A stretch of 64,000 nt of DNA from Endozoicomonas sp. G2_2. GTDB lineage: Bacteria; Pseudomonadota; Gammaproteobacteria; Nevskiales; Salinisphaeraceae. Position 1 is the first letter of the stretch. The number at the start of each line of letters is the position of its first letter. The notes below the pieces were generated by a model. That model did not search any database. It had not been told where the DNA came from and saw nothing but the letters and a program-made list of their open reading frames with translations. A program made the position numbers and the translations under genes. Shown one piece after another: positions 1 through 64,000 of this stretch. The stretch is from the NCBI RefSeq assembly GCF_017744135.1, contig NZ_JAGHQU010000003.1:248001-312000 (forward strand), given 5' to 3'.

Positions 1-933
1 GTTGGCATACCACCGGGTCAGCGAACTGTAGCGCCCGGTTCGCGCGGCATAGGCATGGGCGGCGGCTTCGATCGCGCGCCAGTCGTTGCCGGTGGCGATC
101 GCCACGGCGTCGATGCCGTTCATGATGCCCTTGTTGTGCGTGGTCGCGCGGTACGGATCGCGCTCGGCGAACTCGTTGGCGAGGATGATGCCGTCGCGCA
201 CTTCGGCGCCGGAATAATCGCCGGCCGCCAGTTCCGCGACGGGGATCACCGCCTTCGAGCGCACCAGTGCGCGATCGGCCAAGTTCGACAGAATGCGCAG
301 GAATACCCGCCCGCCGCTGATCTTTTCCACCAGCGGGGCCGCGCCCTCACACATGGTGTTGACCAGATTTGCGCCCATGGCATCGCGCGTGTCGACCAGC
401 AGATGCACGACCAGCATGTCGCCATGGCCGGCCGTGGCGCCGTGGGTGTGGACCTCGATTTCGCGTGCACCGCCGCCGCGCGCGACCATGTTCGGGTGCA
501 GGCTGTTGGCGAGGTTGAGGATCTCTTCGCTGTGCTGCAGCAGCGCCTGGCGCGCATGGGCCGGATGCGGCACGTTCACCACCTGGATCTGGCCGATAAG
601 CAGCGGCCGCTCCGCGGTACTGGTGAACCCGCCCGTGCTGCGCACCAGCTTCGCCGCCGAACTGACCGCGGCAATGATCGACGGCTCCTCGACCACCATC
701 GGCACGAGATAGTCGCGATCGTTGACCTGAAAATTGAGGCCCAGTCCCATCGGCAGGCCGAATACGCTGATCACGTTCTCGATCAGCCGGTCGGCCTGGT
801 CGGCATCCAGCATGTGGGTGCCATCGATGAGCATGTCGTACTCGGCCTGGTCGATGACGTTGCGCTCGAGCAGCACACGCAGCCGGTTGGCCACGGAGAA
901 CTTGTAGAACGATGGAATCCGGGACTGGCTCAT
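1..933 (-). CDS. mvaA: HMG-CoA reductase, class II (C-terminus beyond the window)
   Basis: Reduces HMG-CoA to mevalonate, the committed step of the mevalonate isoprenoid route. The frame runs 311 codons from an ATG at 933 to the window edge without a stop, so the C-terminus is missing. It starts MSQSRIPSFYKFS. It carries EEPSIIAA with the catalytic Glu, the DTRDAMGANLVNTMCE segment and HNKGIMNGIDAVAIATGND with the catalytic Lys, all hallmarks of the class II (Pseudomonas mevalonii-like) enzyme. It lies 69 bp after the phosphomevalonate kinase gene and is probably the third gene of a mvaD-PMK-mvaA operon. Class II enzymes can work degradatively, but the neighbours argue for biosynthesis. Cofactor preference cannot be read here. 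Confidence 0.95.
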   Translation of the reverse strand, partial: MSQSRIPSFYKFSVANRLRVLLERNVIDQAEYDMLIDGTHMLDADQADRLIENVISVFGLPMGLGLNFQVNDRDYLVPMVVEEPSIIAAVSSAAKLVRSTGGFTSTAERPLLIGQIQVVNVPHPAHARQALLQHSEEILNLANSLHPNMVARGGGAREIEVHTHGATAGHGDMLVVHLLVDTRDAMGANLVNTMCEGAAPLVEKISGGRVFLRILSNLADRALVRSKAVIPVAELAAGDYSGAEVRDGIILANEFAERDPYRATTHNKGIMNGIDAVAIATGNDWRAIEAAAHAYAARTGRYSSLTRWYAN

Positions 934-1002
934 GGCGTGCTTTGGCGTGTCCTGCCCGTCGCCGGGCCGATTGCGGTCAATTTCGATGTGGGGTGCAACA
1001 TG

Positions 1003-2049
1003 CTATCGCACCTGCCGCGAATCCCCGATGTCGGCGCTGTCGATACGGACGCCGGCGGCGCCGAACATCAGGTCCACGATTTCTGCGCCGGCCTCGATGA
1101 GGGCGCGTCGTACTGCCTGTTCATTGGGGCCGCGGGCAACGAAAACCAGCCCTACATCGCCGCCGCCGGCGCCGGATGTCTTGAATACGCCGCCCGCGTC
1201 GGCGACGAGATCGGCGAGCGCATGATGCTGCGCGGAGACAATGCCGGCCTTCGCATGCGTATCGAGCGTACACAGCGCAGCAAAATAGGCGTCGGCAAGC
1301 GCCAGAAAATCGTTTGTGTCGGCCAGGCGCCGGGGCGCGGTTGCCGCAAGCTCGGCCAGGCGCCCGATATCGTCATTGTAGGCCCGGGGATGGGCTGAAG
1401 CGTAGGCGCGCACCCGGCCCACGAGGTCCGGTGTACTGGCGCCGGTGCCCGTCACAACCGCGAACGCGGCGAGATCGGCGGGCCAGGCAAGCGGGGTCGG
1501 CTCGGCGTCGCGCGTATAGCTGATCAAGCCGCCATATACCGCACTCGCCACATCGCCGCCGCTGCCGGCGCCGTCCTGCGCGTGCCGGTGGGCGCGAATG
1601 GCCGCCGTTGCAAGCGTGCGACGCGTGAGCGGCACACCGGCGTAATGCGCGAGTGCGGCATACAGCGCGGCGGCCACGGCAGCGCTCGACCCCAGTCCGA
1701 GCTTGTGGCCGTCGCGCGCGAAATCGGCGCTGTCGATGGTGATATGCACCGGCGTCGGCTCGATATCGGCGGTATTCAGGAAATCCTCGCGCACGGCATC
1801 GAACACGCCGAGCCTGGCTTCCACGTCACGCGCGAAAGCGGGGCGACGGCTTGCGTGCGGGCCGAGATCGAGCCTGTCGAGCCCGAGGTTCGGCGCGGTC
1901 AGCGACCAGCGCCCGCTGGGCGCGCGCGCCACGCGAACATGCACGCGCCGATCGACCGCGGTCAGCAGTGCGGGCGCGCCATCGAGCACGGCGTATTCGC
2001 CGATCAAGAACAGCTTGCCCGGCGCGCTGGCGTCTACGGCTTTCGGCAT
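1003..2049 (-). CDS. mvaK2: Phosphomevalonate kinase (GHMP family)
   Basis: A 348-residue GHMP kinase predicted to convert mevalonate-5-phosphate to the diphosphate in the cytoplasm. The N-terminus has APGKLFLIGEYAVLDG, the ATP loop is GLGSSAAVAAAL, and the C-terminal motif is KTSGAGGGDVG. The GGGD form of the last motif, and GKL-GEYAV rather than GKI-GEHAV, favour phosphomevalonate kinase over mevalonate kinase. The ATG at 2049 lies 4 bp beyond the mvaD stop, so translation is probably coupled. No mevalonate kinase gene is visible; it may lie left of the window. The family is certain and the exact substrate is probable. Confidence 0.85.
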   Translation of the reverse strand: MPKAVDASAPGKLFLIGEYAVLDGAPALLTAVDRRVHVRVARAPSGRWSLTAPNLGLDRLDLGPHASRRPAFARDVEARLGVFDAVREDFLNTADIEPTPVHITIDSADFARDGHKLGLGSSAAVAAALYAALAHYAGVPLTRRTLATAAIRAHRHAQDGAGSGGDVASAVYGGLISYTRDAEPTPLAWPADLAAFAVVTGTGASTPDLVGRVRAYASAHPRAYNDDIGRLAELAATAPRRLADTNDFLALADAYFAALCTLDTHAKAGIVSAQHHALADLVADAGGVFKTSGAGGGDVGLVFVARGPNEQAVRRALIEAGAEIVDLMFGAAGVRIDSADIGDSRQVR

Positions 2050-2053
2050 GCGT

Positions 2054-3040
2054 TCAGTCGAGGACGTAGGCGGCCGGGCCGAGCGCGCTGCGGCGCGTGT
2101 CGAGCACGCCGGGTACAGCCGCCAGTGCCTGTTCGACGGTCGCCGCGTGCTCCGGTTCGCAGATCGCCTTGACCTGCGGGCCGGCGTCGATCGTGAAGTA
2201 AACGGGAACGCCCTCGCTGCGTAGCGCGCGTACCGCCTGCATGGCCGCGACGGTGGCCGGGTTCCAGTAGAGCAGGCCGGGGCGGGTCGACAGCATGAGG
2301 CCATGCAGCTTCAGGCAGCTCATCTCGGCCAGCGCGCCTAGCGCCTCGAAATCGCGTCCGCCGATCGCCTCGCGCATGGCCGCGAGGTCGTCCTCGGCAT
2401 GCAATACCCAGGCATCGTAGTAATCCGATCGTTCGGCGAGCCCGCTCATGCCGACCGACGAATTCACGGTCTTGGGGGCGCGCTCGGTGATGGCCACGAT
2501 CACTTCGAGTGGCCAGTCGGCGCTGTTCGCGATCGGTTCGGCGAATGCGTCCTGGCCGTCGTCGCGCGTGCCGCGATGCATTTCCACCAGCCCGCCGAAG
2601 ATCGAACGTGCCGCGGAACCGGAGCCCTGGCGGGCGAGAATCGACAACGCACGCGGGTTTGCCTCGAGCCCGGCCGCGCGGCTGGCGGCAAGCGCCAGCG
2701 CCGCGAAACCCGACGCCGACGACGCTAGTCCCGCGCCGGTCGGAAAGTTGTTCCAGGATTCGACCCGCGCGCGATAATCGATGCCCGCCCGAGCGCGCAC
2801 CCGGTCGAGAAACGCCGTGAATGGCGCCGGATCGACCTTGCGGCCGCCGATATCCACGCTGTCGTGTTCGGCGCCGGGAAAGAAGCTGACCCGCGTGTCG
2901 GTGTACAGCGCGTCCAGGGTCATCGAAATCGAGCCCACGGCCGGCAGCTTCAGCCGGTCGTCGCGTTTGCCCCAGTATTTGATTAGGGCGATGTTGCTGT
3001 GGGCGCGGGCAGTGCAGCTATGGGTCGAGCGGGCGCTCAT
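2054..3040 (-). CDS. mvaD: Diphosphomevalonate decarboxylase
   Basis: ATP-dependent decarboxylation of mevalonate diphosphate to isopentenyl diphosphate. The 328-residue product matches the usual length. Motifs are AHSNIALIKYWGKRD near the N-terminus, NNFPTGAGLASSASGFAALA (the ATP-binding and substrate region) and GSGSAARSIFGG. The ATG at 3040 was chosen because homology starts just after it; an upstream in-frame ATG at 3133 would add an unrelated Arg-rich leader. First gene of the minus-strand mevalonate operon, divergent from HMG-CoA synthase. Confidence 0.94.
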   Translation of the reverse strand: MSARSTHSCTARAHSNIALIKYWGKRDDRLKLPAVGSISMTLDALYTDTRVSFFPGAEHDSVDIGGRKVDPAPFTAFLDRVRARAGIDYRARVESWNNFPTGAGLASSASGFAALALAASRAAGLEANPRALSILARQGSGSAARSIFGGLVEMHRGTRDDGQDAFAEPIANSADWPLEVIVAITERAPKTVNSSVGMSGLAERSDYYDAWVLHAEDDLAAMREAIGGRDFEALGALAEMSCLKLHGLMLSTRPGLLYWNPATVAAMQAVRALRSEGVPVYFTIDAGPQVKAICEPEHAATVEQALAAVPGVLDTRRSALGPAAYVLD

Positions 3041-3203
3041 GCCGTGGATGTGGCAACGGTTTGAAACGAGGCGCAAGGATACGCGATAGCGCGCGCGTCG
3101 CCCATTTGCGGGCTGCGATGCAGGGTGCAGCATTTGCTAGCATACGAGCGAATAGATTTCCGTCTGCCGCGATCGGCAGCGCCGCGATTCAACGAGAAAG
3201 CCG
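3041..3203. promoter_or_regulatory. Divergent intergenic region, mvaD / mvaS
   Basis: The 163 bp between two divergently transcribed halves of the mevalonate locus should hold both promoters. It has no good reading frame. I could not assign convincing -35/-10 pairs by eye. Confidence 0.5.
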
Positions 3204-4673
3204 ATGCCTGGAATCAGTGGACTGGCACTCTATCTGCCGCCATACCGTGTGCAGCTTGCCGACTGGTGTGAATGGAACGACCAGCCCTGGGACAAGATCC
3301 GCAATGTCGTCGGGCGCAGTTTCCGCATGCGCGGCCCGGAGCAGAGCGTGTACACGCTCGGCGCGAACGCAGCCTGGCGGCTGATACAGGCCTACGATAT
3401 CGACCCGCGCGAGGTGGGTTACCTGGCGCTCGGCACCGAGTCGAGCAGCGACAATTCCGCGGGCGCGGTGATCGTGAAAGGCATGCTCGACGACGCGCTG
3501 GCCGCGCACGACATGCCGGCGATGTCGCGCGAATGCGAGGTGCCGGAGTTCAAGCATGCCTGCCTGGGCGGCGTGTATGCCATGAAGGCGGCGCTGCGCT
3601 ATCTCGCCACGGACGGGGCGGGGCGCAAGGCGATCGTTGTGTGTTCGGATATCGCCGAGTACGAACGCGGCAGCAGTGGCGAACCCACCCAGGGCGCCGG
3701 CGCGGTCGCGATCCTGCTGGAAGCCGAACCGCAATTGCTGCACGTCGATCTGTCGCGCGCGGGTAGCGCCTCGGATTACCGCATGGTCGATTTTCGCAAG
3801 CCGTTCGCGCGTTTTCGCGATCAGTCTCCGCGCACGGACGGGCAGATGCAGGATCTGCCGGTGTTCAACGGCCGCTATTCCACCAGCTGCTATGTCGACG
3901 CCACCCGGCATGCCATGAACGCAATGCTTGCCCGCCAGCCGGATCGAAACCCGGATTATTTTCATGCGGTGGACGCGGTATTCATGCATCGGCCCTATCA
4001 CCGCATGCCGGCCGCCGGCTGGGCCATGGCCTGGCTGTTCGCGCTGGCCGACGGCGACGATGCCGCGCGTGCCGAGCTGCGTGAATACTGCACGGCCGCG
4101 GATATCGACCCCGAAGCTTTGTTCGCCGAGATCGCCGGCGCGGCGCCGGACATGCGTCGGCGCGTGCGCGAAGGCGCCAGCGGCGACGATGCCTTTCCGC
4201 TGGCGAGCCTGCTCCTTCGCCACCTGCGGCGCACGGACGTCTGGGATCGCGTGGTCGCCGGCAAGCTGTCGCTCGGCAGTGAGATGATGCGCGATCTGGG
4301 CAATCTCTACACCGCGGCACTACCGGCCTGGCTTGCCGCGGGGTTCGTCCAGGCCGCCGAGGACGGCCTCGACCTGGCCGGCCAGCGCTGGCTTGCGCTG
4401 GGCTACGGCAGCGGCGATGCCGCCGAGGCGCTGCCCATGCGGGTGGCGAGCGACTGGCGTGCCGCAGCGATGCGGATCAACTTTCATGAGGCGCTCGGCA
4501 CGCCGAAGGATCTCGATCACGATCAGTACGCCGCGCTCCACGATGGTCGCCCGGCGGCGTTGCAGCCGGTGCCGGCGCACGACGAGTTCGTCGTCGACCA
4601 TATCGGCGAGATCGACCGCCCGGATTTTCGCGACACCGGCATCGAGTATTACCGCTACGTCGCCGCGTCCTGA
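3204..4673 (+). CDS. mvaS: HMG-CoA synthase family protein
   Basis: Condenses acetyl-CoA with acetoacetyl-CoA to HMG-CoA, feeding the adjacent reductase. It is a thiolase-fold protein. The expected catalytic triad is visible: Glu in GTESSSDNS, Cys in FKHACLGG and His in FMHRPYHRMP. At 489 residues it is longer than the ~390-residue Gram-positive enzymes. Starts at ATG 3204 with a weak purine-rich ribosome site. Divergent from mvaD-PMK-mvaA, so the window holds four of the pathway enzymes. A related HMG-CoA-synthase-like enzyme of another pathway is possible but unlikely given the context. Confidence 0.88.
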   Translation: MPGISGLALYLPPYRVQLADWCEWNDQPWDKIRNVVGRSFRMRGPEQSVYTLGANAAWRLIQAYDIDPREVGYLALGTESSSDNSAGAVIVKGMLDDALAAHDMPAMSRECEVPEFKHACLGGVYAMKAALRYLATDGAGRKAIVVCSDIAEYERGSSGEPTQGAGAVAILLEAEPQLLHVDLSRAGSASDYRMVDFRKPFARFRDQSPRTDGQMQDLPVFNGRYSTSCYVDATRHAMNAMLARQPDRNPDYFHAVDAVFMHRPYHRMPAAGWAMAWLFALADGDDAARAELREYCTAADIDPEALFAEIAGAAPDMRRRVREGASGDDAFPLASLLLRHLRRTDVWDRVVAGKLSLGSEMMRDLGNLYTAALPAWLAAGFVQAAEDGLDLAGQRWLALGYGSGDAAEALPMRVASDWRAAAMRINFHEALGTPKDLDHDQYAALHDGRPAALQPVPAHDEFVVDHIGEIDRPDFRDTGIEYYRYVAAS

Positions 4674-4678
4674 GATCG

Positions 4679-4717
4679 CGCCATCGCGGGCCGGTTTGAA
4701 ACCGACCCGCGATGGCG
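4679..4717. terminator. Hairpin between convergent mvaS and aldo/keto reductase
   Basis: The inverted repeat CGCCATCGCGGG / CCCGCGATGGCG encloses a second inverted repeat CCGGTTT-GAAACCG. It sits just after the mvaS stop and before the stop of the opposing gene. There is no T-run. It is probably a bidirectional terminator or RNA-stabilising hairpin. Confidence 0.55.
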
Positions 4718-4734
4718 TCCGCCGGCGGGCCTGT

Positions 4735-5775
4735 CTAGGGGCAGGGGTTCGGATTGTCGGCGTGGATTGCCTCGATCGATTCGATCAGCTCGTCTGAGAG
4801 CTCCACGTCGGCGCTGGCGATATTGGTTTCCAGCTGTTCCATCGTGGTCGCGCCGATGATGTTGGACGTCAGGAAGCTGCGGCTGTTCACATACGCCAGC
4901 GCCATCTGCGCCGGATCGATGCCGTGTTTCTGCGCGAGCGCAACATAGTCGGCCGTCGCCTGGGTGCCGCGCGCATTGGTATAGCGCGAGAAGCGCTCCC
5001 AGCGCGTCAGGCGGGCGCCCTCCGGCGCCGCGCCGTTCAGATACTTGCCGGTGAGCATGCCGAACGCCAGAGGCGAATAGGCCAGCAGTCTGACGTCCTC
5101 GCGCTCGGCGCATTCTGCCAGGCCGGCTTCGAAGGTGCGGTTGAGCAACGAATAGGGGTTCTGAATCGAGACCACGCGCGGCAGGTTCTCGGTTTCGGCC
5201 GCGCGCACGTAGCGCATCAGACCCCACGGCGTTTCATTGGAAATGCCCACACAGCGAACCTTGCCCTCGTCGACGAGGCGGCCGAGCTCGCCGAGGGTCT
5301 CCTCGATCGGCACGGCGTCGTCCTCTTCGTTATGGACGTAGCCGCGCTTGCCGAAGGTGTTGGTCGAGCGATCCGGCCAGTGCACCTGGTAGAGGTCGAG
5401 ATATTCCGTGTGCAGGCGTTCGAGGCTGGCTTCGATCGCGCTGCGGATCTGGCGCGGTGTGAGGCGCGTCTCGAAGCCGTCGCGCAGGTAGTCCATCTTC
5501 GAGCGGCCGGTGACCTTGCTGGCCAGCACCACGTCGTCGCGTCGTCCCGATGCCGCCAGCCAGGAGCCGATGTATTCCTCGGTGCGGCCCTGGGTGTCGG
5601 CCTTGGGCGGCACGGGATACATCTCGGCGGCATCGATGAAGTTCACGCCCTGGTCGAGCGCGTAGTCGATCTGGCGGTGGGCCTCGTCCTCGGTGCTCTG
5701 CTCGCCGAAGGTCATGGTGCCGAGACAGATCCGGCTGACGTCGATATCGCTGCGGCCGAGTTTGCGGTATTGCAT
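4735..5775 (-). CDS. Aldo/keto reductase (Tas-like)
   Basis: A 346-residue NADP(H)-dependent aldo/keto reductase of the Tas/YajO group. The tetrad residues are visible: Asp and Tyr in DAAEMYP, Lys in LASKV and His in YQVHW. The sequence opens MQYRKLGRSDIDVSRICLGTMTFG, typical of the group, and has the long loop after DAAEMYPVPP seen in Tas. The physiological substrate cannot be inferred. It converges with mvaS; the phosphoribulokinase gene lies 43 bp upstream on the same strand, so co-transcription is possible. Confidence 0.88.
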   Translation of the reverse strand: MQYRKLGRSDIDVSRICLGTMTFGEQSTEDEAHRQIDYALDQGVNFIDAAEMYPVPPKADTQGRTEEYIGSWLAASGRRDDVVLASKVTGRSKMDYLRDGFETRLTPRQIRSAIEASLERLHTEYLDLYQVHWPDRSTNTFGKRGYVHNEEDDAVPIEETLGELGRLVDEGKVRCVGISNETPWGLMRYVRAAETENLPRVVSIQNPYSLLNRTFEAGLAECAEREDVRLLAYSPLAFGMLTGKYLNGAAPEGARLTRWERFSRYTNARGTQATADYVALAQKHGIDPAQMALAYVNSRSFLTSNIIGATTMEQLETNIASADVELSDELIESIEAIHADNPNPCP

Positions 5776-5818
5776 TGCAGTCTTTCCTGAGCGTTGGTCG
5801 AAGGGCGGCGCGGGGCGT

Positions 5819-6703
5819 CTAGCGCGACAGCGCGGCTTCGCGCTGTTCCAGCAGCCGCCGGATGATGGGGCCGATGATGATCTCGATCGCCATGCGCATC
5901 TTCGTGCCGGGCACCACCACGGTGTTGGGCCGCGACATGAATGACCCGTGGATCATGGTCAGCAAGTACGGAAAATCAACCGCCCAGCGGTTCGGATCGC
6001 GAAAGCGGATCACCACCATGGATTCGTCGGCGTTGGGTACGTCGCGCGCCACGAACGGGTTGGACGTATCCACCAGCGGCACGCGCTGGAAGTTCACGTC
6101 CGTACGCGAGAATTGCGGCGTGATATAGCGCACATAGTCCGGCATCCGCCGCAGGATCACCTTGGCGACGTCTTCGGGGGCATAGCCGCGCACGTCGATA
6201 TCGCGCCGGATCTTCTGGATCCATTCCAGGTTGATGGTCGGTACCACGCCGACCATGAGATCCACATGCTGCGCCACGTCGATCTGGTCGGTGACCACGC
6301 CGCCGTGCAGGCCCTCGTAGAGCAGCAGTTCGGTGTCGGACTCGATCGGTGCCCAGTCGGTGAAGGTGCCGGGCTCGCGGTCGAACTCGGCGGCTTCGAT
6401 CTCGTCGTGCAGGTAGCGCCGGGTTTCGCCGGTGCCACTGACGCTGTATTCCGCAAACAACGCCTCCAGCCGGTCGAGTACGTTGGCGCCCGGGCCGAAA
6501 TGGCTGAAGTTCTCGCCGCGAATCGTGGCGCGCCGCACGGCCTTGGCCATCTCCGGGCGGCTGTAGGCATGAAAGGCGTCGCCGTCGATGAAGGCCGCTT
6601 TCACGTGCAGCCGATGAAATATGTGTTCGAAGGCCGTACGCGCGGTTGAAGTGCCGGCCCCGGACGAACCGGTCACCGCCACGATGGGATGAATCACGGA
6701 CAT
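5819..6703 (-). CDS. prkB: Phosphoribulokinase / PrkB family kinase
   Basis: A 294-residue protein of the class I phosphoribulokinase family, which phosphorylates ribulose-5-phosphate in autotrophs. The P-loop GSSGAGTST is near the N-terminus. Other family motifs are FSHFGPGAN, YEGLHGGVV, NLEWIQKI, ITPQFSRTDVNFQRVP and VVDTSNPF-like sequence. The ATG at 6703 was chosen because homology begins with MSVIHPIVAVTG; the 71-codon upstream extension is unrelated. No RuBisCO or other Calvin-cycle gene is present. The sequence also resembles E. coli PrkB, a family member of unclear role in heterotrophs, so autotrophy should not be assumed. Divergent from dctP. Confidence 0.9.
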   Translation of the reverse strand: MSVIHPIVAVTGSSGAGTSTARTAFEHIFHRLHVKAAFIDGDAFHAYSRPEMAKAVRRATIRGENFSHFGPGANVLDRLEALFAEYSVSGTGETRRYLHDEIEAAEFDREPGTFTDWAPIESDTELLLYEGLHGGVVTDQIDVAQHVDLMVGVVPTINLEWIQKIRRDIDVRGYAPEDVAKVILRRMPDYVRYITPQFSRTDVNFQRVPLVDTSNPFVARDVPNADESMVVIRFRDPNRWAVDFPYLLTMIHGSFMSRPNTVVVPGTKMRMAIEIIIGPIIRRLLEQREAALSR

Positions 6704-6933
6704 GATGACGACAACTCTGAAGACAGGCGGGCCGCGGCGCAAATCATGGTTCGGCCAGGCCGAGAGCCTGGCTGGCGTGACCGGCCGACGACGGGAAAGG
6801 CCCGAAGATACCACCGACAAGCCGCTTCGCGGCAGTCCGGGATCGGCTGCATGCACCGATGGTTGGCTTGACAGCCACGGCCGGATGCCATGTAGTGAAT
6901 TCGAGTAATCATCCATCAGAACTAGGGGGAATC

Positions 6934-8142
6934 ATGCGCCTGATGAAGGCTTTTTCTACTTACTGTGCCGTCGGGCTGACCGCGCTGGCGCTCACGGCCT
7001 GCGGACAGTCGTCGTCCGACAGCGAATCGTCGGACGATAGCGCCGACGCGTCCGAGAGCTCGCAGACATGGCAGTTCGGTCTTGAGGAAATTGAAGGCAG
7101 TGTTCAGCACCAGTACGCTGTCGAATTCAAGGAGATGATCGAGGAGAAGAGTGGCGGCGACGTGACCGTCGAGCTGCTGCCCTACGGCAAGTGGGGTTCG
7201 AGCTATTCGGCGCTCTACGACGCGATTCAGGGTGGTTCCATCCAGATCGGTTTCGGTTCCGGCGCGCTGGGCGGCACGGTGCCGGAGTCTCAGCTGCTAT
7301 CGCTTAACTTCGTGACGCCCGAGGACGAGCGCCAGGCCGCCGAAGTACTGAACTCGGATGCCTTCCTCAAGAGCGATGCATGGCAGACCTCCTTCAAGGA
7401 GCGTGGTCTGGTGCCGTTGGCCGAGCTCACTGAGGGCTATCAGGTCTGGACCGCCAACAAGGAAATTCACACGCCCGCCGATATCAAGAATCTCGGCATT
7501 CGCGTGATGGACAACAGCCTGCTGCGTTCCACTTATCGCGCGTACGGCGCGTCGCCGATCACCATTGCCTACGGCGAGCTCTACAGCGCGCTTCAGCAGG
7601 GCCAGGCCGATGGCAACATCCAGCCGGTGTTCGCGCATGAGGAAATGGGCTTCTACGAAGTTCAGGACTACATGATTTTCGCCAAGCAGTCGCAGTTCGT
7701 GGCAACGCTGATGGGCAACCTCGATTGGTGGGAAGGCCTGTCGGACGAGCAGCGCACGATGGTCAATGACGTGACCAAGACGCTGGTCGATCGCGGCTAT
7801 GAGATCCAGAAGAAGTTCAACGACGAACGTCTGGAAACCATCAAGGAAGACGATATCCAGATCATCGAGCTGTCCGACGAGGAGCGCAAGCGGTTCCGCG
7901 AGATGTCCATGCCGGTACGCGACGTGTTCGTCGAAGAAGTCGGCGACCGTGGCAAGGCCGCCCTCGACACGCTGCTTGCCGAAACCGAGAAGGTCAGCGG
8001 TAACAGCAGTAACGACAGCAGCGCCAGCAGCCAAAGCGATGCGAGCGGCGACGACGCCAGTGCAGACGCTGAAAGTGGTAGCGGCGGTGAAAACGCGATG
8101 GAAGACGAAGAAAGCATGGAAAGCGCTGAAAGCGCCAACTGA
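6934..8142 (+). CDS. dctP: TRAP transporter substrate-binding lipoprotein, DctP family
   Basis: Extracytoplasmic solute receptor of a TRAP secondary transporter. The N-terminus has a lipoprotein signal with lipobox LTAC, so it is probably membrane-tethered. The DctP fold follows, with QIGFGSGALGG and the long central helix region. The ATG at 6934 follows a purine-rich AGGGGGA. The last ~50 residues are a low-complexity tail of Ser, Asp, Glu, Gly and Ala with almost no hydrophobics, unusual for this family; a short Ser/Asp-rich linker also follows the lipobox. The matching permeases are on the opposite strand and converge on this gene. The substrate is unknown. Confidence 0.9.
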   Translation: MRLMKAFSTYCAVGLTALALTACGQSSSDSESSDDSADASESSQTWQFGLEEIEGSVQHQYAVEFKEMIEEKSGGDVTVELLPYGKWGSSYSALYDAIQGGSIQIGFGSGALGGTVPESQLLSLNFVTPEDERQAAEVLNSDAFLKSDAWQTSFKERGLVPLAELTEGYQVWTANKEIHTPADIKNLGIRVMDNSLLRSTYRAYGASPITIAYGELYSALQQGQADGNIQPVFAHEEMGFYEVQDYMIFAKQSQFVATLMGNLDWWEGLSDEQRTMVNDVTKTLVDRGYEIQKKFNDERLETIKEDDIQIIELSDEERKRFREMSMPVRDVFVEEVGDRGKAALDTLLAETEKVSGNSSNDSSASSQSDASGDDASADAESGSGGENAMEDEESMESAESAN

Positions 8143-8206
8143 TGCGTTTCGACGCGACATGATTGTCGCCGCGCGGGCTATCACGCCTGCGTGAGTCACG
8201 CGCAAG

Positions 8207-8254
8207 ACCCGGCCGGGTGCGGTGGTAAGACCACTGGCCCGGCCGGGTTTTTTT
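8207..8254 (+). terminator. Rho-independent terminator of dctP
   Basis: Inverted repeat CCCGGCCGGG ... CCCGGCCGGG with an inner GTGGT/ACCAC stem, followed by seven T residues. It lies 64 bp after the dctP stop. Confidence 0.9.
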
Positions 8255-8693
8255 ATGCGCGTCATGTGCGCGTTCAAGCCGCACGACGGCGGTTCGTCCA
8301 GGCGCGCTGTCTGGCCTTCGGCGGCAAGGGTTAGTAGGGCCTTCGCGAATAGCGCCATGGCGCACGGGCGTGGCGGCTTCGGGTCACAGCATCAGCCCGC
8401 GCAGCCCGGGTCGGCTGATCGTAGGTAACGTATGCACCCGGCTGCGACATGTCAGCCCGGCAGAACGGCCGCAGCTGTGTCGGCGTCAGTCGATCGCGGC
8501 TCGAGGCGTCATGCGTTTGCCTACCGCCTTGAATCCGCATGGGTGCGCCGTAGCCGGCCCAGGTCGCCAACGACGTAAGGCGAGAGCGGTAAGCCGCGCT
8601 TGCATGTCGGCAACGGCTTGGAGCGGTTCGCAGGCCGTCGGATCGGTCGTGGTTGGCGGATATGGGGCAGGCATGCAGGCAAAACGCCGTGCA
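8255..8693. other. Gene-free spacer between convergent dctP and dctM
   Basis: About 440 bp between two terminators. The short frames on both strands have no recognisable motifs and no ribosome sites, and I see no tRNA or structured RNA. Treated as non-coding. Confidence 0.5.
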
Positions 8694-8729
8694 TAAAAAA
8701 AGCGCCGACCGCGAACACGGTCGGCGCCA
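8694..8729 (-). terminator. Rho-independent terminator of the dctQM operon
   Basis: Read on the minus strand: GGCGCCGACCGTG / CGCGGTCGGCGC-type stem followed by seven T residues. It lies just past the dctM stop. Confidence 0.88.
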
Positions 8730-8746
8730 GATACCAGCGTGTTTTT

Positions 8747-10030
8747 CTACTGGCCGCCGAGAGACGGCAGGAACAGCGAGATCTGCGGGAACAGGATCAG
8801 GATGAATGTGGCCAGCATCAGGATGGCGATGAACGGCGGAGTGCCGCGGATCACGTCCAGATAGGGCCGGCGAAATACAGCAATGGCGGTAAAGATATCG
8901 CAGCCGAAGGGCGGCGTCGCCGAGCCGATGGCCGCCTGCAGGGTCACGATGACGCCGACATGGACGGGGTCGAGCCCCGCCGACTGCACCAGCGGCTTGA
9001 AGATCGGCACGAGGATCAGGATCACCACGATCGGGTCGACGAACATGCAGCCGACGAAGAAGGCCGCTGCGATGAGTAGGAGCGCGAGCACCTGATTGTC
9101 GCCGATGGCGTCGACCGCCGGGCCGAGGATCTGCTCTGGCACACCGGCGGTGCCTAGCGTCTGTGAAAACGCCGCGCCGATGGCCACCAGAATGAACACC
9201 ACCGCCGTGATCATGCCGGTCGATAGCGCCAGCGAGCCGAGGTCGCGGATCGAGACCTGTCGGTAGATGACCACTTCCAGAAGCAGGGCGTAGGCGACCG
9301 CTATGGCAGATGCCTCGACGGCGCTGAAATAGCCGCCGTAGATACCGCCGACCACCAGGATCGGGAAACCGAGCGGCAGGATAGTCTTGCGAAATGCGGT
9401 GAAGCGCTCGCTCCAGCTGGCCTTGGGCTCCGGCTGGATATCCTTGATACGCGCGCCGACATAGCAGTAGAACGAGAACATCCCGAGGATCAGCAGGCCC
9501 GGCAGGATCCCGGCGAGGAACAGATCGCCGATCGAGGTCTTCATGACCACGCCGTAGACGATGAAGCCGATACTGGGCGGAATCAGCAGGGCAATGTCGC
9601 TGGCGTTGATGATCAGCGCCAGCGCGAAGCTGTCGGGATAGCCCTTGGCGAGCAGGCGCGGGCGCATCGGCCCGCCCATGGCGACGACCGTCGCCTGGGT
9701 CGAGCCGGACACCGCGCCGAACAGCGCACAGGAGGCCGCGGTCGTGATCGGCAGGCCGCCGCGCAGATGCCGGGTGAAGGCATCCACGAGATCGAGCAGG
9801 CGGTTCGCCGTATGGCCCTTGGTAAGGATGTCGGCGGCAAAGATGAACATCGGCACGGCGGCCAGCACCCAGCTGCCCACGCCGTTGATCATCCAGCTCA
9901 CGGCCTGGTCGGGGCCGAAGAACGTCATGTTCGTGAACATCATGTACAGCGTGCCCACGGCCAAGGGCACCATCATTGGAAATCCGAGCATCAGCAGCAC
10001 GAGCATGAGCAGGCCCAACCCAATCAACAT
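8747..10030 (-). CDS. dctM: TRAP transporter large permease, DctM family
   Basis: A 427-residue multi-spanning inner-membrane protein that forms the transport channel of a TRAP system. About 12 hydrophobic segments are visible. Family features are the N-terminal GLGLLMLVLLMLGFPM, the PPSIGFIVYG motif and SATPPFGCDIF near the C-terminus. The ATG at 10030 lies 45 bp after the dctQ stop, consistent with an operon. It presumably works with the DctP receptor encoded convergently at 6934-8142. Confidence 0.94.
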   Translation of the reverse strand: MLIGLGLLMLVLLMLGFPMMVPLAVGTLYMMFTNMTFFGPDQAVSWMINGVGSWVLAAVPMFIFAADILTKGHTANRLLDLVDAFTRHLRGGLPITTAASCALFGAVSGSTQATVVAMGGPMRPRLLAKGYPDSFALALIINASDIALLIPPSIGFIVYGVVMKTSIGDLFLAGILPGLLILGMFSFYCYVGARIKDIQPEPKASWSERFTAFRKTILPLGFPILVVGGIYGGYFSAVEASAIAVAYALLLEVVIYRQVSIRDLGSLALSTGMITAVVFILVAIGAAFSQTLGTAGVPEQILGPAVDAIGDNQVLALLLIAAAFFVGCMFVDPIVVILILVPIFKPLVQSAGLDPVHVGVIVTLQAAIGSATPPFGCDIFTAIAVFRRPYLDVIRGTPPFIAILMLATFILILFPQISLFLPSLGGQ

Positions 10031-10075
10031 CCCGCGTCCCCCAAGGTCTTCGTAATCCGGTATCCGTGCGCCATA

Positions 10076-10774
10076 TCAGAGGCCATGCGGTTCGTCGGGC
10101 GCATGGGCCTGGCCGCTGCCGTCGAGCGGCACGTCGCTATAGGTTTCTTTCTCGGTGAAGGAGCGGTAGATGTCGTCACTCACGAGATTGCGGATGGTGG
10201 TGAGCAGGTACTGGACGCCGGCCAGCGTGAACCCGATGGGTAGCGCCATATTGATCATCCAGAACGGCACATGCAGCGACGAACTGGTACGCCCGCGCTC
10301 CTGCAGCACCATCACGTATTCCGCCGATTTCCAGGCGAAAAAGAACATCAGCGCGCCGGTGCCCAGGCAGATGATGATCAGCAACGCCTTGCGTGGCCAG
10401 CCGCTGAGCTGATCGTAAATCGCGGACATGCTGATATGCCGTGCGCAGCGCGCGGCGTAGCCGACGCCGACAAAAGTCATGATTACGATCAGCATCTGAG
10501 TGACTTCTTCGGTGCCGGGAATACCGCTAGGAATGCTCGCGTTGACCTGGGCTAGCCATGTCAGTCCTGGATAGTCCTGGTAAGAGGCCAACACGTTTGA
10601 GATTAGTCTGCTGACGACGTGCAAACTCATCAGTCCGGCCATGGCAAGCACGCTGCCGGCGACAACGACGCGCTCCAGCCACCCCAGCCCCAGATCGATC
10701 GCGTTGAGCACGGACAGGATCACGTTACTCTCCCGCGGTGGGCTGTGTGGGTCCGCGTTATCCGGGTCTGCCAT
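10076..10774 (-). CDS. dctQ: TRAP transporter small permease, DctQ family
   Basis: A 232-residue protein with four predicted membrane segments, the hallmark of DctQ. The RHISMSAIYD-like region and the following hydrophobic stretch are typical. The ATG at 10774 is preceded by GAGGCGAG. First gene of a two-gene operon with dctM. Its C-terminal ~35 residues are hydrophilic and His/Asp-rich. Confidence 0.88.
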   Translation of the reverse strand: MADPDNADPHSPPRESNVILSVLNAIDLGLGWLERVVVAGSVLAMAGLMSLHVVSRLISNVLASYQDYPGLTWLAQVNASIPSGIPGTEEVTQMLIVIMTFVGVGYAARCARHISMSAIYDQLSGWPRKALLIIICLGTGALMFFFAWKSAEYVMVLQERGRTSSSLHVPFWMINMALPIGFTLAGVQYLLTTIRNLVSDDIYRSFTEKETYSDVPLDGSGQAHAPDEPHGL

Positions 10775-11121
10775 TGTCTCGCCTCGTGCGATTGAACGAT
10801 TCGGGGTGCGACAGGGACGTCGCCGTGCCGGCCGAACCGCATCTATTCGACGGCCGTGTGCAACGGACTGCCGGCGTTACTGTTCCGGTTGCCGCAACTC
10901 GACCGATCCCTTTCTCGACGGTACAGGCATCGTAGAAACCCCGCCACTCGCCATTCGGCCAATGCGCAGCGTCGCGCGTATGCGATACGCATCGTCCATT
11001 TTGGTGATGCAAACGTGATGCCAATCAGCAGGGTGCGGCGGTTTCGACAGCCGGCCGAACCTGTGCGCAGGCTGCGCGACCGATGCGTTCAGCAATAGTC
11101 CGAGGGCTTTTCCGGCGGGTT
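10775..11121. other. Gene-free region between trmB and dctQ
   Basis: About 350 bp downstream of trmB and upstream of dctQ. The frames here lack motifs or ribosome sites. It should contain the dctQM promoter, which I could not pinpoint. Confidence 0.45.
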
Positions 11122-11802
11122 TTAGCGGCGGCGATACGCCATGTCGAAGACCTCGTGGCCCTTGCGGCGCCCACGGGCTTCGAAGCGGGTGCCGGCCCGC
11201 GGCGGCTCACTGACGAAACCGCCGACGTCGCCCACGTTTTCGAACGCTTCGTGCGCGTCGAGCACCTCGCGCATATGTTCGGCGTAGTTGGCCCAGTCCG
11301 TTGCCAGGCGCCAGAGTCCGTTCGGCTTGAGTACCCGGGCGATTTCGTCGGCAAAAGCCGGCTGGACGATACGCCGTTTGTGGTGGCGTTTCTTGGGCCA
11401 GGGGTCGGGGAAATACAGCAGCACGTTGTCGAGGCTGTCGTCGGCGAAGCCGGCCTTGAGCACGTCCACGGCGTCGAGGTTGAACACCCGGGCGTTGCCC
11501 GCGCCAGCGTCGTCGAGCGCACCCAACAGACGGCCGACGCCGGTGAGATAGACCTCGATGCCGATGAAGTCCTCGTCGGGATGCCGGATGGCCAGATCGG
11601 CAAGCACCTCGCCGGCACCAAAGCCGATTTCGAGCGTGCGCGGTGCGGTGCGGCCGAAGATTGCGTCCCAGTCGAGGGGGGCTGTCGGCATCGCCAGACC
11701 GTAGCGCGGCCAGAGATTGTCGAGGTTGCGCTGCTGGCCGGCGGTGAGCCGGCCTTCGCGGCGGACGAAACTGCGGATACGGCGATCGTGCGTCGTGTTC
11801 AC
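11122..11802 (-). CDS. trmB: tRNA (guanine-N7-)-methyltransferase
   Basis: S-adenosylmethionine-dependent enzyme that makes m7G46 in tRNA. The SAM-binding motif is LEIGFGAGEVL. The signature YFPDPWPKKRHHKRR follows, and the C-terminal TRFEARGRRKGHEVFDMAY is conserved in TrmB. I chose GTG at 11802, about 10 bases after AGGA; an in-frame TTG at 11811 would add three residues. The product is about 226 residues, the usual length. The thiSG gene lies 66 bp upstream on the same strand. Confidence 0.94.
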   Translation of the reverse strand: MNTTHDRRIRSFVRREGRLTAGQQRNLDNLWPRYGLAMPTAPLDWDAIFGRTAPRTLEIGFGAGEVLADLAIRHPDEDFIGIEVYLTGVGRLLGALDDAGAGNARVFNLDAVDVLKAGFADDSLDNVLLYFPDPWPKKRHHKRRIVQPAFADEIARVLKPNGLWRLATDWANYAEHMREVLDAHEAFENVGDVGGFVSEPPRAGTRFEARGRRKGHEVFDMAYRRR

Positions 11803-11868
11803 GCGGTGCAATCCTGGTACGGCACGGGCCGGCCGCGGTGAAGCGGGTGGCCCGCGCAGGTGAAAGGC

Positions 11869-12867
11869 CTAGAAGGGCAGGTCGCTCATCGGCGAGGATG
11901 CCGAGGCATAGCGGCGCCGCGGCATGCGCCCGGCCAGAAATGCCATGCGGCCGGCGATCACTGCGTGGCGCATGGCCTGGGCCATGAGGATCGGCTTGTT
12001 GGCATGGGCGATGGCCGAGTTCATCAGCACGCCGTCGCAGCCCATTTCCATCGCAATGGAGGCATCGGAGGCGGTGCCCACGCCGGCATCGACCAGCACC
12101 GGCACGTTGGCGTTCTCGACGATCTCGATCACGTTGTAGCGATTCTGGATTCCCAGCCCCGAGCCGATCGGCCCGGCCAGCGGCATGATCGCCACACAGC
12201 CGATGTCTTCCAGGCGGCGGGCCGCGATCGGGTCGTCGCTGGTATAGACCATCACCTCGAAGCCGTCGTCCACGAGTTGCTGCGCGGCGACTAGGGTCTC
12301 GCTCATGTCCGGGTACAGCGTCTTTTCGTCGCCGAGCACCTCGAGCTTCACCAGGTTATGACCGTCGAGCAGCTCGCGCGCCATGCGGCAGGTACGCACG
12401 GCATCCTTGGCGGTATAGCAGCCGGCAGTATTGGGCAGCAGGGTGTATTTGTCCTGCGGCAGGATATCCAGCAGGTTGCGCTTCTTGGCGGCTTCCGGAT
12501 CGGACAGCGCCGGGGTGCGGCGAATCGCCAGGGTGACGATTTCCGCGCCGGAGGACTGGATCGCGGCGTCTGCCTGGTCCAAATCGGCATATTTGCCCGT
12601 GCCGACCAGCAGGCGCGACTCGAACTTGCGTCCGGCGATGGTGAGGCTGTCGGATTCCGACACGGCCTGGCCACCGCCGATGGCGTGCACGATCTCGAGC
12701 CGGTCGCCGGCTTCGATCGATGTCCGGGCATGGTCGTCGCGCGGCACGATCTCGCCGTTGTGTTCGACCGCGATGCGCTCGTCAGCGTAGCCGAGCTCGT
12801 CGATCAGACGCGCGAGCGTGATCCGCTCCGCGCATTCCGTGGGTGCGCCGTTGACTTCAATCTGCAT
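11869..12867 (-). CDS. thiSG: ThiS-ThiG fusion: sulfur carrier / thiazole synthase
   Basis: Makes the thiazole moiety of thiamine. Residues 1-66 are a complete ThiS ubiquitin-like carrier ending in VHAIGGG, where the Gly-Gly normally forms the thiocarboxylate. ThiG starts near residue 73 ([20 protein letters not shown]) and has the Schiff-base Lys in VKLEVLGD and the phosphate site in [19 protein letters not shown]. The C-terminus continues to a short Ser/Arg-rich tail. The carrier tail is followed directly by Gln and a linker rather than a stop, so activation would need cleavage or a different mechanism. A ThiS/ThiG fusion family is known in databases. No other thi genes are adjacent. Confidence 0.93.
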
Positions 12868-12895
12868 GATTGCCTGAGCACGTCGTCGAAAGTGG

Positions 12896-12918
12896 TTTGC
12901 GCGCTGTGGCCGCGCAAA
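12896..12918. other. Hairpin in the thiSG leader
   Basis: Perfect 8-bp stem TTTGCGCG / CGCGCAAA with a 7-base loop, 28 bp upstream of the thiSG start. It does not look like a TPP riboswitch. Its function is unknown; it could also be the upstream boundary for asmA. Confidence 0.35.
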
Positions 12919-13080
12919 GACGGTTAGAATAACGCGCCTCGGGCCGGTGTGCGACTTGCGCGCCGCAGCGTCGACGCGCCAAGGTTCTCGGGAACACGCC
13001 GGCCGGAAATGGGGTCCACTGGGACTTCACGCGGCGTGGCTGTTCGCCGTTTCGCTAATCCACAGTATGGCGTTGCCTGC

Positions 13081-15312
13081 ATGAAACGTACCTTCCGGAT
13101 TCTGCTTGCCGTGGTGGGCGTGCTGCTTGCGCTGATCATCGTCGCGATAATCGCGCTGCCGCTGTTGTTCGATCCCAACGACTACAAGGCCCAGATCAAC
13201 GCGGCGATCGAGCGCCAGATCGGCCGCGAAGTCGATATCAGCGGTGATATCGGGCTTTCCGTCTTCCCATGGCTGGGCCTGGAACTCGGTCGGGTCGACG
13301 TCGCGAATGCCGAAGGCTTCGGCGACGAACCGATGGCACAAATGAACGCTGCCCAGATCAGCGTGAAACTGCTGCCGCTGCTCTCGCGCGATATCGAGGT
13401 CGGGACGGTGAGCCTCGACGGGCTGCGCCTGCGTCTGGCCCGCAACGACGAAGGCCGGAGCAACTGGGCCGATATCAGCGAGCATATCGCCGAAGGCCAG
13501 GATCAGGCGGCCGAGGAAGAGCAGACCGATGCCCCGGACGATTCCGAGGATGAATCCAGTTTCACGCTCGAATCACTGCAGATCGGCGCGATCGACATTC
13601 AGGACGCCGCGGTGTCCTGGCAGGACGCGACAACCGGCGCAGACTACCGCCTCACCGATGTCACCCTGTCCACCGGGCGTCTTGTCGACGGCGAGCCCGT
13701 ACGGCTGGAGTTTTCCGGTGATGTGGCCGCGCCGGCGGAAAAGTTCGCGGCCGAGTTCAACCTGATCACGCGCATCGAACCGAATATCGCCGAGCAGTTC
13801 TATCGCTTCTCGGACCTCAGCCTGAACGTGCTGGCCAACGGTGAAGCGGTGCCGAACGGTCAGCAGCAGGCCACGCTTGGCGGCAACGGGGAGTTCGATG
13901 CCGCCGAAGGCCGGCTCAAGCTGTCGGGTGTTTCGCTGCAGGCGGCAGGCTTGAACGTGACCGGCAGCATGGACGGCACCGGGCTCAATGCCGAGCCGTC
14001 CTATTCCGGGCGGGTCACGGTCAAGCGTTTCGACCCGCGTTCGGTCATGCGCGAACTCGCCATCGAGGCACCGGCCACGCAGGATTCGGAGGCGTTGTCG
14101 TCGGCCGGTTTCGATGCCCAGTTCACCGCGAACAACGACAGCGTGCAGTTCAAGCAGGTGCTGGCCACGCTCGATGCCAGTTCGCTCAAGGGCTCTGCCG
14201 GGGTCGAGAACTTCGACAACCCGGCCGCGACCTTCGATCTCGATCTCGACGAGCTCAATGTCGACGATTACCTGCCGCCGGGTAGCGCCGAACAGGCGCA
14301 GACCGAGAAGCCGCCCGAAACCGGCGGCGGTCAAGAGCAGAAGGAAGCCGAGATCGACCTGTCCGCGCTCAAGGATCTGCGTCTGGACGGCAAGCTCTCC
14401 GCCGGGTCGCTTACCGCGGCGAACATCAACGTGACCAACGCCGAGCTCACGGTGAAGGCGCGCGACGGGGTGCTGACCATCGAGCCGCTCACGGCCGATC
14501 TGTACGAGGGCAATGTGCGGGTCAGCGCGCGCGTCGATGCTTCGAGGGACACCCCGCGCTACGCGCTCAAGGGCAACCTCAACGGCCTGCAGTTCCAGCC
14601 GCTGCTCAAGGATGTGGCCGACACCGAGCGCGTCGGCGCGCTCGCGAACATGAACATCGATGTCACCACCGCCGGCAAGCAGGTGGCATCCATGAAGCGT
14701 GCGCTCAACGGCACATTCGGTTTCGATCTGCGCGACGGCGCCTTCAACGGCTTCAACCTCGCGCAGGTCATCGCTTCGGCGCGCAGTCGTCTGTCCGGCG
14801 ATGGCGCGCCCGAGAACGGCAGCGGTATCGGCGATTCCGAAACCACGCCGTTCAATCGCTTCGCCGCGTCGTTCAACGTCGTCGACGGCGTGATGGCCGG
14901 TCGCGATCTCAACCTGGTCACCAGGGTGCTCGAGGCCAGCGGCTCCGGCAGCTACGACCTGGGCAAGAACGCGCTCGACTACACGGTAAATGCCACGGTG
15001 CCGGAGAACGCGTCGGGCAAGCTGTCCGAGCTGGCCGGTCTCACCGTGCCGATCAGCCTGACCGGCAACCTCATGTCGCCGAGCTACAGCCTGGACGTAA
15101 AGAGCGCGTTGCGCGGTGCCGCCGAGAAGCGTCTCCAGGACGAAAAGGCGCAACTGCAGAACAAGGTGCGCGAAAAGCTCGAGGAGCGCGGCGCCAAGGT
15201 CGACGGCGAAGTCCGTGATCGCATCAAGCAGGGGCTGCAGGGTCTGTTTGGCGGCCAGAAGGACGCCGCGCCCGCGAACGAGAACACGGATTCTTCGCCC
15301 GACGCGCAATAG
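13081..15312 (+). CDS. asmA: AsmA family protein
   Basis: A 743-residue inner-membrane-anchored periplasmic protein of the AsmA/TamB-like superfamily, implicated in outer-membrane lipid and protein homeostasis. It has one N-terminal membrane segment (residues ~4-28), then the family opening FDPNDYKAQINAAIERQIGR, DISGDI and LGLELGRVDVANAEGFG. The C-terminal AsmA domain includes NALDYTVNATVPENASG and a GLTVPISLTGNL segment. The ATG at 13081 places the membrane anchor at the very start. An acidic Glu/Asp/Gln linker lies near residues 140-165, and the C-terminus is a charged helix. It overlaps or abuts the SRPBCC gene. Confidence 0.92.
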   Translation: MKRTFRILLAVVGVLLALIIVAIIALPLLFDPNDYKAQINAAIERQIGREVDISGDIGLSVFPWLGLELGRVDVANAEGFGDEPMAQMNAAQISVKLLPLLSRDIEVGTVSLDGLRLRLARNDEGRSNWADISEHIAEGQDQAAEEEQTDAPDDSEDESSFTLESLQIGAIDIQDAAVSWQDATTGADYRLTDVTLSTGRLVDGEPVRLEFSGDVAAPAEKFAAEFNLITRIEPNIAEQFYRFSDLSLNVLANGEAVPNGQQQATLGGNGEFDAAEGRLKLSGVSLQAAGLNVTGSMDGTGLNAEPSYSGRVTVKRFDPRSVMRELAIEAPATQDSEALSSAGFDAQFTANNDSVQFKQVLATLDASSLKGSAGVENFDNPAATFDLDLDELNVDDYLPPGSAEQAQTEKPPETGGGQEQKEAEIDLSALKDLRLDGKLSAGSLTAANINVTNAELTVKARDGVLTIEPLTADLYEGNVRVSARVDASRDTPRYALKGNLNGLQFQPLLKDVADTERVGALANMNIDVTTAGKQVASMKRALNGTFGFDLRDGAFNGFNLAQVIASARSRLSGDGAPENGSGIGDSETTPFNRFAASFNVVDGVMAGRDLNLVTRVLEASGSGSYDLGKNALDYTVNATVPENASGKLSELAGLTVPISLTGNLMSPSYSLDVKSALRGAAEKRLQDEKAQLQNKVREKLEERGAKVDGEVRDRIKQGLQGLFGGQKDAAPANENTDSSPDAQ

Positions 15313-15889
15313 CCGGCGCATCAGGACTGCGCCGGCCGTCCTCGCGGCGGCGCTGCTGCTGGTCGTGACCGCGGCGCCCGCGGTCGTGATCGAGCGCATG
15401 CAGGTCAGCCGTGACGACACCCGCTATACGGTGGCGGCTGCAATGACGCTCGATGTGCCGCAGCGAACCGCGTTTCGTGCGGCGACGGATTACGAGCGCC
15501 TGCCCGAGTTCAACCCCAGCATCGTCAGCAGCAAGCGCTTGTCCGGGCGTCGCCTGCGCTCCAATATCCGTCTTTGCGTGGCTTTTTTCTGCAAGCAGAT
15601 CGAACAGGTCATGCGCTACGGCGAGCAGGCGCCCGACACCATCGCCATGCAGGTCTTGCCGGGGGCCGGTGACTTGAAGGACGGCCATGCCGACTGGCGT
15701 TTCAGCGCGGATGAACACGGCGGCACGCGTTTGTTGTTCGATGCCGAAATCGAGCCGGCGTTCTGGGTGCCGCCGTTGATCGGCCCGTATCTCATCGCGC
15801 GTGAGCTGCGCCGTCAGGCACAGGTCACCGCGGAATCCATCGAACGTCTGGCTGACGACTATGAAAAAGACGACAGCACAGCCGACTGA
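15248..15889 (+). CDS. SRPBCC (START/cyclase-like) exported protein; start uncertain
   Basis: The frame has no ATG near its start. A hydrophobic signal-like stretch (APAVLAAALLLVVTAAPAVV) is followed by an SRPBCC fold: DVPQRTAFRAATDYERLPEFNPSI, then beta strands and RLLFDAEIEPAFWVPPLIGPYLI. This resembles polyketide-cyclase/dehydrase or CoQ-binding type domains. I give TTG 15248, about 7 bases after AGGG, as a possible start; ATT 15290 or GTG 15365 are alternatives. The 3' end overlaps mutY by 29 bp, so it is probably co-transcribed with it. The ligand is unknown. Confidence 0.65.
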   Translation: MAARRTPRPRTRTRILRPTRNSRRIRTAPAVLAAALLLVVTAAPAVVIERMQVSRDDTRYTVAAAMTLDVPQRTAFRAATDYERLPEFNPSIVSSKRLSGRRLRSNIRLCVAFFCKQIEQVMRYGEQAPDTIAMQVLPGAGDLKDGHADWRFSADEHGGTRLLFDAEIEPAFWVPPLIGPYLIARELRRQAQVTAESIERLADDYEKDDSTAD

Positions 15890-16940
15890 TCGCGCCCCCG
15901 AGGAAATCGCCGGCGCACTGCTGGACTGGTTCGATGTTCACGGCCGCCACGATCTGCCCTGGCAGCATCCGCGCACGGCCTACCGGGTCTGGGTGGCCGA
16001 GATCATGCTCCAGCAGACCCAGGTCACGACCGTCATCGACTACTTCAATGCCTTCATGGCGCGGTTCCCGGATATCGAGGCGCTGGCCGTCGCGCCGGGC
16101 GACGATGTCATGGCCTACTGGGCCGGGCTCGGCTACTACGCCCGGGCGCGCAATCTGCACGCTGCGGCAAAGGCCGTGGTCGCCGAGTATGACGGCGAGA
16201 TGCCGCGCACGGTCGATGATCTCATGGCGCTGCCGGGTATCGGCCGCTCCACGGCGGGCGCGATCGTTGCCCAGGCCTATGGCGACTGGGCGCCGATTCT
16301 CGACGGCAACGCCAAGCGGGTGATTGCGCGTCTGGCGGCGATCGAGGCCACGCCGGGCACCGCAGCCTACGAAAAACCGTTGTGGCAACTCGCCGAACGC
16401 TATACGCCGCAGCGACGGGTGACCGACTACACGCAGGCGATCATGGATCTCGGCGCAACGCTGTGCACCCGCCGTCGCCCGGACTGTGCGCGATGTCCGC
16501 TGCGGGATCGTTGCCGGGCATACGCGCACGGCACGCAGGCGCGAATTCCCGCCCCGCGTAAGCGTGCCAAGCGCCCGCAACGCGAGACGCGCGTACTGGT
16601 TGTCTTCGACGGGCAGGGCCGCGTCCTGCTCGAAAAACGCCCGCCCGCGGGGATCTGGGGCGGGCTCTGGAGTCTGCCGGAAATCGCGGTCGATGCCGAT
16701 ATCGACGATCACTGCGAAACACGGCTCGGTCTCGCAGTCGATGCCGCGCATGAACGCGCGCCGATCCGGCATGGGTTCACCCATTTCGAGCTGCTGATTC
16801 ACGCCACGCAGGTGCAGGTCTCGCATACGGCACGTATCATGGATGCTTCGCAGCAATGGTTTGCGCCCGATGCGCGCCCCGGCGTGCCGGCGCCCATTGC
16901 CCGTCTTCTCGATACGCCACAGAAAGCGCTAGCGCTATGA
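15861..16940 (+). CDS. mutY: A/G-specific adenine glycosylase
   Basis: Removes adenine mispaired with 8-oxoguanine. The 359-residue protein has the helix-hairpin-helix [12 protein letters not shown], the catalytic Asp in ILDGNAKRV, the [4Fe-4S] ligands in C-x6-C-x2-C-x5-C form ([17 protein letters not shown]) and a C-terminal NUDIX-like domain with [17 protein letters not shown]. The start ATG lies inside the preceding SRPBCC gene and the stop overlaps the yggX start in an ATGA, so translation is coupled on both sides. The mutY-yggX pairing is common in gammaproteobacteria. Confidence 0.97.
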
Positions 16941-17209
16941 GCCACACCGTCCACTGCGTCAAACTCGACAAGGAAGCCGAAGGCCTGCCGCGTCCGCCGT
17001 TGCCGGGCGAGCTGGGCCAGCGCATCTACGACAACGTGTCGATGCAGGCCTGGCAGCAGTGGCTGGTCGAACAGACCCGCCTGATCAACGAATACGGGCT
17101 GCATCTGGCCGACCCGAAGGCGCGCGAGTTTCTCACCGAGCAGACCGAGGAATATTTCTTCGGTAGCGGCCAGACCGCCGAGACACACTACGTCCCGCCG
17201 GAACAGTAG
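16937..17209 (+). CDS. yggX: Fe(II)-trafficking protein YggX
   Basis: A 90-residue cytosolic protein that protects iron-sulfur clusters and trafficks Fe(II), fitting its pairing with the FeS enzyme MutY. It has the conserved early Cys in [16 protein letters not shown], then [14 protein letters not shown] and [16 protein letters not shown]. It starts in an ATGA overlap with the mutY stop. Confidence 0.96.
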
Positions 17210-17289
17210 AATCCGAAGCGGCCCGGGCGGTTGACGTTAGGCGCCCGGGCCGGTTTAATACGCGCTCCTCGAGATCGGTTCCACGATCT

Positions 17290-17365
17290 GGCCGGATAGC
17301 TCAGTTGGTAGAGCATGCGACTGAAAATCGCAGTGTCGGTGGTTCGATTCCACCTCCGGCCACCA
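17290..17365 (+). tRNA. tRNA-Phe (GAA)
   Basis: A 76-nt cloverleaf with encoded CCA. The acceptor stem is GGCCGGA/TCCGGCC, the anticodon stem TGCGA/TCGCA, and the loop CTGAAAA gives anticodon GAA. The T arm has GGTTCGATTCC. No integrase or direct repeat follows it. Confidence 0.97.
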
Positions 17366-17513
17366 TATTTCCTCCTGTTTGTCTGACTGCGAATCGCGCC
17401 CCGATACGCGCGAACGCGGCGACGGCTGTCGCTTGATCCGGCGCCGCACGTGCATGATCACGATCGGCGGTCTTACACTGCCTGCGGTACAGGATCAGCC
17501 AGGCAGGGCATCG

Positions 17514-18110
17514 ATGACGCAGCTCACCACTACCCGCTGCAGCGGCGCCGAGATCACCCCTCATGTGGATGCGCTTGCGGCACTGCGCATCCGGGTGTTT
17601 CGCGGTTTCCCCTATCTTTACGACGGCGACGTCGACTACGAGCGCGACTATCTCGCCACCTATGAGCGGTCGCCGCGTTCGCTCGCATTTCTGGTGTACG
17701 ACGGCGATGCGCTGATTGGCGCGACCACCGCCTTGCCGCTCGCGGATGAAGAACCGGCCTTTCGTCAGCCGCTGGAGGATGCCGGCTTCGACGTGTTGCG
17801 TGTGTTCTATTTCGGCGAATCGCTGCTGCTGCCGGGTTATCGCGGCCAGGGCCTGGGCCATCGGTTCTTTGACGAGCGTGAAGCCTGGGCGCAGGCGGCA
17901 GGGGATTTTCGTCACGCCTGCTTCTGCGCGGTGCAACGACCGGCCGATCATCCGTTGCGTCCGCCGGGCTACGAGCCGCTGGACCGCTTCTGGCACAAGC
18001 GCGGCTACCGGCGCCGCGACGATATCACCGCGGTCTACGCCTGGCAGGATATCGACGCGGCGCGCGAAACCGACAAGCGCCTGACCTTCTGGCTGCGCCC
18101 GATCGATTGA
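17514..18110 (+). CDS. GNAT family N-acetyltransferase
   Basis: A 198-residue protein with a GNAT acetyl-CoA-binding signature: a beta strand ESLLLPGYRGQGLGHRFFDERE containing the RGQGLG motif A. The N-terminal half (LRIRVFRGFPYLYDGD) and the C-terminal FWHKRGYRRRDDI fit small GNATs. The ATG at 17514 is chosen over upstream frame extension into the tRNA region. Its substrate is unknown. It stands alone between tRNA-Phe and the betaine importer operon. Confidence 0.8.
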   Translation: MTQLTTTRCSGAEITPHVDALAALRIRVFRGFPYLYDGDVDYERDYLATYERSPRSLAFLVYDGDALIGATTALPLADEEPAFRQPLEDAGFDVLRVFYFGESLLLPGYRGQGLGHRFFDEREAWAQAAGDFRHACFCAVQRPADHPLRPPGYEPLDRFWHKRGYRRRDDITAVYAWQDIDAARETDKRLTFWLRPID

Positions 18111-18216
18111 TTTCGCGGTGCGCCGGCTTGGCTGCACAGGGCAGGCGAACAGGACAGTGGTGCGAAACTTGCGTTAGGGTGAAAAGAGTTCGATCACGAG
18201 GCGTCGGGGGACGCGT

Positions 18217-19431
18217 TTGAGCACTAAATTATCCGTACAGCACGTCTACAAGGTTTTCGGCGCGCATCCCAGGCGCGCACTCGACCGCATCAAGCGTGGT
18301 GAGAGCAAGGACGAGATTTTCGCGGCCACCGGGATGACGGTCGGCGTATCCGATGCGAGTTTCGAGGTACAGGAAGGCGAGATATTCGTCGTCATGGGCC
18401 TGTCCGGCTCGGGCAAGTCGACCTTGGTGCGGATGCTGAACCGCCTGATCGATCCGACCGCGGGCGCTATTCGTATCGACGGCCAGGACATCACTCGCAT
18501 GACGCGCAAGCAGCTCATCGAGCTGCGCCGGCGCGAGATCAGCATGGTGTTCCAGTCGTTTGCCCTCATGCCGCATCAGAGCGTGCTCGAAAACACGGCG
18601 TTCGGCCTGGCGGTGGCCGGGACCTCGCGCAGTCAACGCGAGGAGAAGGCGCTGGCCGCGCTCGACGCCGTGGGACTCAAGGCCAATGCGCACAGCTATC
18701 CGGACGAGCTGTCGGGCGGCATGAAACAGCGCGTGGGCCTGGCGCGTGCGCTGGCGGTCAACCCCGGCATCCTGCTCATGGACGAAGCCTTCTCGGCGCT
18801 CGACCCGCTGATTCGCACGGAAATGCAGGACGAACTCCTGCGCCTGCAGTCGGAGCAGGCACGCACCGTGGTGTTCATTACCCACGACCTGGACGAAGCC
18901 ATGCGCGTGGGCGACCGGATCGCGATCATGCAGGGCGGTGCCGTGGTGCAGGTGGGCACCCCGGAAGAAATCGTGCGCGAGCCGGCGAACGAATACGTGC
19001 GCTCTTTCTTTCGCGGCGTGGACGTCAGCCATGTCTTCACCGCCGCGGATGTCGCGCGCAAGGACCATGTCACGGTCATGGAACGGCCGGGCGTGAGCGT
19101 GCGCGCCGCGCTCGAGCGGTTGCGCGAGCACGACGGATCGGCTGCCGTGGTTCATGATCGCAGCCGCAAGTACCAGGGCGTGGTCAGCATCGATTCGCTG
19201 ATCGCCTGTATCGATGGCCTCGGCCGTCGCGAGGAGGGCCGTATCGAACAGGCCTTCGTCGCCGATGTGACGCCGGTCACCGCCGACACGCCGCTTACCG
19301 AATTGATGACGCAGGTTGCCGAGAGCCCGTACCCGGTACCGGTGGTGGATGGCGACGGCCGCTATCAGGGCACCATCTCGCGCGCGACGCTGCTGCATAC
19401 CCTCAACCGTACCGACAAGGGAGCCGCCTAA
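18217..19431 (+). CDS. proV: Glycine betaine/proline ABC importer, ATP-binding subunit with CBS domains
   Basis: ATPase of an osmoprotectant importer. The Walker A is GLSGSGKST, the signature LSGGMKQR and the Walker [12 protein letters not shown]. The N-terminal ~45 residues before the ATPase core (VYKVFGAHP...) are typical of ProV, and two C-terminal CBS domains (~residues 280-400) suggest ionic-strength sensing. It starts with TTG at 18217, seven bases after GGGGG; no ATG is suitable. Its stop shares an A with the proW start. Confidence 0.95.
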
Positions 19432-20375
19432 TGGGCCCGAATGTGGATATCGGCTCGTTCTGGCAGGCGCTCAAGGACGCGTTCGTGATGGAGCTGCCGA
19501 TCGGCGAAGGCTTCACGGCCGTCGTCGATTTCATGCAGGAACACTTCGAGCTGTTCTTCGTGGCGGTGGCGAACACGATCAGTTTCGTGGCCGACAATCT
19601 CACCGAGTTCTTCAATTATCTGCCGCCGCAGCTGGTGTTCGGCGTGCTCGCCGTGCTGGCGCTCTGGCGCGTGGGCTGGCGGTTTGCCCTGTTTGTACTC
19701 GTCGGGCTGTATATCGTGCTTGGCATGGATCTGTGGCCCGAATCCATGGATACGCTGGGGCTGGTGATCGCGGCGACGCTGGCCGCGCTCGGCGTCGGCC
19801 TGCCGGTGGGCGTGGCCATGGCCAAGAGCGAACTGCTCGCCGCCGCCGTGCGTCCGGTGCTCGATTTCATGCAGACGCTGCCGGCATTCGTGTATCTGAT
19901 TCCGGCGGTGATCTTCTTCGGCACCGGGCGCGTGCCGGGCACCATCGCGACGGTGATTTTTGCCATGCCGCCGGCCGTGCGGCTGATGAACCTGGGTATT
20001 CGCCAGGTTCCCACCGAGAACGTCGAAGCCGGGCGCGCCTTCGGCTGCAATCAGCTGCAGTTGTTGTTCAAGGTGGAGTTGCCGCTGGCGTTGCCGTCGA
20101 TCATGGCCGGTATCAACCAGACCATCATGCTCGCGCTGTCGATGGTCGTGATCGCGTCGATGATCGGCGCCGGCGGCCTGGGCGATCCGGTGCTCGCCGG
20201 CATTCAGCAGTTGCGCCTGGGTACCGGTTTCGAAGGCGGACTCGGCGTGGTGATTCTGGCGATCATTCTCGATCGTCTCACCCAGAGTTTTGCGCAGCCG
20301 AACCGTCAGCGCGAAGGCGTTCTGACACGATTGAAACGGTTCTTCGGCCGCGCCGACGCGGAGCGCACGGCCTGA
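19431..20375 (+). CDS. proW: Glycine betaine/proline ABC importer, permease
   Basis: A 314-residue inner-membrane permease with ~6 or more membrane segments. The EAA-type cytoplasmic loop is VPTENVEAGRAFGCNQLQLLFKVELPLALPSI. The ATG overlaps the proV TAA by one base, so translation is coupled. The C-terminus has a basic tail. Second gene of a proVWX operon. Confidence 0.95.
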   Translation: MGPNVDIGSFWQALKDAFVMELPIGEGFTAVVDFMQEHFELFFVAVANTISFVADNLTEFFNYLPPQLVFGVLAVLALWRVGWRFALFVLVGLYIVLGMDLWPESMDTLGLVIAATLAALGVGLPVGVAMAKSELLAAAVRPVLDFMQTLPAFVYLIPAVIFFGTGRVPGTIATVIFAMPPAVRLMNLGIRQVPTENVEAGRAFGCNQLQLLFKVELPLALPSIMAGINQTIMLALSMVVIASMIGAGGLGDPVLAGIQQLRLGTGFEGGLGVVILAIILDRLTQSFAQPNRQREGVLTRLKRFFGRADAERTA

Positions 20376-20439
20376 AGTTCACCGCGCGACCGGCAGGGTC
20401 GCGCCGAGGCACGAGATCATTCGAAGGGAGACCGAGACC

Positions 20440-21321
20440 ATGAAAAACCATTCATTCAAGCACTGGCTGGGCACGGCCGCGATGGCCGCCGGCCTGACGT
20501 TCGGCACGCTGGGCTGTGCGCAGGCCGCGGACGACACCATCGAATTCGGCTGGACGGCCTGGTCGGACGCCGAGTTCATCACCAAGCTCGCCAAGCGCGT
20601 GATCGAGGAACATACCGATTACGACGTGAAGCTCACCCTGTCGGCCATCGGGGTGCAGTATCAGGGCGTGGCCAACGGCGACCTGGATGCCATGCTGATG
20701 GCGTGGTTGCCGGACACGCACGCCGACTACATGGCGCGGGTGAAGGACGACGTCGACAACCTGGGCACCATCTACGACAACGCGCGCCTTGGCTGGGTCG
20801 TGCCGGACTATGTGCCGGAAGATCAGCTGGCCTCGATCGAGGATCTCAAGAAGGACGCGGTCCAGGAAAAGCTGGACGGCAAGATTCAGGGCATCGACCC
20901 CGGCGCGGGGCTGATGCAGCTGTCGAACACGACCATCGACGACTACGGGCTGGATGACTACCGGCTGATCTCGGCCAGTGGTGCGGCCATGACCGCCGCG
21001 CTCGCGCGTGCCGAGAAGCGTGAGGAATGGATCGTGGTTACGGGCTGGACCCCGCACTGGATGTTCGGCCGCTGGGACCTGCGTTTTCTCGACGATCCCA
21101 ACGGCACGCTGGGCGAGGCGCAGCATGTCGACGTGATCGCCCGCAAGGGTTTCAAGGACGACTACCCCGAAGTCGCGACCTTCCTGAGCAACTACAAGGT
21201 CGATCTGGAAGAACTCCAGGCGGCAATGTACGACGCGCAGGAAACCAGCTACGAGGAAGCGATCCAGACCTATATCGACGAGCATCCCGACCAGATCGAG
21301 AGCTGGTTCGAGGAAGGCTGA
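20440..21321 (+). CDS. proX: Glycine betaine/proline ABC importer, substrate-binding protein
   Basis: A 293-residue periplasmic receptor of the OpuAC family. The signal peptide ends around AQAADD. The conserved aromatic binding positions are visible in GWTAWSDAEF, LMAWLPDTHADY and TGWTPHWMFGRWDLRFLDDP. The ATG at 20440 follows AAGGGAG. It lies 64 bp after proW in the same operon and is followed by a strong terminator. Whether the ligand is betaine, choline or proline cannot be told. Confidence 0.95.
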   Translation: MKNHSFKHWLGTAAMAAGLTFGTLGCAQAADDTIEFGWTAWSDAEFITKLAKRVIEEHTDYDVKLTLSAIGVQYQGVANGDLDAMLMAWLPDTHADYMARVKDDVDNLGTIYDNARLGWVVPDYVPEDQLASIEDLKKDAVQEKLDGKIQGIDPGAGLMQLSNTTIDDYGLDDYRLISASGAAMTAALARAEKREEWIVVTGWTPHWMFGRWDLRFLDDPNGTLGEAQHVDVIARKGFKDDYPEVATFLSNYKVDLEELQAAMYDAQETSYEEAIQTYIDEHPDQIESWFEEG

Positions 21322-21348
21322 TCGACGCCTGATCGTGTGATCGCAGAC

Positions 21349-21375
21349 AGGCCCGGCAGTCGCCGGGCCTTTTTT
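21349..21375 (+). terminator. Rho-independent terminator of proVWX
   Basis: Stem AGGCCCGGC / GCCGGGCCT with a 4-base loop, followed by TTTTTT. It lies 28 bp after the proX stop. Confidence 0.92.
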
Positions 21376-21487
21376 CATGCGCGCGAGGTGGGCGTCGCGC
21401 GATGTCGCTGTATCATGAAGGCTGATGGTTTTTATTGTCTGGCCGGTGTCGTCGATGCACGGCCCCGCGGCTCGAGGGACGAGTTGA

Positions 21488-22672
21488 ATGCCTGAAGCCG
21501 ATCGCTCTGCCAGCGTGTTCTTCGCGGTGGCGCTGACCTTTGTCGTGACCATGATGGGTACCACGTTGCCGACGCCCCTGTATCCGATCTATCAGGATCA
21601 GCTCGGTTTCTCGCAGCTGATCATCACCGTGATCTTCGCGGCATACGCGGTGGGCGTTATCGGTGCTTTGATCGTCACCGGCAGCTGGTCGGACCAGATC
21701 GGGCGCCGGCCGATGCTCTTGGCAGGCCTGGCGTTCTCGGCGGCCAGTGCCTGTGCCTTTCTGTGGGGCGGCGGGCTCGCGCCGTTGCTGATCGGGCGCG
21801 TGCTGTCCGGCATTTCGGCCGGCATCTTCACCGGTACCGCGACGGTGGCCGTGGTGGAACTCGCGCCTGCCGCCTGGGCCGGCAGCGCCACGTTGATCGC
21901 GACCGCGGCCAACATGGGCGGACTCGGTTTCGGGCCGCTGTTTGCCGGCGTGCTGGCGCAGTACCTGCCCGCACCGCTCGCCCTCTGTTTCATCGTCGAC
22001 CTGCTGCTGATCGCCTTTGCCGCGGTTGCGGTGATGCGGGCGCCGGAGACGGCCCACCGGCCCGAGCGCGCGCGCCTGCGAATCCAGTCGTTGCGGGTGC
22101 CGGCGCCAGTGCGTGGTGTATTCGTGCCGGCGGCGATCGCCGGCTTCGCGGGTTTCGCGGTCCTGGGGCTGTTTACCGCGATCGCGCCGGCATTCATGGG
22201 CGAGATTCTGGGCTATTCGAACCATGCGCTGACCGGCGCCGTGGTGTTTGCGCTGTTCATCGCGTCAACGCTGGGCCAGACCGGGCAGTCGCGACTGCCC
22301 GAGTCCTGGCGGTTGCCCGTGGGTTGTGCCGGGCTGATCGCGGGTATCGGCCTGGTGGCGTCGGCCATTCTGGGTTCGTCCCTGACGCTGCTGGTCTGCG
22401 GTGCGCTGGTGGCCGGTGTCGGCCAGGGGGTGGCGTTTCGGGCCGGCATGGGTGCGGTGACGGCAGCCAGCCCGGCGGCGCGCCGCGGCGAGGTGGCATC
22501 GACGTTTTTCGTCGTGCTCTATATCGCCATTTCGATCCCGGTGGTGGGTATCGGCGTCGCGGCCGACACGATCGGCCTGCGCGCGGCCGGAATCGGCTTC
22601 TCGATCGCCGTTGCGGGGCTGGCGGCGACAGCCCTGGTGAGCCTCGTGATTCGACGTCGCGCGATCGCCTGA
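21488..22672 (+). CDS. MFS transporter (AraJ/efflux type)
   Basis: A 394-residue inner-membrane protein with about 12 hydrophobic segments. MFS motif A appears as GSWSDQIGRRPMLLAG between segments 2 and 3. The opening segment with MMGTTLPTPLYPIYQ is typical of drug or sugar efflux MFS proteins. Substrate unknown. It converges, with only 5 bp separation, on the Atm1-type exporter gene. Confidence 0.88.
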   Translation: MPEADRSASVFFAVALTFVVTMMGTTLPTPLYPIYQDQLGFSQLIITVIFAAYAVGVIGALIVTGSWSDQIGRRPMLLAGLAFSAASACAFLWGGGLAPLLIGRVLSGISAGIFTGTATVAVVELAPAAWAGSATLIATAANMGGLGFGPLFAGVLAQYLPAPLALCFIVDLLLIAFAAVAVMRAPETAHRPERARLRIQSLRVPAPVRGVFVPAAIAGFAGFAVLGLFTAIAPAFMGEILGYSNHALTGAVVFALFIASTLGQTGQSRLPESWRLPVGCAGLIAGIGLVASAILGSSLTLLVCGALVAGVGQGVAFRAGMGAVTAASPAARRGEVASTFFVVLYIAISIPVVGIGVAADTIGLRAAGIGFSIAVAGLAATALVSLVIRRRAIA

Positions 22673-22677
22673 TCGGC

Positions 22678-24468
22678 CTAGGTTGGCGCCGGCCTCGACT
22701 CGCGTTGCTGCAGGCGCCACATGGCGGCGTAGCGGCCATCGGCGCGAAGCAGGGCGGCATGCGTGCCGCGCTCGACGACGCAGCCCTCGTCCATGACCAC
22801 GATCTCGTCGGCATCCACCACCGTGGACAGCCGATGCGCGATGATCAGCGTGGTGTGGTCGGCTGCGAGTTCGGTGAGCGCGGCGGTGATTGCCTGCTCG
22901 GCGTGGCTGTCGAGCGACGAGGTGGCCTCGTCGAACACGAGAATGGCGGGATTCTTGAGGATGGCCCGCGCGATGGCGATGCGCTGTTTCTCGCCGCCGG
23001 ACAGTTTCAGGCCGCGCTCGCCGACGAGCGTGTGCATGCCGTCCGGCAGGCGCGCGAGCAGGCCGTCGAGATGGGCCATTCGCGCCGCATTGGCGATTGC
23101 GGCCGGCTCGGCGTCCGGCTGGCCGTAGGCGATGTTGTATTCGATCGTGTCGTTGAACAGCACCGTGTCCTGCGGCACCACGCCGATCGCATCGCGCAGG
23201 CTGGCGACGGTCAGTTGGCGGATGTCGCTGCCATCGACGGTGATGCGCCCGCCATCCACATCATAGAAACGAAACAGCAGCCGGGCGAGGGTGGACTTGC
23301 CGGCACCGGATTGGCCGACGACGGCAAGCTTGCGTCCCGGGGCGATTGTGAAATCGACCCCACGCAGTATCTGCCGCGGAGGTCGGTAACCGAACTGCAC
23401 GTTCTCGAAGCGAACCTGCGGGCGCGTCGCGGTCAGAGCACGCGCGCCCGGCGCATCGCCGATGCCCGGCTCGACGTCGAGCAGGCGAAACATGCGCGCC
23501 GTGTCGGCCAGCGATTTCTTCAGCTCGCGATAGACGAAGCCCAGAAAGTTGAGCGGCACGAACAGCTGGATCATGTAGGCGTTGATCATGACCAGGTCGC
23601 CGAGCGTCATCTCGCCAGAAACGACGCGTGATCCGGCGAGCATCATCATCGCGGTGATGGCGATCGCGATCACCGTGGCCTGGATGGTGTTGAGCGTGCC
23701 CAGCGACAGGCGCGAGCGGCGCAGGGCGGCTTCCCAACCGCGCAGTTCGCGGTCGTAGCGATCGGCCTCGTAGCGCTCGTTGCCGAAGTACTTGACCGTC
23801 TCGTAGTTGAGCAGGCTGTCCACCGCGCGGGTGTTGGCCTGGGCGTCGAGACGATTGGATTCGCGCACGTGGCGGGTGCGCCACTCGGTGAGCAGCGTGG
23901 TGGTGGCGACATAGACGACCACGCTCACAAGCACGATCACCGCAAACCACGCGCTGTAGTAGAACAGCAGGATGCCCGCGACGAGGGCGATCTCGAGCAG
24001 CGTCGGGATGATGTTGAACAGCATGAAACGCAGCAGAAAACTGATGCCGCCGATGCCGCGCTCGATATCACGCGACAGCCCGCCGGTGCGTCGCGACAGA
24101 TGGAAATCGAGATCCAGCGCGTGCAGATGCTCGAAGACGTTGAGCGCGATTCGCCGCATCGCGCGCTCGGTCACCCGGCCGAAAACCAGATCACGCAGCT
24201 GACCGAACAGAACCGAGGCAAGACGCAGGGCGCCATAGGCCAGTAGCAGCGCAACCGGCAGCGCGACGCGCGCGCTTTCGTTGGCGTCGAGCGCGTCGAC
24301 GATATGCTTGAGCACGATGGGCAGCAGCACCGTCGCACCCTTGGCGCCGATGAGTAGCGCCAGCGCAACGGCGACCCGCGTGCGGTGCGCCCACAGATAC
24401 GGCCAGAGGCCGGACAACCGGCGCCATTCGTCACGCGGAGACGTTTGTTCAGTGTCCTCGCCGGTCAC
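22678..24468 (-). CDS. Atm1/HMT1-type ABC exporter (fused permease-ATPase)
   Basis: A 596-residue half-transporter acting as a homodimer in the inner membrane. Six membrane segments (residues ~25-320) precede an ATPase with Walker A GQSGAGKST, signature LSGGEKQR, Walker B ILVFDEATSSLD and H-loop IIAHRLST. The segment NRLDAQANTRAVDSLLNYET, continuing VKYFGNE, is the glutathione-contact helix signature of Atm1/ABCB7/NaAtm1 proteins, which export glutathione conjugates or metal/sulfur species. The substrate is inferred only. Confidence 0.92.
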   Translation of the reverse strand: MTGEDTEQTSPRDEWRRLSGLWPYLWAHRTRVAVALALLIGAKGATVLLPIVLKHIVDALDANESARVALPVALLLAYGALRLASVLFGQLRDLVFGRVTERAMRRIALNVFEHLHALDLDFHLSRRTGGLSRDIERGIGGISFLLRFMLFNIIPTLLEIALVAGILLFYYSAWFAVIVLVSVVVYVATTTLLTEWRTRHVRESNRLDAQANTRAVDSLLNYETVKYFGNERYEADRYDRELRGWEAALRRSRLSLGTLNTIQATVIAIAITAMMMLAGSRVVSGEMTLGDLVMINAYMIQLFVPLNFLGFVYRELKKSLADTARMFRLLDVEPGIGDAPGARALTATRPQVRFENVQFGYRPPRQILRGVDFTIAPGRKLAVVGQSGAGKSTLARLLFRFYDVDGGRITVDGSDIRQLTVASLRDAIGVVPQDTVLFNDTIEYNIAYGQPDAEPAAIANAARMAHLDGLLARLPDGMHTLVGERGLKLSGGEKQRIAIARAILKNPAILVFDEATSSLDSHAEQAITAALTELAADHTTLIIAHRLSTVVDADEIVVMDEGCVVERGTHAALLRADGRYAAMWRLQQRESRPAPT

Positions 24469-24535
24469 GACGATTCGCGGGCGGTAGGCGCGGCGACCGG
24501 TAGCCCGGCCGCCGGTTGCGCATCACCGATAGCGA

Positions 24536-25087
24536 TCAGCCGTCGTCGCGCTGGTCGAGCGGCTGCTGGGGCACCTTGCGCAGCTTCGATGTGTCGTAGC
24601 CGTAGTCGGCGACCTTCTGTACGAGCGAATCGTAGGTCGCGTCGTCGATTTGCGGCGTGCGCGCCATGATCCACACGTAATCGCGCTTGTCGCGGGCGAC
24701 GATGGTGGTCTCGTAGTCGGCGTCGACATAGGAAATGAGGTATTGCATGCGCATCACCCAGTAGAAGCGCATGGCCCAGACGGCGTTCTGGGTGTTTTCG
24801 ATCACGGTGCCGGTGGGTTTCATCGTCTTCGGTTCGCCGTCGAAACCGCCTTCGCGATAGGTGAAGGTCGTGGCGATCTTGCCGGGTTCGGTCTGCTCGT
24901 AGCGTTCGATCGAGTTGTAGGCGTTCTCGGTCACGCTCGGCGGGATATGCGCGATCACATACCACTTGCCCATATAGCGATCGAGATCGACCTGCTCTTC
25001 GACCGGGAAGTTGTCGGCCGGCATCACGCTGCAGGCTGCGAGCAGGCCGGGCGCACACAGGGCGATCAGTTTCTTGAGACCGGACAT
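24536..25087 (-). CDS. blc: Outer-membrane lipoprotein lipocalin (Blc-like)
   Basis: A bacterial lipocalin that binds lipids at the outer membrane. A lipoprotein signal ends in lipobox LLAAC. The lipocalin signature is DLDRYMGKWYVIAHIPPS, with further strands NSIERYEQ, DADYETTIVARDKRDYVWIMARTP and a C-terminal helix. I chose ATG 25087, which puts a lysine-rich n-region (MSGLKKL) first; ATG 25111 would add eight residues. It stands between the ABC exporter and the GGDEF-EAL gene on the same strand. Confidence 0.92.
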   Translation of the reverse strand: MSGLKKLIALCAPGLLAACSVMPADNFPVEEQVDLDRYMGKWYVIAHIPPSVTENAYNSIERYEQTEPGKIATTFTYREGGFDGEPKTMKPTGTVIENTQNAVWAMRFYWVMRMQYLISYVDADYETTIVARDKRDYVWIMARTPQIDDATYDSLVQKVADYGYDTSKLRKVPQQPLDQRDDG

Positions 25088-25177
25088 GATCTGTTCTCTG
25101 GTTCGAGGCATGACCAGAGCTTACGCGACTGCAGGCCAGCGCGGATTCGGTATTGCCACGGAGAACGACGCCGGCGA

Positions 25178-27616
25178 TCAGCGCGCGCGCACGATCCGCT
25201 GGCGTGCGCCGATACTGCTCGACAGCATCTCGAACGGAATCGGGCGCGCGACGTGATAGCCCTGCGCGTAGTCGATGCCGATCGTGCGCAGCGCATCCAG
25301 CAGTGCGCGCGACTCGACGTGTTCGGCCACGGTGAGCAGGCCCATGGCCTGGCCGACCTGGTTGATGGCCTCCACGATCGAGCGTTCGACCGGGTCCTGC
25401 AGAATGTTGGAGACGAGCTTGCCGTCGATCTTGATGAAGTCGGAGGGCAGGTTCTTGAGATAGGAGAACGAACTCAGACCGCTGCCGAAATCGTCGAGCG
25501 AAAACCGGCAGCCCAGCGCACGCAGGGAGCGGATCAGCTCGCCTGCCCGCCGCGTGTTGGTGACCGCGGTGGTTTCGGTGATTTCGAATACCAGGCGGCG
25601 CGGGTCGACGCTCGAGGCTTCGATCAGGCCACGCGCGTAGTCGACGAAGTGTTCGTCGGTGATCGATTGGCCGGAGATATTGATGCTGTAGTGCTCGATC
25701 GCCGCGTGGTCGTCGCCGGCGGCGGCGATCAGTGCCACGGCGCGCTTGAGCACCCAGCGGTCGATGCGGGCGGCGACGTTGTAGCGTTCCGCGGTGAGCA
25801 GGAAGTTCTGCGGCGAGAGAATGGCGCCGTCGCTGTCGCGCATCCGCAGGAGCAGTTCCACGCCGCAGCGGCTGTGGGTGCGCTGGTCGATGGGCTGGAT
25901 GATCTGGGCGAACAGTTCGAAGCGGTCGTTGTCGAGCGCTTCGCTGATCTGCTGCATGCGCTGCATGTCGCCGTGGCGCGTGAGCGTCTCGTCGCTGTCG
26001 CCGCGATAGATATAGACCTGGTTGCGGCCTTTTTCCTTGGCCAGATAACAGGCGGTGTCGGCGCGGCGCAGCAATTCCGTCGTGCTGACGGCCTCACGGT
26101 CGATGGCCGCCACGCCGATACTGGCGCCGAGGCGAAACAGCTTGTCGTTCCACCGAAAGCGGAACCGGTCGATCTCGGTGCGTAATGCTTCGGCCTTGAT
26201 CTTGGCATCGGTGAGCGACAGGTGACACATGATCAGCCCGAATTCGTCGCCACCGAGCCGGGCGAGCGTGTCGCCGACACGGATCTGGCTCGAGATCTGA
26301 TTGGAGATCTGGCGCAGCATTTCGTCGCCGGCGTCATGGCCGCAGGTATCGTTGACCAGCTTGAACTGATCGAGGTCCAGATAACACAGCGCGTGGTGAT
26401 GTCCTTGGCCTGTCTCGGCGAGAAACTCACCGAGCAGGTGCTCGAAGGCGCGGCGGTTCGGAAGGCCGGTCAGCAGATCGTGATTGGCCTGATGGGCCAG
26501 TTCCCGCGAGATCTGCTGCAGGCGGGTGATGTCGTGCAGCACGATGACCGTGCCCACCACGTGCTGATGGCTGTCGCGGATCGGCGAAATCGTGACCTTG
26601 ACGGTATGGCCGGTAGTCTGGGGCGCGCGATCGTAGAGGGTCAGATCTTCGTCGCGTTCCTGGATGGTGCCGGTGTTGAGACAGGCCTGAACCAGGCCGT
26701 TTGCGGTGATGTTGCGATCGTTGTCGACGACATTGCACAGGGTGTCGAAATGTTCGCCTATGGCATCCGCCGTGGGCACGCCCAGCATCTGTTCCGCGCG
26801 CGGGTTGAGGTAGTCGACCTCGCCATGAGCATTGGTGGTGATGACCGCATCGCCGATCGATGCCAGCGTGACCTGGGCGCGCTCCTTCTCATCGTCGAGC
26901 GCATGTTGGGTCTCGATCAGCCGGGTGCCGTCACGACAGACGCCTTCGCTGCCGATGGGCTGGCCATGCGCATCGTCGATACGACGCGAGGAAATCAGCA
27001 GCCAGGCGATGCTGCCGTCGCGCCGGAATACGCGCGTGGGGTGGCGGCGCAGTTGCGGACGTTCGAGCAGCGCCGGCTCGTCCTTTTCCGGGTCGGCCAG
27101 CAGGTCCCGCAGCAGCCGGCCCTCGAGTTCGGCGGGCCGGTAGCCGAGCATGTCGTTGACCGTATCGGTGATCCAGCTGATCCGGCCGCTGCTGTCGGTG
27201 TGGTACAGCACGTCGGTCACGTTGCGCAGCAGCCGCTGTACGCGCTGGTGGCGTACCAGCAGCTTGTCGCGATATTGCTGTACGCGATGCACGAGATTGT
27301 CGACGGTGGCAACCAGCTGGGAGTCGGCACCCTCGAGCGGTACCGACGGGCGCGGGCGGCTGTCGCCGGCCACGTCGATGTTCTCGAGCCAGGTCACGAG
27401 GGGGCTGATCATCCGGGCCCGGTCCGGATGCGTGGCACGCAGGCCGATCCAGCACAGCAGGATGGCTGCCAGGCTGGTGAAGGTCTCGATTGCGATAAGC
27501 AGTCCCAGGGCGAGCGCGCCGGGCTGACACGCAACCGTGAGACTGGCGATCTGTCCGGCCAGTACCGTTGCCAGCGCCAGGCGGATCGCCAGCCGGGGGT
27601 TTCGCAGCGTCTTCAT
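25178..27616 (-). CDS. PAS-GGDEF-EAL cyclic-di-GMP signalling protein
   Basis: An 812-residue membrane protein for c-di-GMP turnover. There are two N-terminal membrane segments (residues ~10-60), then PAS domains at ~130-230 and ~245-360. A GGDEF domain at ~375-540 has intact GGDEF and the I-site RVGD five residues before it. An EAL domain at ~560-800 keeps its key acidic and Lys residues: VELLLR, NISG, EITET, LDDFGSG, IKIDG, AEHVE and Q in YAQGY. Both synthesis and breakdown are plausible. It is divergent from the quorum-sensing kinase gene across 269 bp. Confidence 0.93.
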   Translation of the reverse strand: MKTLRNPRLAIRLALATVLAGQIASLTVACQPGALALGLLIAIETFTSLAAILLCWIGLRATHPDRARMISPLVTWLENIDVAGDSRPRPSVPLEGADSQLVATVDNLVHRVQQYRDKLLVRHQRVQRLLRNVTDVLYHTDSSGRISWITDTVNDMLGYRPAELEGRLLRDLLADPEKDEPALLERPQLRRHPTRVFRRDGSIAWLLISSRRIDDAHGQPIGSEGVCRDGTRLIETQHALDDEKERAQVTLASIGDAVITTNAHGEVDYLNPRAEQMLGVPTADAIGEHFDTLCNVVDNDRNITANGLVQACLNTGTIQERDEDLTLYDRAPQTTGHTVKVTISPIRDSHQHVVGTVIVLHDITRLQQISRELAHQANHDLLTGLPNRRAFEHLLGEFLAETGQGHHHALCYLDLDQFKLVNDTCGHDAGDEMLRQISNQISSQIRVGDTLARLGGDEFGLIMCHLSLTDAKIKAEALRTEIDRFRFRWNDKLFRLGASIGVAAIDREAVSTTELLRRADTACYLAKEKGRNQVYIYRGDSDETLTRHGDMQRMQQISEALDNDRFELFAQIIQPIDQRTHSRCGVELLLRMRDSDGAILSPQNFLLTAERYNVAARIDRWVLKRAVALIAAAGDDHAAIEHYSINISGQSITDEHFVDYARGLIEASSVDPRRLVFEITETTAVTNTRRAGELIRSLRALGCRFSLDDFGSGLSSFSYLKNLPSDFIKIDGKLVSNILQDPVERSIVEAINQVGQAMGLLTVAEHVESRALLDALRTIGIDYAQGYHVARPIPFEMLSSSIGARQRIVRAR

Positions 27617-27885
27617 CTCGCGGCGCGACGTGGCCCGCCGAGCGAGTGGGCGTGCGGATGCCGTGCGGGCGCTGGCCGGCGAGCGGACATGGCGGTTTGA
27701 TATCTCCCCGGGTCGGTGAACAGCCGCATTGAGTATAACCTTGCGCGCGAGATAAATAATCCGTGACCCCTGGTCATGCGGTCGATGCTACGAATTCAGG
27801 CCGTCGGCGTATAGGATGAACCGAGAGTTGGGACGTTTTGACTTCGTCGACGTGACATGTCGAATTTGCTGAGGGGACGCGCCGG
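27617..27885. promoter_or_regulatory. Divergent intergenic region, GGDEF-EAL gene / quorum-sensing kinase
   Basis: 269 bp with no convincing frame, holding both divergent promoters. It is more AT-rich than the surroundings around 27720-27870. Shared control of the two signalling units is possible but not shown. Confidence 0.5.
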
Positions 27886-29256
27886 GTGTTTTTTTCCCGA
27901 TCAATGACGTTGAAGACACCGCGTACGCCAGAAGCCTGGCGGCGGCTGCGCGTACGTCTGGCGGCTTCACTCGCCCAGAGTACGATCTACTCACGCGCCA
28001 ATATGCGGATGTTTGCCATCGTGGCGATTATCGGCCATCCGCTGTATTACCTGTGCTGGACGGAATTTCAGCCCCAAGGCTTCGAAAGCGCCTGGCTGCG
28101 GGCTTTCAGCGTGCTCATCGCCATACCCATGCTGTTCGAGCATCGATTGACCCGCCACGATTTCTGGCGCCGAAAAGTGACGCTTTACTGGTTTTTCATC
28201 GTCATATATCAGCTGCCATTCTTTTTTATATTCATGTCGCTGATGAACGAGTTTGCGACCGTATGGGCGCTGTCGACCATGGCTGCCTGTCTGCTGATGG
28301 TGCTGATCGTGTTCGACTGGCTCATGATTCTGGTCATGGCGGCCCTGGGCGCAGGCGCTGCCTGCGCCGTTTACGAACTGGTCGGCGGGGATCTGTCCGC
28401 GCAGTCCAGCGAAGTGTTGCCGCTGGTGCCGACCTATATCTTCGCGATCCTCGCGGGCAGCGCGTTCAACTACAAGACCGAGCTGGTGGCACGCGAGAAG
28501 CTGTCGGCCATCACCTCGGCCGTTGGGACGATGGCGCACGAACTGCGCACCCCGTTACTGGGCATACGCAGCGGCGCGCGCGGTTTGCAGAATTATTTGC
28601 CGTCGATCTTCGAAGGTTTCGAGATGGCGCGCGATGCCGGGCTCCCGGTCAAGCGCATTCGCACCGCCCACTACCGGCAGATGCACGCGGTTCTGGATCG
28701 CATCAATGCGGAAACCGAATACACCAATGTCATTCTCGACATGCTGCTGGTGAATTCGAGCCGTACGACCATCGACGAGACCTCGTTCGAGGTCACGCGC
28801 GTCGGCGCCTGCGTGGCAGCCGCGCTGGAGCGCTATCCGTTCCATTCGGCGCGGGAACGTGAACGCGTGCACTGGGAGCAGGGCGCCGATTTCGCCTTTT
28901 TCGGCTCGCAGCTGTTGATGGTTCATCTGCTGTTCAATCTGCTCAAGAACGCGCTCTATTTTCTGGCCCAGGCCGGGGATGACGACGGTGTCATCCGTAT
29001 CTGGACCGAGCGCAGCGGCGCGGGTGCGCATCGTCTGCATTTTCGAGACACCGGCCCGGGCATTCACCCTGATGTGCTGCCGCGAATATTCGAACGGTTC
29101 TACTCGGCGATGCCGCGCGGACAGGGTACGGGCATCGGCCTGGCCTTTTCGCGTCTTGTCATGGAAAGCTTTGGGGGCGATATACATTGTCATTCGGCGC
29201 AGGGCCGCTACACCGAGTTCGTGATGACTTTCCCGGCGGTGGAACGCGATGACTGA
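27886..29256 (+). CDS. lqsS: LqsS/CqsS-like membrane sensor histidine kinase
   Basis: A 456-residue sensor predicted to detect an alpha-hydroxyketone autoinducer. About six membrane segments span residues ~40-195, followed by a dimerisation/phosphoacceptor region with TMAHELRTPLLGIRSG (His218) and an ATPase with HLLFNLLKNAL (N box), DTGPGI and GTGIGLAFSR. Like LqsS and unlike Vibrio CqsS, it has no C-terminal receiver. It starts with GTG 27886 after GAGGGGA; ATG 27904 is an alternative. Its stop overlaps the response-regulator start by 8 bp. The function is inferred from the CqsA-like synthase next door. Confidence 0.85.
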   Translation: MFFSRSMTLKTPRTPEAWRRLRVRLAASLAQSTIYSRANMRMFAIVAIIGHPLYYLCWTEFQPQGFESAWLRAFSVLIAIPMLFEHRLTRHDFWRRKVTLYWFFIVIYQLPFFFIFMSLMNEFATVWALSTMAACLLMVLIVFDWLMILVMAALGAGAACAVYELVGGDLSAQSSEVLPLVPTYIFAILAGSAFNYKTELVAREKLSAITSAVGTMAHELRTPLLGIRSGARGLQNYLPSIFEGFEMARDAGLPVKRIRTAHYRQMHAVLDRINAETEYTNVILDMLLVNSSRTTIDETSFEVTRVGACVAAALERYPFHSARERERVHWEQGADFAFFGSQLLMVHLLFNLLKNALYFLAQAGDDDGVIRIWTERSGAGAHRLHFRDTGPGIHPDVLPRIFERFYSAMPRGQGTGIGLAFSRLVMESFGGDIHCHSAQGRYTEFVMTFPAVERDD

Positions 29257-30295
29257 TACCCGTCTTGCGCCCTATTTTCATCCGACGCAGATCGTGCTCG
29301 TCGACGACGACATCGACTTCCTGGGTAACCTGAGCCTGCAGCTCGAGGCCGATCTGCCGTACCTGCTTTTCGACTCGACCCACAAGGCGCTCGGTTATAT
29401 CAACGACCGTGACAGCGAAGCACCGTCACGACAGCGCTTCTTCAATTTCGATAGCCGGGGTACGGGCGGTAATGTGATAGGTGCGGCCGGTCATCGCGAA
29501 GTCAGCCTCGATACGGCGGCACTCGCACGGGAAATGCACTTCACCAACCGGTTCTCGCAAATCTCGATCGCCATGGTCGACTATGCGATGCCGCAGATGA
29601 ATGGCCTGGAGTTCTGCCGCAAGATCCGCAATCCGCATATCAAGAAGATTCTTTTTACCGGGGTCGCGACTGAGACCGAGGCCGTGGATGCCTTCAACAA
29701 TGGCGTGATCGATCGTTTCATCCGCAAGAACGAACACAGCGTCTACGAACTGCTCAATCGTACGATTCGCGAGTTGCAGCATGCCCATATTCTCGACACC
29801 TTCACCGCGGCCAGCGATGTCTTCGATGTCGAGGTGCCGGCGCTGCTTTGCGACGGCGCGGTCGAGAACCTGCTCAAGAATCTGAGGCCGCGTTACGAGT
29901 TCGTCGAGTATTACCTGGCCGATGATCCGTCGGGCTTTTTGCTGGTGGATGGTGACGGCGGACTCTATCGTCTGGTGATCGTCGATACCGCGGAACAATC
30001 GGCGCTCGCTGAGCGTGCAGCAGCCAATGGTGCGCCTGCCGACTGCCTCAAGCTGTTGAACACAGGCGACAATCTGCTTGACCCTACGCTGCTGATTGCG
30101 GCGCATAGCGTCACAAGTGACCCCTGGCGTCAGTGGAAGTCGCATATCCGGCCTGCGACTCGGTTGGAGGGTAAGCGCAGTTACCGCTGGGCGGTGTTCG
30201 ATTCGGGTCAACCGGACAGCGGCGTCGTGCCGCCGAACGCGACCTTCAATCGCTATCTCGAATGGCTGGATACGGTCGGCTATTCGCTGATGTAA
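29249..30295 (+). CDS. lqsR: LqsR-like response regulator
   Basis: A 348-residue atypical response regulator. Receiver residues are visible: the acidic cluster VDDDID (residues ~18-23), the phosphoacceptor Asp111 in MVDYAMPQMNG, Thr in LFTGVATETEA and Lys in FIRKNE. An insertion of about 50 residues sits between the first acidic cluster and Asp111. The C-terminal ~170 residues lack a DNA-binding helix-turn-helix or other known output. Length and architecture match Legionella LqsR. It is translationally coupled to the kinase by an 8-bp overlap. A role in relaying the kinase signal is inferred. Confidence 0.82.
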   Translation: MTDTRLAPYFHPTQIVLVDDDIDFLGNLSLQLEADLPYLLFDSTHKALGYINDRDSEAPSRQRFFNFDSRGTGGNVIGAAGHREVSLDTAALAREMHFTNRFSQISIAMVDYAMPQMNGLEFCRKIRNPHIKKILFTGVATETEAVDAFNNGVIDRFIRKNEHSVYELLNRTIRELQHAHILDTFTAASDVFDVEVPALLCDGAVENLLKNLRPRYEFVEYYLADDPSGFLLVDGDGGLYRLVIVDTAEQSALAERAAANGAPADCLKLLNTGDNLLDPTLLIAAHSVTSDPWRQWKSHIRPATRLEGKRSYRWAVFDSGQPDSGVVPPNATFNRYLEWLDTVGYSLM

Positions 30296-30628
30296 GCGCG
30301 TCCCGGGGTCCGCCCGATTGTGGGTGCGACACTGCCCGGGTTCTGATGGCCCTTGCGCCATAGGCGTTTTCCCGCCCGGTTGAACTCGGCGATTGATCGG
30401 ACCCGCTGCGAGCTGGGCAGCTGTGCTGGGCACGGCTGGCCAACGTGTGGCAACTCACTGGCTTATTGGGAAAAAAATACTTTTCGAAGTAATTGCCTAG
30501 CCCACTTGTACGAAACGAAATTTTGTTATACGTAGGATATGTGAAATGTATTTTGAGTGACAAAAATTGTCAATTCGAAATATCACAATTCTTCTTACAT
30601 TATTTCACGCCAACGACATGGGTTTGTC
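30296..30628 (+). promoter_or_regulatory. AT-rich upstream region of the autoinducer synthase gene
   Basis: 333 bp with no gene. From about 30465 to 30625 the sequence is strikingly AT-rich compared with the rest of the window, consistent with a regulated promoter or a nucleoid-protein-silenced region. It also contains a distant inverted pair GTGAAAT (30541-30547) / ATTTCAC (30602-30608). Confidence 0.6.
30558..30572. promoter_or_regulatory. Palindrome TGACAA-N3-TTGTCA, candidate operator
   Basis: Perfect 6-bp inverted repeat around AAA, 56 bp upstream of the synthase ATG. Its size and symmetry suit a dimeric regulator. No consensus is known to me; it is a candidate only. Confidence 0.4.
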
Positions 30629-31897
30629 ATGACTAATTCAAATATATCCAGCTGTTCGCCGCTTCGTCCGACGGCCATGCCGGAGCCGGATTTTCTGCGC
30701 ATGCACGTGGATCATTATTTCCGCGAGCGCGTCGAGAAGACCTGGAAAGGGGGGCATATCATGCACGGCCGTCAGCCCGGCCCGGATGCCGTGCTGATGG
30801 TGACCAACGACTATCTCGATCTCGCTAACCATCCGGAGGTTCTCCAGGCACAGATCGACAGCCTGCGCGGTTCCGACAACACGGTCGTGATGTCGGGCGT
30901 CTATCTGCACGGCGACAGCCCGCAGCTGCACCTGGAGCGCCGCATGGCCCGCTGGATGCGCATGGAGTCCAGTCTGCTGTGCCAGTCGGGCTATGCCGCC
31001 AACGTCGGCCTCATTCAGGCCATCGGCGCGCCGGGCACGCCGGTTTATGTGGACATGTTCGCCCATGCGTCGCTCTGGGAAGGCGTGCGCAGTGCCGGGC
31101 TCGAGTGGAAACCGTTCCGGCACAACGACCCGAGCCATCTCGAAACCATGATCGAGCGCAACGGCCCGGGCATCGTGGTGGTGGACTCGATCTACAGCAC
31201 CACGGGCAGCATTTCGCCGCTGGAGCAGATCGTGGATGTGGCGAATCGCCACGACTGTGTGACGATCGTGGACGAATCCCACTCCCTGGGCACCCACGGG
31301 GACCAAGGCCGCGGCCTGGTCGCAGGTCTCGGTCTGCAGTCGAAGGTGCACTTCGTGACCGCGAGTCTGGCCAAGGCTTTTGCTGGTCGGGCCGGTCTGA
31401 TCGCCTGCAGCGAAAGACTGCGTCAGTTCATCAAGTTCAACTCGTTCCCGGCGATTTTCAGCTCGTCGCTGCTGCCGCACGACATCGCCGGCCTGTCCCG
31501 TACGCTTGATCTGATCAAGGGCGCGGACCATGAACGCGAGCGTCTGCATGCCAACGCGGCTTATCTGCGACGCCATCTCGATGCGTTGGGGTACAACGTC
31601 GACAGTGGCCAGGCCCAGATGATTGCGCTCGAATCCGGCACCGAGGAGCAGACCATCGTGCTGCGGGATGCGCTCGAGTCGCGCGGGGTGTTCGGCTCGG
31701 TGTTCTGTGCGCCCGCCACGGCCACCAAGCGCGCGCTGATCCGGCTCTCGGTGAACTGCAACCACAGCTACGCGCAGCTCAGCCATGTCATCGACGTGTG
31801 CGCGGAGATTCGCGAAGAAGTGGATCTGGCGAATTGGCCGTCGACACGGCGCGCGAAGAAACAGCGTCGCTCGGCTGCCGCACAGGCCGCAGCCTAG
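30629..31897 (+). CDS. cqsA: CqsA/LqsA-like autoinducer synthase
   Basis: A 422-residue PLP-dependent alpha-oxoamine-synthase-type enzyme. CqsA and LqsA make alpha-hydroxyketone signals (CAI-1, LAI-1) from acyl-CoA and an amino acid or SAM. Motifs along the chain: NDYLDLANHPEV, SQ-like CQSGYAANVGL, VDMFAHASLWEG, VVDSIYSTTGSISPL, VDESHSLGTHG, the PLP Lys249 in TASLAKAFAGRAG, and ESRGVFGSVFCAPATATKRALIRLS, all closely CqsA-like rather than generic KBL/ALAS. The ATG at 30629 was chosen over an upstream AT-rich extension. It forms one locus with the kinase and regulator genes, but has its own upstream region. Confidence 0.9.
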   Translation: MTNSNISSCSPLRPTAMPEPDFLRMHVDHYFRERVEKTWKGGHIMHGRQPGPDAVLMVTNDYLDLANHPEVLQAQIDSLRGSDNTVVMSGVYLHGDSPQLHLERRMARWMRMESSLLCQSGYAANVGLIQAIGAPGTPVYVDMFAHASLWEGVRSAGLEWKPFRHNDPSHLETMIERNGPGIVVVDSIYSTTGSISPLEQIVDVANRHDCVTIVDESHSLGTHGDQGRGLVAGLGLQSKVHFVTASLAKAFAGRAGLIACSERLRQFIKFNSFPAIFSSSLLPHDIAGLSRTLDLIKGADHERERLHANAAYLRRHLDALGYNVDSGQAQMIALESGTEEQTIVLRDALESRGVFGSVFCAPATATKRALIRLSVNCNHSYAQLSHVIDVCAEIREEVDLANWPSTRRAKKQRRSAAAQAAA

Positions 31898-31906
31898 GTG
31901 CTGTCA

Positions 31907-31939
31907 CGAGCGCCCGGTCGTGGGGTGATCGGGCGCTCG
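31907..31939 (+). terminator. Hairpin after cqsA
   Basis: 10-bp stem CGAGCGCCCG / CGGGCGCTCG starting 9 bp after the stop. There is no T-run, so it may be a weak terminator or mRNA 3' end. Confidence 0.5.
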
Positions 31940-32015
31940 CACTTCGTACGGGTCGGGAATGTTTGTCGTCTGTGCCTGTCCGAGACTCAGGACTTCTCAG
32001 TATTAGGCAGCAGAC

Positions 32016-32222
32016 ATGGCCAATCTGGAAAAACTCAGCCGTGATACCGATACCAGCGTCGCGATCCTGCGCGCGATCGTCGAGCAGCGCGGCGATAAGA
32101 CCGACACGATCCTCGAAGCGCTGGAAAATCCCGAAGATTTCGACGCCATCGTCACGCGTGCCCGCGAGTATGCGCAGGACTCGGATGCAGCCCTGCGCTG
32201 GCAGGGGCGCGAGATTCTCTAG
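32016..32222 (+). CDS. Small acidic protein of unknown function, downstream of cqsA
   Basis: 68 residues starting MANLEKLSRDTDTSVAIL and ending ALRWQGREIL, rich in Asp and Glu and helix-forming, without Cys, signal peptide or membrane segment. It is preceded by GGCAGCAGAC, a weak ribosome site. It lies 118 bp after cqsA and before a hairpin, so it could be expressed with the quorum-sensing locus or alone. I do not recognise the family. Confidence 0.6.
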   Translation: MANLEKLSRDTDTSVAILRAIVEQRGDKTDTILEALENPEDFDAIVTRAREYAQDSDAALRWQGREIL

Positions 32223-32243
32223 CACCGCGGGCCGACGCAAGCA

Positions 32244-32268
32244 CCCCGCCGGCTCGTCGCCGGCGGGG
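32244..32268. terminator. Hairpin after the small acidic gene
   Basis: Stem CCCCGCCGG / CCGGCGGGG with a 7-base loop, 22 bp past the stop. No T-run. Between convergent genes. Confidence 0.5.
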
Positions 32269-32346
32269 CATGTCGCATTGCAATCGGTCGCGAGATCGCG
32301 CTGATCGGTTTCTAGGCGCCGGCCAGCGCGTCATGCACGGGTGCGA

Positions 32347-33804
32347 TCAGTCCCAGATGCCCGGTTCGACCTCGTCCGGTTTTTTCAGCACCTGGCGGTT
32401 GAAGACTGGCTCGTCGATACCTTCGCCGCGTTGGCGTTCGTAGTCCTTGAGCACACGCAGTGCGATGGGGGCGAGGAATATGATGGCGATCAGGTTGGTA
32501 GTGGCCATCAGCCCCATGGCCAGATCGGCGAAATCCCATACAAAGCCCAGCGTGGCGACCGACCCGATCATCACCATGGCCAGCACTAGGGGACGCAGAA
32601 TCGCGATCGCCTTCTTGTGGTGCCTGCCAGCCAGATACTCCAGATTGATCTCGCTGTAGGCGAAGTTCGCCAAGATGGACGTATAGGCGAAGAACAGGAT
32701 CGCGACCGCGATGAAGCCGACGCCGAAGCCGCCCAGGTGGTCCGCCATCGCGGTCTGGGTCAGCTGGATGCCCTGCATGGACTCGCCGCCACCACTGGCA
32801 AGCATCTGGTCGTAGACACCCGAAAGCAGAATCACCACCGCGGTGCAGCTGCAGATGATCAGCGTATCGATGACCACGCCGAATGCCTGCACCAGCCCCT
32901 GCGCCGCCGGATGGTTCACCTCGGCCGTGGCGGCCGCGTTAGGTGTCGAGCCCATGCCGGCCTCGTTCGAGAACAGGCCGCGCTTGACGCCGTTTTCCAT
33001 GGCGACCTTGATGGTATAGCCGACTGCGCCGCCGACCGCCGGGCCGAAGCCGAAGGCGCTCTGAATGATCAGCCACAGCATGCCGGGCACTTCGCTGTAG
33101 TTCGCGATCATCACGTAAACCGCGACGAGAAAGTAGCCGATGGCCATGAGCGGGACGATCTTTTCCGCCACGCGTGCGATCGAACGCAGACCGCCATAGA
33201 TCACCACCGCCGCGAGCACAACAAGCGCGATGCCGGTCACCCAGGTCGGCACGTCGAAGGCGCCTTCCATGCCCTTGGCGATGGTGTTCGCCTGCGCGCC
33301 GGAGAAAGCGAAGCCGTAGGCGATGATCAGGAACACGGCAAACAGGATGCTCATCCATTTCTGGCCGAGTGCGCGTTCGATGTAGTACGCCGGGCCGCCG
33401 CGATAGACGCCGTCTGCATAGTGGATCTTGTAGACCTGACCGAGGGTGCATTCGACGAATGTCGTCGCCAGGCCCACCAGCGCCGTCATCCACATCCAGA
33501 ACACCGCGCCCGGGCCGCCTACCCACAGGGCGAGCGCCACACCGGCCAGGTTGCCGGTGCCCACGCGCGCCGCCAGCGAGGTGGCGAGCGCCTGAAAGGA
33601 ACTCACGCCCTGATCGCTGCTGCGGCTGTCGAACGTGATCCGCACCATGTGGCCGAGCATGCGGAACTGCATGAACCGGGTCATGATGGTGAACCCGATG
33701 CCCGCACCGAAAAGCAGGTAAAACAGGATGTATGACCAGATGAAGCTGCTGACAGGTGTCATCACGGCATAAATGCCCTGTTGCAGCGTGTCGAGTAATT
33801 CCAT
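32347..33804 (-). CDS. Sodium:alanine/glycine symporter, AGCS family
   Basis: A 485-residue inner-membrane symporter with about 11 membrane segments. AGCS signature regions are AARVGTGNLAGVALALWVGGPGAVFWMW and NEAGMGSTPNAAATAEVNHPAAQGL. Starts at ATG 33804 after AGGGAGA. It probably imports alanine or glycine with Na+, consistent with a marine setting. It stands alone: 289 bp of gene-free DNA (33805-34093) separate it from the TRAP-like operon. Confidence 0.94.
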   Translation of the reverse strand: MELLDTLQQGIYAVMTPVSSFIWSYILFYLLFGAGIGFTIMTRFMQFRMLGHMVRITFDSRSSDQGVSSFQALATSLAARVGTGNLAGVALALWVGGPGAVFWMWMTALVGLATTFVECTLGQVYKIHYADGVYRGGPAYYIERALGQKWMSILFAVFLIIAYGFAFSGAQANTIAKGMEGAFDVPTWVTGIALVVLAAVVIYGGLRSIARVAEKIVPLMAIGYFLVAVYVMIANYSEVPGMLWLIIQSAFGFGPAVGGAVGYTIKVAMENGVKRGLFSNEAGMGSTPNAAATAEVNHPAAQGLVQAFGVVIDTLIICSCTAVVILLSGVYDQMLASGGGESMQGIQLTQTAMADHLGGFGVGFIAVAILFFAYTSILANFAYSEINLEYLAGRHHKKAIAILRPLVLAMVMIGSVATLGFVWDFADLAMGLMATTNLIAIIFLAPIALRVLKDYERQRGEGIDEPVFNRQVLKKPDEVEPGIWD

Positions 33805-34093
33805 CGCTTCGGTCTCCCTGCGTTAATTCGTCATCGGCTCACGGCCGGGTGCACAGCGCCGTGCCTGGGCAAGCGCAATAGATCGGGCGATCTGCGTTTG
33901 TATTGGCGGTATCGCCGGGGCGCTGTCCAGGCCGGCATTGCGGGTGGGTGCGTCGATTGCACGACTCATGCCATGTGCCGCGCGCGCCGATGCCGTACAG
34001 CGCGTGCTGCCGGCGAACAGGCCGCGATCTTTATTTGCCCCCATGACCCCGCGAGCCTACGCCGCGTATGCGCTTAACGCCAGTGCGTTGCGC

Positions 34094-35137
34094 TCAGCCG
34101 TTCACGGCGCCGCCTTCGGTCGGCCGTGAGCATTCGGCGAGGCCAGGGTCATCGGCACAACGAATCTTCTTGAGCAGATGCTGCATGCGGTGGTCGTACC
34201 ACTGTTCTTCCCAGAGCCGCTGCCGGATCTCCAGCAGCATGCCGCGATACTTGCTCTCGCGCTCGCCGCTGATATGGACCCAGTATCGATCGGGAATTTC
34301 GGCATCCGCCTGTCGGATACGCGGCAGAATGCGATCCCAGGCCTTGTTCGCCGCCCATCGTCGCGATTCGGCCGCGAAACCGGCAGGAAAGCGGTCGCGA
34401 TGGATGACCATCTGGGCCGAGAGCATCCCCAGCACGAAGTCGGCGACACCGCCGTCTTCGCCGAGGCCGCGGTATAGCTCGAGGGCGTTGTAGGCGATGG
34501 CCGGCGCATAGGCCATGTCGACGCTGTGGTTGTTGAACAGCGGGCCGAAGCTGGCGATGGTCGCGGGCACGGGCGAGGCGCCGGCCACGTTCGCGACCAC
34601 GCGCGCCTGCTTGTCGTAGCCGATCACGGCGACCTTCTTGCCGGCCGCGGCCTCGAGGCTGTCGAGAAAGCGCCGGTCGCGCGAGAACAGATAGACCTTG
34701 CCGCCGGGCACGACGCCGGCGACTTCGTATCCGCCGTTGCGCATCAGATCCGCGGCCTTGTCGCTGGCCATGACACGAATCGCGGTATGCATCTGGTCGT
34801 AGGTCTGGAGCGCGCCGACCATGTCCAGGCTGCCGGCGAACGGCACGAACTGCTTGGCGCGAATACCGGTAAGGCCGACGGCATCGCAGCGCCCGGACTT
34901 GAAGTCGTTGGCGGCCACGCCTTCGTCCGTATACGGGCGGAGGTCGAACTTCACGCCGGCCTCGCGTGCCATGACGACGTAATCCTGGAACTGCTCGATG
35001 ACGGCGCCGCTGGCTCCGACCGGGTCGTAAACACAGATCGAACGCTCGACCACGTCGTCGGCAACGGCGCTGTTCATACCGAGCGCGGCGAGGATTACCA
35101 ACGCGAGCGGCCAGCGGCAGCGAAATGGAAAGGGCAT
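34094..35137 (-). CDS. AdeT-like putative solute-binding protein (paralogue 2)
   Basis: A 347-residue exported protein with signal peptide ending about NSAVADD. It resembles Acinetobacter AdeT1/AdeT2, once described as efflux-related but structurally like periplasmic solute receptors. Visible shared blocks with the neighbouring paralogue are ICVYDPVGASG, DLRPYTDEGVAANDFKSGRCD, AGSLDMVG-LQTYDQ, AYAPAIAYNALELYRGLG, YWVHISGERESKYR and MQHLLKKIRC. Two C-terminal Cys may form a disulfide. Last gene of the TRAP-like cluster, placed after the terminator of paralogue 1. Substrate unknown. Confidence 0.8.
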   Translation of the reverse strand: MPFPFRCRWPLALVILAALGMNSAVADDVVERSICVYDPVGASGAVIEQFQDYVVMAREAGVKFDLRPYTDEGVAANDFKSGRCDAVGLTGIRAKQFVPFAGSLDMVGALQTYDQMHTAIRVMASDKAADLMRNGGYEVAGVVPGGKVYLFSRDRRFLDSLEAAAGKKVAVIGYDKQARVVANVAGASPVPATIASFGPLFNNHSVDMAYAPAIAYNALELYRGLGEDGGVADFVLGMLSAQMVIHRDRFPAGFAAESRRWAANKAWDRILPRIRQADAEIPDRYWVHISGERESKYRGMLLEIRQRLWEEQWYDHRMQHLLKKIRCADDPGLAECSRPTEGGAVNG

Positions 35138-35160
35138 GGCGGGCTCCGTGGGTCTCAACG

Positions 35161-35196
35161 AAAAAGCCCGTCGTGCACGCTCATGCACGACGGGCT
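35161..35196 (-). terminator. Rho-independent terminator after AdeT-like paralogue 1
   Basis: On the minus strand, a perfect 13-bp stem AGCCCGTCGTGCA / TGCACGACGGGCT with a 6-base loop, followed by TTTTT. It lies between the two paralogues, so the second is probably expressed at a lower level or from its own promoter. Confidence 0.9.
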
Positions 35197-35220
35197 GAAA
35201 GGTCCAGGGTCAGGCCGCGA

Positions 35221-36267
35221 TCAGTTGACCGGGCCGCCCTCGCTTTCCTGGCTGCATTCCGCCAGCCCGCTGTCGGTCGAGCAGCGAATCTTCTTGAGCA
35301 GGTGCTGCATGCGGTGGTTGTACCAGCCGTTGTCCCAGAGATCCTGACGGGTGTTGCGGAACATCTCGCGATAGTTCGCGTCACGCTCGCCGGAGATATG
35401 CACCCAGTACTTGTCCGGAATGTCGCTGTCGGCGCTTTCCACGCGACGCAGGGTGGAGTCGAACATGTTGTTGAACACCCACTCGCGCGACTTCTGGCCG
35501 AAGCCGTCGGGGAACTTGTCCTGGTGGACGACCAGCTGACCCGAGAGCATGCCGAGCACGAAGTCCGCGATGCCGCCTTGCTCGCCCAGGCCCTTGTAGA
35601 GTTCGAGCGCGTTGTAGGCGAACGACGGCGCATAGGCGAGATCCACGCTGCCGTTATTGAACATCGGCCCGAACGAGGCGATGGACGCACCCACCGGCGA
35701 TGCGCCGGCGACGTTGGCGAGCGTCGAGGCCTGCTTGTCGTAGGACATCACCGCGATCTTCTTGCCGGCGATGGTATCCAGGCTTTCCAGATACCCCTTG
35801 TCGCGGCCGAACAGGAATGCCTTGCCCAGCGGCACCACGCCAACGACTTCATAGCCGTCCGACTGCATCAGATCCGCCGCCTTCGGGCTCGACATCACCT
35901 TGATGGCGGTCTTTTCCTGGTCATAGGTCTGCAGGCCGCCGGCCATGTCGAGGCTGCCGGCGAACTTCACGAAATGGATCGCGCGCACGCCGGTGATGCC
36001 GACCATGTCGCACTTGCCCGCCTTGAAATCGTTGGCGGCCACGGCTTCATCGGTATAGGCACGGGTATTGAACTTGATACCCCATTCGCGCGCCTGCACG
36101 ACGTAATCCTGAAAGGACTGGTAGATAAAGCCGTTCGCGCCGATCGGGTCGTAGATGCATAGCGAGCGGGTTTCTTGCGCCGCAGCCGGCTGCATCGCGC
36201 TGCCGAGCAGGGCAGCGGCGCCAACAGCGACCGCGCCGAGATAGGACGTCATTTTTCTGGGTAGCAT
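35221..36267 (-). CDS. AdeT-like putative solute-binding protein (paralogue 1)
   Basis: A 348-residue exported protein, clearly paralogous to the gene at 34094-35137. The signal peptide ends around QPAAAQE. Blocks: LCIYDPIGANGFIYQSFQDYV, TRAYTDEAVAANDFKAGKCD, FAGSLDMAGGLQTYDQ, LAYAPSFAYNALELYKGLGEQ, KYWVHISGERDANYREM and MQHLLKKIRC. The ATG at 36267 follows GGAGGAAG. It lies 84 bp after the fused TRAP permease, which suggests it is the receptor for that permease. Substrate unknown. Confidence 0.84.
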   Translation of the reverse strand: MLPRKMTSYLGAVAVGAAALLGSAMQPAAAQETRSLCIYDPIGANGFIYQSFQDYVVQAREWGIKFNTRAYTDEAVAANDFKAGKCDMVGITGVRAIHFVKFAGSLDMAGGLQTYDQEKTAIKVMSSPKAADLMQSDGYEVVGVVPLGKAFLFGRDKGYLESLDTIAGKKIAVMSYDKQASTLANVAGASPVGASIASFGPMFNNGSVDLAYAPSFAYNALELYKGLGEQGGIADFVLGMLSGQLVVHQDKFPDGFGQKSREWVFNNMFDSTLRRVESADSDIPDKYWVHISGERDANYREMFRNTRQDLWDNGWYNHRMQHLLKKIRCSTDSGLAECSQESEGGPVN

Positions 36268-36351
36268 GGGGTTTCTTCCTCCGGAGTGATCTTCAGAACA
36301 TGCTGAAGGTTTGCTTTTCGGGTTACGCGCGATCCTGATCGAGCGGACGCA

Positions 36352-38481
36352 TCAGAACAGCTCCATGAAGATGAGCGGCACGAAGGCGACCAGCAGCAGC
36401 GACGACGCGAGTACCGTGATCGGCAACAGCAGGGCTTCGTGGCGGCGCCAGAAGCTGGGATCGTCGGCGACCTCGGCCTTGGCGGCCTGGATTTCGGCGT
36501 CGCCCACCACCTGACGGGTGAGCAGCTGGTTGAGCGCCACGGGCGGGCTGAGATAGCCCAGCTCGAACGCCACCAGCACGATCATCCAGAAATGCACCGG
36601 ATTGATGCCGTTGTGATAAGCCACCGGCGCCAGCGTGGCGCTCACCAGGATGATGGCGCCATACGGCTCCATGATCATGCCGATGAATACCAGCATGATC
36701 ACCAGAAGGCCCGTGGCGTACCAGATGTTGCCCAGATCCTCGGGGAACAGTTCCATCACGCCCGAGCGTTCCATGACCCCGCCGAACACGATGGACAGCA
36801 CCATCAGCATGAGCAGCGCGCCCAGCAGCATGGATGTATCGGCGGTCGAGGAGCGCAGTGCGTTCCAGAAACCGGCCGGCACGTGATCCGGCGCCTTCGC
36901 CTGGCCGCGGTCGGCCTTGTAGATGGCGTCGTTGTACAGCCGCTTGGCCCGCCAGCGATCGTAGCCGAGCAGGGCGATGAGCATGATCGGCAGAATCACC
37001 GGCGCCGAGAACTCGTTGAAGCTCTGGCCCAGCAGGCGGGTATAGATCAGCACTACCACCACGCCGATAACCACGTAGGGAATCAGCGGGCCGATGGCCT
37101 CGCGCATTTTCGGCAGCGCGGTGTCCGGCGTGGCGATATAGGGCTTGCTCTTGCGGGTGAGGTACACGAAGCCCGTGAAGATGATCGCGGTGAGGGCGAA
37201 CACGTACATGCCCCAGCCGAACAGTTGATCGGTGGTCACCTGCCGGTTGAGTGCGGCGATGATCACCACCATCAGACAGGGATTGAGCACTACGCCCATG
37301 CTGCCGGACATCGCGGTCGACGCCACGGCCAGCTGGCGATAGGCCCCGGCAATACGCAGCTCCTGGTAAATCACCGCACCGATCGCGAGCACGAAGATGC
37401 CCGATGCGCCGGTGTAGGCGGTTGGCCAGGCCGAGGCGAGCACGACGAGGATGACCACGAACTCCGGGCGCATGTCCCAAGAGCGGAACAGGCCGAAGAT
37501 CACCTCGGCGATACGCGTGTGCTTGAGCATCATGCCCACCCACACGTACAGACCGATGCCGGTGTAGAGATCGGCAAAGCGGATCATCTTCGTCAACTGG
37601 ATCGCCGGCCCGGCGACATAGCCTTCGGTGACGAAGAAATAGACGATGCTGACGAGCGCGAGCCAGCAGTACAGCGGCACGCTGAGCGATGCATGAAATA
37701 TCGAGCCGCCCGGCGTGGCGGTTTCCGGAACACGGAAACTGCGATACGTGGCGACGATGGCCAGCGCGATGAAACCGATCAGCCAGAGCAGGTTCAGGCC
37801 GAAATCACCGCCGGAGTCGAGCCGTAGCCAGACGAAGCCACTGACGGCCATGGCGAGGTTGGCCACGATCTGTGCCGCCGAGCTCACCCGATAGTCGAGC
37901 CGTGATTTGGGCGCGCGTAGCCCGATCTGCTCGTTGAGTGCCGTGGCGATGAAGCCGCCGAGCATGATCAAAAGCACCAGAATATAGGCCTGGAATCCCT
38001 GGCCCATCTGGTTGATACGGCCCATACTCAGCTCGAGCGTGCGATAGGCCCGCAGCGTCGAGGTGGCCGTCATTTCACTGTTGTATTCGTAGCGCTCGTA
38101 GCTGGCCCGGCACTGGTCGCGCTGGCTTTCCAGCGAGCGACGCTTGGCCTCCGGATCGGACGGGCCGGCATCGAACAGGCTGTCTGCGTCGGCCGTGCTC
38201 GACTGGCTCTGCTCAAGGCGCGCATCGATGTCCAGGTCCGGGTCGCATGTCGGTTCCGACATGTCGTAGCGGAGCGTGTTGTAGTTTTGCCAGATTTCGC
38301 CGCCCAGGCTCAGGAGCTGCCCGTGGATGAAGGCGCTGGTGCCGAACAGGATGGCGAACAGCAGCAATACCGCAACGGGGAGGGTGATCAGCCAGTTACG
38401 GCCTGCGCTGTATGTCGTGGACATATCGCCGGCGTGCGGGTCGGCGGCTGCCGACCCGCTGGACGTGTTTTCGCTATTCAT
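36352..38481 (-). CDS. TRAP-type permease with fused small and large subunits
   Basis: A 709-residue membrane protein. One N-terminal segment (residues ~30-52) is followed by a ~120-residue periplasmic loop rich in acidic residues and Cys, then a four-segment DctQ-like block, then a DctM-like block with VLNPCLMVVIIAAL, MEPYGAIILVSATLAPVAYHNGI and ELGYLSPPVALNQLL. The YLSPPVALN motif is typical of TRAP large permeases. The start ATG shares its A with the TGA of the TatT-like gene. It presumably transports the ligand of the two downstream receptors. The large N-terminal loop is unusual. Confidence 0.85.
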   Translation of the reverse strand: MNSENTSSGSAAADPHAGDMSTTYSAGRNWLITLPVAVLLLFAILFGTSAFIHGQLLSLGGEIWQNYNTLRYDMSEPTCDPDLDIDARLEQSQSSTADADSLFDAGPSDPEAKRRSLESQRDQCRASYERYEYNSEMTATSTLRAYRTLELSMGRINQMGQGFQAYILVLLIMLGGFIATALNEQIGLRAPKSRLDYRVSSAAQIVANLAMAVSGFVWLRLDSGGDFGLNLLWLIGFIALAIVATYRSFRVPETATPGGSIFHASLSVPLYCWLALVSIVYFFVTEGYVAGPAIQLTKMIRFADLYTGIGLYVWVGMMLKHTRIAEVIFGLFRSWDMRPEFVVILVVLASAWPTAYTGASGIFVLAIGAVIYQELRIAGAYRQLAVASTAMSGSMGVVLNPCLMVVIIAALNRQVTTDQLFGWGMYVFALTAIIFTGFVYLTRKSKPYIATPDTALPKMREAIGPLIPYVVIGVVVVLIYTRLLGQSFNEFSAPVILPIMLIALLGYDRWRAKRLYNDAIYKADRGQAKAPDHVPAGFWNALRSSTADTSMLLGALLMLMVLSIVFGGVMERSGVMELFPEDLGNIWYATGLLVIMLVFIGMIMEPYGAIILVSATLAPVAYHNGINPVHFWMIVLVAFELGYLSPPVALNQLLTRQVVGDAEIQAAKAEVADDPSFWRRHEALLLPITVLASSLLLVAFVPLIFMELF

Positions 38482-39500
38482 CAGTTAAGAAAGCTTCCGG
38501 CGTCGAAGTTGGTGTCGTCGTTCTCGTCTTCGTCGCCCGGGAAGTCACCCAGCGAGAGGAAGGGCGTGCGCTGGCCGGTCTCGCGGGTCCAGATGCGATC
38601 GGACAGATACAGCGCCTGGGCGTAGGCGATCTCCGACAAAAGCACGTAATCCTGGGGTGTATCCCCGGCGTTGTAGATCCTGGCGACCTGGCGGATGCCT
38701 TCCTTCTCACGTGCGTCGTTCGACTGCCCGAAGCCCGCGATCGCATACAGCGTCGCCGGTAGTGCCATGCCCTTGCTTTCGCCGTAATCGGCGGCTTCCT
38801 TGAGCTGAGCCCAGGGATCCTTTCCGTCCGGCGTGGTGCCGGGAACGCTCAGCCATACCACCGCCTGAAGCGCGTTCGGCACGCCCCACCATTTCTCGTT
38901 GTCCATGCATGTCGTGGCGCGGCCGGCCTTGGCAGCCACGTCCTGCGGCACGCCGACACTGCTCGAAGCCTGAATGTCGCTCAGCAGGGCCTGCACCGAG
39001 GTGAGCGTACCCACCATGAATTCGAGCTCCTCGGTATCGCTGCCATACGACGGGCATTCTCCGTCACCGAACTCACCGAACGCATCCACCGTGTCGCGAT
39101 AGACCTGGTAGCGGCGCAGGGCCGTGCGGCGGAACAGACGCTGCGATTCGACGCGCGCATCGCGGGCTTCCTCGGTCTCGCCGTCGCGCAGCGCGCGGGC
39201 GAAACGCAGCTGCTGTTCCTGTGCCTGCGTTTCGGAACAAAGCCCGGCGAGCAGGTTCGTGGTCAGTAGCACTTTCGACGGACGGCCGATCACGCGCTCG
39301 AAGGAGGCGAGCAACTGATGCTGACCCATGCCGGTGCCACAGGCGGACAGGTCCAGGTCGCCGCTGCCCAGCGCGTAGGGCACGACTTCATCCTGGGCAT
39401 AATGGGCGAGTACATGACCGGTCGGCTTGTAGATGAGCCCACAGCCGCTCAGGCCAACCAGGAGCGCTGCCAGTATCGGCAGCGATAGTCTTTTCAGCAT
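38481..39500 (-). CDS. TRAP-associated lipoprotein, TatT-like
   Basis: A 339-residue lipoprotein (lipobox LSGC after a hydrophobic stretch) composed largely of helices. TatT proteins are TPR-like lipoproteins that assemble with TRAP receptors in some bacteria. Several features fit: position at the head of a TRAP-type operon, several Cys (SACG, AGLC, GECPSYG, TTCMDNEK) and the KWWGVPNALQAVVWLSVPG block. Assignment to TatT rests on context and general look. The C-terminus is strongly acidic. The ATG at 39500 follows AAGGAGGA. First gene of the operon. Confidence 0.6.
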   Translation of the reverse strand: MLKRLSLPILAALLVGLSGCGLIYKPTGHVLAHYAQDEVVPYALGSGDLDLSACGTGMGQHQLLASFERVIGRPSKVLLTTNLLAGLCSETQAQEQQLRFARALRDGETEEARDARVESQRLFRRTALRRYQVYRDTVDAFGEFGDGECPSYGSDTEELEFMVGTLTSVQALLSDIQASSSVGVPQDVAAKAGRATTCMDNEKWWGVPNALQAVVWLSVPGTTPDGKDPWAQLKEAADYGESKGMALPATLYAIAGFGQSNDAREKEGIRQVARIYNAGDTPQDYVLLSEIAYAQALYLSDRIWTRETGQRTPFLSLGDFPGDEDENDDTNFDAGSFLN

Positions 39501-39862
39501 GGCGTTCTCGTCCTCCTTCGGATTGTTGTAATCGTTCGTTTCCCGCACTGCGCAGCCATGGCTGTGCTTTTATTATGTTGGCGTCGATCTCTCCTGAGCG
39601 TCGTCCGCCGAATGCCGCCGGTCGTGGCCCGGCTTACCCGGCTTTCACCACGATATAGGTCGACAGTTCGGGAAATATATCTTTTACGCGGGACGAAACC
39701 AAGTCTTGGCCACCGCGGCGCGGTCAATGTAACCGACAACGATTTGCCGGATTCAGAAGGCGCGCGTAGCCTACCGCGAGATAACCCGATACAAAAAATT
39801 CCTTCTGCAACAGACATTCACATGGGGCGAACAGCCGGCGCGCGCGACCGTGGAAAACCGCG
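39501..39862. promoter_or_regulatory. Divergent intergenic region, TRAP-like operon / flavoprotein
   Basis: 362 bp without a supported gene; a 102-codon frame across it has no motifs. Promoters of both divergent units must lie here. A less GC-rich stretch runs through about 39640-39820. No operator was recognised. Confidence 0.45.
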
Positions 39863-41062
39863 ATGAACGCGGCTGCGAACTACGACGTCATCGTCCTTGG
39901 CGGCGGCGCTGCGGGATTGATGTGCGCGGCGGTGGCCGCGTCACGGGGCCGGCGCACCGTGGTCCTCGAGGGCAGCAAACGCTGCGGCAAGAAGATTCTC
40001 ATGTCCGGTGGGGGGCGGTGCAATTTCACCAACGTCTACAGCACGCCGGAAAATTTTCTGTCGGCGAATCCGCACTTCTGCAAGTCGGCGCTGGCGCGCT
40101 ACACGCCGGCCGATTTCATCGCGCTGGTGGACGCCCACGATATTGCCTACCACGAGAAGGAGAAGGGTCAGCTGTTCTGCAACAAGTCGTCCAGGCAGAT
40201 CGTGACCATGCTCTTGGACGAATGCGCTGCGGCGGGCGCGCAGATTCATGTGCGTGCCGCGGTCGAAGCCGTCGAGCACGGCGCGGGCGGCTATGTCGTC
40301 GAGACCGACAAAGGCCGCTTTCGCGGGCAATCGCTGGTGGTGGCGACCGGCGGGTTGTCGATACCGAAAATGGGGGCCAGCGGCGTCGGCTATCGCATCG
40401 CGCGACAGTTCGGTTTGCCGGTGCGCGAGACGCGTGCCGCGCTCGTGCCGTTCACTTTTGCGGAAGGCCGGCAGGCGGCATTCGGTGCGCTGTCGGGCGT
40501 CGGCCTCGATGTCGAGGCCGGCTGTAACGACGCACTGTTCGAGGCGGGCATGCTGTTTACCCATCGTGGCCTGAGCGGGCCGGCCATGCTGCAGGTGTCC
40601 TCTTACTGGCAGCCCGGCGATAGCGTCGAAGTGGACTGGTTTGCGGGCGCGGACATAGAGACGTGGCTCGACGAACGCCGGAGCGCGCGACCCGATGCGC
40701 GACTGGCAACAATACTCGCGCAGCGTTTGCCGCGCCGTCTCGCCCAGTGTCTGTGCAACGAACTGGGCGCCGAGGGGCTCGGTAACCCGCGTCTGCGTCA
40801 ACTCGACGACAGCGCCTGCACCACGCTCGCCGATCGGCTGTCGGCCTGGCGGTTCGTGCCCGACGGCACCGAAGGCTACCGCACGGCCGAGGTCACGATC
40901 GGTGGGGTCGATACCGACGCGCTGTCCTCGGCGACCATGGCAGCGCGGGACGTGCCCGGGCTCTACTTCATCGGCGAAGTGGTGGATGTGACCGGCCATC
41001 TCGGCGGCCACAATTTCCAATGGGCCTGGGCCTCCGCGCAGGCCGCCGGCGCCGCGGTCTGA
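39863..41062 (+). CDS. NAD(P)/FAD-dependent oxidoreductase, HI0933/YhiN family
   Basis: A 399-residue flavoprotein. The dinucleotide-binding fold is DVIVLGGGAAGLMCAAVAASRG at the N-terminus, followed by the family signature KKILMSGGGRCNFTN and a C-terminal LYFIGEVVDVTGHLGGHNFQWAWASAQAAG. Members are widespread but their reaction is not established. Starts at ATG 39863 after GGAAAAC. Monocistronic, with mltB 112 bp downstream. Confidence 0.92.
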   Translation: MNAAANYDVIVLGGGAAGLMCAAVAASRGRRTVVLEGSKRCGKKILMSGGGRCNFTNVYSTPENFLSANPHFCKSALARYTPADFIALVDAHDIAYHEKEKGQLFCNKSSRQIVTMLLDECAAAGAQIHVRAAVEAVEHGAGGYVVETDKGRFRGQSLVVATGGLSIPKMGASGVGYRIARQFGLPVRETRAALVPFTFAEGRQAAFGALSGVGLDVEAGCNDALFEAGMLFTHRGLSGPAMLQVSSYWQPGDSVEVDWFAGADIETWLDERRSARPDARLATILAQRLPRRLAQCLCNELGAEGLGNPRLRQLDDSACTTLADRLSAWRFVPDGTEGYRTAEVTIGGVDTDALSSATMAARDVPGLYFIGEVVDVTGHLGGHNFQWAWASAQAAGAAV

Positions 41063-41174
41063 AACGCCTCATATCGTCGCTGCGGGCATGGCGCGGTCGT
41101 GGCCGTTAATGACGATTGAATCCGCGCGCGGCTTGCCGGACACTGGCAACGCCCGCCCGATCAGACGCTCGACC

Positions 41175-42494
41175 ATGCCGATTCAGCCCCGTCATCTTCT
41201 CGTGCCCGTGTTTTGTCTCACGGTGGCCGCATGCGCGTCCGAGCCCGTGGCGAGCGCGACATCGCAGAGCACGCCCACGAATACGGCGAACACGCCAGCC
41301 GCGACGACATCCGCGTCCGAGATGCGCATGTCAGCGCCGCCGGCCGCTGCGAGTACGGTTCGCGATAGCAACGGCTTCGATGCCTGGGTCAGCTCGTTTC
41401 GTCAGCGGGCAAGCGCGCGTGGCGTGTCGCGGCAGGTGCTCGACGAAGCCTTCGATCGCGCGACTTTCCAGCCGCGCATCATCGAGCTGGATCGTCGCCA
41501 GCCCGAATTCACCCGCGCGATCTGGGGTTATCTCGACAGTGCCGTATCGGACACGCGCGTGCGGCAGGGCCGGGACAAACTGGCCACCCACGATGCGATC
41601 GGTCGCGAAGTCGAGCGGCATTATGGTGTGCCGCGCACCATCATCGGCGCCATCTGGGGCGTGGAAAGCAACTACGGCGGCAATTTCGGCAGCTACGAAA
41701 CCATCGACGCGTTGGCCACACTGGGCTACGACGGTCGGCGCACGCGATTTGCCGAAGAGCAACTTTATGCCGCGCTCGAGATCCTGGCCAACGGCGATAT
41801 CGACCGCGATCGCATGCGCGGCTCCTGGGCCGGCGCCATGGGCCATACCCAGTTCATTCCCACCAGCTTCAACGCCTACGCGGTGGACGAGGATGGCGAC
41901 GGCCGGCGCGATATCTGGAACAGCATCGCCGATGTCATGGGATCCACCGCCAATTACCTGAAATCCAACGGCTGGCAGCGCGGGTCCACCTGGGGGCGCG
42001 AGGTCGTGTTGCCGCCTAACTTCGACTATGCACGGGCCGAGCTCGATACCCGTCGCTCGACCGAAGCATGGCGCGCGGCCGGCGTGCGCGCTGTCGATAC
42101 GCGTGGCCTGCCGGCGTTCGAGTCGGCGTCGATCATCGCGCCCGCCGGCGACCACGGACCGGCGTTCATGGTCGGCCCCAATTTCCGCACCATTTTGCGT
42201 TACAACAACGCCACCAGCTATGCGCTGGCGGTGGGCCTGCTTTCCGATCGGCTGGCCGGCCAGCCGGGCGTGCAGGGCGACTGGCCACGCACGCTCGCGA
42301 GCCTGTCACGCACCGAGATCCGTGAGATGCAGCGTCTTTTGAACCGGCTCGGCCACGGCACGGGCACGCCGGACGGCATTATGGGCCCGAACACCCGGGC
42401 CGGGCTGCGCGCGTTCCAGCGCGCCAACGGCATGATCGCCGACGGCTACCCCACCCACGAACTGCTCCGCCGGATCCGCGCCGCGGCCGGTTGA
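41175..42494 (+). CDS. mltB: Membrane-bound lytic murein transglycosylase B with peptidoglycan-binding domain
   Basis: A 439-residue lipoprotein (lipobox VAAC) cleaving peptidoglycan in the periplasm. A Thr/Ala/Ser-rich linker follows the lipobox. The catalytic domain (~residues 70-330) has the active Glu in WGVESNYGGNFG and the family block GSWAGAMGHTQFIPTSFNAYA plus DGDGRRDIW. A C-terminal type-1 peptidoglycan-binding domain contains MQRLLNRLGHGTGTPDGIMGP and TRAGLRAFQ. The ATG at 41175 places the signal first; upstream frame extension looks non-coding. Confidence 0.95.
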   Translation: MPIQPRHLLVPVFCLTVAACASEPVASATSQSTPTNTANTPAATTSASEMRMSAPPAAASTVRDSNGFDAWVSSFRQRASARGVSRQVLDEAFDRATFQPRIIELDRRQPEFTRAIWGYLDSAVSDTRVRQGRDKLATHDAIGREVERHYGVPRTIIGAIWGVESNYGGNFGSYETIDALATLGYDGRRTRFAEEQLYAALEILANGDIDRDRMRGSWAGAMGHTQFIPTSFNAYAVDEDGDGRRDIWNSIADVMGSTANYLKSNGWQRGSTWGREVVLPPNFDYARAELDTRRSTEAWRAAGVRAVDTRGLPAFESASIIAPAGDHGPAFMVGPNFRTILRYNNATSYALAVGLLSDRLAGQPGVQGDWPRTLASLSRTEIREMQRLLNRLGHGTGTPDGIMGPNTRAGLRAFQRANGMIADGYPTHELLRRIRAAAG

Positions 42495-42502
42495 TGGCGA
42501 TG

Positions 42503-42523
42503 CGCCGGGCGCGCGGCCCGGCG
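42503..42523. terminator. Hairpin between convergent mltB and aldo/keto reductase
   Basis: 7-bp stem CGCCGGG / CCCGGCG with a 7-base loop between two convergent stops. No T-run. Confidence 0.45.
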
Positions 42524-42549
42524 TTCGTCGGTCCGGTCCCGAGGCCGTC

Positions 42550-43533
42550 CTAGTTGTGCCCGGCGATCGGGTGGGGCGCGTAGGGCGCTTCCAGTTTCTC
42601 CTTTTCGTCGGCGGTCAGTTGGATATCGATCGCTTCGATCGCCTGGTCGAGATGATGCGCCTTGCTGGCACCGACAATAGGCGCCGTGACCCTCGGGTTG
42701 GATGCCACCCAGGCCAGCGCGACCTGTGCCATGGCCGCGCCGCGGGCGTTCGCGACCTCGCGCAGCGCCTCGATCACCGGGGTATCGATCTCGCCGCCGA
42801 GCTGCCACTTGCGGGTGTTTTCGTCGGTCTTTGCACGGGTGCTCTCGCCGCCTTCGCCCTGGGTGGTCTTGCCAGCGAGCACACCGCGGGCGAGCGGGCT
42901 CCAGGGAATCACGCCCACGCCCTGATCGGCGCATAGCGGCAGCATTTCACGCTCTTCCTCGCGATAGACGAGGTTATACATGGGCTGCATGGTCACGAAC
43001 GGCGTCCAGCCATTGCGCTCGGCAACCCGCTGGGCCTTGGCGAACTGCCAGGCATACATGGAGGACGCGCCGATATACCGCGCCTTGCCGGCTTTGATCA
43101 CATCGTGCAGCGCTTCCATGGTTTCTTCGATGGGCGTGTCGTAGTCCCAGCGATGGATCTGATAGAGATCGACATGATCGGTGCCGAGCCGCTCCAGCGA
43201 GCCGTCGATGGCGGACATGATGTGCTTGCGCGACAGACCGCGATCGTTGGGCCCGTCGCCCATCGGCATGAAGACCTTGGTGGCGAGCACAAAGTCGTCG
43301 CGCCTGGCGTACTCGGTCAGCGCCTTGCCCACCACCCGCTCGGATTCGCCCCGCGAATACATGTCGGCGGTGTCGAAGAAATTGATGCCGGCGTCCAGTG
43401 CCTGCTTGAGGAACGGGCGACTGGCCTGTTCATCGAGGACCCATTCGCGCCACGCGGGCGTGCCGTAGGTCATGGTGCCGAGGCATAGCGGTGAGACTTT
43501 CGTGCCGGTTCGGCCGAGGCGTTTGTACTGCAT
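42550..43533 (-). CDS. Aldo/keto reductase (YajO-like)
   Basis: A 327-residue NADP(H)-dependent reductase. Catalytic residues are Asp and Tyr in FDTADMYSRGESE, Lys in LATKVFMPMGDGPNDRGLSRKHI and His in YQIHRWDYDTPIEETMEAL. This pattern matches the YajO subgroup. The ATG at 43533 gives the family N-terminus MQYKRLGRTGTKVSPLCLG; METAM 12 bases earlier is possible. Substrate unknown. Divergent from the ExoD-like gene across 139 bp. Confidence 0.92.
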   Translation of the reverse strand: MQYKRLGRTGTKVSPLCLGTMTYGTPAWREWVLDEQASRPFLKQALDAGINFFDTADMYSRGESERVVGKALTEYARRDDFVLATKVFMPMGDGPNDRGLSRKHIMSAIDGSLERLGTDHVDLYQIHRWDYDTPIEETMEALHDVIKAGKARYIGASSMYAWQFAKAQRVAERNGWTPFVTMQPMYNLVYREEEREMLPLCADQGVGVIPWSPLARGVLAGKTTQGEGGESTRAKTDENTRKWQLGGEIDTPVIEALREVANARGAAMAQVALAWVASNPRVTAPIVGASKAHHLDQAIEAIDIQLTADEKEKLEAPYAPHPIAGHN

Positions 43534-43672
43534 GGCGGTTTCCATCCGGAAATATGTGCCCCATACAATAAACGACGTGTGCAACGCATGCTGTGAACGC
43601 GGGCCTCGAGCAGGGAACATCGCCCGCCCATGCTAGTCTGACGCCCATTCAGACCTTGCAAAGAAGCCCCGC

Positions 43673-44263
43673 ATGGGCGAAGCCACGACACTCACCGCGC
43701 TGCTCGAATCGCTGGATTCGACGCCGAGCGACGCGGGCGCCAGCGATCGTCTGTCGATCGGCGAGATTCTCACCGTCATCGGCGAGCGCGGCTACGGGCC
43801 GCTGGTGCTCATGTTTGCGCTGATCGCGGCGCTGCCGACCGGTGCAGTGCCCGGCATTCCGAGCGTGTGCGGTATCTCGATCGCGCTGGTGTCCACACAG
43901 CTCGTGTTCGGAAAAGACTACCCCTGGCTGCCGGCCAAACTGCGTGAGCTGTCGATCGAACGCCACCGCTACAAGCAGGTCTCGCGACGCCTGATCCCCT
44001 GGACGCGGCGTCTCGACCGGCTGGTGCGTCCGCGCCTGCATATACTGGTCGAGGGCGCATCCACGCGCCTGATCGGCGTCGCCTGCGTCGCGCTCGGCGC
44101 CTGCATGATTCCGCTCGAGATCATTCCCTTCGCGGCGGCCGCGCCCGCGTTTGCCATTGCGCTCATGGGCCTGGGCCTGACCGGCCGCGACGGCTTCTGG
44201 GTACTCGCGGGGCTCTTGCCCGCAGGCCTGGCGGGCTATTTCGTGTTCACCCTCATCAACTAG
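43673..44263 (+). CDS. exoD: ExoD family membrane protein
   Basis: A 196-residue inner-membrane protein of the ExoD family, linked to exopolysaccharide synthesis in rhizobia but of unknown biochemical function. A cytosolic N-terminus (SIGEILTVIGERGYGPLVLMFALIAALPTGAVPGIP) leads into the first of about four membrane segments. RRLIPWTRRLDRLVRPRL is the typical cytoplasmic block. Its last 8 bases overlap the convergent nei gene. Confidence 0.9.
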   Translation: MGEATTLTALLESLDSTPSDAGASDRLSIGEILTVIGERGYGPLVLMFALIAALPTGAVPGIPSVCGISIALVSTQLVFGKDYPWLPAKLRELSIERHRYKQVSRRLIPWTRRLDRLVRPRLHILVEGASTRLIGVACVALGACMIPLEIIPFAAAAPAFAIALMGLGLTGRDGFWVLAGLLPAGLAGYFVFTLIN

Positions 44264-45098
44264 CCGGCTGGCAGCGCGGGCAGCGATAGAGACGGCGGCC
44301 GGCAACGGTGTGCTTTTCGATCGTCGAGCCGCATTCGTAACAGGGCTGGCCGGCGCGCCCGAAGACCATATGTCGGCGGGCACCGAAACGCTTGCCCTGG
44401 GCTTTCAGGCGTTCGGCGCGCTGCGGATCGTTGGTGATGCCCTTGAGCCGGTAGGCGCGCTCGATCAGCACGCGGATGGCAGTGCTCAGACGTGCGCGTT
44501 CCGGGTCTGACAGCGTGCGTGGCTTGCGTGCCGGGTGCAGGCCCGCCTCGAACAGAATCTCCGAGCGTAGATAATTGCCGATGCCGGCAATGAACTGCTG
44601 GTCCAGCAACAGCCCGCCCAGCGCGCGGCCGGCGAAGCGCTTATCGTCGAGCCGGCGCGCGAGTGCCGCATCGTCGACCGACGTATCATTCAGCGGGTCC
44701 GGGCCGAGCTTCGCGAGATAGGGAACGTCTTCGAGCGCCCCGGGCCTCACCACGCGAATATCCGAAGCGCTATAGAGTCGCGCGGCGCGTTCTGCGCCGA
44801 CGATGGCGAATCGCAGCTGTCGTCGCGTATTCGGTTGGCGATCGGCGCGGCCGATACGCCACTGGCCGTACAGCTGGTTATGGCTGTAGACGCACCACGG
44901 GCCGTCGTTGTCGCTCGCCGCAAAGAACACGAGCACTGCCTTGCCGCGTGCTTCGACTGCGGCAATGGGGCGGCCCGCCAGTGTCGGCTCGAATCGCTTG
45001 TAGCGCTCGAACGCAAAGAAAACCGAATGTGCCGGCCCGTGCCCGACGGCGCGATCGATATCGTCCACCATGCGCTTGATTTCCGGACCTTCGGGCAT
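44256..45098 (-). CDS. nei: Endonuclease VIII (DNA glycosylase/AP lyase)
   Basis: A 280-residue Fpg/Nei family enzyme removing oxidised pyrimidines. The N-terminal catalytic PEGPEIKRM, the central helix-two-turn-helix with QQFIAGIGNYLRSEILFEAGLHP, and a C-terminal zinc finger CYECGSTIEKHTVAGRRLYR ending CPRC are all visible. The Leu/Tyr pattern and SHNQLYGQWRIG favour Nei over Fpg. Divergent from yceI. Confidence 0.94.
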   Translation of the reverse strand: MPEGPEIKRMVDDIDRAVGHGPAHSVFFAFERYKRFEPTLAGRPIAAVEARGKAVLVFFAASDNDGPWCVYSHNQLYGQWRIGRADRQPNTRRQLRFAIVGAERAARLYSASDIRVVRPGALEDVPYLAKLGPDPLNDTSVDDAALARRLDDKRFAGRALGGLLLDQQFIAGIGNYLRSEILFEAGLHPARKPRTLSDPERARLSTAIRVLIERAYRLKGITNDPQRAERLKAQGKRFGARRHMVFGRAGQPCYECGSTIEKHTVAGRRLYRCPRCQPAS

Positions 45099-45267
45099 GC
45101 AGCAGCTCGTTCGACGAATGGAATGAACGGCGGTCTACGCCGGGTTGCGCAAAGCGGATGATGGCGGGTTCGCGAGTCGAGGCCGGTGCAATGCGCGTAA
45201 TCGAAAATACGCTAGACTCGGATGCGTCGCCCGCCATGGGTGGATCAACCGCAAAGGAGTGATTTGG

Positions 45268-45852
45268 ATGCACAAAATATTGCTCGGCCTGGCCTCGGCC
45301 GGCCTTGTCGCCGGCACCGCCAGCGCCGCCGAAACCTACACCATCGACCCGTCCCATACTTATGGCAACTTCGAGATCGGCCACATGGGCTTGTCCACCA
45401 TGCACGGTCGTATCGACGTCACCGGCGGCGAGATCGTGATGGATCGTGACGGCGATACCAGCCGTGTCGAAGTCACGATGGATCCGGCCAGCGTGGATAC
45501 CGGCCATGAAAAACGCGACGAGCATCTGCGCGACAAGGAAGGCTTCTTCGAGGTCGACAAGTATCCGGAGATGCGTTTTGTTTCCAGCCGCGTGACGTTC
45601 GACGGCGACGACGAAGCCACGGTCCAGGGCGAGTTGACCCTGCATGGCGTCACCAAGCCCGTTACGCTCGACGTCGACGATATCGTCTGCATGGTCAATC
45701 CGATGGATGACAAGAAATACACCTGCGGTTTTTCGGCCGAGACCGAGATCAAACGCAGTGACTTCGGCATGGACGCTTTCATTCCGCTGGTGGCGGATGA
45801 AGTCGAGATTCAGATCGAGGCTGAGGCCAACCGGCCGAACGACGCGGCCTGA
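45268..45852 (+). CDS. yceI: YceI family periplasmic lipid-binding-type protein
   Basis: A 194-residue exported protein (signal peptide ending GTASAAE) with the lipocalin-like YceI fold: YTIDPSHTYGNFEIGHMGLSTMHGRI at the N-terminus, SVDTGHEKRDEHLRDKEGFFEVDKYPEMRF in the middle and ELTLHGVTKPVTLDV. The family binds isoprenoid-like ligands and responds to stress. The ATG at 45268 follows AAAGGAGTG. It is monocistronic and has a strong terminator. Confidence 0.95.
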   Translation: MHKILLGLASAGLVAGTASAAETYTIDPSHTYGNFEIGHMGLSTMHGRIDVTGGEIVMDRDGDTSRVEVTMDPASVDTGHEKRDEHLRDKEGFFEVDKYPEMRFVSSRVTFDGDDEATVQGELTLHGVTKPVTLDVDDIVCMVNPMDDKKYTCGFSAETEIKRSDFGMDAFIPLVADEVEIQIEAEANRPNDAA

Positions 45853-45872
45853 TTTCGTAGACAGGTCTTGGA

Positions 45873-45906
45873 GAGCCGGCGGTTCGGAAGAGCTGCCGGC
45901 TTTTTT
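45873..45906 (+). terminator. Rho-independent terminator of yceI
   Basis: Stem AGCCGGC / GCCGGCT followed by TTTTTT, 21 bp after the stop. Confidence 0.9.
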
Positions 45907-46027
45907 GTGTGCGGTAGCTCTGTGTTCATTGGGTTAGAGGCTAACGCTTTGTAGTCGGAGGTCATGAGTGTTTGGGTCAACTGCGCGGGTGAATTTTTAC
46001 TTGGGGTTTCGCGCTGCTGCGCGACTC

Positions 46028-46055
46028 ACTTTCTTTTGCTTGTCCAAAAGAAAGT
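46028..46055 (+). repeat. Conserved 11-bp hairpin, left end of copy 1
   Basis: Perfect stem ACTTTCTTTTG / CAAAAGAAAGT with loop CTTGTC. Identical to the hairpins at 46572-46599 (inverted) and 60020-60047. Confidence 0.85.
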
Positions 46056-46571
46056 AAGCAAAGGAAAAGGACACCCTGTCTTGCGTCGGCGCTTTGCGCC
46101 GATGCCCTGCGCGGCTGCGGCCGAAAGAGGACAGCCGGAAACTCGCCGCGCTACGCGCGACTCAAACATCCGGCTGTCTTTATCTCTTTCGGCCTCCACT
46201 GCTCGGCGCTGCGCCCAAGGGGACCGAATACAGACTCAAGACCGGCTCGCTGACGCTTCGCCAAGATCGCAAAGCGATCTTTGGTCGGACAATGCCGCAG
46301 GCGAGTCCGACCGGAACGCAGCCAAACGCTTCAACGTCTACTCGATCACCATTTCAACTACAGAGGTTCAGTGGTCGCGCCTGTATTCGGGTCCCGTGTG
46401 GCGCGACGAGAAGCGCAGGGCCGAAGGGTGTCCAGCGCATGCGCCGGTGCGGCCAGCTGTTTGAGGATCGCCAAAGCGATCCGAGTTCTGGCCGCATCCC
46501 TTCGGGCCGAGCATCGCAGTGCACCGGCACGAAGTGCCGGCGCGCAACCCGGGTGTCTTTTTCCTTTGCTT

Positions 46572-46599
46572 ACTTTCTTTTGGACAAGCAAAAGAAAGT
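46572..46599 (-). repeat. Conserved 11-bp hairpin, right end of copy 1
   Basis: Reverse orientation of the left-end hairpin, with the same stem and the complementary loop GACAAG. It gives the element terminal inverted symmetry. Confidence 0.85.
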
Positions 46600-46721
46600 G
46601 AGTCGCACAGCAGTGCGAAACCAAAGGAACGATAAACTCGTGCGCTGTTTAAAACTCGTGGCTTGATCCAACAGTCTACGGCCCGAGAGTAAGCCACTCT
46701 TGCTGCAACGCGAGCTGGCCC

Positions 46722-48635
46722 TTACCCCTGACGCGCTTCCAGCGCCTCCCAACGCTCCAAAGCGTTCTCGAGATCGGCCTGCGCCTTGCCAAGCTCTTCG
46801 GTCTTGCGCTTGATCTCGTCCGCCGGCCGGTCGTAGAAGCCGGCCTTCGCGAACTCCGCCTCGAGCCCCTCGATCCGGGCTTCCAGCTTCTCGATCATAT
46901 CCGGCAACGCGCGCAGTTCCTTGCGCTCGGCGCTGGACAGGGGATTGGCCGGCTGCGCCTTGGGTTTGGGCGCGGCGGGCGCGGGTTTCGAGGCGGCGGT
47001 CTTAGGTTTGGTCATCGAGGTGGCCGGGGCTGCCTCAGCCGGGCGCTGGCGCAGCCAGTCGGTATAGCCGCCGACATAGTCGTTGACCTTGCCGTTGCCT
47101 TCGAACACCAGACTGCTGGTGACCACGTTGTCCAGGAACGCACGGTCGTGCGAGACGAGCAGCAGGGTGCCTTCGTAGTTCATCAGCCGTTCCTCGAGCA
47201 ATTCGAGGGTTTCGACGTCGAGGTCGTTGGTCGGCTCGTCCATGATCAGCAGGTTGGCGGGCCGGGTGAACAACTTGGCCAGCAGCAGGCGATTGCGTTC
47301 GCCGCCGGAGAGCACATGCGTCGGGCTGCGGGCGCGTTTGGGCGAGAACAGGAAGTCCTGCAGATAACTCATCACGTGCCGATCCTGGCCGTTGATGGTG
47401 ATCGAGGAGCGTCCCTGCGCCACGTTGTCGAGCACGCTGATGGAGTCGTCGAGCGCGGCGCGGTGCTGATCGAAATGGGCGATATCGAGATTGGTACCGA
47501 GCTTGATGGTGCCGGCATCGGGCTCGATACGGCCAAGCAACAGGTTGATGAGCGTGGTCTTGCCACAGCCGTTGGGGCCGATGATGCCGACCTTGTCGCC
47601 GCGCTGGATCACCGTCGACAGATTATTGACGATCGGTTTTTCGTTGTTGCCGTCGCGCCAGGTGTAGGCCAGGTTTTCGGCCACGATCACATGCTTGCCC
47701 GAACGCGCGGCATCCTGGGTGATGATATTGGCGTTGCCGCCGCGTTCGCGGCGCTCGGCGCGCTCGGCGCGCATGGCTTTCAGCGCGCGTACACGGCCTT
47801 CGTTACGGGTACGCCGGGCCTTGATGCCCTGGCGGATCCAGACTTCTTCCTGGGCCAGGCGCTTGTCGAACAAGGCGTTGGCCTTCTCTTCGTCGGCCAG
47901 CATCTTTTCCTTGCCTTCGGTAAACGTGTCGTAGTTGCCGGGCCAGGAGGTGAGCTTGCCGCGATCGAGGTCGATGATGCGGGTGGCGAGATTTTTCAGA
48001 AACGCGCGGTCATGGGTGATGAATAGCAGCGCACCGTTCCAGGCCAGCAGCATCTCTTCGAGCTGGGCGATGGCGGCGATATCCAGATGGTTGGTCGGCT
48101 CGTCGAGCAGCAGCAGATCGGGTTCCTGCACCAGCGCGCGGGCCAGCAGCACGCGGCGTTTCTGACCGCCGGATAGCGCCTCGAACTGCCAGTCCGCGTC
48201 CAGGTTCAGCCGCGACAGGGTGGACTCGACCTGCGGCGCGAGCGTCCAGCCGTCCATTGCCTCGACGCGCGCCTGGGCCTTCGAGAAGGCGTCCATCACG
48301 TCCTCGCCGGCCGACAGGCGGGCCGTGAGGTCGTGAAAACGCGCCAGGGCCGCGCCCACGTCGCCCAGGCCACCGGCCACCACGTCGAACACCGCACCGG
48401 ACGTGCCGGCCGGGACTTCCTGTTCGAGCCGGGCGATACGCAGGTCGGGCTTCTGCTCGCGGGTGACCTCGTCCGGCTCGATCTCGCGCGAGACGATACG
48501 CATGAGCGTGGACTTGCCCGTGCCGTTGCGCCCGACGAGGGCGACGCGCTCGCCGCGGTCGATGCTGATCTCGGCATCGTCGAGCAGCGGATGGGTGCCG
48601 TAGGCCAACCGGAGATTGCGCAGTTGCAGGATCAT
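46722..48635 (-). CDS. uup: ABC-F ATPase Uup
   Basis: A 637-residue soluble twin-ATPase of the ABC-F family, associated with ribosomes and with genome stability. ATPase 1 has GRNGTGKST, LSGGQKRR and LLLLDEPTNHLD; ATPase 2 has GPNGCGKTT, LSGGERNR and LLIMDEPTNDLD. The interdomain linker is the basic helix around RRTRNEGRVRALKAMRAER. A C-terminal coiled coil (KLEARIEGLEAEFAKAGFYD) follows an Ala/Pro/Lys-rich tether, diagnostic of Uup. The ATG at 48635 was chosen; the upstream frame is unrelated. Divergent from rmuC. Confidence 0.95.
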   Translation of the reverse strand: MILQLRNLRLAYGTHPLLDDAEISIDRGERVALVGRNGTGKSTLMRIVSREIEPDEVTREQKPDLRIARLEQEVPAGTSGAVFDVVAGGLGDVGAALARFHDLTARLSAGEDVMDAFSKAQARVEAMDGWTLAPQVESTLSRLNLDADWQFEALSGGQKRRVLLARALVQEPDLLLLDEPTNHLDIAAIAQLEEMLLAWNGALLFITHDRAFLKNLATRIIDLDRGKLTSWPGNYDTFTEGKEKMLADEEKANALFDKRLAQEEVWIRQGIKARRTRNEGRVRALKAMRAERAERRERGGNANIITQDAARSGKHVIVAENLAYTWRDGNNEKPIVNNLSTVIQRGDKVGIIGPNGCGKTTLINLLLGRIEPDAGTIKLGTNLDIAHFDQHRAALDDSISVLDNVAQGRSSITINGQDRHVMSYLQDFLFSPKRARSPTHVLSGGERNRLLLAKLFTRPANLLIMDEPTNDLDVETLELLEERLMNYEGTLLLVSHDRAFLDNVVTSSLVFEGNGKVNDYVGGYTDWLRQRPAEAAPATSMTKPKTAASKPAPAAPKPKAQPANPLSSAERKELRALPDMIEKLEARIEGLEAEFAKAGFYDRPADEIKRKTEELGKAQADLENALERWEALEARQG

Positions 48636-48805
48636 GGGCGCGAAAACGTCGCGAGCAGAGAAATCAAGCGCGCATTGTACGCGCCGCCCGGCTGGCTTGG
48701 TGCGCCGCCGCATCGGCTGCGATTCGATCCGGTCCGCCGCCGCCTTGGATGCAGCGTTAGACTGAGCACAGACCGAATTCGTACCGACCGCGCCCGCGCC
48801 TGCCG

Positions 48806-50209
48806 ATGACCACACAAGCTATTGTATTGATTGTATCCGCGCTGATTCTGGGGACGCTGATAGGCGCGGCGCTGGCCGCGCTGTGGGCGCGTTCCGCCCA
48901 GGCTCGGCTCGCTGCGGCGCGCGACGTCGCCCAGCGCGAGATTGATACCCAGGCGAGCACGCTGGCCGAAACGCGCCGCGCGCTGGATGACGCGCGCCAG
49001 ACGCTCGCCGATGCGCGCAGCGAAAACGCGCGGCTGGAAACCCGGCTGGAAGGCGAGCGCCGCAATAGCGAGGAAAAGCTCAAGACGCTCACCGAGGCGC
49101 GCGAGGCGCTCACCCACCAGTTCAAGACGCTGTCGCAGGAAATTCTGGAAGAGAAGAGCAAAGCCTTCACCGAGCAGAACAAGGCCAGCCTCGAACCGCT
49201 CATCAACCCGCTGCGCGACCATATCGGGCGGTTCGAGAAACAGGTCAAGGAGGCCTACGACGCGGAGAACCGCCAGCGCAGCGCGCTCGCCGAGCAGGTG
49301 AAGATGCTGGAGCAGTCCAACAAGGCGATCGCCGAGGATGCGACCAACCTCACCAACGCGCTCAAGGGCGAGTCCAAGACCCAGGGCAACTGGGGCGAGA
49401 TGATCCTGGAAACCGTGCTGGAGCGCTCCGGCCTCGAACGCGGCGCCCAGTACGACACCCAGTTTTCGACCACCACCGAAGACGGCAAGCGCCAGCTGCC
49501 GGACGCGGTCGTTCATCTGCCCGGCGAGCGCAGTCTGGTGATCGATTCCAAGGTCTCGCTGGTGGACTACCTGCGCGTGCACGAGGCCGATGACGAAGCC
49601 GCTCGCCGCGTGGCACTCAAGGCGCATATCGATTCGGTACGCCGTCATCTCAAGCAGCTTTCGGCGAAGAACTATCAGGGCATCGCCGCGATCCGAACGC
49701 TCGACTATGTGTTCATGTTCATCCCGTCCGAGGCGGCCTATGTCGAGGCGCTGCGCGGCGATTTCGACCTCCAGCGCGAAGCGCTCGACGCCAATATCGC
49801 GTTGGTGTCGCCGACCACGCTCATGCCGATGCTGCGGGCCGTGGAAAACCTCTGGCGTCTCGATAAGCAGGAGAAGAACGCCGAGGCGATCGCGGCGCGT
49901 GCCGGTACGCTCTACGACAAGTTCGTCGGTTTCATCGGCGATCTCGACAAGGTGTCGCGCAACCTCGACACGGTGAACAAATCCTTTGCCGATGCGCGCA
50001 ACAAGCTCACCGAAGGCCGCGGCAACCTCGTGCGTCAGGCCGAGATGCTCAGCGCGATGGGCGCGAACACCTCGAAGACGATGCCGAAAAGCTGGCACGA
50101 GGCGGGCCAGCTCGGCGCTGATCGCGCGGCCGCCGACGACAGCACGGACGATGCCGGGCTCGACGCGCTGGACTCGGACGAAAACGACGACAACGGCGAC
50201 GACACATGA
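48806..50209 (+). CDS. rmuC: DNA recombination protein RmuC
   Basis: A 467-residue protein that limits recombination at inverted repeats. One N-terminal membrane segment (residues ~5-28), a long coiled coil to ~180, then the nuclease-like core with GESKTQGNWGEMILETVLERSGL, LPGERSLVIDSKVSL and NYQGIAAIRTLDYVFMFIPSE. The tail is acidic. Its stop overlaps the moeB start (ATGA), so translation is coupled. It is interesting that a repeat element with long inverted symmetry lies nearby, but no link is shown. Confidence 0.95.
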   Translation: MTTQAIVLIVSALILGTLIGAALAALWARSAQARLAAARDVAQREIDTQASTLAETRRALDDARQTLADARSENARLETRLEGERRNSEEKLKTLTEAREALTHQFKTLSQEILEEKSKAFTEQNKASLEPLINPLRDHIGRFEKQVKEAYDAENRQRSALAEQVKMLEQSNKAIAEDATNLTNALKGESKTQGNWGEMILETVLERSGLERGAQYDTQFSTTTEDGKRQLPDAVVHLPGERSLVIDSKVSLVDYLRVHEADDEAARRVALKAHIDSVRRHLKQLSAKNYQGIAAIRTLDYVFMFIPSEAAYVEALRGDFDLQREALDANIALVSPTTLMPMLRAVENLWRLDKQEKNAEAIAARAGTLYDKFVGFIGDLDKVSRNLDTVNKSFADARNKLTEGRGNLVRQAEMLSAMGANTSKTMPKSWHEAGQLGADRAAADDSTDDAGLDALDSDENDDNGDDT

Positions 50210-51324
50210 GCCTTAAAGACCAGATCGCCGCGCTGCGCACGCGCCTGCCGCCGGTCGACGCCGAACGGGCCGCCGAACTGACGCGCCAGGGCGCGCTGCT
50301 GGTGGATATCCGCGAGGCCGACGAGATCGCCCAGGGCACGCCGGTGGGCGCGAAACCGCTGGGTCGCGGTTTTCTTGAGATGCGCCTGGAGCAGGAAGCG
50401 CGCGATCCCGAGCAGACGATCCTGTTGCTGTGCGCCTCCGGCTCGCGCTCGCTTCTGGCCGCCGATCAGCTCTCGCGGCTGGGTTATACCGACGTGCGGT
50501 CGGTCGAAGGCGGCTTCGATGCCTGGAAGGATGCCGGCCTGGCGTTCGAAACACCGGCCATGCTCGACAACGCGGACCGCGCCCGCTATGCGCGCCAGCT
50601 GACGTTGCCTGAGGTGGGTGAAGCCGGGCAGACGAAACTGCGGGATGCGCGGGTGCTGGTCGTCGGCGCCGGTGGGCTCGGCTCGCCGGCGGCGTTCTAT
50701 CTGGCGGCCGCCGGGGTGGGGCATATCGGTATCGTCGATCACGATGTGGTCGATCGGTCGAATCTGCACCGCCAGATCCTGCATCGCGATGCCAGCGTCG
50801 GCCAGCCCAAGGTGCGCTCGGCGATGGCCACGTTGAATGCGCTCAATCCGAGCGTCGTCATCGAGCCGATCGAGGCGCGCGTGAACGAAGACAACGCCGC
50901 CGATCTGGTCGCCGGCTACGATCTGGTCGTCGATGGCTCCGACAATTTCAATGCCCGCTATGCCGTCAACGATGCCTGTGTGGCCGCGCACATTCCGTTG
51001 GTCTATGGCGCGGTCGAGCGCTTTGCCGGGCAGGTGGGCGTATTCCCGGCTGGCGGGGCACCCTGCTATCGCTGCCTGTTCGCCAGCGCGCCGCCGGCCG
51101 GGGCCGCGCCCACCTGTGCGGAGGCCGGTGTGCTCGGCGTGGTGCCGGGCCTGGTGGGCACGTTGCAGGCGCTGGAGGCGATCAAGCTCATCGTCGGCAT
51201 GCCGGACACGCTGTCCGCGCGCGTGCTCACGCTCGACGCCAAGACCCAGCGCTGGCGCAGCCTGCAGATTCCCGACGACCCGGCATGTGCGGTATGCGGT
51301 CACGGCAAGCGTCGGCCGGTATAG
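50206..51324 (+). CDS. moeB: Rhodanese-MoeB/ThiF fusion, ubiquitin-like adenylyltransferase
   Basis: A 372-residue enzyme that adenylates and sulfurates a ubiquitin-like carrier. Residues ~1-110 form a rhodanese domain with active Cys in LLCASGSRS. Residues ~125-370 are the E1-like domain, with RYARQLTLPEVGEAGQ, nucleotide loop VVGAGGLGSPAAFYLAAAGVG, catalytic DHDVVDRSNLHRQ and zinc Cys pairs CYRC and CAVC. The domain order (rhodanese first) is the reverse of MoeZ-type proteins. It may activate MoaD or the ThiS domain of the thiSG fusion at 11869-12867, as no separate thiF is visible. Confidence 0.93.
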   Translation: MSLKDQIAALRTRLPPVDAERAAELTRQGALLVDIREADEIAQGTPVGAKPLGRGFLEMRLEQEARDPEQTILLLCASGSRSLLAADQLSRLGYTDVRSVEGGFDAWKDAGLAFETPAMLDNADRARYARQLTLPEVGEAGQTKLRDARVLVVGAGGLGSPAAFYLAAAGVGHIGIVDHDVVDRSNLHRQILHRDASVGQPKVRSAMATLNALNPSVVIEPIEARVNEDNAADLVAGYDLVVDGSDNFNARYAVNDACVAAHIPLVYGAVERFAGQVGVFPAGGAPCYRCLFASAPPAGAAPTCAEAGVLGVVPGLVGTLQALEAIKLIVGMPDTLSARVLTLDAKTQRWRSLQIPDDPACAVCGHGKRRPV

Positions 51325-51435
51325 AGAAAATTCCCTGATACGTTCGTCGAGTGGCGTCGGTATGCTGCGCGTTGCTAGCATTTCGCTGATCAGCCAGCGC
51401 CGACGTTCAAAGGCGCGTTAGCGAGGGGAAACGAT

Positions 51436-53142
51436 ATGCCGGCTTTTCTGTTGATCGTGATCACGCTGGTGGCGTTCTATCTCGCCTACCGTTTCTATTC
51501 GCGCTATCTCGCCGAAAAGGTCTATCGGCTCGATCCCAACTTCGTCACGCCCGCGAACGAGCTGCGCGACGGCGTGGATTTCGTGCCCACGCACAAGCAT
51601 GTGCTGCTTGGCCATCACTTCACGTCGGTGGCCGGTGCGGCGCCGATCGTGGGCCCGGCCATCGCCGTCTACTGGGGCTGGTTGCCGGCGCTGACCTGGG
51701 TGGTGCTTGGCACCATCTTCGCTGCCGGCGTGCACGACTTCGGCTCGATCGTGGTCTCCGCGCGCAACCGCGGCCAGAACATCGGCACGCTCTCCGGCAA
51801 GGTGGTGTCCGCCCGTGCGAGTACGCTCTTCTTGCTGATCATCTTCTTCCTGCTCACGCTGGTGAACGCCGTATTCGGCGTGGTGATGGCGATCCTTTTC
51901 GAGGCCAACCCCGGCGCGGTCGTTCCGGCACTGATCGTGATCCCGATCGCGGTCTTCATCGGGCAGTGGGCCTATCGCATGGGCCGCTCGATCATCATTC
52001 CGTCGATCATTGGCCTGCTGCTGCTCTATATCGCGATCCCGATCGGTCAGGCGTACCCGATTTATGTCGACGGGCTGGCCGAAGCCGTGGGGCTTTCCGT
52101 ACGCACGACCTGGATCATTCTGATCTTCGCCTACACCTGGATTGCCTCGCGCCTGCCGGTGTGGGTGCTGCTGCAGCCGCGCGATTACATCAACGGTCAG
52201 CAGCTGATCGTTGCTCTGGTCGTGATCTTCCTCGGTGTGCTGGTCGGCTGGGACACGGTCGCCGCACCGGCGGTCAACGAAGTGGCGCCGAACTCGCCGC
52301 ACTGGTTCCCCTATCTGTTCATCACCGTGGCCTGCGGCGCGATCTCCGGTTTTCATAGCCTGGTCGCTTCCGGCACCACCTCGAAGCAGCTCGACAAGGA
52401 GCCGGAAGCGCGCTTTGTCGGCTACGGCGGTGCACTCGGCGAAGGCGCACTGGCGCTGGCGGCCATCCTGGCCTGCACGGCCGGCCTCGGTGCGGCAGGC
52501 GACTGGAACGCCGCTTACGCCGACTTTGGCGCCGCCTCGGGCGGTGCGCTGGGCAACTTCGTGAACGGCACCGGCCACTTCCTGAGCAATCTCGGTATCC
52601 CGGCCACGCTGGGCGCGACGTTCGCCGCGGTGGTGGTGATCACCTTCGCCGGCACGACCATGGATACCGGCGTGCGCCTGCAGCGCTATATCCTTCAGGA
52701 GATCAGCGAACTTGCCGGCATCAAGGCGCTGGCCGGGCGTGTCAACGTGCTGACCACGCTGGCGGTGCTGATTCCGCTGGGTCTGGCACTCGTGCCGGGC
52801 GGCGAGAGCGCCGGCGGCAAGGGCTTTGCCTTCGGCCGGTTGTGGACGCTGTTCGGTACCACCAACCAGCTGACCGCCGGCCTCGCGTTGTCGATCATCG
52901 GCGTGTGGCTGCTCGCGCGTAACCGCAACCCGCTGGCCGCACTCATTCCGCTGGTGTTCCTGCTGTTCATGACCACCTGGGCACTGATCCTCAACCTCGG
53001 CGATTTCTTCGCCAAGGGCGATTGGCTGCTGCTGGTCATGGACGCAGCCATCTTTGTGCTGGCGGCCTGGCTCGCGGTCGAGGCGTTCACGGCATTCAAT
53101 CGCGAACGCACCAATCCGAGCGCGGCCACCGCGGACCGATGA
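51436..53142 (+). CDS. cstA: CstA-family transporter (carbon starvation protein A)
   Basis: A 568-residue inner-membrane protein with about 15 hydrophobic segments. Family members take up peptides or pyruvate. The conserved opening YRFYSRYLAEKVYRLDPNFVTPANELRDG, the block HFTSVAGAAPIVGPAIAVYWGWLPALTWV, and ISGFHSLVASGTTSKQLDKE, TFAGTTMDTGVRLQRYILQE and FGTTNQLTAGLAL are all present. It is shorter than E. coli CstA (701 aa). Start ATG 51436 follows GAGGGGAA. Its stop overlaps the next gene (ATGA); this is the first gene of a four-gene operon. Confidence 0.93.
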   Translation: MPAFLLIVITLVAFYLAYRFYSRYLAEKVYRLDPNFVTPANELRDGVDFVPTHKHVLLGHHFTSVAGAAPIVGPAIAVYWGWLPALTWVVLGTIFAAGVHDFGSIVVSARNRGQNIGTLSGKVVSARASTLFLLIIFFLLTLVNAVFGVVMAILFEANPGAVVPALIVIPIAVFIGQWAYRMGRSIIIPSIIGLLLLYIAIPIGQAYPIYVDGLAEAVGLSVRTTWIILIFAYTWIASRLPVWVLLQPRDYINGQQLIVALVVIFLGVLVGWDTVAAPAVNEVAPNSPHWFPYLFITVACGAISGFHSLVASGTTSKQLDKEPEARFVGYGGALGEGALALAAILACTAGLGAAGDWNAAYADFGAASGGALGNFVNGTGHFLSNLGIPATLGATFAAVVVITFAGTTMDTGVRLQRYILQEISELAGIKALAGRVNVLTTLAVLIPLGLALVPGGESAGGKGFAFGRLWTLFGTTNQLTAGLALSIIGVWLLARNRNPLAALIPLVFLLFMTTWALILNLGDFFAKGDWLLLVMDAAIFVLAAWLAVEAFTAFNRERTNPSAATADR

Positions 53143-53606
53143 GCCCGACCTCCCTGCCCGCGCATGCCCGACGCGGGCCTCGGGCAGGGGTGCGTTCGCA
53201 CCAGGCGATTCTGGTGCGCGAGCAGGATTCCCAGCACAGCGGTTCCGGCTGCTGTGGCCGACTGGGCGAATGCCATACCGAGTTGGGCAAGGCGGCGGAT
53301 TTCAGCCATAGCCGTGCGCGCATGGAACAGGTCGGTGAGATATACCGGGCGTTGGCCGAGGCCGCACCGGATCTCGACCTGGTCGTCGCCGATCCGCGTA
53401 ATTTCGTCTGGCTCTACCCGGCGATCTGGCGCGCTGCACGCAAAAACGGCCTGGGTGTTGGCGCGACGCTGCGTTCGATGGCGCGCGCCGGCGCGCCGAT
53501 TGCGGTCGTGGTCGACGGCGAGACCCTGTTCTCCGGCCGGCTGCCGGAGAGTCGAACGGTCGTGAACGCCGTGCTCGATCGAGTCGCGCTACGCTTCGAC
53601 GCCTGA
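53139..53606 (+). CDS. Cys-rich protein with thioredoxin-like C-terminal half, CstA operon
   Basis: 155 residues, no signal peptide or membrane segment. The N-terminal region carries SGCCGRLGEC, a likely metal or redox site. The C-terminal half (DLDLVVADPRNFVWLYPAIWRAAR ... IAVVVDGETLFSGRLPESRTVVNAVL) ends in a pattern like the last strand-helix of thioredoxin-fold proteins. It starts in an ATGA overlap with cstA and precedes the Cys-Cys-terminated small protein by 50 bp. I do not recognise a named family. Confidence 0.75.
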   Translation: MSPTSLPAHARRGPRAGVRSHQAILVREQDSQHSGSGCCGRLGECHTELGKAADFSHSRARMEQVGEIYRALAEAAPDLDLVVADPRNFVWLYPAIWRAARKNGLGVGATLRSMARAGAPIAVVVDGETLFSGRLPESRTVVNAVLDRVALRFDA

Positions 53607-53656
53607 GCCGCGGCACTCGTGCCGCTTTACACGCATCGTCCGAAAGGCAGCTGATC

Positions 53657-53920
53657 ATGGCCAACGACAAGAGCCTGTGGCAACGCATCTCCGACTATCA
53701 CGACGAACTGTTCATGGCGCCGTGGCGCGCCGGCATCGCCCGTGAGGCGCGCTCGGAAGAAGACGCGCTGGTCGCGCTGTTGTTTCTGGAGGCGCTCGGT
53801 ATCCCGGGGCCGGCCGACTACTACGCGCTCGAGCTTTACCCCGATCTGATCGAGGCGTTCCACAGCTGGCATCAACGCATGGGCATGGAGACGTTCCCGG
53901 AAGCGGGTGTCTGCTGCTGA
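53657..53920 (+). CDS. Small protein ending in Cys-Cys, CstA-operon partner
   Basis: 87 residues, helical, starting MANDKSLWQRISDYHDELFMAP and ending PEAGVCC. It matches what I recall as the 'cory-CC-star' small protein family, named for its terminal Cys-Cys. E. coli CstA and YjiY have small partners (YbdD, YjiX) that also end in Cys-Cys, so this may be their functional analogue. The ATG at 53657 follows AAAGGCAG. Its stop shares an A with the arsA start. Confidence 0.8.
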   Translation: MANDKSLWQRISDYHDELFMAPWRAGIAREARSEEDALVALLFLEALGIPGPADYYALELYPDLIEAFHSWHQRMGMETFPEAGVCC

Positions 53921-54888
53921 TGGCGGGCGCACAGCACGCGCATCACCACCACGAACCGACGCGTTTCTATCTGTTCGGCGGCAAGGGCGGGGTCGGCAAA
54001 ACGACGCTCGCGGCGGCGAACGCGCTGCGGCTGGCGGCCACCGGCCAGCGCACGCTGCTGGTGTCGACGGACCCGGCGCATTCGGTATCCGATCTGCTGG
54101 AAACCCGCCTGACCGCCGAGCCGACGGCCGCCGGCGACAATCTCTGGGCCATGGAGATCGACCCGGAGGCCGACGCGAAAGCCTATGTCGAGGGTATCCG
54201 TGAAGACGCCGAATCGGCGGTTTCCAAGGCGGTTCTGCCGGCGCTGGATCGGCATCTGAAACTCGCGGTGCAGGCGCCGGGTACGGCCGAGTCCGCGCTG
54301 TTCGACCGCTTCACGCAGATCATGACCTGGTGCCCGGATCAGTACGATCAGGTGGTGTTCGATACCGCGCCGAGTGGGCACACGCTGCGCCTGCTCACCC
54401 TGCCGTCGATGCTGGGCGCCTGGGTCGAGGGCCTGCAACAACAGCGCGCCAGGGTGAACAAGCTGCAGGGCATGTGGCGCACGATGGCGGGTGTGTCCGA
54501 GCCGGACCGCGAAGACCGCGTGCTTGCCCGCCTGCGCCAGCGATCCGAGCGTTTTGCCGAAGCGCGCAAGCGGCTCCACGCGGAATCGGTGTTTCACCCG
54601 GTGCTTCAGGCCGAGCGCCTGCCGATCGAGGAAACCGCACGGGTGATCGAACAGTTGCGCGACACGCAGATTCCGGTCGGCGCGCTCTATGTCAATCGTC
54701 TCTGGCCGGCAGACGATGCCAGCGCCTTCGTTACCGAACGTGTGGCCCAGCAAAACGAGTATCTGACCGAGATTCGCGAGCGCTTCCGCGACTTCGAGCT
54801 CGTCGAAGTCGCCCAGAGCGCGCGCGATATCGTCGGGCGTGATCAGCTGAATGCGCTCGCCGCGCGCCTTGCGGATACCGGCGCGTAG
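53920..54888 (+). CDS. ArsA/GET3-family ATPase
   Basis: A 322-residue dimeric P-loop ATPase with a deviant Walker A GGKGGVGKTT near residue 20, switch LVSTDPAHSVSDLLE and the second switch VFDTAPSGHTLRLL. A His-rich N-terminus (AHHHHE) may bind metal. Arsenite-specific Cys of ArsA are not obvious and no arsB is present, so arsenic efflux is unlikely. Related GET3 proteins handle membrane-protein tails. It is translationally coupled to the Cys-Cys protein and ends the cstA operon. Confidence 0.9.
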   Translation: MAGAQHAHHHHEPTRFYLFGGKGGVGKTTLAAANALRLAATGQRTLLVSTDPAHSVSDLLETRLTAEPTAAGDNLWAMEIDPEADAKAYVEGIREDAESAVSKAVLPALDRHLKLAVQAPGTAESALFDRFTQIMTWCPDQYDQVVFDTAPSGHTLRLLTLPSMLGAWVEGLQQQRARVNKLQGMWRTMAGVSEPDREDRVLARLRQRSERFAEARKRLHAESVFHPVLQAERLPIEETARVIEQLRDTQIPVGALYVNRLWPADDASAFVTERVAQQNEYLTEIRERFRDFELVEVAQSARDIVGRDQLNALAARLADTGA

Positions 54889-55222
54889 CGACTGACCTCC
54901 ACGCCGGCGCTCGAACGGCACCGTCGTGATGCGAAACGGCATCGACTGGATGCCGTTTGCAAGAATGCATGTTGGGCGTTGCGGGTGTTCGTCGCACTGC
55001 TGTTGTAGGCTTGCGGTACGAACGATGGCTTCGGCCGCCGGGCGAAGGGGGCAGCGACCGAAGTCAACGACGGTGTCCGCTGCGTAATGGGCCGTCGGTT
55101 GCGAACAGCCGCTGCCAGGGCCGCGCTAACAGCGGTTCGCAGGGTTCACGCGGATGTGCGGCCGGGCCTGTCGTCTCGCCGATGAGCACGAGGCGACAGC
55201 AGATCTTAAGGACTCACATGCC
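54889..55222. other. Spacer between arsA and the GGDEF gene
   Basis: 334 bp containing the hairpin above and no supported gene. A promoter for the diguanylate cyclase should lie in the second half. Confidence 0.45.
54934..54958 (+). terminator. Hairpin after the cstA-arsA operon
   Basis: Perfect 10-bp stem AAACGGCATC / GATGCCGTTT with a 5-base loop, 45 bp after the arsA stop. The T-run is short (TTT), so it may be bidirectional. Confidence 0.6.
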
Positions 55223-56389
55223 ATGGTGAGCTACCCGTTGCTGGCGGTAAGCGGGCGTCTGCACTATCGCCGGCTGGTCGATTTCCTGCGCGCCACGCGT
55301 GACCCGGAGTATCTGGCGGCGAAAGCCATGGATATTGGCGATTTCAGCCGCCTGGCGATTCTGTTTGCCGCGGTTTTTCTATGCGCCGCGATTATCTGGG
55401 ATCACGCGATCGATCCGATCAACGCCTCGCAGGCGGCCTGGTTGCGTGTGGTCGAGGCATCGGCCGTTCTCGCGTGGGTGGTGGCCAGTCGCGAGGATAT
55501 TCATTCCAGGCAGGCCCGCATCGCCGCCTTGCTAGCGCCGCTGTTCGTCGAGATCACGTTTCTCAAGATTCTGTCGATGCTTGATGGCGGCGGCTCCTAT
55601 GGCATGGGCGGCATTCTCTACGGCTATATCTTCGGGCCGTTTCTCGTACTCGCCCAACCGTTCGGTTTTGCCGTGCTGGTGCTTTTGATGCCGACGATAT
55701 TTCCTGCCGTGGCGGGCATGCTCGGGCTGTCCTTCGGCGTGGATATGGCGCTGTTCAGCGCCTATGTGTGGATGGGATTCGTGCCCATTGTGTTCATTCT
55801 GCTGACCTTCGAGTATCTCTATTGGAAAGTGTTCTCGTATCGCCGCCAGGTGGAGCGTCAGGCGATTACCGATGGGCTCACGCAGATTGCCAATCGCGGC
55901 CATTTCCTCAGCGAATCGGCACGTTGCCTGGAGCGGCATCGTCGATACGGGCATTCGGCATGCCTGCTATTCATCGACGTGGATCACTTCAAGACGATCA
56001 ACGACACCTATGGACATCGCGTCGGCGATGCAGCGATCCGTTATGTCGTGCGCACGGTCTTGCCGCTGGTTCGCGAAAGTGATCTTTTTGCCCGCTATGG
56101 CGGAGAAGAGTTCGTGGTGCTGTTGCAGGAAACCCCGGCAACGGTGGCCAGTGGCATCGCCGAGCGCATGCGTGCTGCCGTGGCCGCTCACGAGTTCAAG
56201 CCGGCGGGTCGCAACACCCGGCCGGTTACGCTGACCGTGAGTATCGGCGTGTCTTCGTTCGACCCGGGCCGGGATAGCCCGGATATCGATGTGCTGGTGC
56301 ATAACGCTGATCGGGCACTCTACGAGGCCAAGCGGCAGGGGCGCGATCGTGTGGTCAGCAATGTCGACGCCTTGATGCCGGCCTGCTAG
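55223..56389 (+). CDS. Membrane-bound diguanylate cyclase (GGDEF)
   Basis: A 388-residue protein synthesising c-di-GMP. About five or six membrane segments span residues ~45-220. The GGDEF domain at ~225-385 has DGLTQIANRGHFL, FIDVDHFKTINDTYGH, the active YGGEEF and the product-inhibition I-site RESD five residues before it. Starts at ATG 55223 after TTAAGGAC. Monocistronic. It is the second c-di-GMP gene in the window. Confidence 0.93.
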   Translation: MVSYPLLAVSGRLHYRRLVDFLRATRDPEYLAAKAMDIGDFSRLAILFAAVFLCAAIIWDHAIDPINASQAAWLRVVEASAVLAWVVASREDIHSRQARIAALLAPLFVEITFLKILSMLDGGGSYGMGGILYGYIFGPFLVLAQPFGFAVLVLLMPTIFPAVAGMLGLSFGVDMALFSAYVWMGFVPIVFILLTFEYLYWKVFSYRRQVERQAITDGLTQIANRGHFLSESARCLERHRRYGHSACLLFIDVDHFKTINDTYGHRVGDAAIRYVVRTVLPLVRESDLFARYGGEEFVVLLQETPATVASGIAERMRAAVAAHEFKPAGRNTRPVTLTVSIGVSSFDPGRDSPDIDVLVHNADRALYEAKRQGRDRVVSNVDALMPAC

Positions 56390-56425
56390 CGCCGAAGCGC
56401 GGCCAGCGGTCGACCAATCGGTCGC

Positions 56426-57451
56426 TCAGTCCAGCAGCCGGATTTTCAGGCGGCGAACCAGTTCGCCGGCCTGATCCGCGGTGAGATGGCGGGCGAGCAC
56501 GACGGTGCGGTTGCGCAGGTTCATCGCCACACGGGCCTTGCTGTCCGCGAAGACCGAGACCGGGCTGGGTTCCGGCGTGTCTTCGCTGACCGTGGTCACC
56601 GGCAGGGTGAGCGTCTGCCGCCGGTTTTCCGGATTGTAGTAGTCGTCTACCTCGTCCGCGGTGCCGTGACGTACGTAGATGCCGCCGATATGGGTCCGTG
56701 GATAGCGGCCGCGATCGCCACCGGCGACTACGGTCAGTGTGGTGTCGTCGATCACGATTCGGGCCAGCGGCGTGCGTCGCGAGGCCGTTAGGCTGGCGGC
56801 TGCCCCGGTAAGGCCGATCGTGATGATCGCGATGGCGGCGATGGGCAGTAGGGTCAGGACCGCGATATCCGGAAAGTGGGTGTCCAGCCAGAGCGCGAGC
56901 GCGCCGAAGACGATCGCCGCATCGACCACGACGCTCAGGAGCCGGTTCAGCGGACGCCAGCGATTCTGGAGCACGTCGAGCGCGACCGCGCCGTCGCGGC
57001 GCCGGCGTTCGATTATGGTGGGGGCGTCGTCCGCGATACGCCGTGTCGAGAGCGCCATCAGCGCAACGGCGGCGGCGAGAACCGCCATGCCGGCCAGCGT
57101 GACGTCGAGGGGCATGCGATGCGACGGGCCGGCGAATGGCGTGAGCCAAAGGCCCAGTCCGATGATCGCGAGTATCGCCCCGGCGAGGCAGGCCCCGGCC
57201 CAGCGCGTGCGCCCGCGCGCGCACTGCACCAGTGCGGCGAGCGCCAGCACGGGGACCGCCCACGCGAGCAGCGGCGACACGGTATCCGATGCGGACGGCC
57301 GCTCGAGCCCCGCCAATGCATCGAGTACGCCACGCGTGACCATGAAGCCGGACGGCAACGACCCGTCCCCCAGCGTCAGCCAGGGTGTGAAGTACAGCAG
57401 CAGCAGCGCAGCGGTCAGCGCGGCCGGCGTCCAGCGGGCGTTCAGTTCCAA
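56426..57451 (-). CDS. Membrane protein of unknown function
   Basis: 341 residues with about six hydrophobic segments (residues ~10-28, 62-78, 88-104, 119-136, 174-190 and 197-220) followed by a ~120-residue cytosolic C-terminal domain. That domain looks beta-rich (LARIVIDDTTLTVVAGGDRGRYPRT, then HIGGIYVRHG) and ends in a helix KIRLLD. No family recognised. It converges with the diguanylate cyclase gene; the sqdB gene lies 115 bp upstream on the same strand. Confidence 0.75.
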   Translation of the reverse strand: MELNARWTPAALTAALLLLYFTPWLTLGDGSLPSGFMVTRGVLDALAGLERPSASDTVSPLLAWAVPVLALAALVQCARGRTRWAGACLAGAILAIIGLGLWLTPFAGPSHRMPLDVTLAGMAVLAAAVALMALSTRRIADDAPTIIERRRRDGAVALDVLQNRWRPLNRLLSVVVDAAIVFGALALWLDTHFPDIAVLTLLPIAAIAIITIGLTGAAASLTASRRTPLARIVIDDTTLTVVAGGDRGRYPRTHIGGIYVRHGTADEVDDYYNPENRRQTLTLPVTTVSEDTPEPSPVSVFADSKARVAMNLRNRTVVLARHLTADQAGELVRRLKIRLLD

Positions 57452-57566
57452 CGGCGAAACAGTCGGTTCACGGGTGGATTGGCAGTATAGGCCAGTCCCG
57501 GGTGAACCGGATTAACGACCGCAGCCAGCAACGCGATGCCGGCCCGGCGCCGGCGCTGTGCAATCC

Positions 57567-58760
57567 TCAGGATGCGGCCCGCTGGCGCGGCTGTTCGCGC
57601 GGCTGGACCCACTGCGAGGTCGCCACGATGCGCGCGTCGTCGCAGCGGTCGGCATAGCGCTGGGCGATATCGATGATCTCGTTCAACAGGCTCCCACGCA
57701 GAGTGGTGGGCTCGAGTCCGAGATCGAGAAGACAGGCGTTGTCCACGCACAGATCGTTTTCGGCGGCCTCGCGGCGCGGATTGTCCAGATAGGCGATTCG
57801 TGCGCCGGTCATGTCGGCGACCAGCCTGGCGAGTTCGCCCACGCGCCAGGTTTCGGTCATCTGGTTGTAGATGCGCACACGCTCGTTACGCTGCGGCGCG
57901 TTGCCGATCGCCATCTCGATACAGCGCACCGTGTCCTGGATATGGATGAAGGCACGGGTCTGGCCGCCGTGGCCGTGCACGGTGAGATCGTGGCCGACCG
58001 CCGCCTGCATGAGAAAACGATTGAGCACGGTGCCGTAGTCGCCGTCGTAGTCGAAGCGGTTGATCAGGCGTTCGTCCAGCCGCGTCTCGCGGGTCTGCGT
58101 GCCCCAGACCACGCCCTGGTGCAGATCGGTGATCCGCAGGCCGTCGTTCTTGTTGTAGAAATAGAACAGCAACTGATCCTGGGTCTTGGTCATGTGGTAG
58201 ATGCTGCCCGGGTCCGGCGGGAACAGGATCTCGCGCTGGGTGCGCGTGCCGGTGCTGTCGTCCACCTCGACGGTGAGATAGCCCTCGGGAATGCGCAGGC
58301 CGCCGCCGTAGCCGTAGACCCCCATCGTGCCCAGGTGCACCAGGTGGGCATCCACGCCGGTCTCGACCAGCGCACAGAGCACGTTCTGGGTCGCGGCGAG
58401 GTTATTCTCGACCGTGTAGCGTTTCGCCCGGGCATGCTTCATGGAATAGGGTGCCGAGCGCTGTTCGGCGAAATGCACGATGGCATCGGGCGCGAGGCGG
58501 TCGATCGTGGCTTCGAGCCGGTCGTACTCGCGGGCCACGTCCATATGCAGCGCGGCGATGGTGCGGCCGGTGATCTGTTTCCAGGCATTCAGCCGCACGT
58601 CAATCGGCGCGATCGGCGTCAGCGAACTCACACCGAGTTCGTTATCGATATGCCGGCGTGAAAGGTTGTCCACGATGGTTACGTCGTGGCCCTGGCCGGA
58701 CAGGTGCAACGCCGTTGGCCAGCCGCAGAAACCGTCGCCGCCGAGTAGCAGTATCTTCAT
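57567..58760 (-). CDS. sqdB: UDP-sulfoquinovose synthase
   Basis: Makes UDP-sulfoquinovose from UDP-glucose and sulfite, the head-group donor for the sulfolipid SQDG. The 397-residue protein is an extended short-chain dehydrogenase with LLLGGDGFCGWPTALHLSGQGHDV, the NAD site IVDNLSRR, and HFAEQRSAPYSMKHARAKRYT, HLGTMGVYGYGG, YHMTKTQDQLLFYFYNKNDGLRITDL and GGQTRAFIHIQDTVRCIE, all closely like plant/cyanobacterial SQD1. The ATG at 58760 is 2 bp after the glycosyltransferase stop. The extended upstream frame is not part of it. Confidence 0.96.
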   Translation of the reverse strand: MKILLLGGDGFCGWPTALHLSGQGHDVTIVDNLSRRHIDNELGVSSLTPIAPIDVRLNAWKQITGRTIAALHMDVAREYDRLEATIDRLAPDAIVHFAEQRSAPYSMKHARAKRYTVENNLAATQNVLCALVETGVDAHLVHLGTMGVYGYGGGLRIPEGYLTVEVDDSTGTRTQREILFPPDPGSIYHMTKTQDQLLFYFYNKNDGLRITDLHQGVVWGTQTRETRLDERLINRFDYDGDYGTVLNRFLMQAAVGHDLTVHGHGGQTRAFIHIQDTVRCIEMAIGNAPQRNERVRIYNQMTETWRVGELARLVADMTGARIAYLDNPRREAAENDLCVDNACLLDLGLEPTTLRGSLLNEIIDIAQRYADRCDDARIVATSQWVQPREQPRQRAAS

Positions 58761-58762
58761 TT

Positions 58763-59803
58763 TCAGACCTCCAGTGCCGGGGGATCGAAACGCAGCTGCG
58801 GGCGCCGTGCCGGCGCCAGTTGGGAGGCAAATTCCGCGGCCGATGCAGCCCAGCCGTTCGCGCGGGCATAGGCCAGGCCGGCAACGCCGTCGAGCTCGAT
58901 GGCGGCGCGCGCGGCGGCGCGCAGGTCGTCGTCGAGCACGCCGGTGACGTGCTGTTGCACGACCTGTTTCGGGCCGGTGACCGGGTAGGCCGCCACCGGC
59001 ACACCACAAGCCATGGCTTCCATGAGCACTAGTCCGAGGGTGTCGGTACGACTGGGAAAGACCATGCAGTCGGCCGCACAGATATGCCGCACCAGATCCT
59101 CGCCGAGACGCATGCCGACGAAGCAGGCATCCGGATAGCGGCGTTCGAGCGCGGCCCGCGCGGGACCGTCGCCGACCACCAGCTTGCTGCCCGGCAGATC
59201 GAGTTCGAGAAACGCCTCGACGTTCTTTTCGGGGGCGACACGGCCGAAGTACATGAATACCGGCCCGGCCAGATCGAGTGTCGCCGGTGTCACGGGGCGA
59301 AACAGCCGTGTATCCACGCCGCGACGCCAGAGTGCGAGGCGCGCAAAGCCGCGGTCTTCGAGATAGTCCGCCATGGGCGGCGTGCTGACCATGGTGCGCA
59401 CGCTGCGCCGGTGGAATACGTTGAGCACGCGATAGCCCAGCCCGACCGGAATCAGCGGCCAGCGGGCGTTGATGTATTCCGGAAACCGGGTATGAAACGA
59501 GGTGGTGAATCGCCAGCCGCGCAGACGGCAGTACAACCAGCCGGCCAGGCCCACGCTGCCTTCGGTCGCGATATGCACGGCATCGGGCACGAAGCGTTGC
59601 AGGCGTCGCGCCACGCCGGGCAACGGCGCGGCGGCGAGCCGAATCTCGTTGTAGGTCGGGCAGGGGACGGTGACGAACAGGCCGGGGTGAATCACGAGTA
59701 CATCGTGGCCGGCGCTTTCGAGTTCATCGACCAGCGCGGTCAGCGCGGTGACAACGCCGTTGATCTGTGGCTGCCACGCGTCGGTGAGTAGGGCAATGCG
59801 CAT
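58763..59803 (-). CDS. Family 4 glycosyltransferase, probable sulfoquinovosyltransferase
   Basis: A 346-residue GT-B retaining glycosyltransferase. The N-terminal domain starts MRIALLTDAWQPQINGVVTAL, with the TEGSVGLAGWLYCRLRGWRFTTSFHTRFPEYI block. The C-terminal domain has FMYFGRVAPEKNVEAFLELDLPG and the family signature PSRTDTLGLVLMEAMACGVPVAA. SqdX/SQD2 enzymes have this architecture. The gene abuts sqdB by 2 bp, so transfer of sulfoquinovose to diacylglycerol is the natural inference; a glucosyl or mannosyl transferase cannot be excluded. Confidence 0.85.
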   Translation of the reverse strand: MRIALLTDAWQPQINGVVTALTALVDELESAGHDVLVIHPGLFVTVPCPTYNEIRLAAAPLPGVARRLQRFVPDAVHIATEGSVGLAGWLYCRLRGWRFTTSFHTRFPEYINARWPLIPVGLGYRVLNVFHRRSVRTMVSTPPMADYLEDRGFARLALWRRGVDTRLFRPVTPATLDLAGPVFMYFGRVAPEKNVEAFLELDLPGSKLVVGDGPARAALERRYPDACFVGMRLGEDLVRHICAADCMVFPSRTDTLGLVLMEAMACGVPVAAYPVTGPKQVVQQHVTGVLDDDLRAAARAAIELDGVAGLAYARANGWAASAAEFASQLAPARRPQLRFDPPALEV

Positions 59804-60019
59804 GCGTCTCCTGATGGCGGCCGGTTGTCATAAGGAAAACCGGCTTTTACGGAAGCGCAGTCTGGTGTGTGTGTATAACCCCGCGATGACGGGTGGGTTG
59901 CGGTTTCGTGACAGTTGGCGTGTTTCTGGCGCGGAGTTTTGCCTGCGGACTGGGCTTTCGAGTCTTTTGGGCGACTCACGAGTTTGTCGTTCCTTTTGTT
60001 TCGCACTGCAGTGCGACTC

Positions 60020-60047
60020 ACTTTCTTTTGCTTGTCCAAAAGAAAGT
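60020..60047 (+). repeat. Conserved 11-bp hairpin, left end of copy 2
   Basis: Stem ACTTTCTTTTG / CAAAAGAAAGT, loop CTTGTC, identical to the copy 1 hairpins. Confidence 0.85.
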
Positions 60048-60451
60048 AAGCAAAGGAAAAGGACACCCGGGCACAGCGCCGGCGCAAAGCGCCGGTTCAC
60101 TCCGACACGCAGCGGCGACGGGATGCGTACAGAACTCGGATCGCTTTGGCGATCCTCAGACATGCTGTACGCACCGGCGCAGTGCGCCGGACACCCGTCG
60201 CCACTCCGTGTCTCCGTCCCCGTGCAACGGGCCTGAATACAAACGCCAGGCCCACAGCGAGAGTCACCTAACCCGACTGGCCGCCATTTGGATTGCGCCT
60301 CCGTTATAGTCGGATTGGGCAAACGCCTAATGCGACACAAAAGGCGCGACCTTGACCGAGCGACAGACTAGCTTGCCTGTACTGGGTCCCCTTGGGCGCA
60401 GGGCACCGATGCGTAGCATCGGCGCAAGACAGGGCGCCTTTTGTTTTGGCT

Positions 60452-60479
60452 ACTTTTATTTGGGCGAGCAAATAAAAGT
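60452..60479 (-). repeat. Diverged hairpin with compensatory changes, right end of copy 2
   Basis: Stem ACTTTTATTTG / CAAATAAAAGT, loop GGCGAG. Two stem positions differ from the other three copies, and both partner bases changed, so the 11-bp stem remains perfect. Confidence 0.85.
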
Positions 60480-60649
60480 GGCTCGCACAGCAGTGCGAAA
60501 CACCAAGCTCAAATCCGCCTAGATGATTGGTCTAGAGTCATTATCAGCCGCAGGCTTGCGACTCTGCATGCGAAGAAATGAACGCGGTCTCAGGCAGGAC
60601 CTCGAATCAGGCCCTGCCCGAGCCATGCGCGGCCGGATCCCGCCGCGGC

Positions 60650-61630
60650 CTATTCCTGCGGCTTGATCACCACCTTGCCCGACACCGACCGCGAGGCCAG
60701 CGCCTGAATGGCTTCGCCCCCGCGTGCCAGCGGATAGGTTCCGGAGATGTGCGGACGCAGCTTGCCTTCCGCCAGCCAGTTGAACAGCGTCTTGAGCTGT
60801 TTCTGGTTTTCTCCCGGTTCGCGCTGGGTGAACGAACCCCAGAATACGCCGACGATCGAGCAGCCCTTGAGCAGGGCCAGATTCAAGGGCGGTTTCGGAA
60901 TGGTGCCGGCCGCGAAGCCGATCACCAGCAGACGGCCGCGCCACGCGGTGCCGCGCAGGGCCTTTTCGGTCATGTCGCCACCGACCGGGTCGTAGACCAC
61001 GTCCACGCCCTTGCCATCGGTACGCGCCTTGATCGCGTCCTTGAGGTCTTCGTCGACGTAGTTGATGACCTCGTCCGCGCCGTGCTCGCGGCAGACGTCC
61101 AGCTTCTCGGTGCTCGACGCGGCGGCGATCACATGGGCGCCCAGCGCCTTGCCGATTTCGATCGCCGCCAGGCCCACGCCGCCGGAGGCGCCCAGCACCA
61201 GCAGGCTCTCGCCGGACTTCAGCGCGGCGCGGTCGGCCAGGGCGTGATAGGTCGTGCCGTAGGTCATCACGAAGGCGGAAGCCGTCACGTGGTCGACGCC
61301 GTCCGGCATCGGGATCACGCGGTTGGCGTCGGTCGCGATCTGTTCGGCCATGGCACCGAAGCCGGTGAACGCGATCACGTTGTCGCCGGCCTTGAGATGC
61401 TTCACGTTGTCGCCGACGGCGGCAACCGTGCCGGACAGTTCGCCGCCGGGAGAGAAGGGCAGGTCCGGCTTGAGCTGGTACTTGTCTTCGATGATGAGGC
61501 TGTCCGGAAAGTTCACCGCGGCGGCCTGCACGTCGATGAGCACCTGATCGGCGCCGACGTCCGGCGTGGGCATGTCTTCGACGACCAGCGTCTCCGGCGG
61601 GCCGAACTGCTTGCAGAGCAATGCTCTCAT
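60650..61630 (-). CDS. NADPH:quinone oxidoreductase family protein
   Basis: A 326-residue zinc-free medium-chain dehydrogenase. The N-terminal catalytic domain has PFSPGGELSGTVAAVGDNV, the cofactor domain has LLVLGASGGVGLAAIEIGKALGAHVIAAAS and VDVVYDPVGGD, and the C-terminus has LARGGEAIQALASRSVSGKVVI. It resembles the YhdH/NdmA-like quinone oxidoreductase group; the substrate is unknown. Starts at ATG 61630 after GGAGAG. Its neighbours, TetR and AtuA genes, hint at a shared catabolic theme. Confidence 0.9.
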   Translation of the reverse strand: MRALLCKQFGPPETLVVEDMPTPDVGADQVLIDVQAAAVNFPDSLIIEDKYQLKPDLPFSPGGELSGTVAAVGDNVKHLKAGDNVIAFTGFGAMAEQIATDANRVIPMPDGVDHVTASAFVMTYGTTYHALADRAALKSGESLLVLGASGGVGLAAIEIGKALGAHVIAAASSTEKLDVCREHGADEVINYVDEDLKDAIKARTDGKGVDVVYDPVGGDMTEKALRGTAWRGRLLVIGFAAGTIPKPPLNLALLKGCSIVGVFWGSFTQREPGENQKQLKTLFNWLAEGKLRPHISGTYPLARGGEAIQALASRSVSGKVVIKPQE

Positions 61631-61815
61631 TCCATCTCTCCTTCGTATCGTTATCTCGTGTCGGGCGCGGCCCGATTCGTGAACGGACGTTCGTTCAGCA
61701 TTCTGCCTGAATCGACGCCGCTTCGGGGCGTGCGCGCGAACTCATGGTTCTGCGGCTTTGAGTATGCCGCCGGTCCGGAGGTTCCGAACGAACCGGGCCC
61801 GGCGGGTTTTGTCGG

Positions 61816-62448
61816 TCAATCGACGGCGTAGCGCGCCAGGAATGTGGCCGCGGCCTCGTCACAACTACGTTGTACCTTGGCAGACGACGGTCGGCGTTCG
61901 TCGTTGAGCATGCGAGGCCAGAAAACCACGCTGGAAATCATGCCGAGAAACTGTTCCGCGGCGAGGCCGGGATCGGCGACACGCAGCGTGCCGAGCGCGT
62001 GCTCGCGTTCGATGAATGCCTTGACCGCAGCCAGAAACGGGCCGTGGCCGCGCTGTTCCAAGGCGTGTCCCATTTCCGGCAGCCGCAGCGCCTCGGCGAT
62101 CAGCGCGCGCACGAGCGGATGAAAATGCGGCGTCAGGATCAGCCGGGCGTAGTGCTGCGCGATCTCGGGCAGGACCGTCCGCGGTTGGCCGGCCGGCAAC
62201 TCGGCCAGCGACTCCGGCGACGCGTCGAGAAACGGGCGTTCGATGATCTGGGCGAACAGCTCGTCCTTGCTCGGGAAGTGTCGGTACAGCGTGGCGGTCG
62301 ACACATCGGCGGCGCGCGCGATGCGGCTCAGGCTGGTGCCGGAAAAGCCGCGATCGAGAAAACATTCGAGCGCGGCGTCGAGGATCGCATCGCGTTTTTC
62401 CTGTGAGATCTGGCGCTGGTAGGCGGCCGCCGGGCTGGCGCTGGGCAT
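61816..62448 (-). CDS. TetR family transcriptional regulator
   Basis: A 210-residue dimeric repressor-type protein. The N-terminal helix-turn-helix is clear: RDAILDAALECFLDRGFSGT, then SLSRIARAADVSTATLYRHFPSKDELFAQI. The C-terminal ligand-binding domain is helical and ends AAATFLARYAVD. The ATG at 62448 was chosen since upstream frame extension (to 63285) is antisense to the neighbouring AtuA gene. It is divergent from atuA and upstream of the quinone oxidoreductase; it probably controls one or both. Confidence 0.93.
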   Translation of the reverse strand: MPSASPAAAYQRQISQEKRDAILDAALECFLDRGFSGTSLSRIARAADVSTATLYRHFPSKDELFAQIIERPFLDASPESLAELPAGQPRTVLPEIAQHYARLILTPHFHPLVRALIAEALRLPEMGHALEQRGHGPFLAAVKAFIEREHALGTLRVADPGLAAEQFLGMISSVVFWPRMLNDERRPSSAKVQRSCDEAAATFLARYAVD

Positions 62449-62498
62449 GGGCGAGTCGGCTGTCGGTGATGTGCTCAGTCTAGCGTATTTAGCCCTAA

Positions 62499-62509
62499 AG
62501 TGAGTCACT
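62499..62509. promoter_or_regulatory. Palindrome AGTGA-G-TCACT, candidate TetR operator
   Basis: Perfect 5-bp inverted repeat around G, in the 183-bp divergent region between the TetR gene and atuA. Short, so a candidate only. Confidence 0.3.
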
Positions 62510-62631
62510 CGACTTGACTTAGAAAATGCCGCGTCGCAGTCTTTCTGTCGAACAGCCCGGGCGCCGGGTTCGCGGCAGACATGAGCGCCGCGACGCGGGG
62601 GCGGGCATCGCCACATGGAGTGACAATCGCC

Positions 62632-64000
62632 GTGGATTCGATTCGTATCGGCTGTGCATCCGCCTTCTGGGGCGATAGCAACGCGGCTGCCGCGCAGCTC
62701 GTCGAGCACGGCGAGCTCGACTATCTGGTTTTCGACTATCTGTCGGAAATTACCATGTCGATTCTGGCCGCCAAGCGCCGGCGCGACCCGAATGCGGGCT
62801 ATGCCGAGGATTTCGTCAGCCACGCGCTCGCGCCCGTACTCAGCACGATCAAGGCGCGCGGTATTCGTGTGATCAGCAATGCCGGCGGTATCAACCCGGC
62901 CGCCTGTCGCGACGCCCTCGTAGAAGCCGCGGCGGCTGCCGGTGTGGAATTCAATATCGCCATCGTCACCGGCGACGATCTCATGGACCAGCGCGAACGC
63001 CTGGAAGATGCCATTACCCCCATGCCCGGAGAGGGGCCGATGCCGGCTCGGCTCGTGAGCATGAATGCCTATCTCGGGGCGCCGGGCATCGTGGCCGCGC
63101 TCGCCGACGGCGCGGATATGGTGATCACTGGCCGCTGTGTCGACAGCGCCGTCGCGCTCGCGCCGCTGATCCACGAATTCGGCTGGGCGTGGAACGACTA
63201 CGACCGGCTCGCCCAGGGCAGCCTGGCCGGGCATATCATCGAATGCGGCTGCCAGTGCACGGGCGGCAACTTCACCGACTGGCATCTCGTCGCCGACGGC
63301 TTTGCCGACATGGGCTACCCCATCGTCGAGGTCGAGCCCAGCGGCGACTTCGTCGTGACCAAGCCATCAAATACCGGCGGGCTGGTCAGCCCTCACACCG
63401 TGGGCGAGCAGATGCTCTACGAAATCGGTGATCCGCGCGCGTATCTGTTGCCGGATGTCGCTTGCGATTTCACCCGCGTACGGCTCGAGCAGGTCGGCGA
63501 CGATCGCGTCTCGGTACGCGGTGCGGCCGGCCGCGCGCCGAACGCCGACTACAAGATTTCGGCGACCTATATGGAGGGCTATCGCTGTACCGCGCTGTTC
63601 GTGGTCGGCGGCATCGATGCGCCGGCCAAGGCGCACCGCATCGCGAACGCAATCCTCGCGCGCTGCGAGCGCCTGTTCGGCGAAGCAGGGCTCGCCCCGT
63701 TCGCGGGTCGAGAGATCGACGCGCTGGGGGCGGAGTCCATGTACGGCGCGCATGCGCGCGCCGGCGCCGCCGCGACCCGGGAAGTGGTCGCCAAGATCGC
63801 CGTGCGGCACGACACGCGTGAAGCGCTCGAGCTGTTTACCCGCGAGATCGCCGAGGCCGCGACCGGCATGGCGCCGGGCCTGACCGGCTTTTTCGGCGGC
63901 CGGCCGAACGTGAGCCCTGTGATTCGCCTGTATTCCTGTTTCGTGCCCAAGGCCGACGTGCCGGTCACGGTCGAAACGCAGTCGGGCGCGCGCGCCGTGC
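62632..64000 (+). CDS. atuA: AtuA/DUF1446 acyclic-terpene-utilisation family protein (3' end beyond the window)
   Basis: The frame runs 456 codons to the window edge with no stop. It starts VDSIRIGCASAFWGDSNAAAAQ and has ELDYLVFDYLSEITMSILAAKRRRDP, ISNAGGINPAACRDAL, GADMVITGRCVDSAVALAPLIHEFGW, CGCQCTGGNF and TKPSNTGGLVSPHTVGEQMLYEIGDPRAYLLPDV, all typical of the AtuA family. AtuA is needed for acyclic terpene use in Pseudomonas; its reaction is not established. GTG 62632 was chosen 11 bases after GGAG; GTG 62620 is an alternative. Divergent from the TetR gene. Confidence 0.88.
   Translation, partial: MDSIRIGCASAFWGDSNAAAAQLVEHGELDYLVFDYLSEITMSILAAKRRRDPNAGYAEDFVSHALAPVLSTIKARGIRVISNAGGINPAACRDALVEAAAAAGVEFNIAIVTGDDLMDQRERLEDAITPMPGEGPMPARLVSMNAYLGAPGIVAALADGADMVITGRCVDSAVALAPLIHEFGWAWNDYDRLAQGSLAGHIIECGCQCTGGNFTDWHLVADGFADMGYPIVEVEPSGDFVVTKPSNTGGLVSPHTVGEQMLYEIGDPRAYLLPDVACDFTRVRLEQVGDDRVSVRGAAGRAPNADYKISATYMEGYRCTALFVVGGIDAPAKAHRIANAILARCERLFGEAGLAPFAGREIDALGAESMYGAHARAGAAATREVVAKIAVRHDTREALELFTREIAEAATGMAPGLTGFFGGRPNVSPVIRLYSCFVPKADVPVTVETQSGARAV

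Follow-up and report, generated by a model that had tools for sequence, protein, structure and literature searches.

A predicted Lqs-type quorum-sensing cassette in Salinisphaera with a linked GGDEF-EAL gene

Do a histidine kinase, a receiver protein and a PLP-dependent synthase encoded side by side in a Salinisphaera genome form a complete Lqs/Cqs-type quorum-sensing locus, as the initial annotation of this 64-kb window (the whole stretch of DNA analyzed) had claimed, and does the divergent c-di-GMP gene beside them belong to the same unit? Protein comparison showed the kinase to be of LqsS/CqsS type, the regulator to be an LqsR and the synthase to belong to the CqsA/LqsA family, all three being encoded together at the locus. 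The kinase-regulator-synthase order on one strand was confirmed, and the motifs quoted earlier (VDYAMPQMNG, VVDSIYSTTG, VDESHSLGTHG and ESRGVFGSVFC) were all found in the sequence. The kinase and regulator genes share 8 bases, at the 3' end of the former and the 5' end of the latter. The features are as follows:

25178..27616, minus strand: PAS-PAS-GGDEF-EAL protein, 812 aa (from domains, motifs and synteny with the lqs genes at two sites)
27617..27885, no strand: spacer separating the divergent c-di-GMP and kinase genes, candidate shared promoter region (by position only)
27886..29256, plus strand: LqsS/CqsS-type sensor histidine kinase, 456 aa, GTG start, without a receiver domain
29249..30295, plus strand: LqsR-family response regulator, 348 aa, with a receiver domain (Asp111) and an LqsR output domain
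30558..30572, no strand: palindrome TGACAAAAATTGTCA, candidate operator or 5' leader element, about 60 bases 5' of the synthase ATG
30629..31897, plus strand: CqsA/LqsA-type PLP-dependent autoinducer synthase, 422 aa from ATG 30629
32016..32222, plus strand: 68-aa ORF 3' of the synthase, shared by 5 of the 10 other Salinisphaera loci and a possible member of the block in this version

The synthase scored 589 bits against the family model NF005526, for which the cut-off is 428. Its ORF opens with GTG at 30557 and runs to 31897 (plus strand; 446 aa), and the NF005526 match begins at residue 39, so that ATG 30629 (422 aa) is the likely start; with this start the PLP lysine keeps its earlier number, Lys249, and aligns with the CqsA lysine. 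Vibrio CqsA (3hqt) matched at an E value of 8e-112, the next family, serine palmitoyltransferase, at 8e-43. Models for BioF (233 bits, cut-off 426), glycine C-acetyltransferase (KBL; 200 bits, cut-off 460, and 178 bits, cut-off 493), ALAS (181 bits, cut-off 339) and serine palmitoyltransferase (215 bits, cut-off 500) all fell below their cut-offs, and the family first proposed for the enzyme therefore holds, with no grouping with KBL, ALAS or BioF. When the alignment was read by hand, seven of the nine CqsA acyl-pocket residues listed in the available text of PMC3285556 were identical, the exceptions being V32 (Met) and F79 (Tyr). This residue set appears compatible with CqsA and leaves substrate and product unfixed; the product would be a ketone or an aminoketone. 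A second synthase-like protein (L035), below the NF005526 cut-off, is encoded in one genome, G100.

The kinase carries HELRTPL at residue 218, the N-box NLLKNAL at 351, DTGPGI at 388 and GTGIGL at 414, with a HATPase_c match of 77.6 bits and a HisKA match of 21.5 bits, under the cut-off of 26.9. Its N terminus aligns with the sensor part of Vibrio campbellii CqsS (L134) through the final helix. Of the proposed six-segment histidine kinase, the kinase identity was upheld, while the six segments are weakly backed by a crude hydropathy measure (Kyte-Doolittle), which gave seven overlapping peaks, about six segments at a threshold of 1.2 and only two at 1.6. Phe194 occupies the position of the CqsS ligand-length residues Cys170/Phe175, which predicts a preference for a shorter-tailed signal, the expected tail falling short of that of LAI-1 and lying nearer C8. 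No second LqsS/LqsT-like kinase was found in the same genome at E ≤ 1e-25. The present locus shares with Vibrio Cqs the synthase family and the kinase sensor region; V. campbellii CqsS, however, is a 690-aa ORF as compared to 456 aa here, and no LqsR homolog was found beside it, whereas one is encoded here. Vibrio CqsS is a hybrid kinase that feeds LuxU/LuxO.

The regulator had been described as an atypical receiver protein with phosphoacceptor Asp111 and no DNA-binding output; Asp111 is in place, no DNA-binding domain is recognizable, and the protein belongs to the LqsR family. It matched 6sy9, taken as LqsR by its entry title, nearly end to end (E 5.7e-48), and Response_reg at 35.2 bits (cut-off 30.2). 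The receiver residues D19/D20, D111, T137 and K160 are all present; across 48 sequences D19, D111 and K160 are invariant, and D20 and T137 occur in at least 90%. A predicted model (pLDDT 89.7) had LqsR as its best structural match (TM 0.74/0.83; Z 30.5, rmsd 3.0 over 304 residues). Fold searching with the whole model returned mostly receiver domains. A profile built from 43 LqsR-type output domains, other family members included, found 6sy9 at 3e-46, and the structure prediction proposed for the C terminus gave an output-domain model that matched 6sy9 at Z 10.0. APH/RIO-type kinases came next, matched through their small lobe at Z 6.1 or less, a likeness weak enough that it may reflect a common arrangement. 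In the available text of PMC10653808 the output domain of LqsR is said to resemble a diguanylate cyclase; the same text reports that LqsR showed no detectable cyclase activity in vitro and describes LqsR action after phosphorylation as unresolved. Comparison of the output-domain profile with a GGDEF profile gave a probability of 0.1, Pfam GGDEF was found in none of the 43 output domains at E ≤ 1, and no GGDEF chain appeared among the 50 fold matches listed, an absence that does not exclude such a likeness.

The genome had been called an unexpected one for such a locus. This did not hold, since lqs clusters are described as widespread across Proteobacteria in the available literature and the synthase is present in 11 of 14 Salinisphaera genomes; a reading of the system as rare was likewise dropped, although only 8 of 369 class-wide genomes (two of them Salinisphaera) pass the NF005526 cut-off. 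Three single-gene trees all unite the 11 Salinisphaera sequences in a single clade (SH-aLRT 100), and the reading frames of the three genes are open in the 10 other loci. No LuxI-type synthase was found in the 14 genomes. Literature searches joining “Salinisphaera” with “autoinducer” returned nothing, “Salinisphaera” and “quorum sensing” do co-occur, and the main text of PMC10653808 makes no mention of the genus, which its Table S5 or a figure may list.

All 11 Salinisphaera loci have kinase, regulator and synthase in this order on one strand. The order had been noted to differ from that of Legionella, and it differs equally from all 67 complete loci examined outside the genus, in 66 of which the synthase is convergent with kinase and regulator (75 named loci in total, the other eight incomplete, mostly at contig ends). 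Legionella pneumophila Lqs also comprises a synthase, a receiver protein with an LqsR output domain and a kinase without a receiver domain, but its order is given as lqsA-lqsR-hdeD-lqsS in the portion of PMC3376566 available, while the present locus has no hdeD, its genome yielded no second LqsS/LqsT-like kinase, and the block includes the GGDEF-EAL gene. Janthinobacterium Jqs (JqsA, JqsS and JqsR) is likewise a three-gene system with an LqsR-type regulator in an environmental bacterium, ordered jqsA, jqsS, jqsR by locus tags and, in the available text of PMC3566124, described without mention of a c-di-GMP gene. Ralstonia solanacearum PhcX is also of the LqsR family, but is uncoupled from lqsA/lqsS and adjoins phc genes, according to the accessible part of PMC10653808. 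The Lqs system type itself is known; less usual here are the one-strand order and the c-di-GMP gene in the block.

The neighboring protein contains PAS, GGDEF and EAL domains with intact GGDEF, RxxD I-site and EAL-type motifs, and is a putative diguanylate cyclase/phosphodiesterase. One ortholog (E ≤ 1e-150; 55–76% identity) was found in each of the 11 lqs-bearing Salinisphaera, and in none of three lqs-lacking Salinisphaera or three other family members. The lqs-lacking genomes, however, contain no GGDEF match whatever at E ≤ 1e-10, and the missing ortholog is therefore no independent evidence. In the 10 other loci the gene is divergent from and adjoins the kinase gene, one copy being cut by a contig end. 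Within the genus the four-gene block occupies either of two chromosomal locations. All six genomes fetched for site 1 (lipocalin/Na-Ala symporter) are closed there and have no block at that position, and three of the six have it elsewhere. At site 2 (M19 dipeptidase/unnamed gene), three genomes contain the block and three are closed, with about 110 bp between match ends. Divergence at the block junctions is too great for base-level placement. Two sites, each closed in other Salinisphaera, indicate that the GGDEF-EAL gene is no chance neighbor. The earlier suggestion that this enzyme points to lifestyle switching was a guess drawn from adjacency; synteny now upholds the enzyme as a member of the unit, and hints at how the signal may lead to a lifestyle change. 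Within the noncoding parts, a TGAC-N3..9-GTCA arrangement occurs close to the position of the palindrome TGACAAAAATTGTCA at 6 of the 11 Salinisphaera loci (shuffles, mean 0.41). Alignment across the genus revealed no recognizable conserved motif in the spacer that separates the c-di-GMP and kinase genes, promoter and terminator scans performed no better than on shuffled sequence, and the only Rfam RNA in the 64-kb window was one tRNA.

Other lqs clusters, including those of Nitrococcus, Alcanivorax and Paraburkholderia, have the same three genes, some with a GGDEF gene nearby. A single-sequence query, which may have missed some, found GGDEF genes within 3 kb of 24 of the 75 named non-Salinisphaera loci. 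Unrelated GGDEF proteins adjoin the loci of the Alcanivorax group (7/7), one Paraburkholderia cluster (12/19) and a Nitrococcus cluster (2/4), and the N-terminal parts of these neighbors differ from that of the Salinisphaera protein. Enrichment was tested after the pattern had been noticed, with GGDEF density determined for our own genome and for 40 of the 75 others, and the average assigned to the rest. Grouping loci by synthase identity gave P values of 1e-6 to 2e-5, with the Alcanivorax group counted several times; once that group was merged, 5 of 26 lineages had such a neighbor against 1.19 expected under a lenient rule (at least half of loci; P 0.006), and 3 of 26 under a strict one (more than half; P 0.11). 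A 1-kb limit gave 0.026 and 0.14, respectively, for merged lineages. As proof that c-di-GMP neighbors are a general lqs rule these values were rejected, and the association in other genera is only suggestive. No published lqs/diguanylate cyclase neighborhood is apparent from literature titles, which is no proof of unpublished status.

With homology of all three proteins, intact key residues, conservation across the genus and the four genes together at two sites, the locus very probably encodes Lqs-type quorum sensing, and the block as a whole is probably, with good confidence, an α-hydroxyketone-type (CAI-1/LAI-1-like) cassette of Salinisphaera whose output would most likely run via the GGDEF-EAL enzyme. 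We infer its substrate, product, ligand binding, direction of phosphotransfer and c-di-GMP output as follows. The synthase would condense S-adenosylmethionine (or an amino acid) with an acyl-CoA of medium chain length, and the resulting aminoketone or hydroxyketone would be released from the cell; the membrane kinase would sense this signal and control phosphorylation of the LqsR-type regulator. Regulator output would then pass, directly or indirectly, through the GGDEF-EAL enzyme, such that cell density sets the c-di-GMP level and thereby attachment or motility. The basis for this c-di-GMP step is gene linkage, and c-di-GMP genes are common; that c-di-GMP is the main output is tentative, somewhat short of an even chance. 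It is rather unlikely that the phosphorylated regulator acts directly on the co-encoded enzyme, which would carry ketone to c-di-GMP without a transcription factor; Lqs regulators of the Alcanivorax group, Paraburkholderia and Nitrococcus would then act likewise on their own unrelated cyclases.

That quorum sensing is real but the regulator uses other partners (compare Legionella LvbR), the GGDEF-EAL gene being a passenger through a shared promoter or chance, has a nearly even chance. GGDEF genes are numerous (32 matches in our own genome), 51 of the 75 named non-Salinisphaera loci have none within 3 kb, and the Legionella route from LqsS to c-di-GMP is described as indirect, via LvbR, Hnox1 and Lpg1057, in the available text of PMC11237717; against this, the gene and its lqs neighbors are found together in all 11 lqs-bearing genomes, across two unrelated sites and at 55–76% identity, and unrelated GGDEF proteins lie beside the Alcanivorax-group, Paraburkholderia and Nitrococcus loci. 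A decayed or eavesdropping locus that no longer makes its own signal would fit the three Salinisphaera genomes without a synthase, but is very improbable: the three frames are open with key residues kept, as are the frames of the 10 other loci, and the synthase is the best conserved of the three proteins (e.g., 87% identity versus 74% and 71% in L021). Least credible is an ordinary α-oxoamine synthase (KBL, ALAS, BioF or serine palmitoyltransferase) with an unrelated two-component system next to it; these families share fold and PLP chemistry and reach up to 233 bits, yet no such model passes its cut-off while that of NF005526 is exceeded by 161 bits, and the synthase, LqsR-type and LqsS-type genes recur together in 67 of the 75 named loci of other genera. 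The Lqs family thereby gains a salt-adapted genus that is not among the well-known Lqs/Cqs pathogens, and the GGDEF-EAL enzyme, whose gene accompanies lqs at both of two unrelated sites, offers a concrete, testable partner for LqsR output.

The host Salinisphaera genome (3.73 Mb, 33 contigs) carries the following features, flanked by a lipocalin gene on one side and a sodium:alanine symporter gene on the other, both recognized by domain matches.

25178-27616, minus strand: PAS-PAS-GGDEF-EAL gene, divergent to the kinase gene
27886-29256, plus strand: kinase gene
29249-30295, plus strand: regulator gene
29819-30292: output domain of the regulator
30557-31897, plus strand: synthase ORF

The locus features quoted in the initial annotation were confirmed in the sequence, and the locus is very probably an Lqs-type quorum-sensing system, a variant of an already known type. 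The proposed family assignment of the three plus-strand genes was borne out. Against NF005526, the model named "alpha-hydroxyketone-type quorum-sensing autoinducer synthase", the synthase scored 589 bits where 428 are required, while the models for BioF (233 bits), serine palmitoyltransferase (215 bits), glycine C-acetyltransferase (200 and 178 bits) and ALAS (181 bits) each gave scores under their own cut-offs. Among solved structures, Vibrio CqsA (3hqt) was the top match (E 8e-112), followed by the serine palmitoyltransferase family (8e-43). The PLP lysine is Lys249, given a start at ATG 30629. Nine residues are listed as lining the CqsA acyl pocket in the available text of PMC3285556, and seven of them are identical in the synthase as read by hand from the alignment, the exceptions being V32 (Met) and F79 (Tyr). 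The palindrome TGACAAAAATTGTCA (30558-30572), some 60 bases upstream of the synthase start codon ATG, is a candidate operator or leader hairpin. Six of the 11 Salinisphaera loci have the pattern TGAC-N3..9-GTCA in a comparable position, against a mean of 0.41 among 11 in simple shuffles; of 82 other loci, 5 have it anywhere upstream.

The regulator matches Legionella LqsR (6sy9) over residues 10-342 (E 5.7e-48), and across an aligned set of 48 family members D19, D111 and K160 never vary and D20 and T137 hardly do. For its AlphaFold2 model (pLDDT 89.7), too, LqsR was the top structural match, with a Foldseek E of 1.8e-28 and TM 0.74/0.83, and with Z 30.5 and an rmsd of 3.0 across 304 residues. 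Modelled alone (pLDDT 89.2), the output domain again matched LqsR best (Z 10.0, rmsd 3.6, 147 residues), and next in rank, instead of diguanylate cyclases, came small lobes from unrelated kinases of the APH/RIO type, whose Z values (6.1 at most) are too weak to interpret. In the available text of PMC10653808, the LqsR output domain is said to resemble a diguanylate cyclase with a degenerate motif and to show no such activity in vitro. Comparison of the output-domain profile with eight GGDEF domains gave a probability of 0.1 (E 0.45), and a Pfam search of 43 output domains gave no GGDEF match at E <= 1; the likeness was thus not recovered here, which does not disprove it.

The kinase has a clear HATPase_c domain (77.6 bits), a HisKA match of 21.5 bits that lies below the 26.9 cut-off with HELRTPL nonetheless intact, and no receiver domain. 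Its sensor half aligns without large gaps to V. campbellii CqsS, in which a Phe, number 175 from the ORF start, is residue 24 before the phospho-His, in agreement with the published Phe175 of V. harveyi CqsS. The latter is described as the counterpart of V. cholerae Cys170, a position that sets tail-length preference. The window kinase has Phe194 there, and by the Vibrio rule this residue predicts a shorter-tailed signal than in systems with a small residue at that position. Phe is found in 9 of 11 Salinisphaera kinases (Cys in L020, Ile in L024); among 66 scored kinases of other genera, from the best 80 of at least 562 related stretches, the residue is Ala in 41, Phe in 9, Val in 5, Tyr in 5, Ser in 4 and Thr in 2.

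Kinase, regulator and synthase follow one another on one strand in all 11 Salinisphaera loci. Comparison loci outside the genus (n=75) came from the best 80 of at least 562 stretches that encode a relative at E <= 1e-3 in one scan of a named genome collection (52% identity or more; 5 of the 80 are Salinisphaera). Of these 75, 67 hold all three genes and 8 are incomplete; the synthase is convergent with kinase-regulator in 66 of the 67, the lone exception being a Variovorax locus (synthase-kinase-regulator, one strand). In three single-protein quick trees of 49 rows each, the 11 Salinisphaera rows formed one clade (SH-aLRT 100); deeper branching carried long-branch warnings, and nothing was drawn from it. 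A synthase scoring above the family threshold is present in 11 of the 14 Salinisphaera genomes and in none of 47 others from the same family and order; a draw of 369 genomes over the whole class gave 8, with Salinisphaera accounting for two. According to a survey of 6,937 proteobacterial genomes, 310 have an LqsR orthologue, and 87 of these are gammaproteobacterial (PMC10653808, available text). From these counts, together with the collection scan, the system belongs to a widespread, known family, and the description of the genome as an "unexpected" host did not hold. Elsewhere, a CqsA-type synthase lies on Tistrella mobilis plasmid pTM3, typed as conjugative, and may be an orphan signal maker, neither a kinase nor an LqsR homologue having been detected within 6 kb of it; Chlorobium ferrooxidans, outside the Proteobacteria, has one whose strand also bears a long (859-aa) kinase ORF, and no LqsR was found. 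In Trinickia terrae the lqs locus is directly preceded by an additional kinase-like gene and an additional, divergent LqsR-like gene (4516-5994 and 6698-7714 of L078).

The GGDEF-EAL gene belongs to the lqs block. Each of the 10 other Salinisphaera loci has its orthologue next to the kinase gene in divergent orientation (cut by a contig end in one), and at E <= 1e-150 every one of the 11 lqs-bearing genomes has a single copy, with none in the three lqs-lacking Salinisphaera (G009, G010, G013) or in three other family members. The block stands between lipocalin and symporter genes (site 1) in the window, L021, L022, L023, L027 and L028; L025 shows the symporter side only and L020 the lipocalin side only, its genome having no symporter match at E <= 1e-60. 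Site 1 is closed in G009, G010 and G013, where the two genes are direct neighbours in the same larger gene order, and likewise in G001, G006 and G008, whose block lies instead between a Pfam-less gene and an M19 dipeptidase gene (site 2). Going by the match ends, the two genes that flank site 2 are neighbours in G009, G010 and G013, ~110 bp apart. The four genes, their boundaries identical at gene level, therefore form a unit occupying two places, each closed in other genomes. The initial annotation had singled out the divergent c-di-GMP gene, by luck rightly. The enzyme's motifs appear intact (RVGD at 446, the I-site; GGDEF at 455; later EAL-domain motifs), with ELL where EAL is expected. A 68-aa ORF (32016-32222) that has no Pfam match lies downstream of the synthase; five of the 10 other Salinisphaera loci, every one at site 1, share it at 50-62% identity.

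Demonstrated here are the protein families, the intact residues, their conservation and the block structure; the mechanism that follows is inferred. By analogy with CqsA (PMC3285556, available text), the synthase would make an aminoketone or hydroxyketone from acyl-CoA and SAM; the kinase would sense it, phosphoryl transfer would reach Asp111 of the regulator, and output would run through c-di-GMP. That c-di-GMP is the main output is a tentative proposal, somewhat short of even odds. Legionella has a published regulatory route that leads indirectly from LqsS, via LvbR and Hnox1, to c-di-GMP (PMC11237717, available text). The block is of moderate interest because it supplies the regulator with a concrete candidate partner for its output. 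Across Salinisphaera, a genome has either both lqs and a c-di-GMP network or neither: GGDEF matches at E <= 1e-10 number 19 to 50 in each lqs-bearing genome and are absent from the three lqs-lacking ones, a joint absence that may go back to a single event. The G015 genome, from a different genus in this family, has a LuxI-type synthase and 20 GGDEF matches, and carries neither lqs nor the GGDEF-EAL enzyme. Among the 75 loci outside the genus, again from the best 80 of at least 562, 24 have a GGDEF gene within 3 kb, the proteins having at least three unrelated N-terminal types; by lineage these are the Alcanivorax group (7/7), one Paraburkholderia cluster (12/19), a Nitrococcus cluster (2/4) and single cases. 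With related lineages merged, the neighbour occurs in 5 of 26 (P 0.006; 3 of 26 under a stricter rule, P 0.11), and the excess is suggestive only. In all seven Alcanivorax-group loci (L113, L114, L124, L125, L128, L132, L133), the GGDEF gene is divergent from the synthase ORF, its start 162-487 bp away. Further along the window (34094-36267), a tandem pair of genes for AdeT1/2-type solute-binding proteins adjoins a fused 709-aa TRAP permease with a DctM domain.
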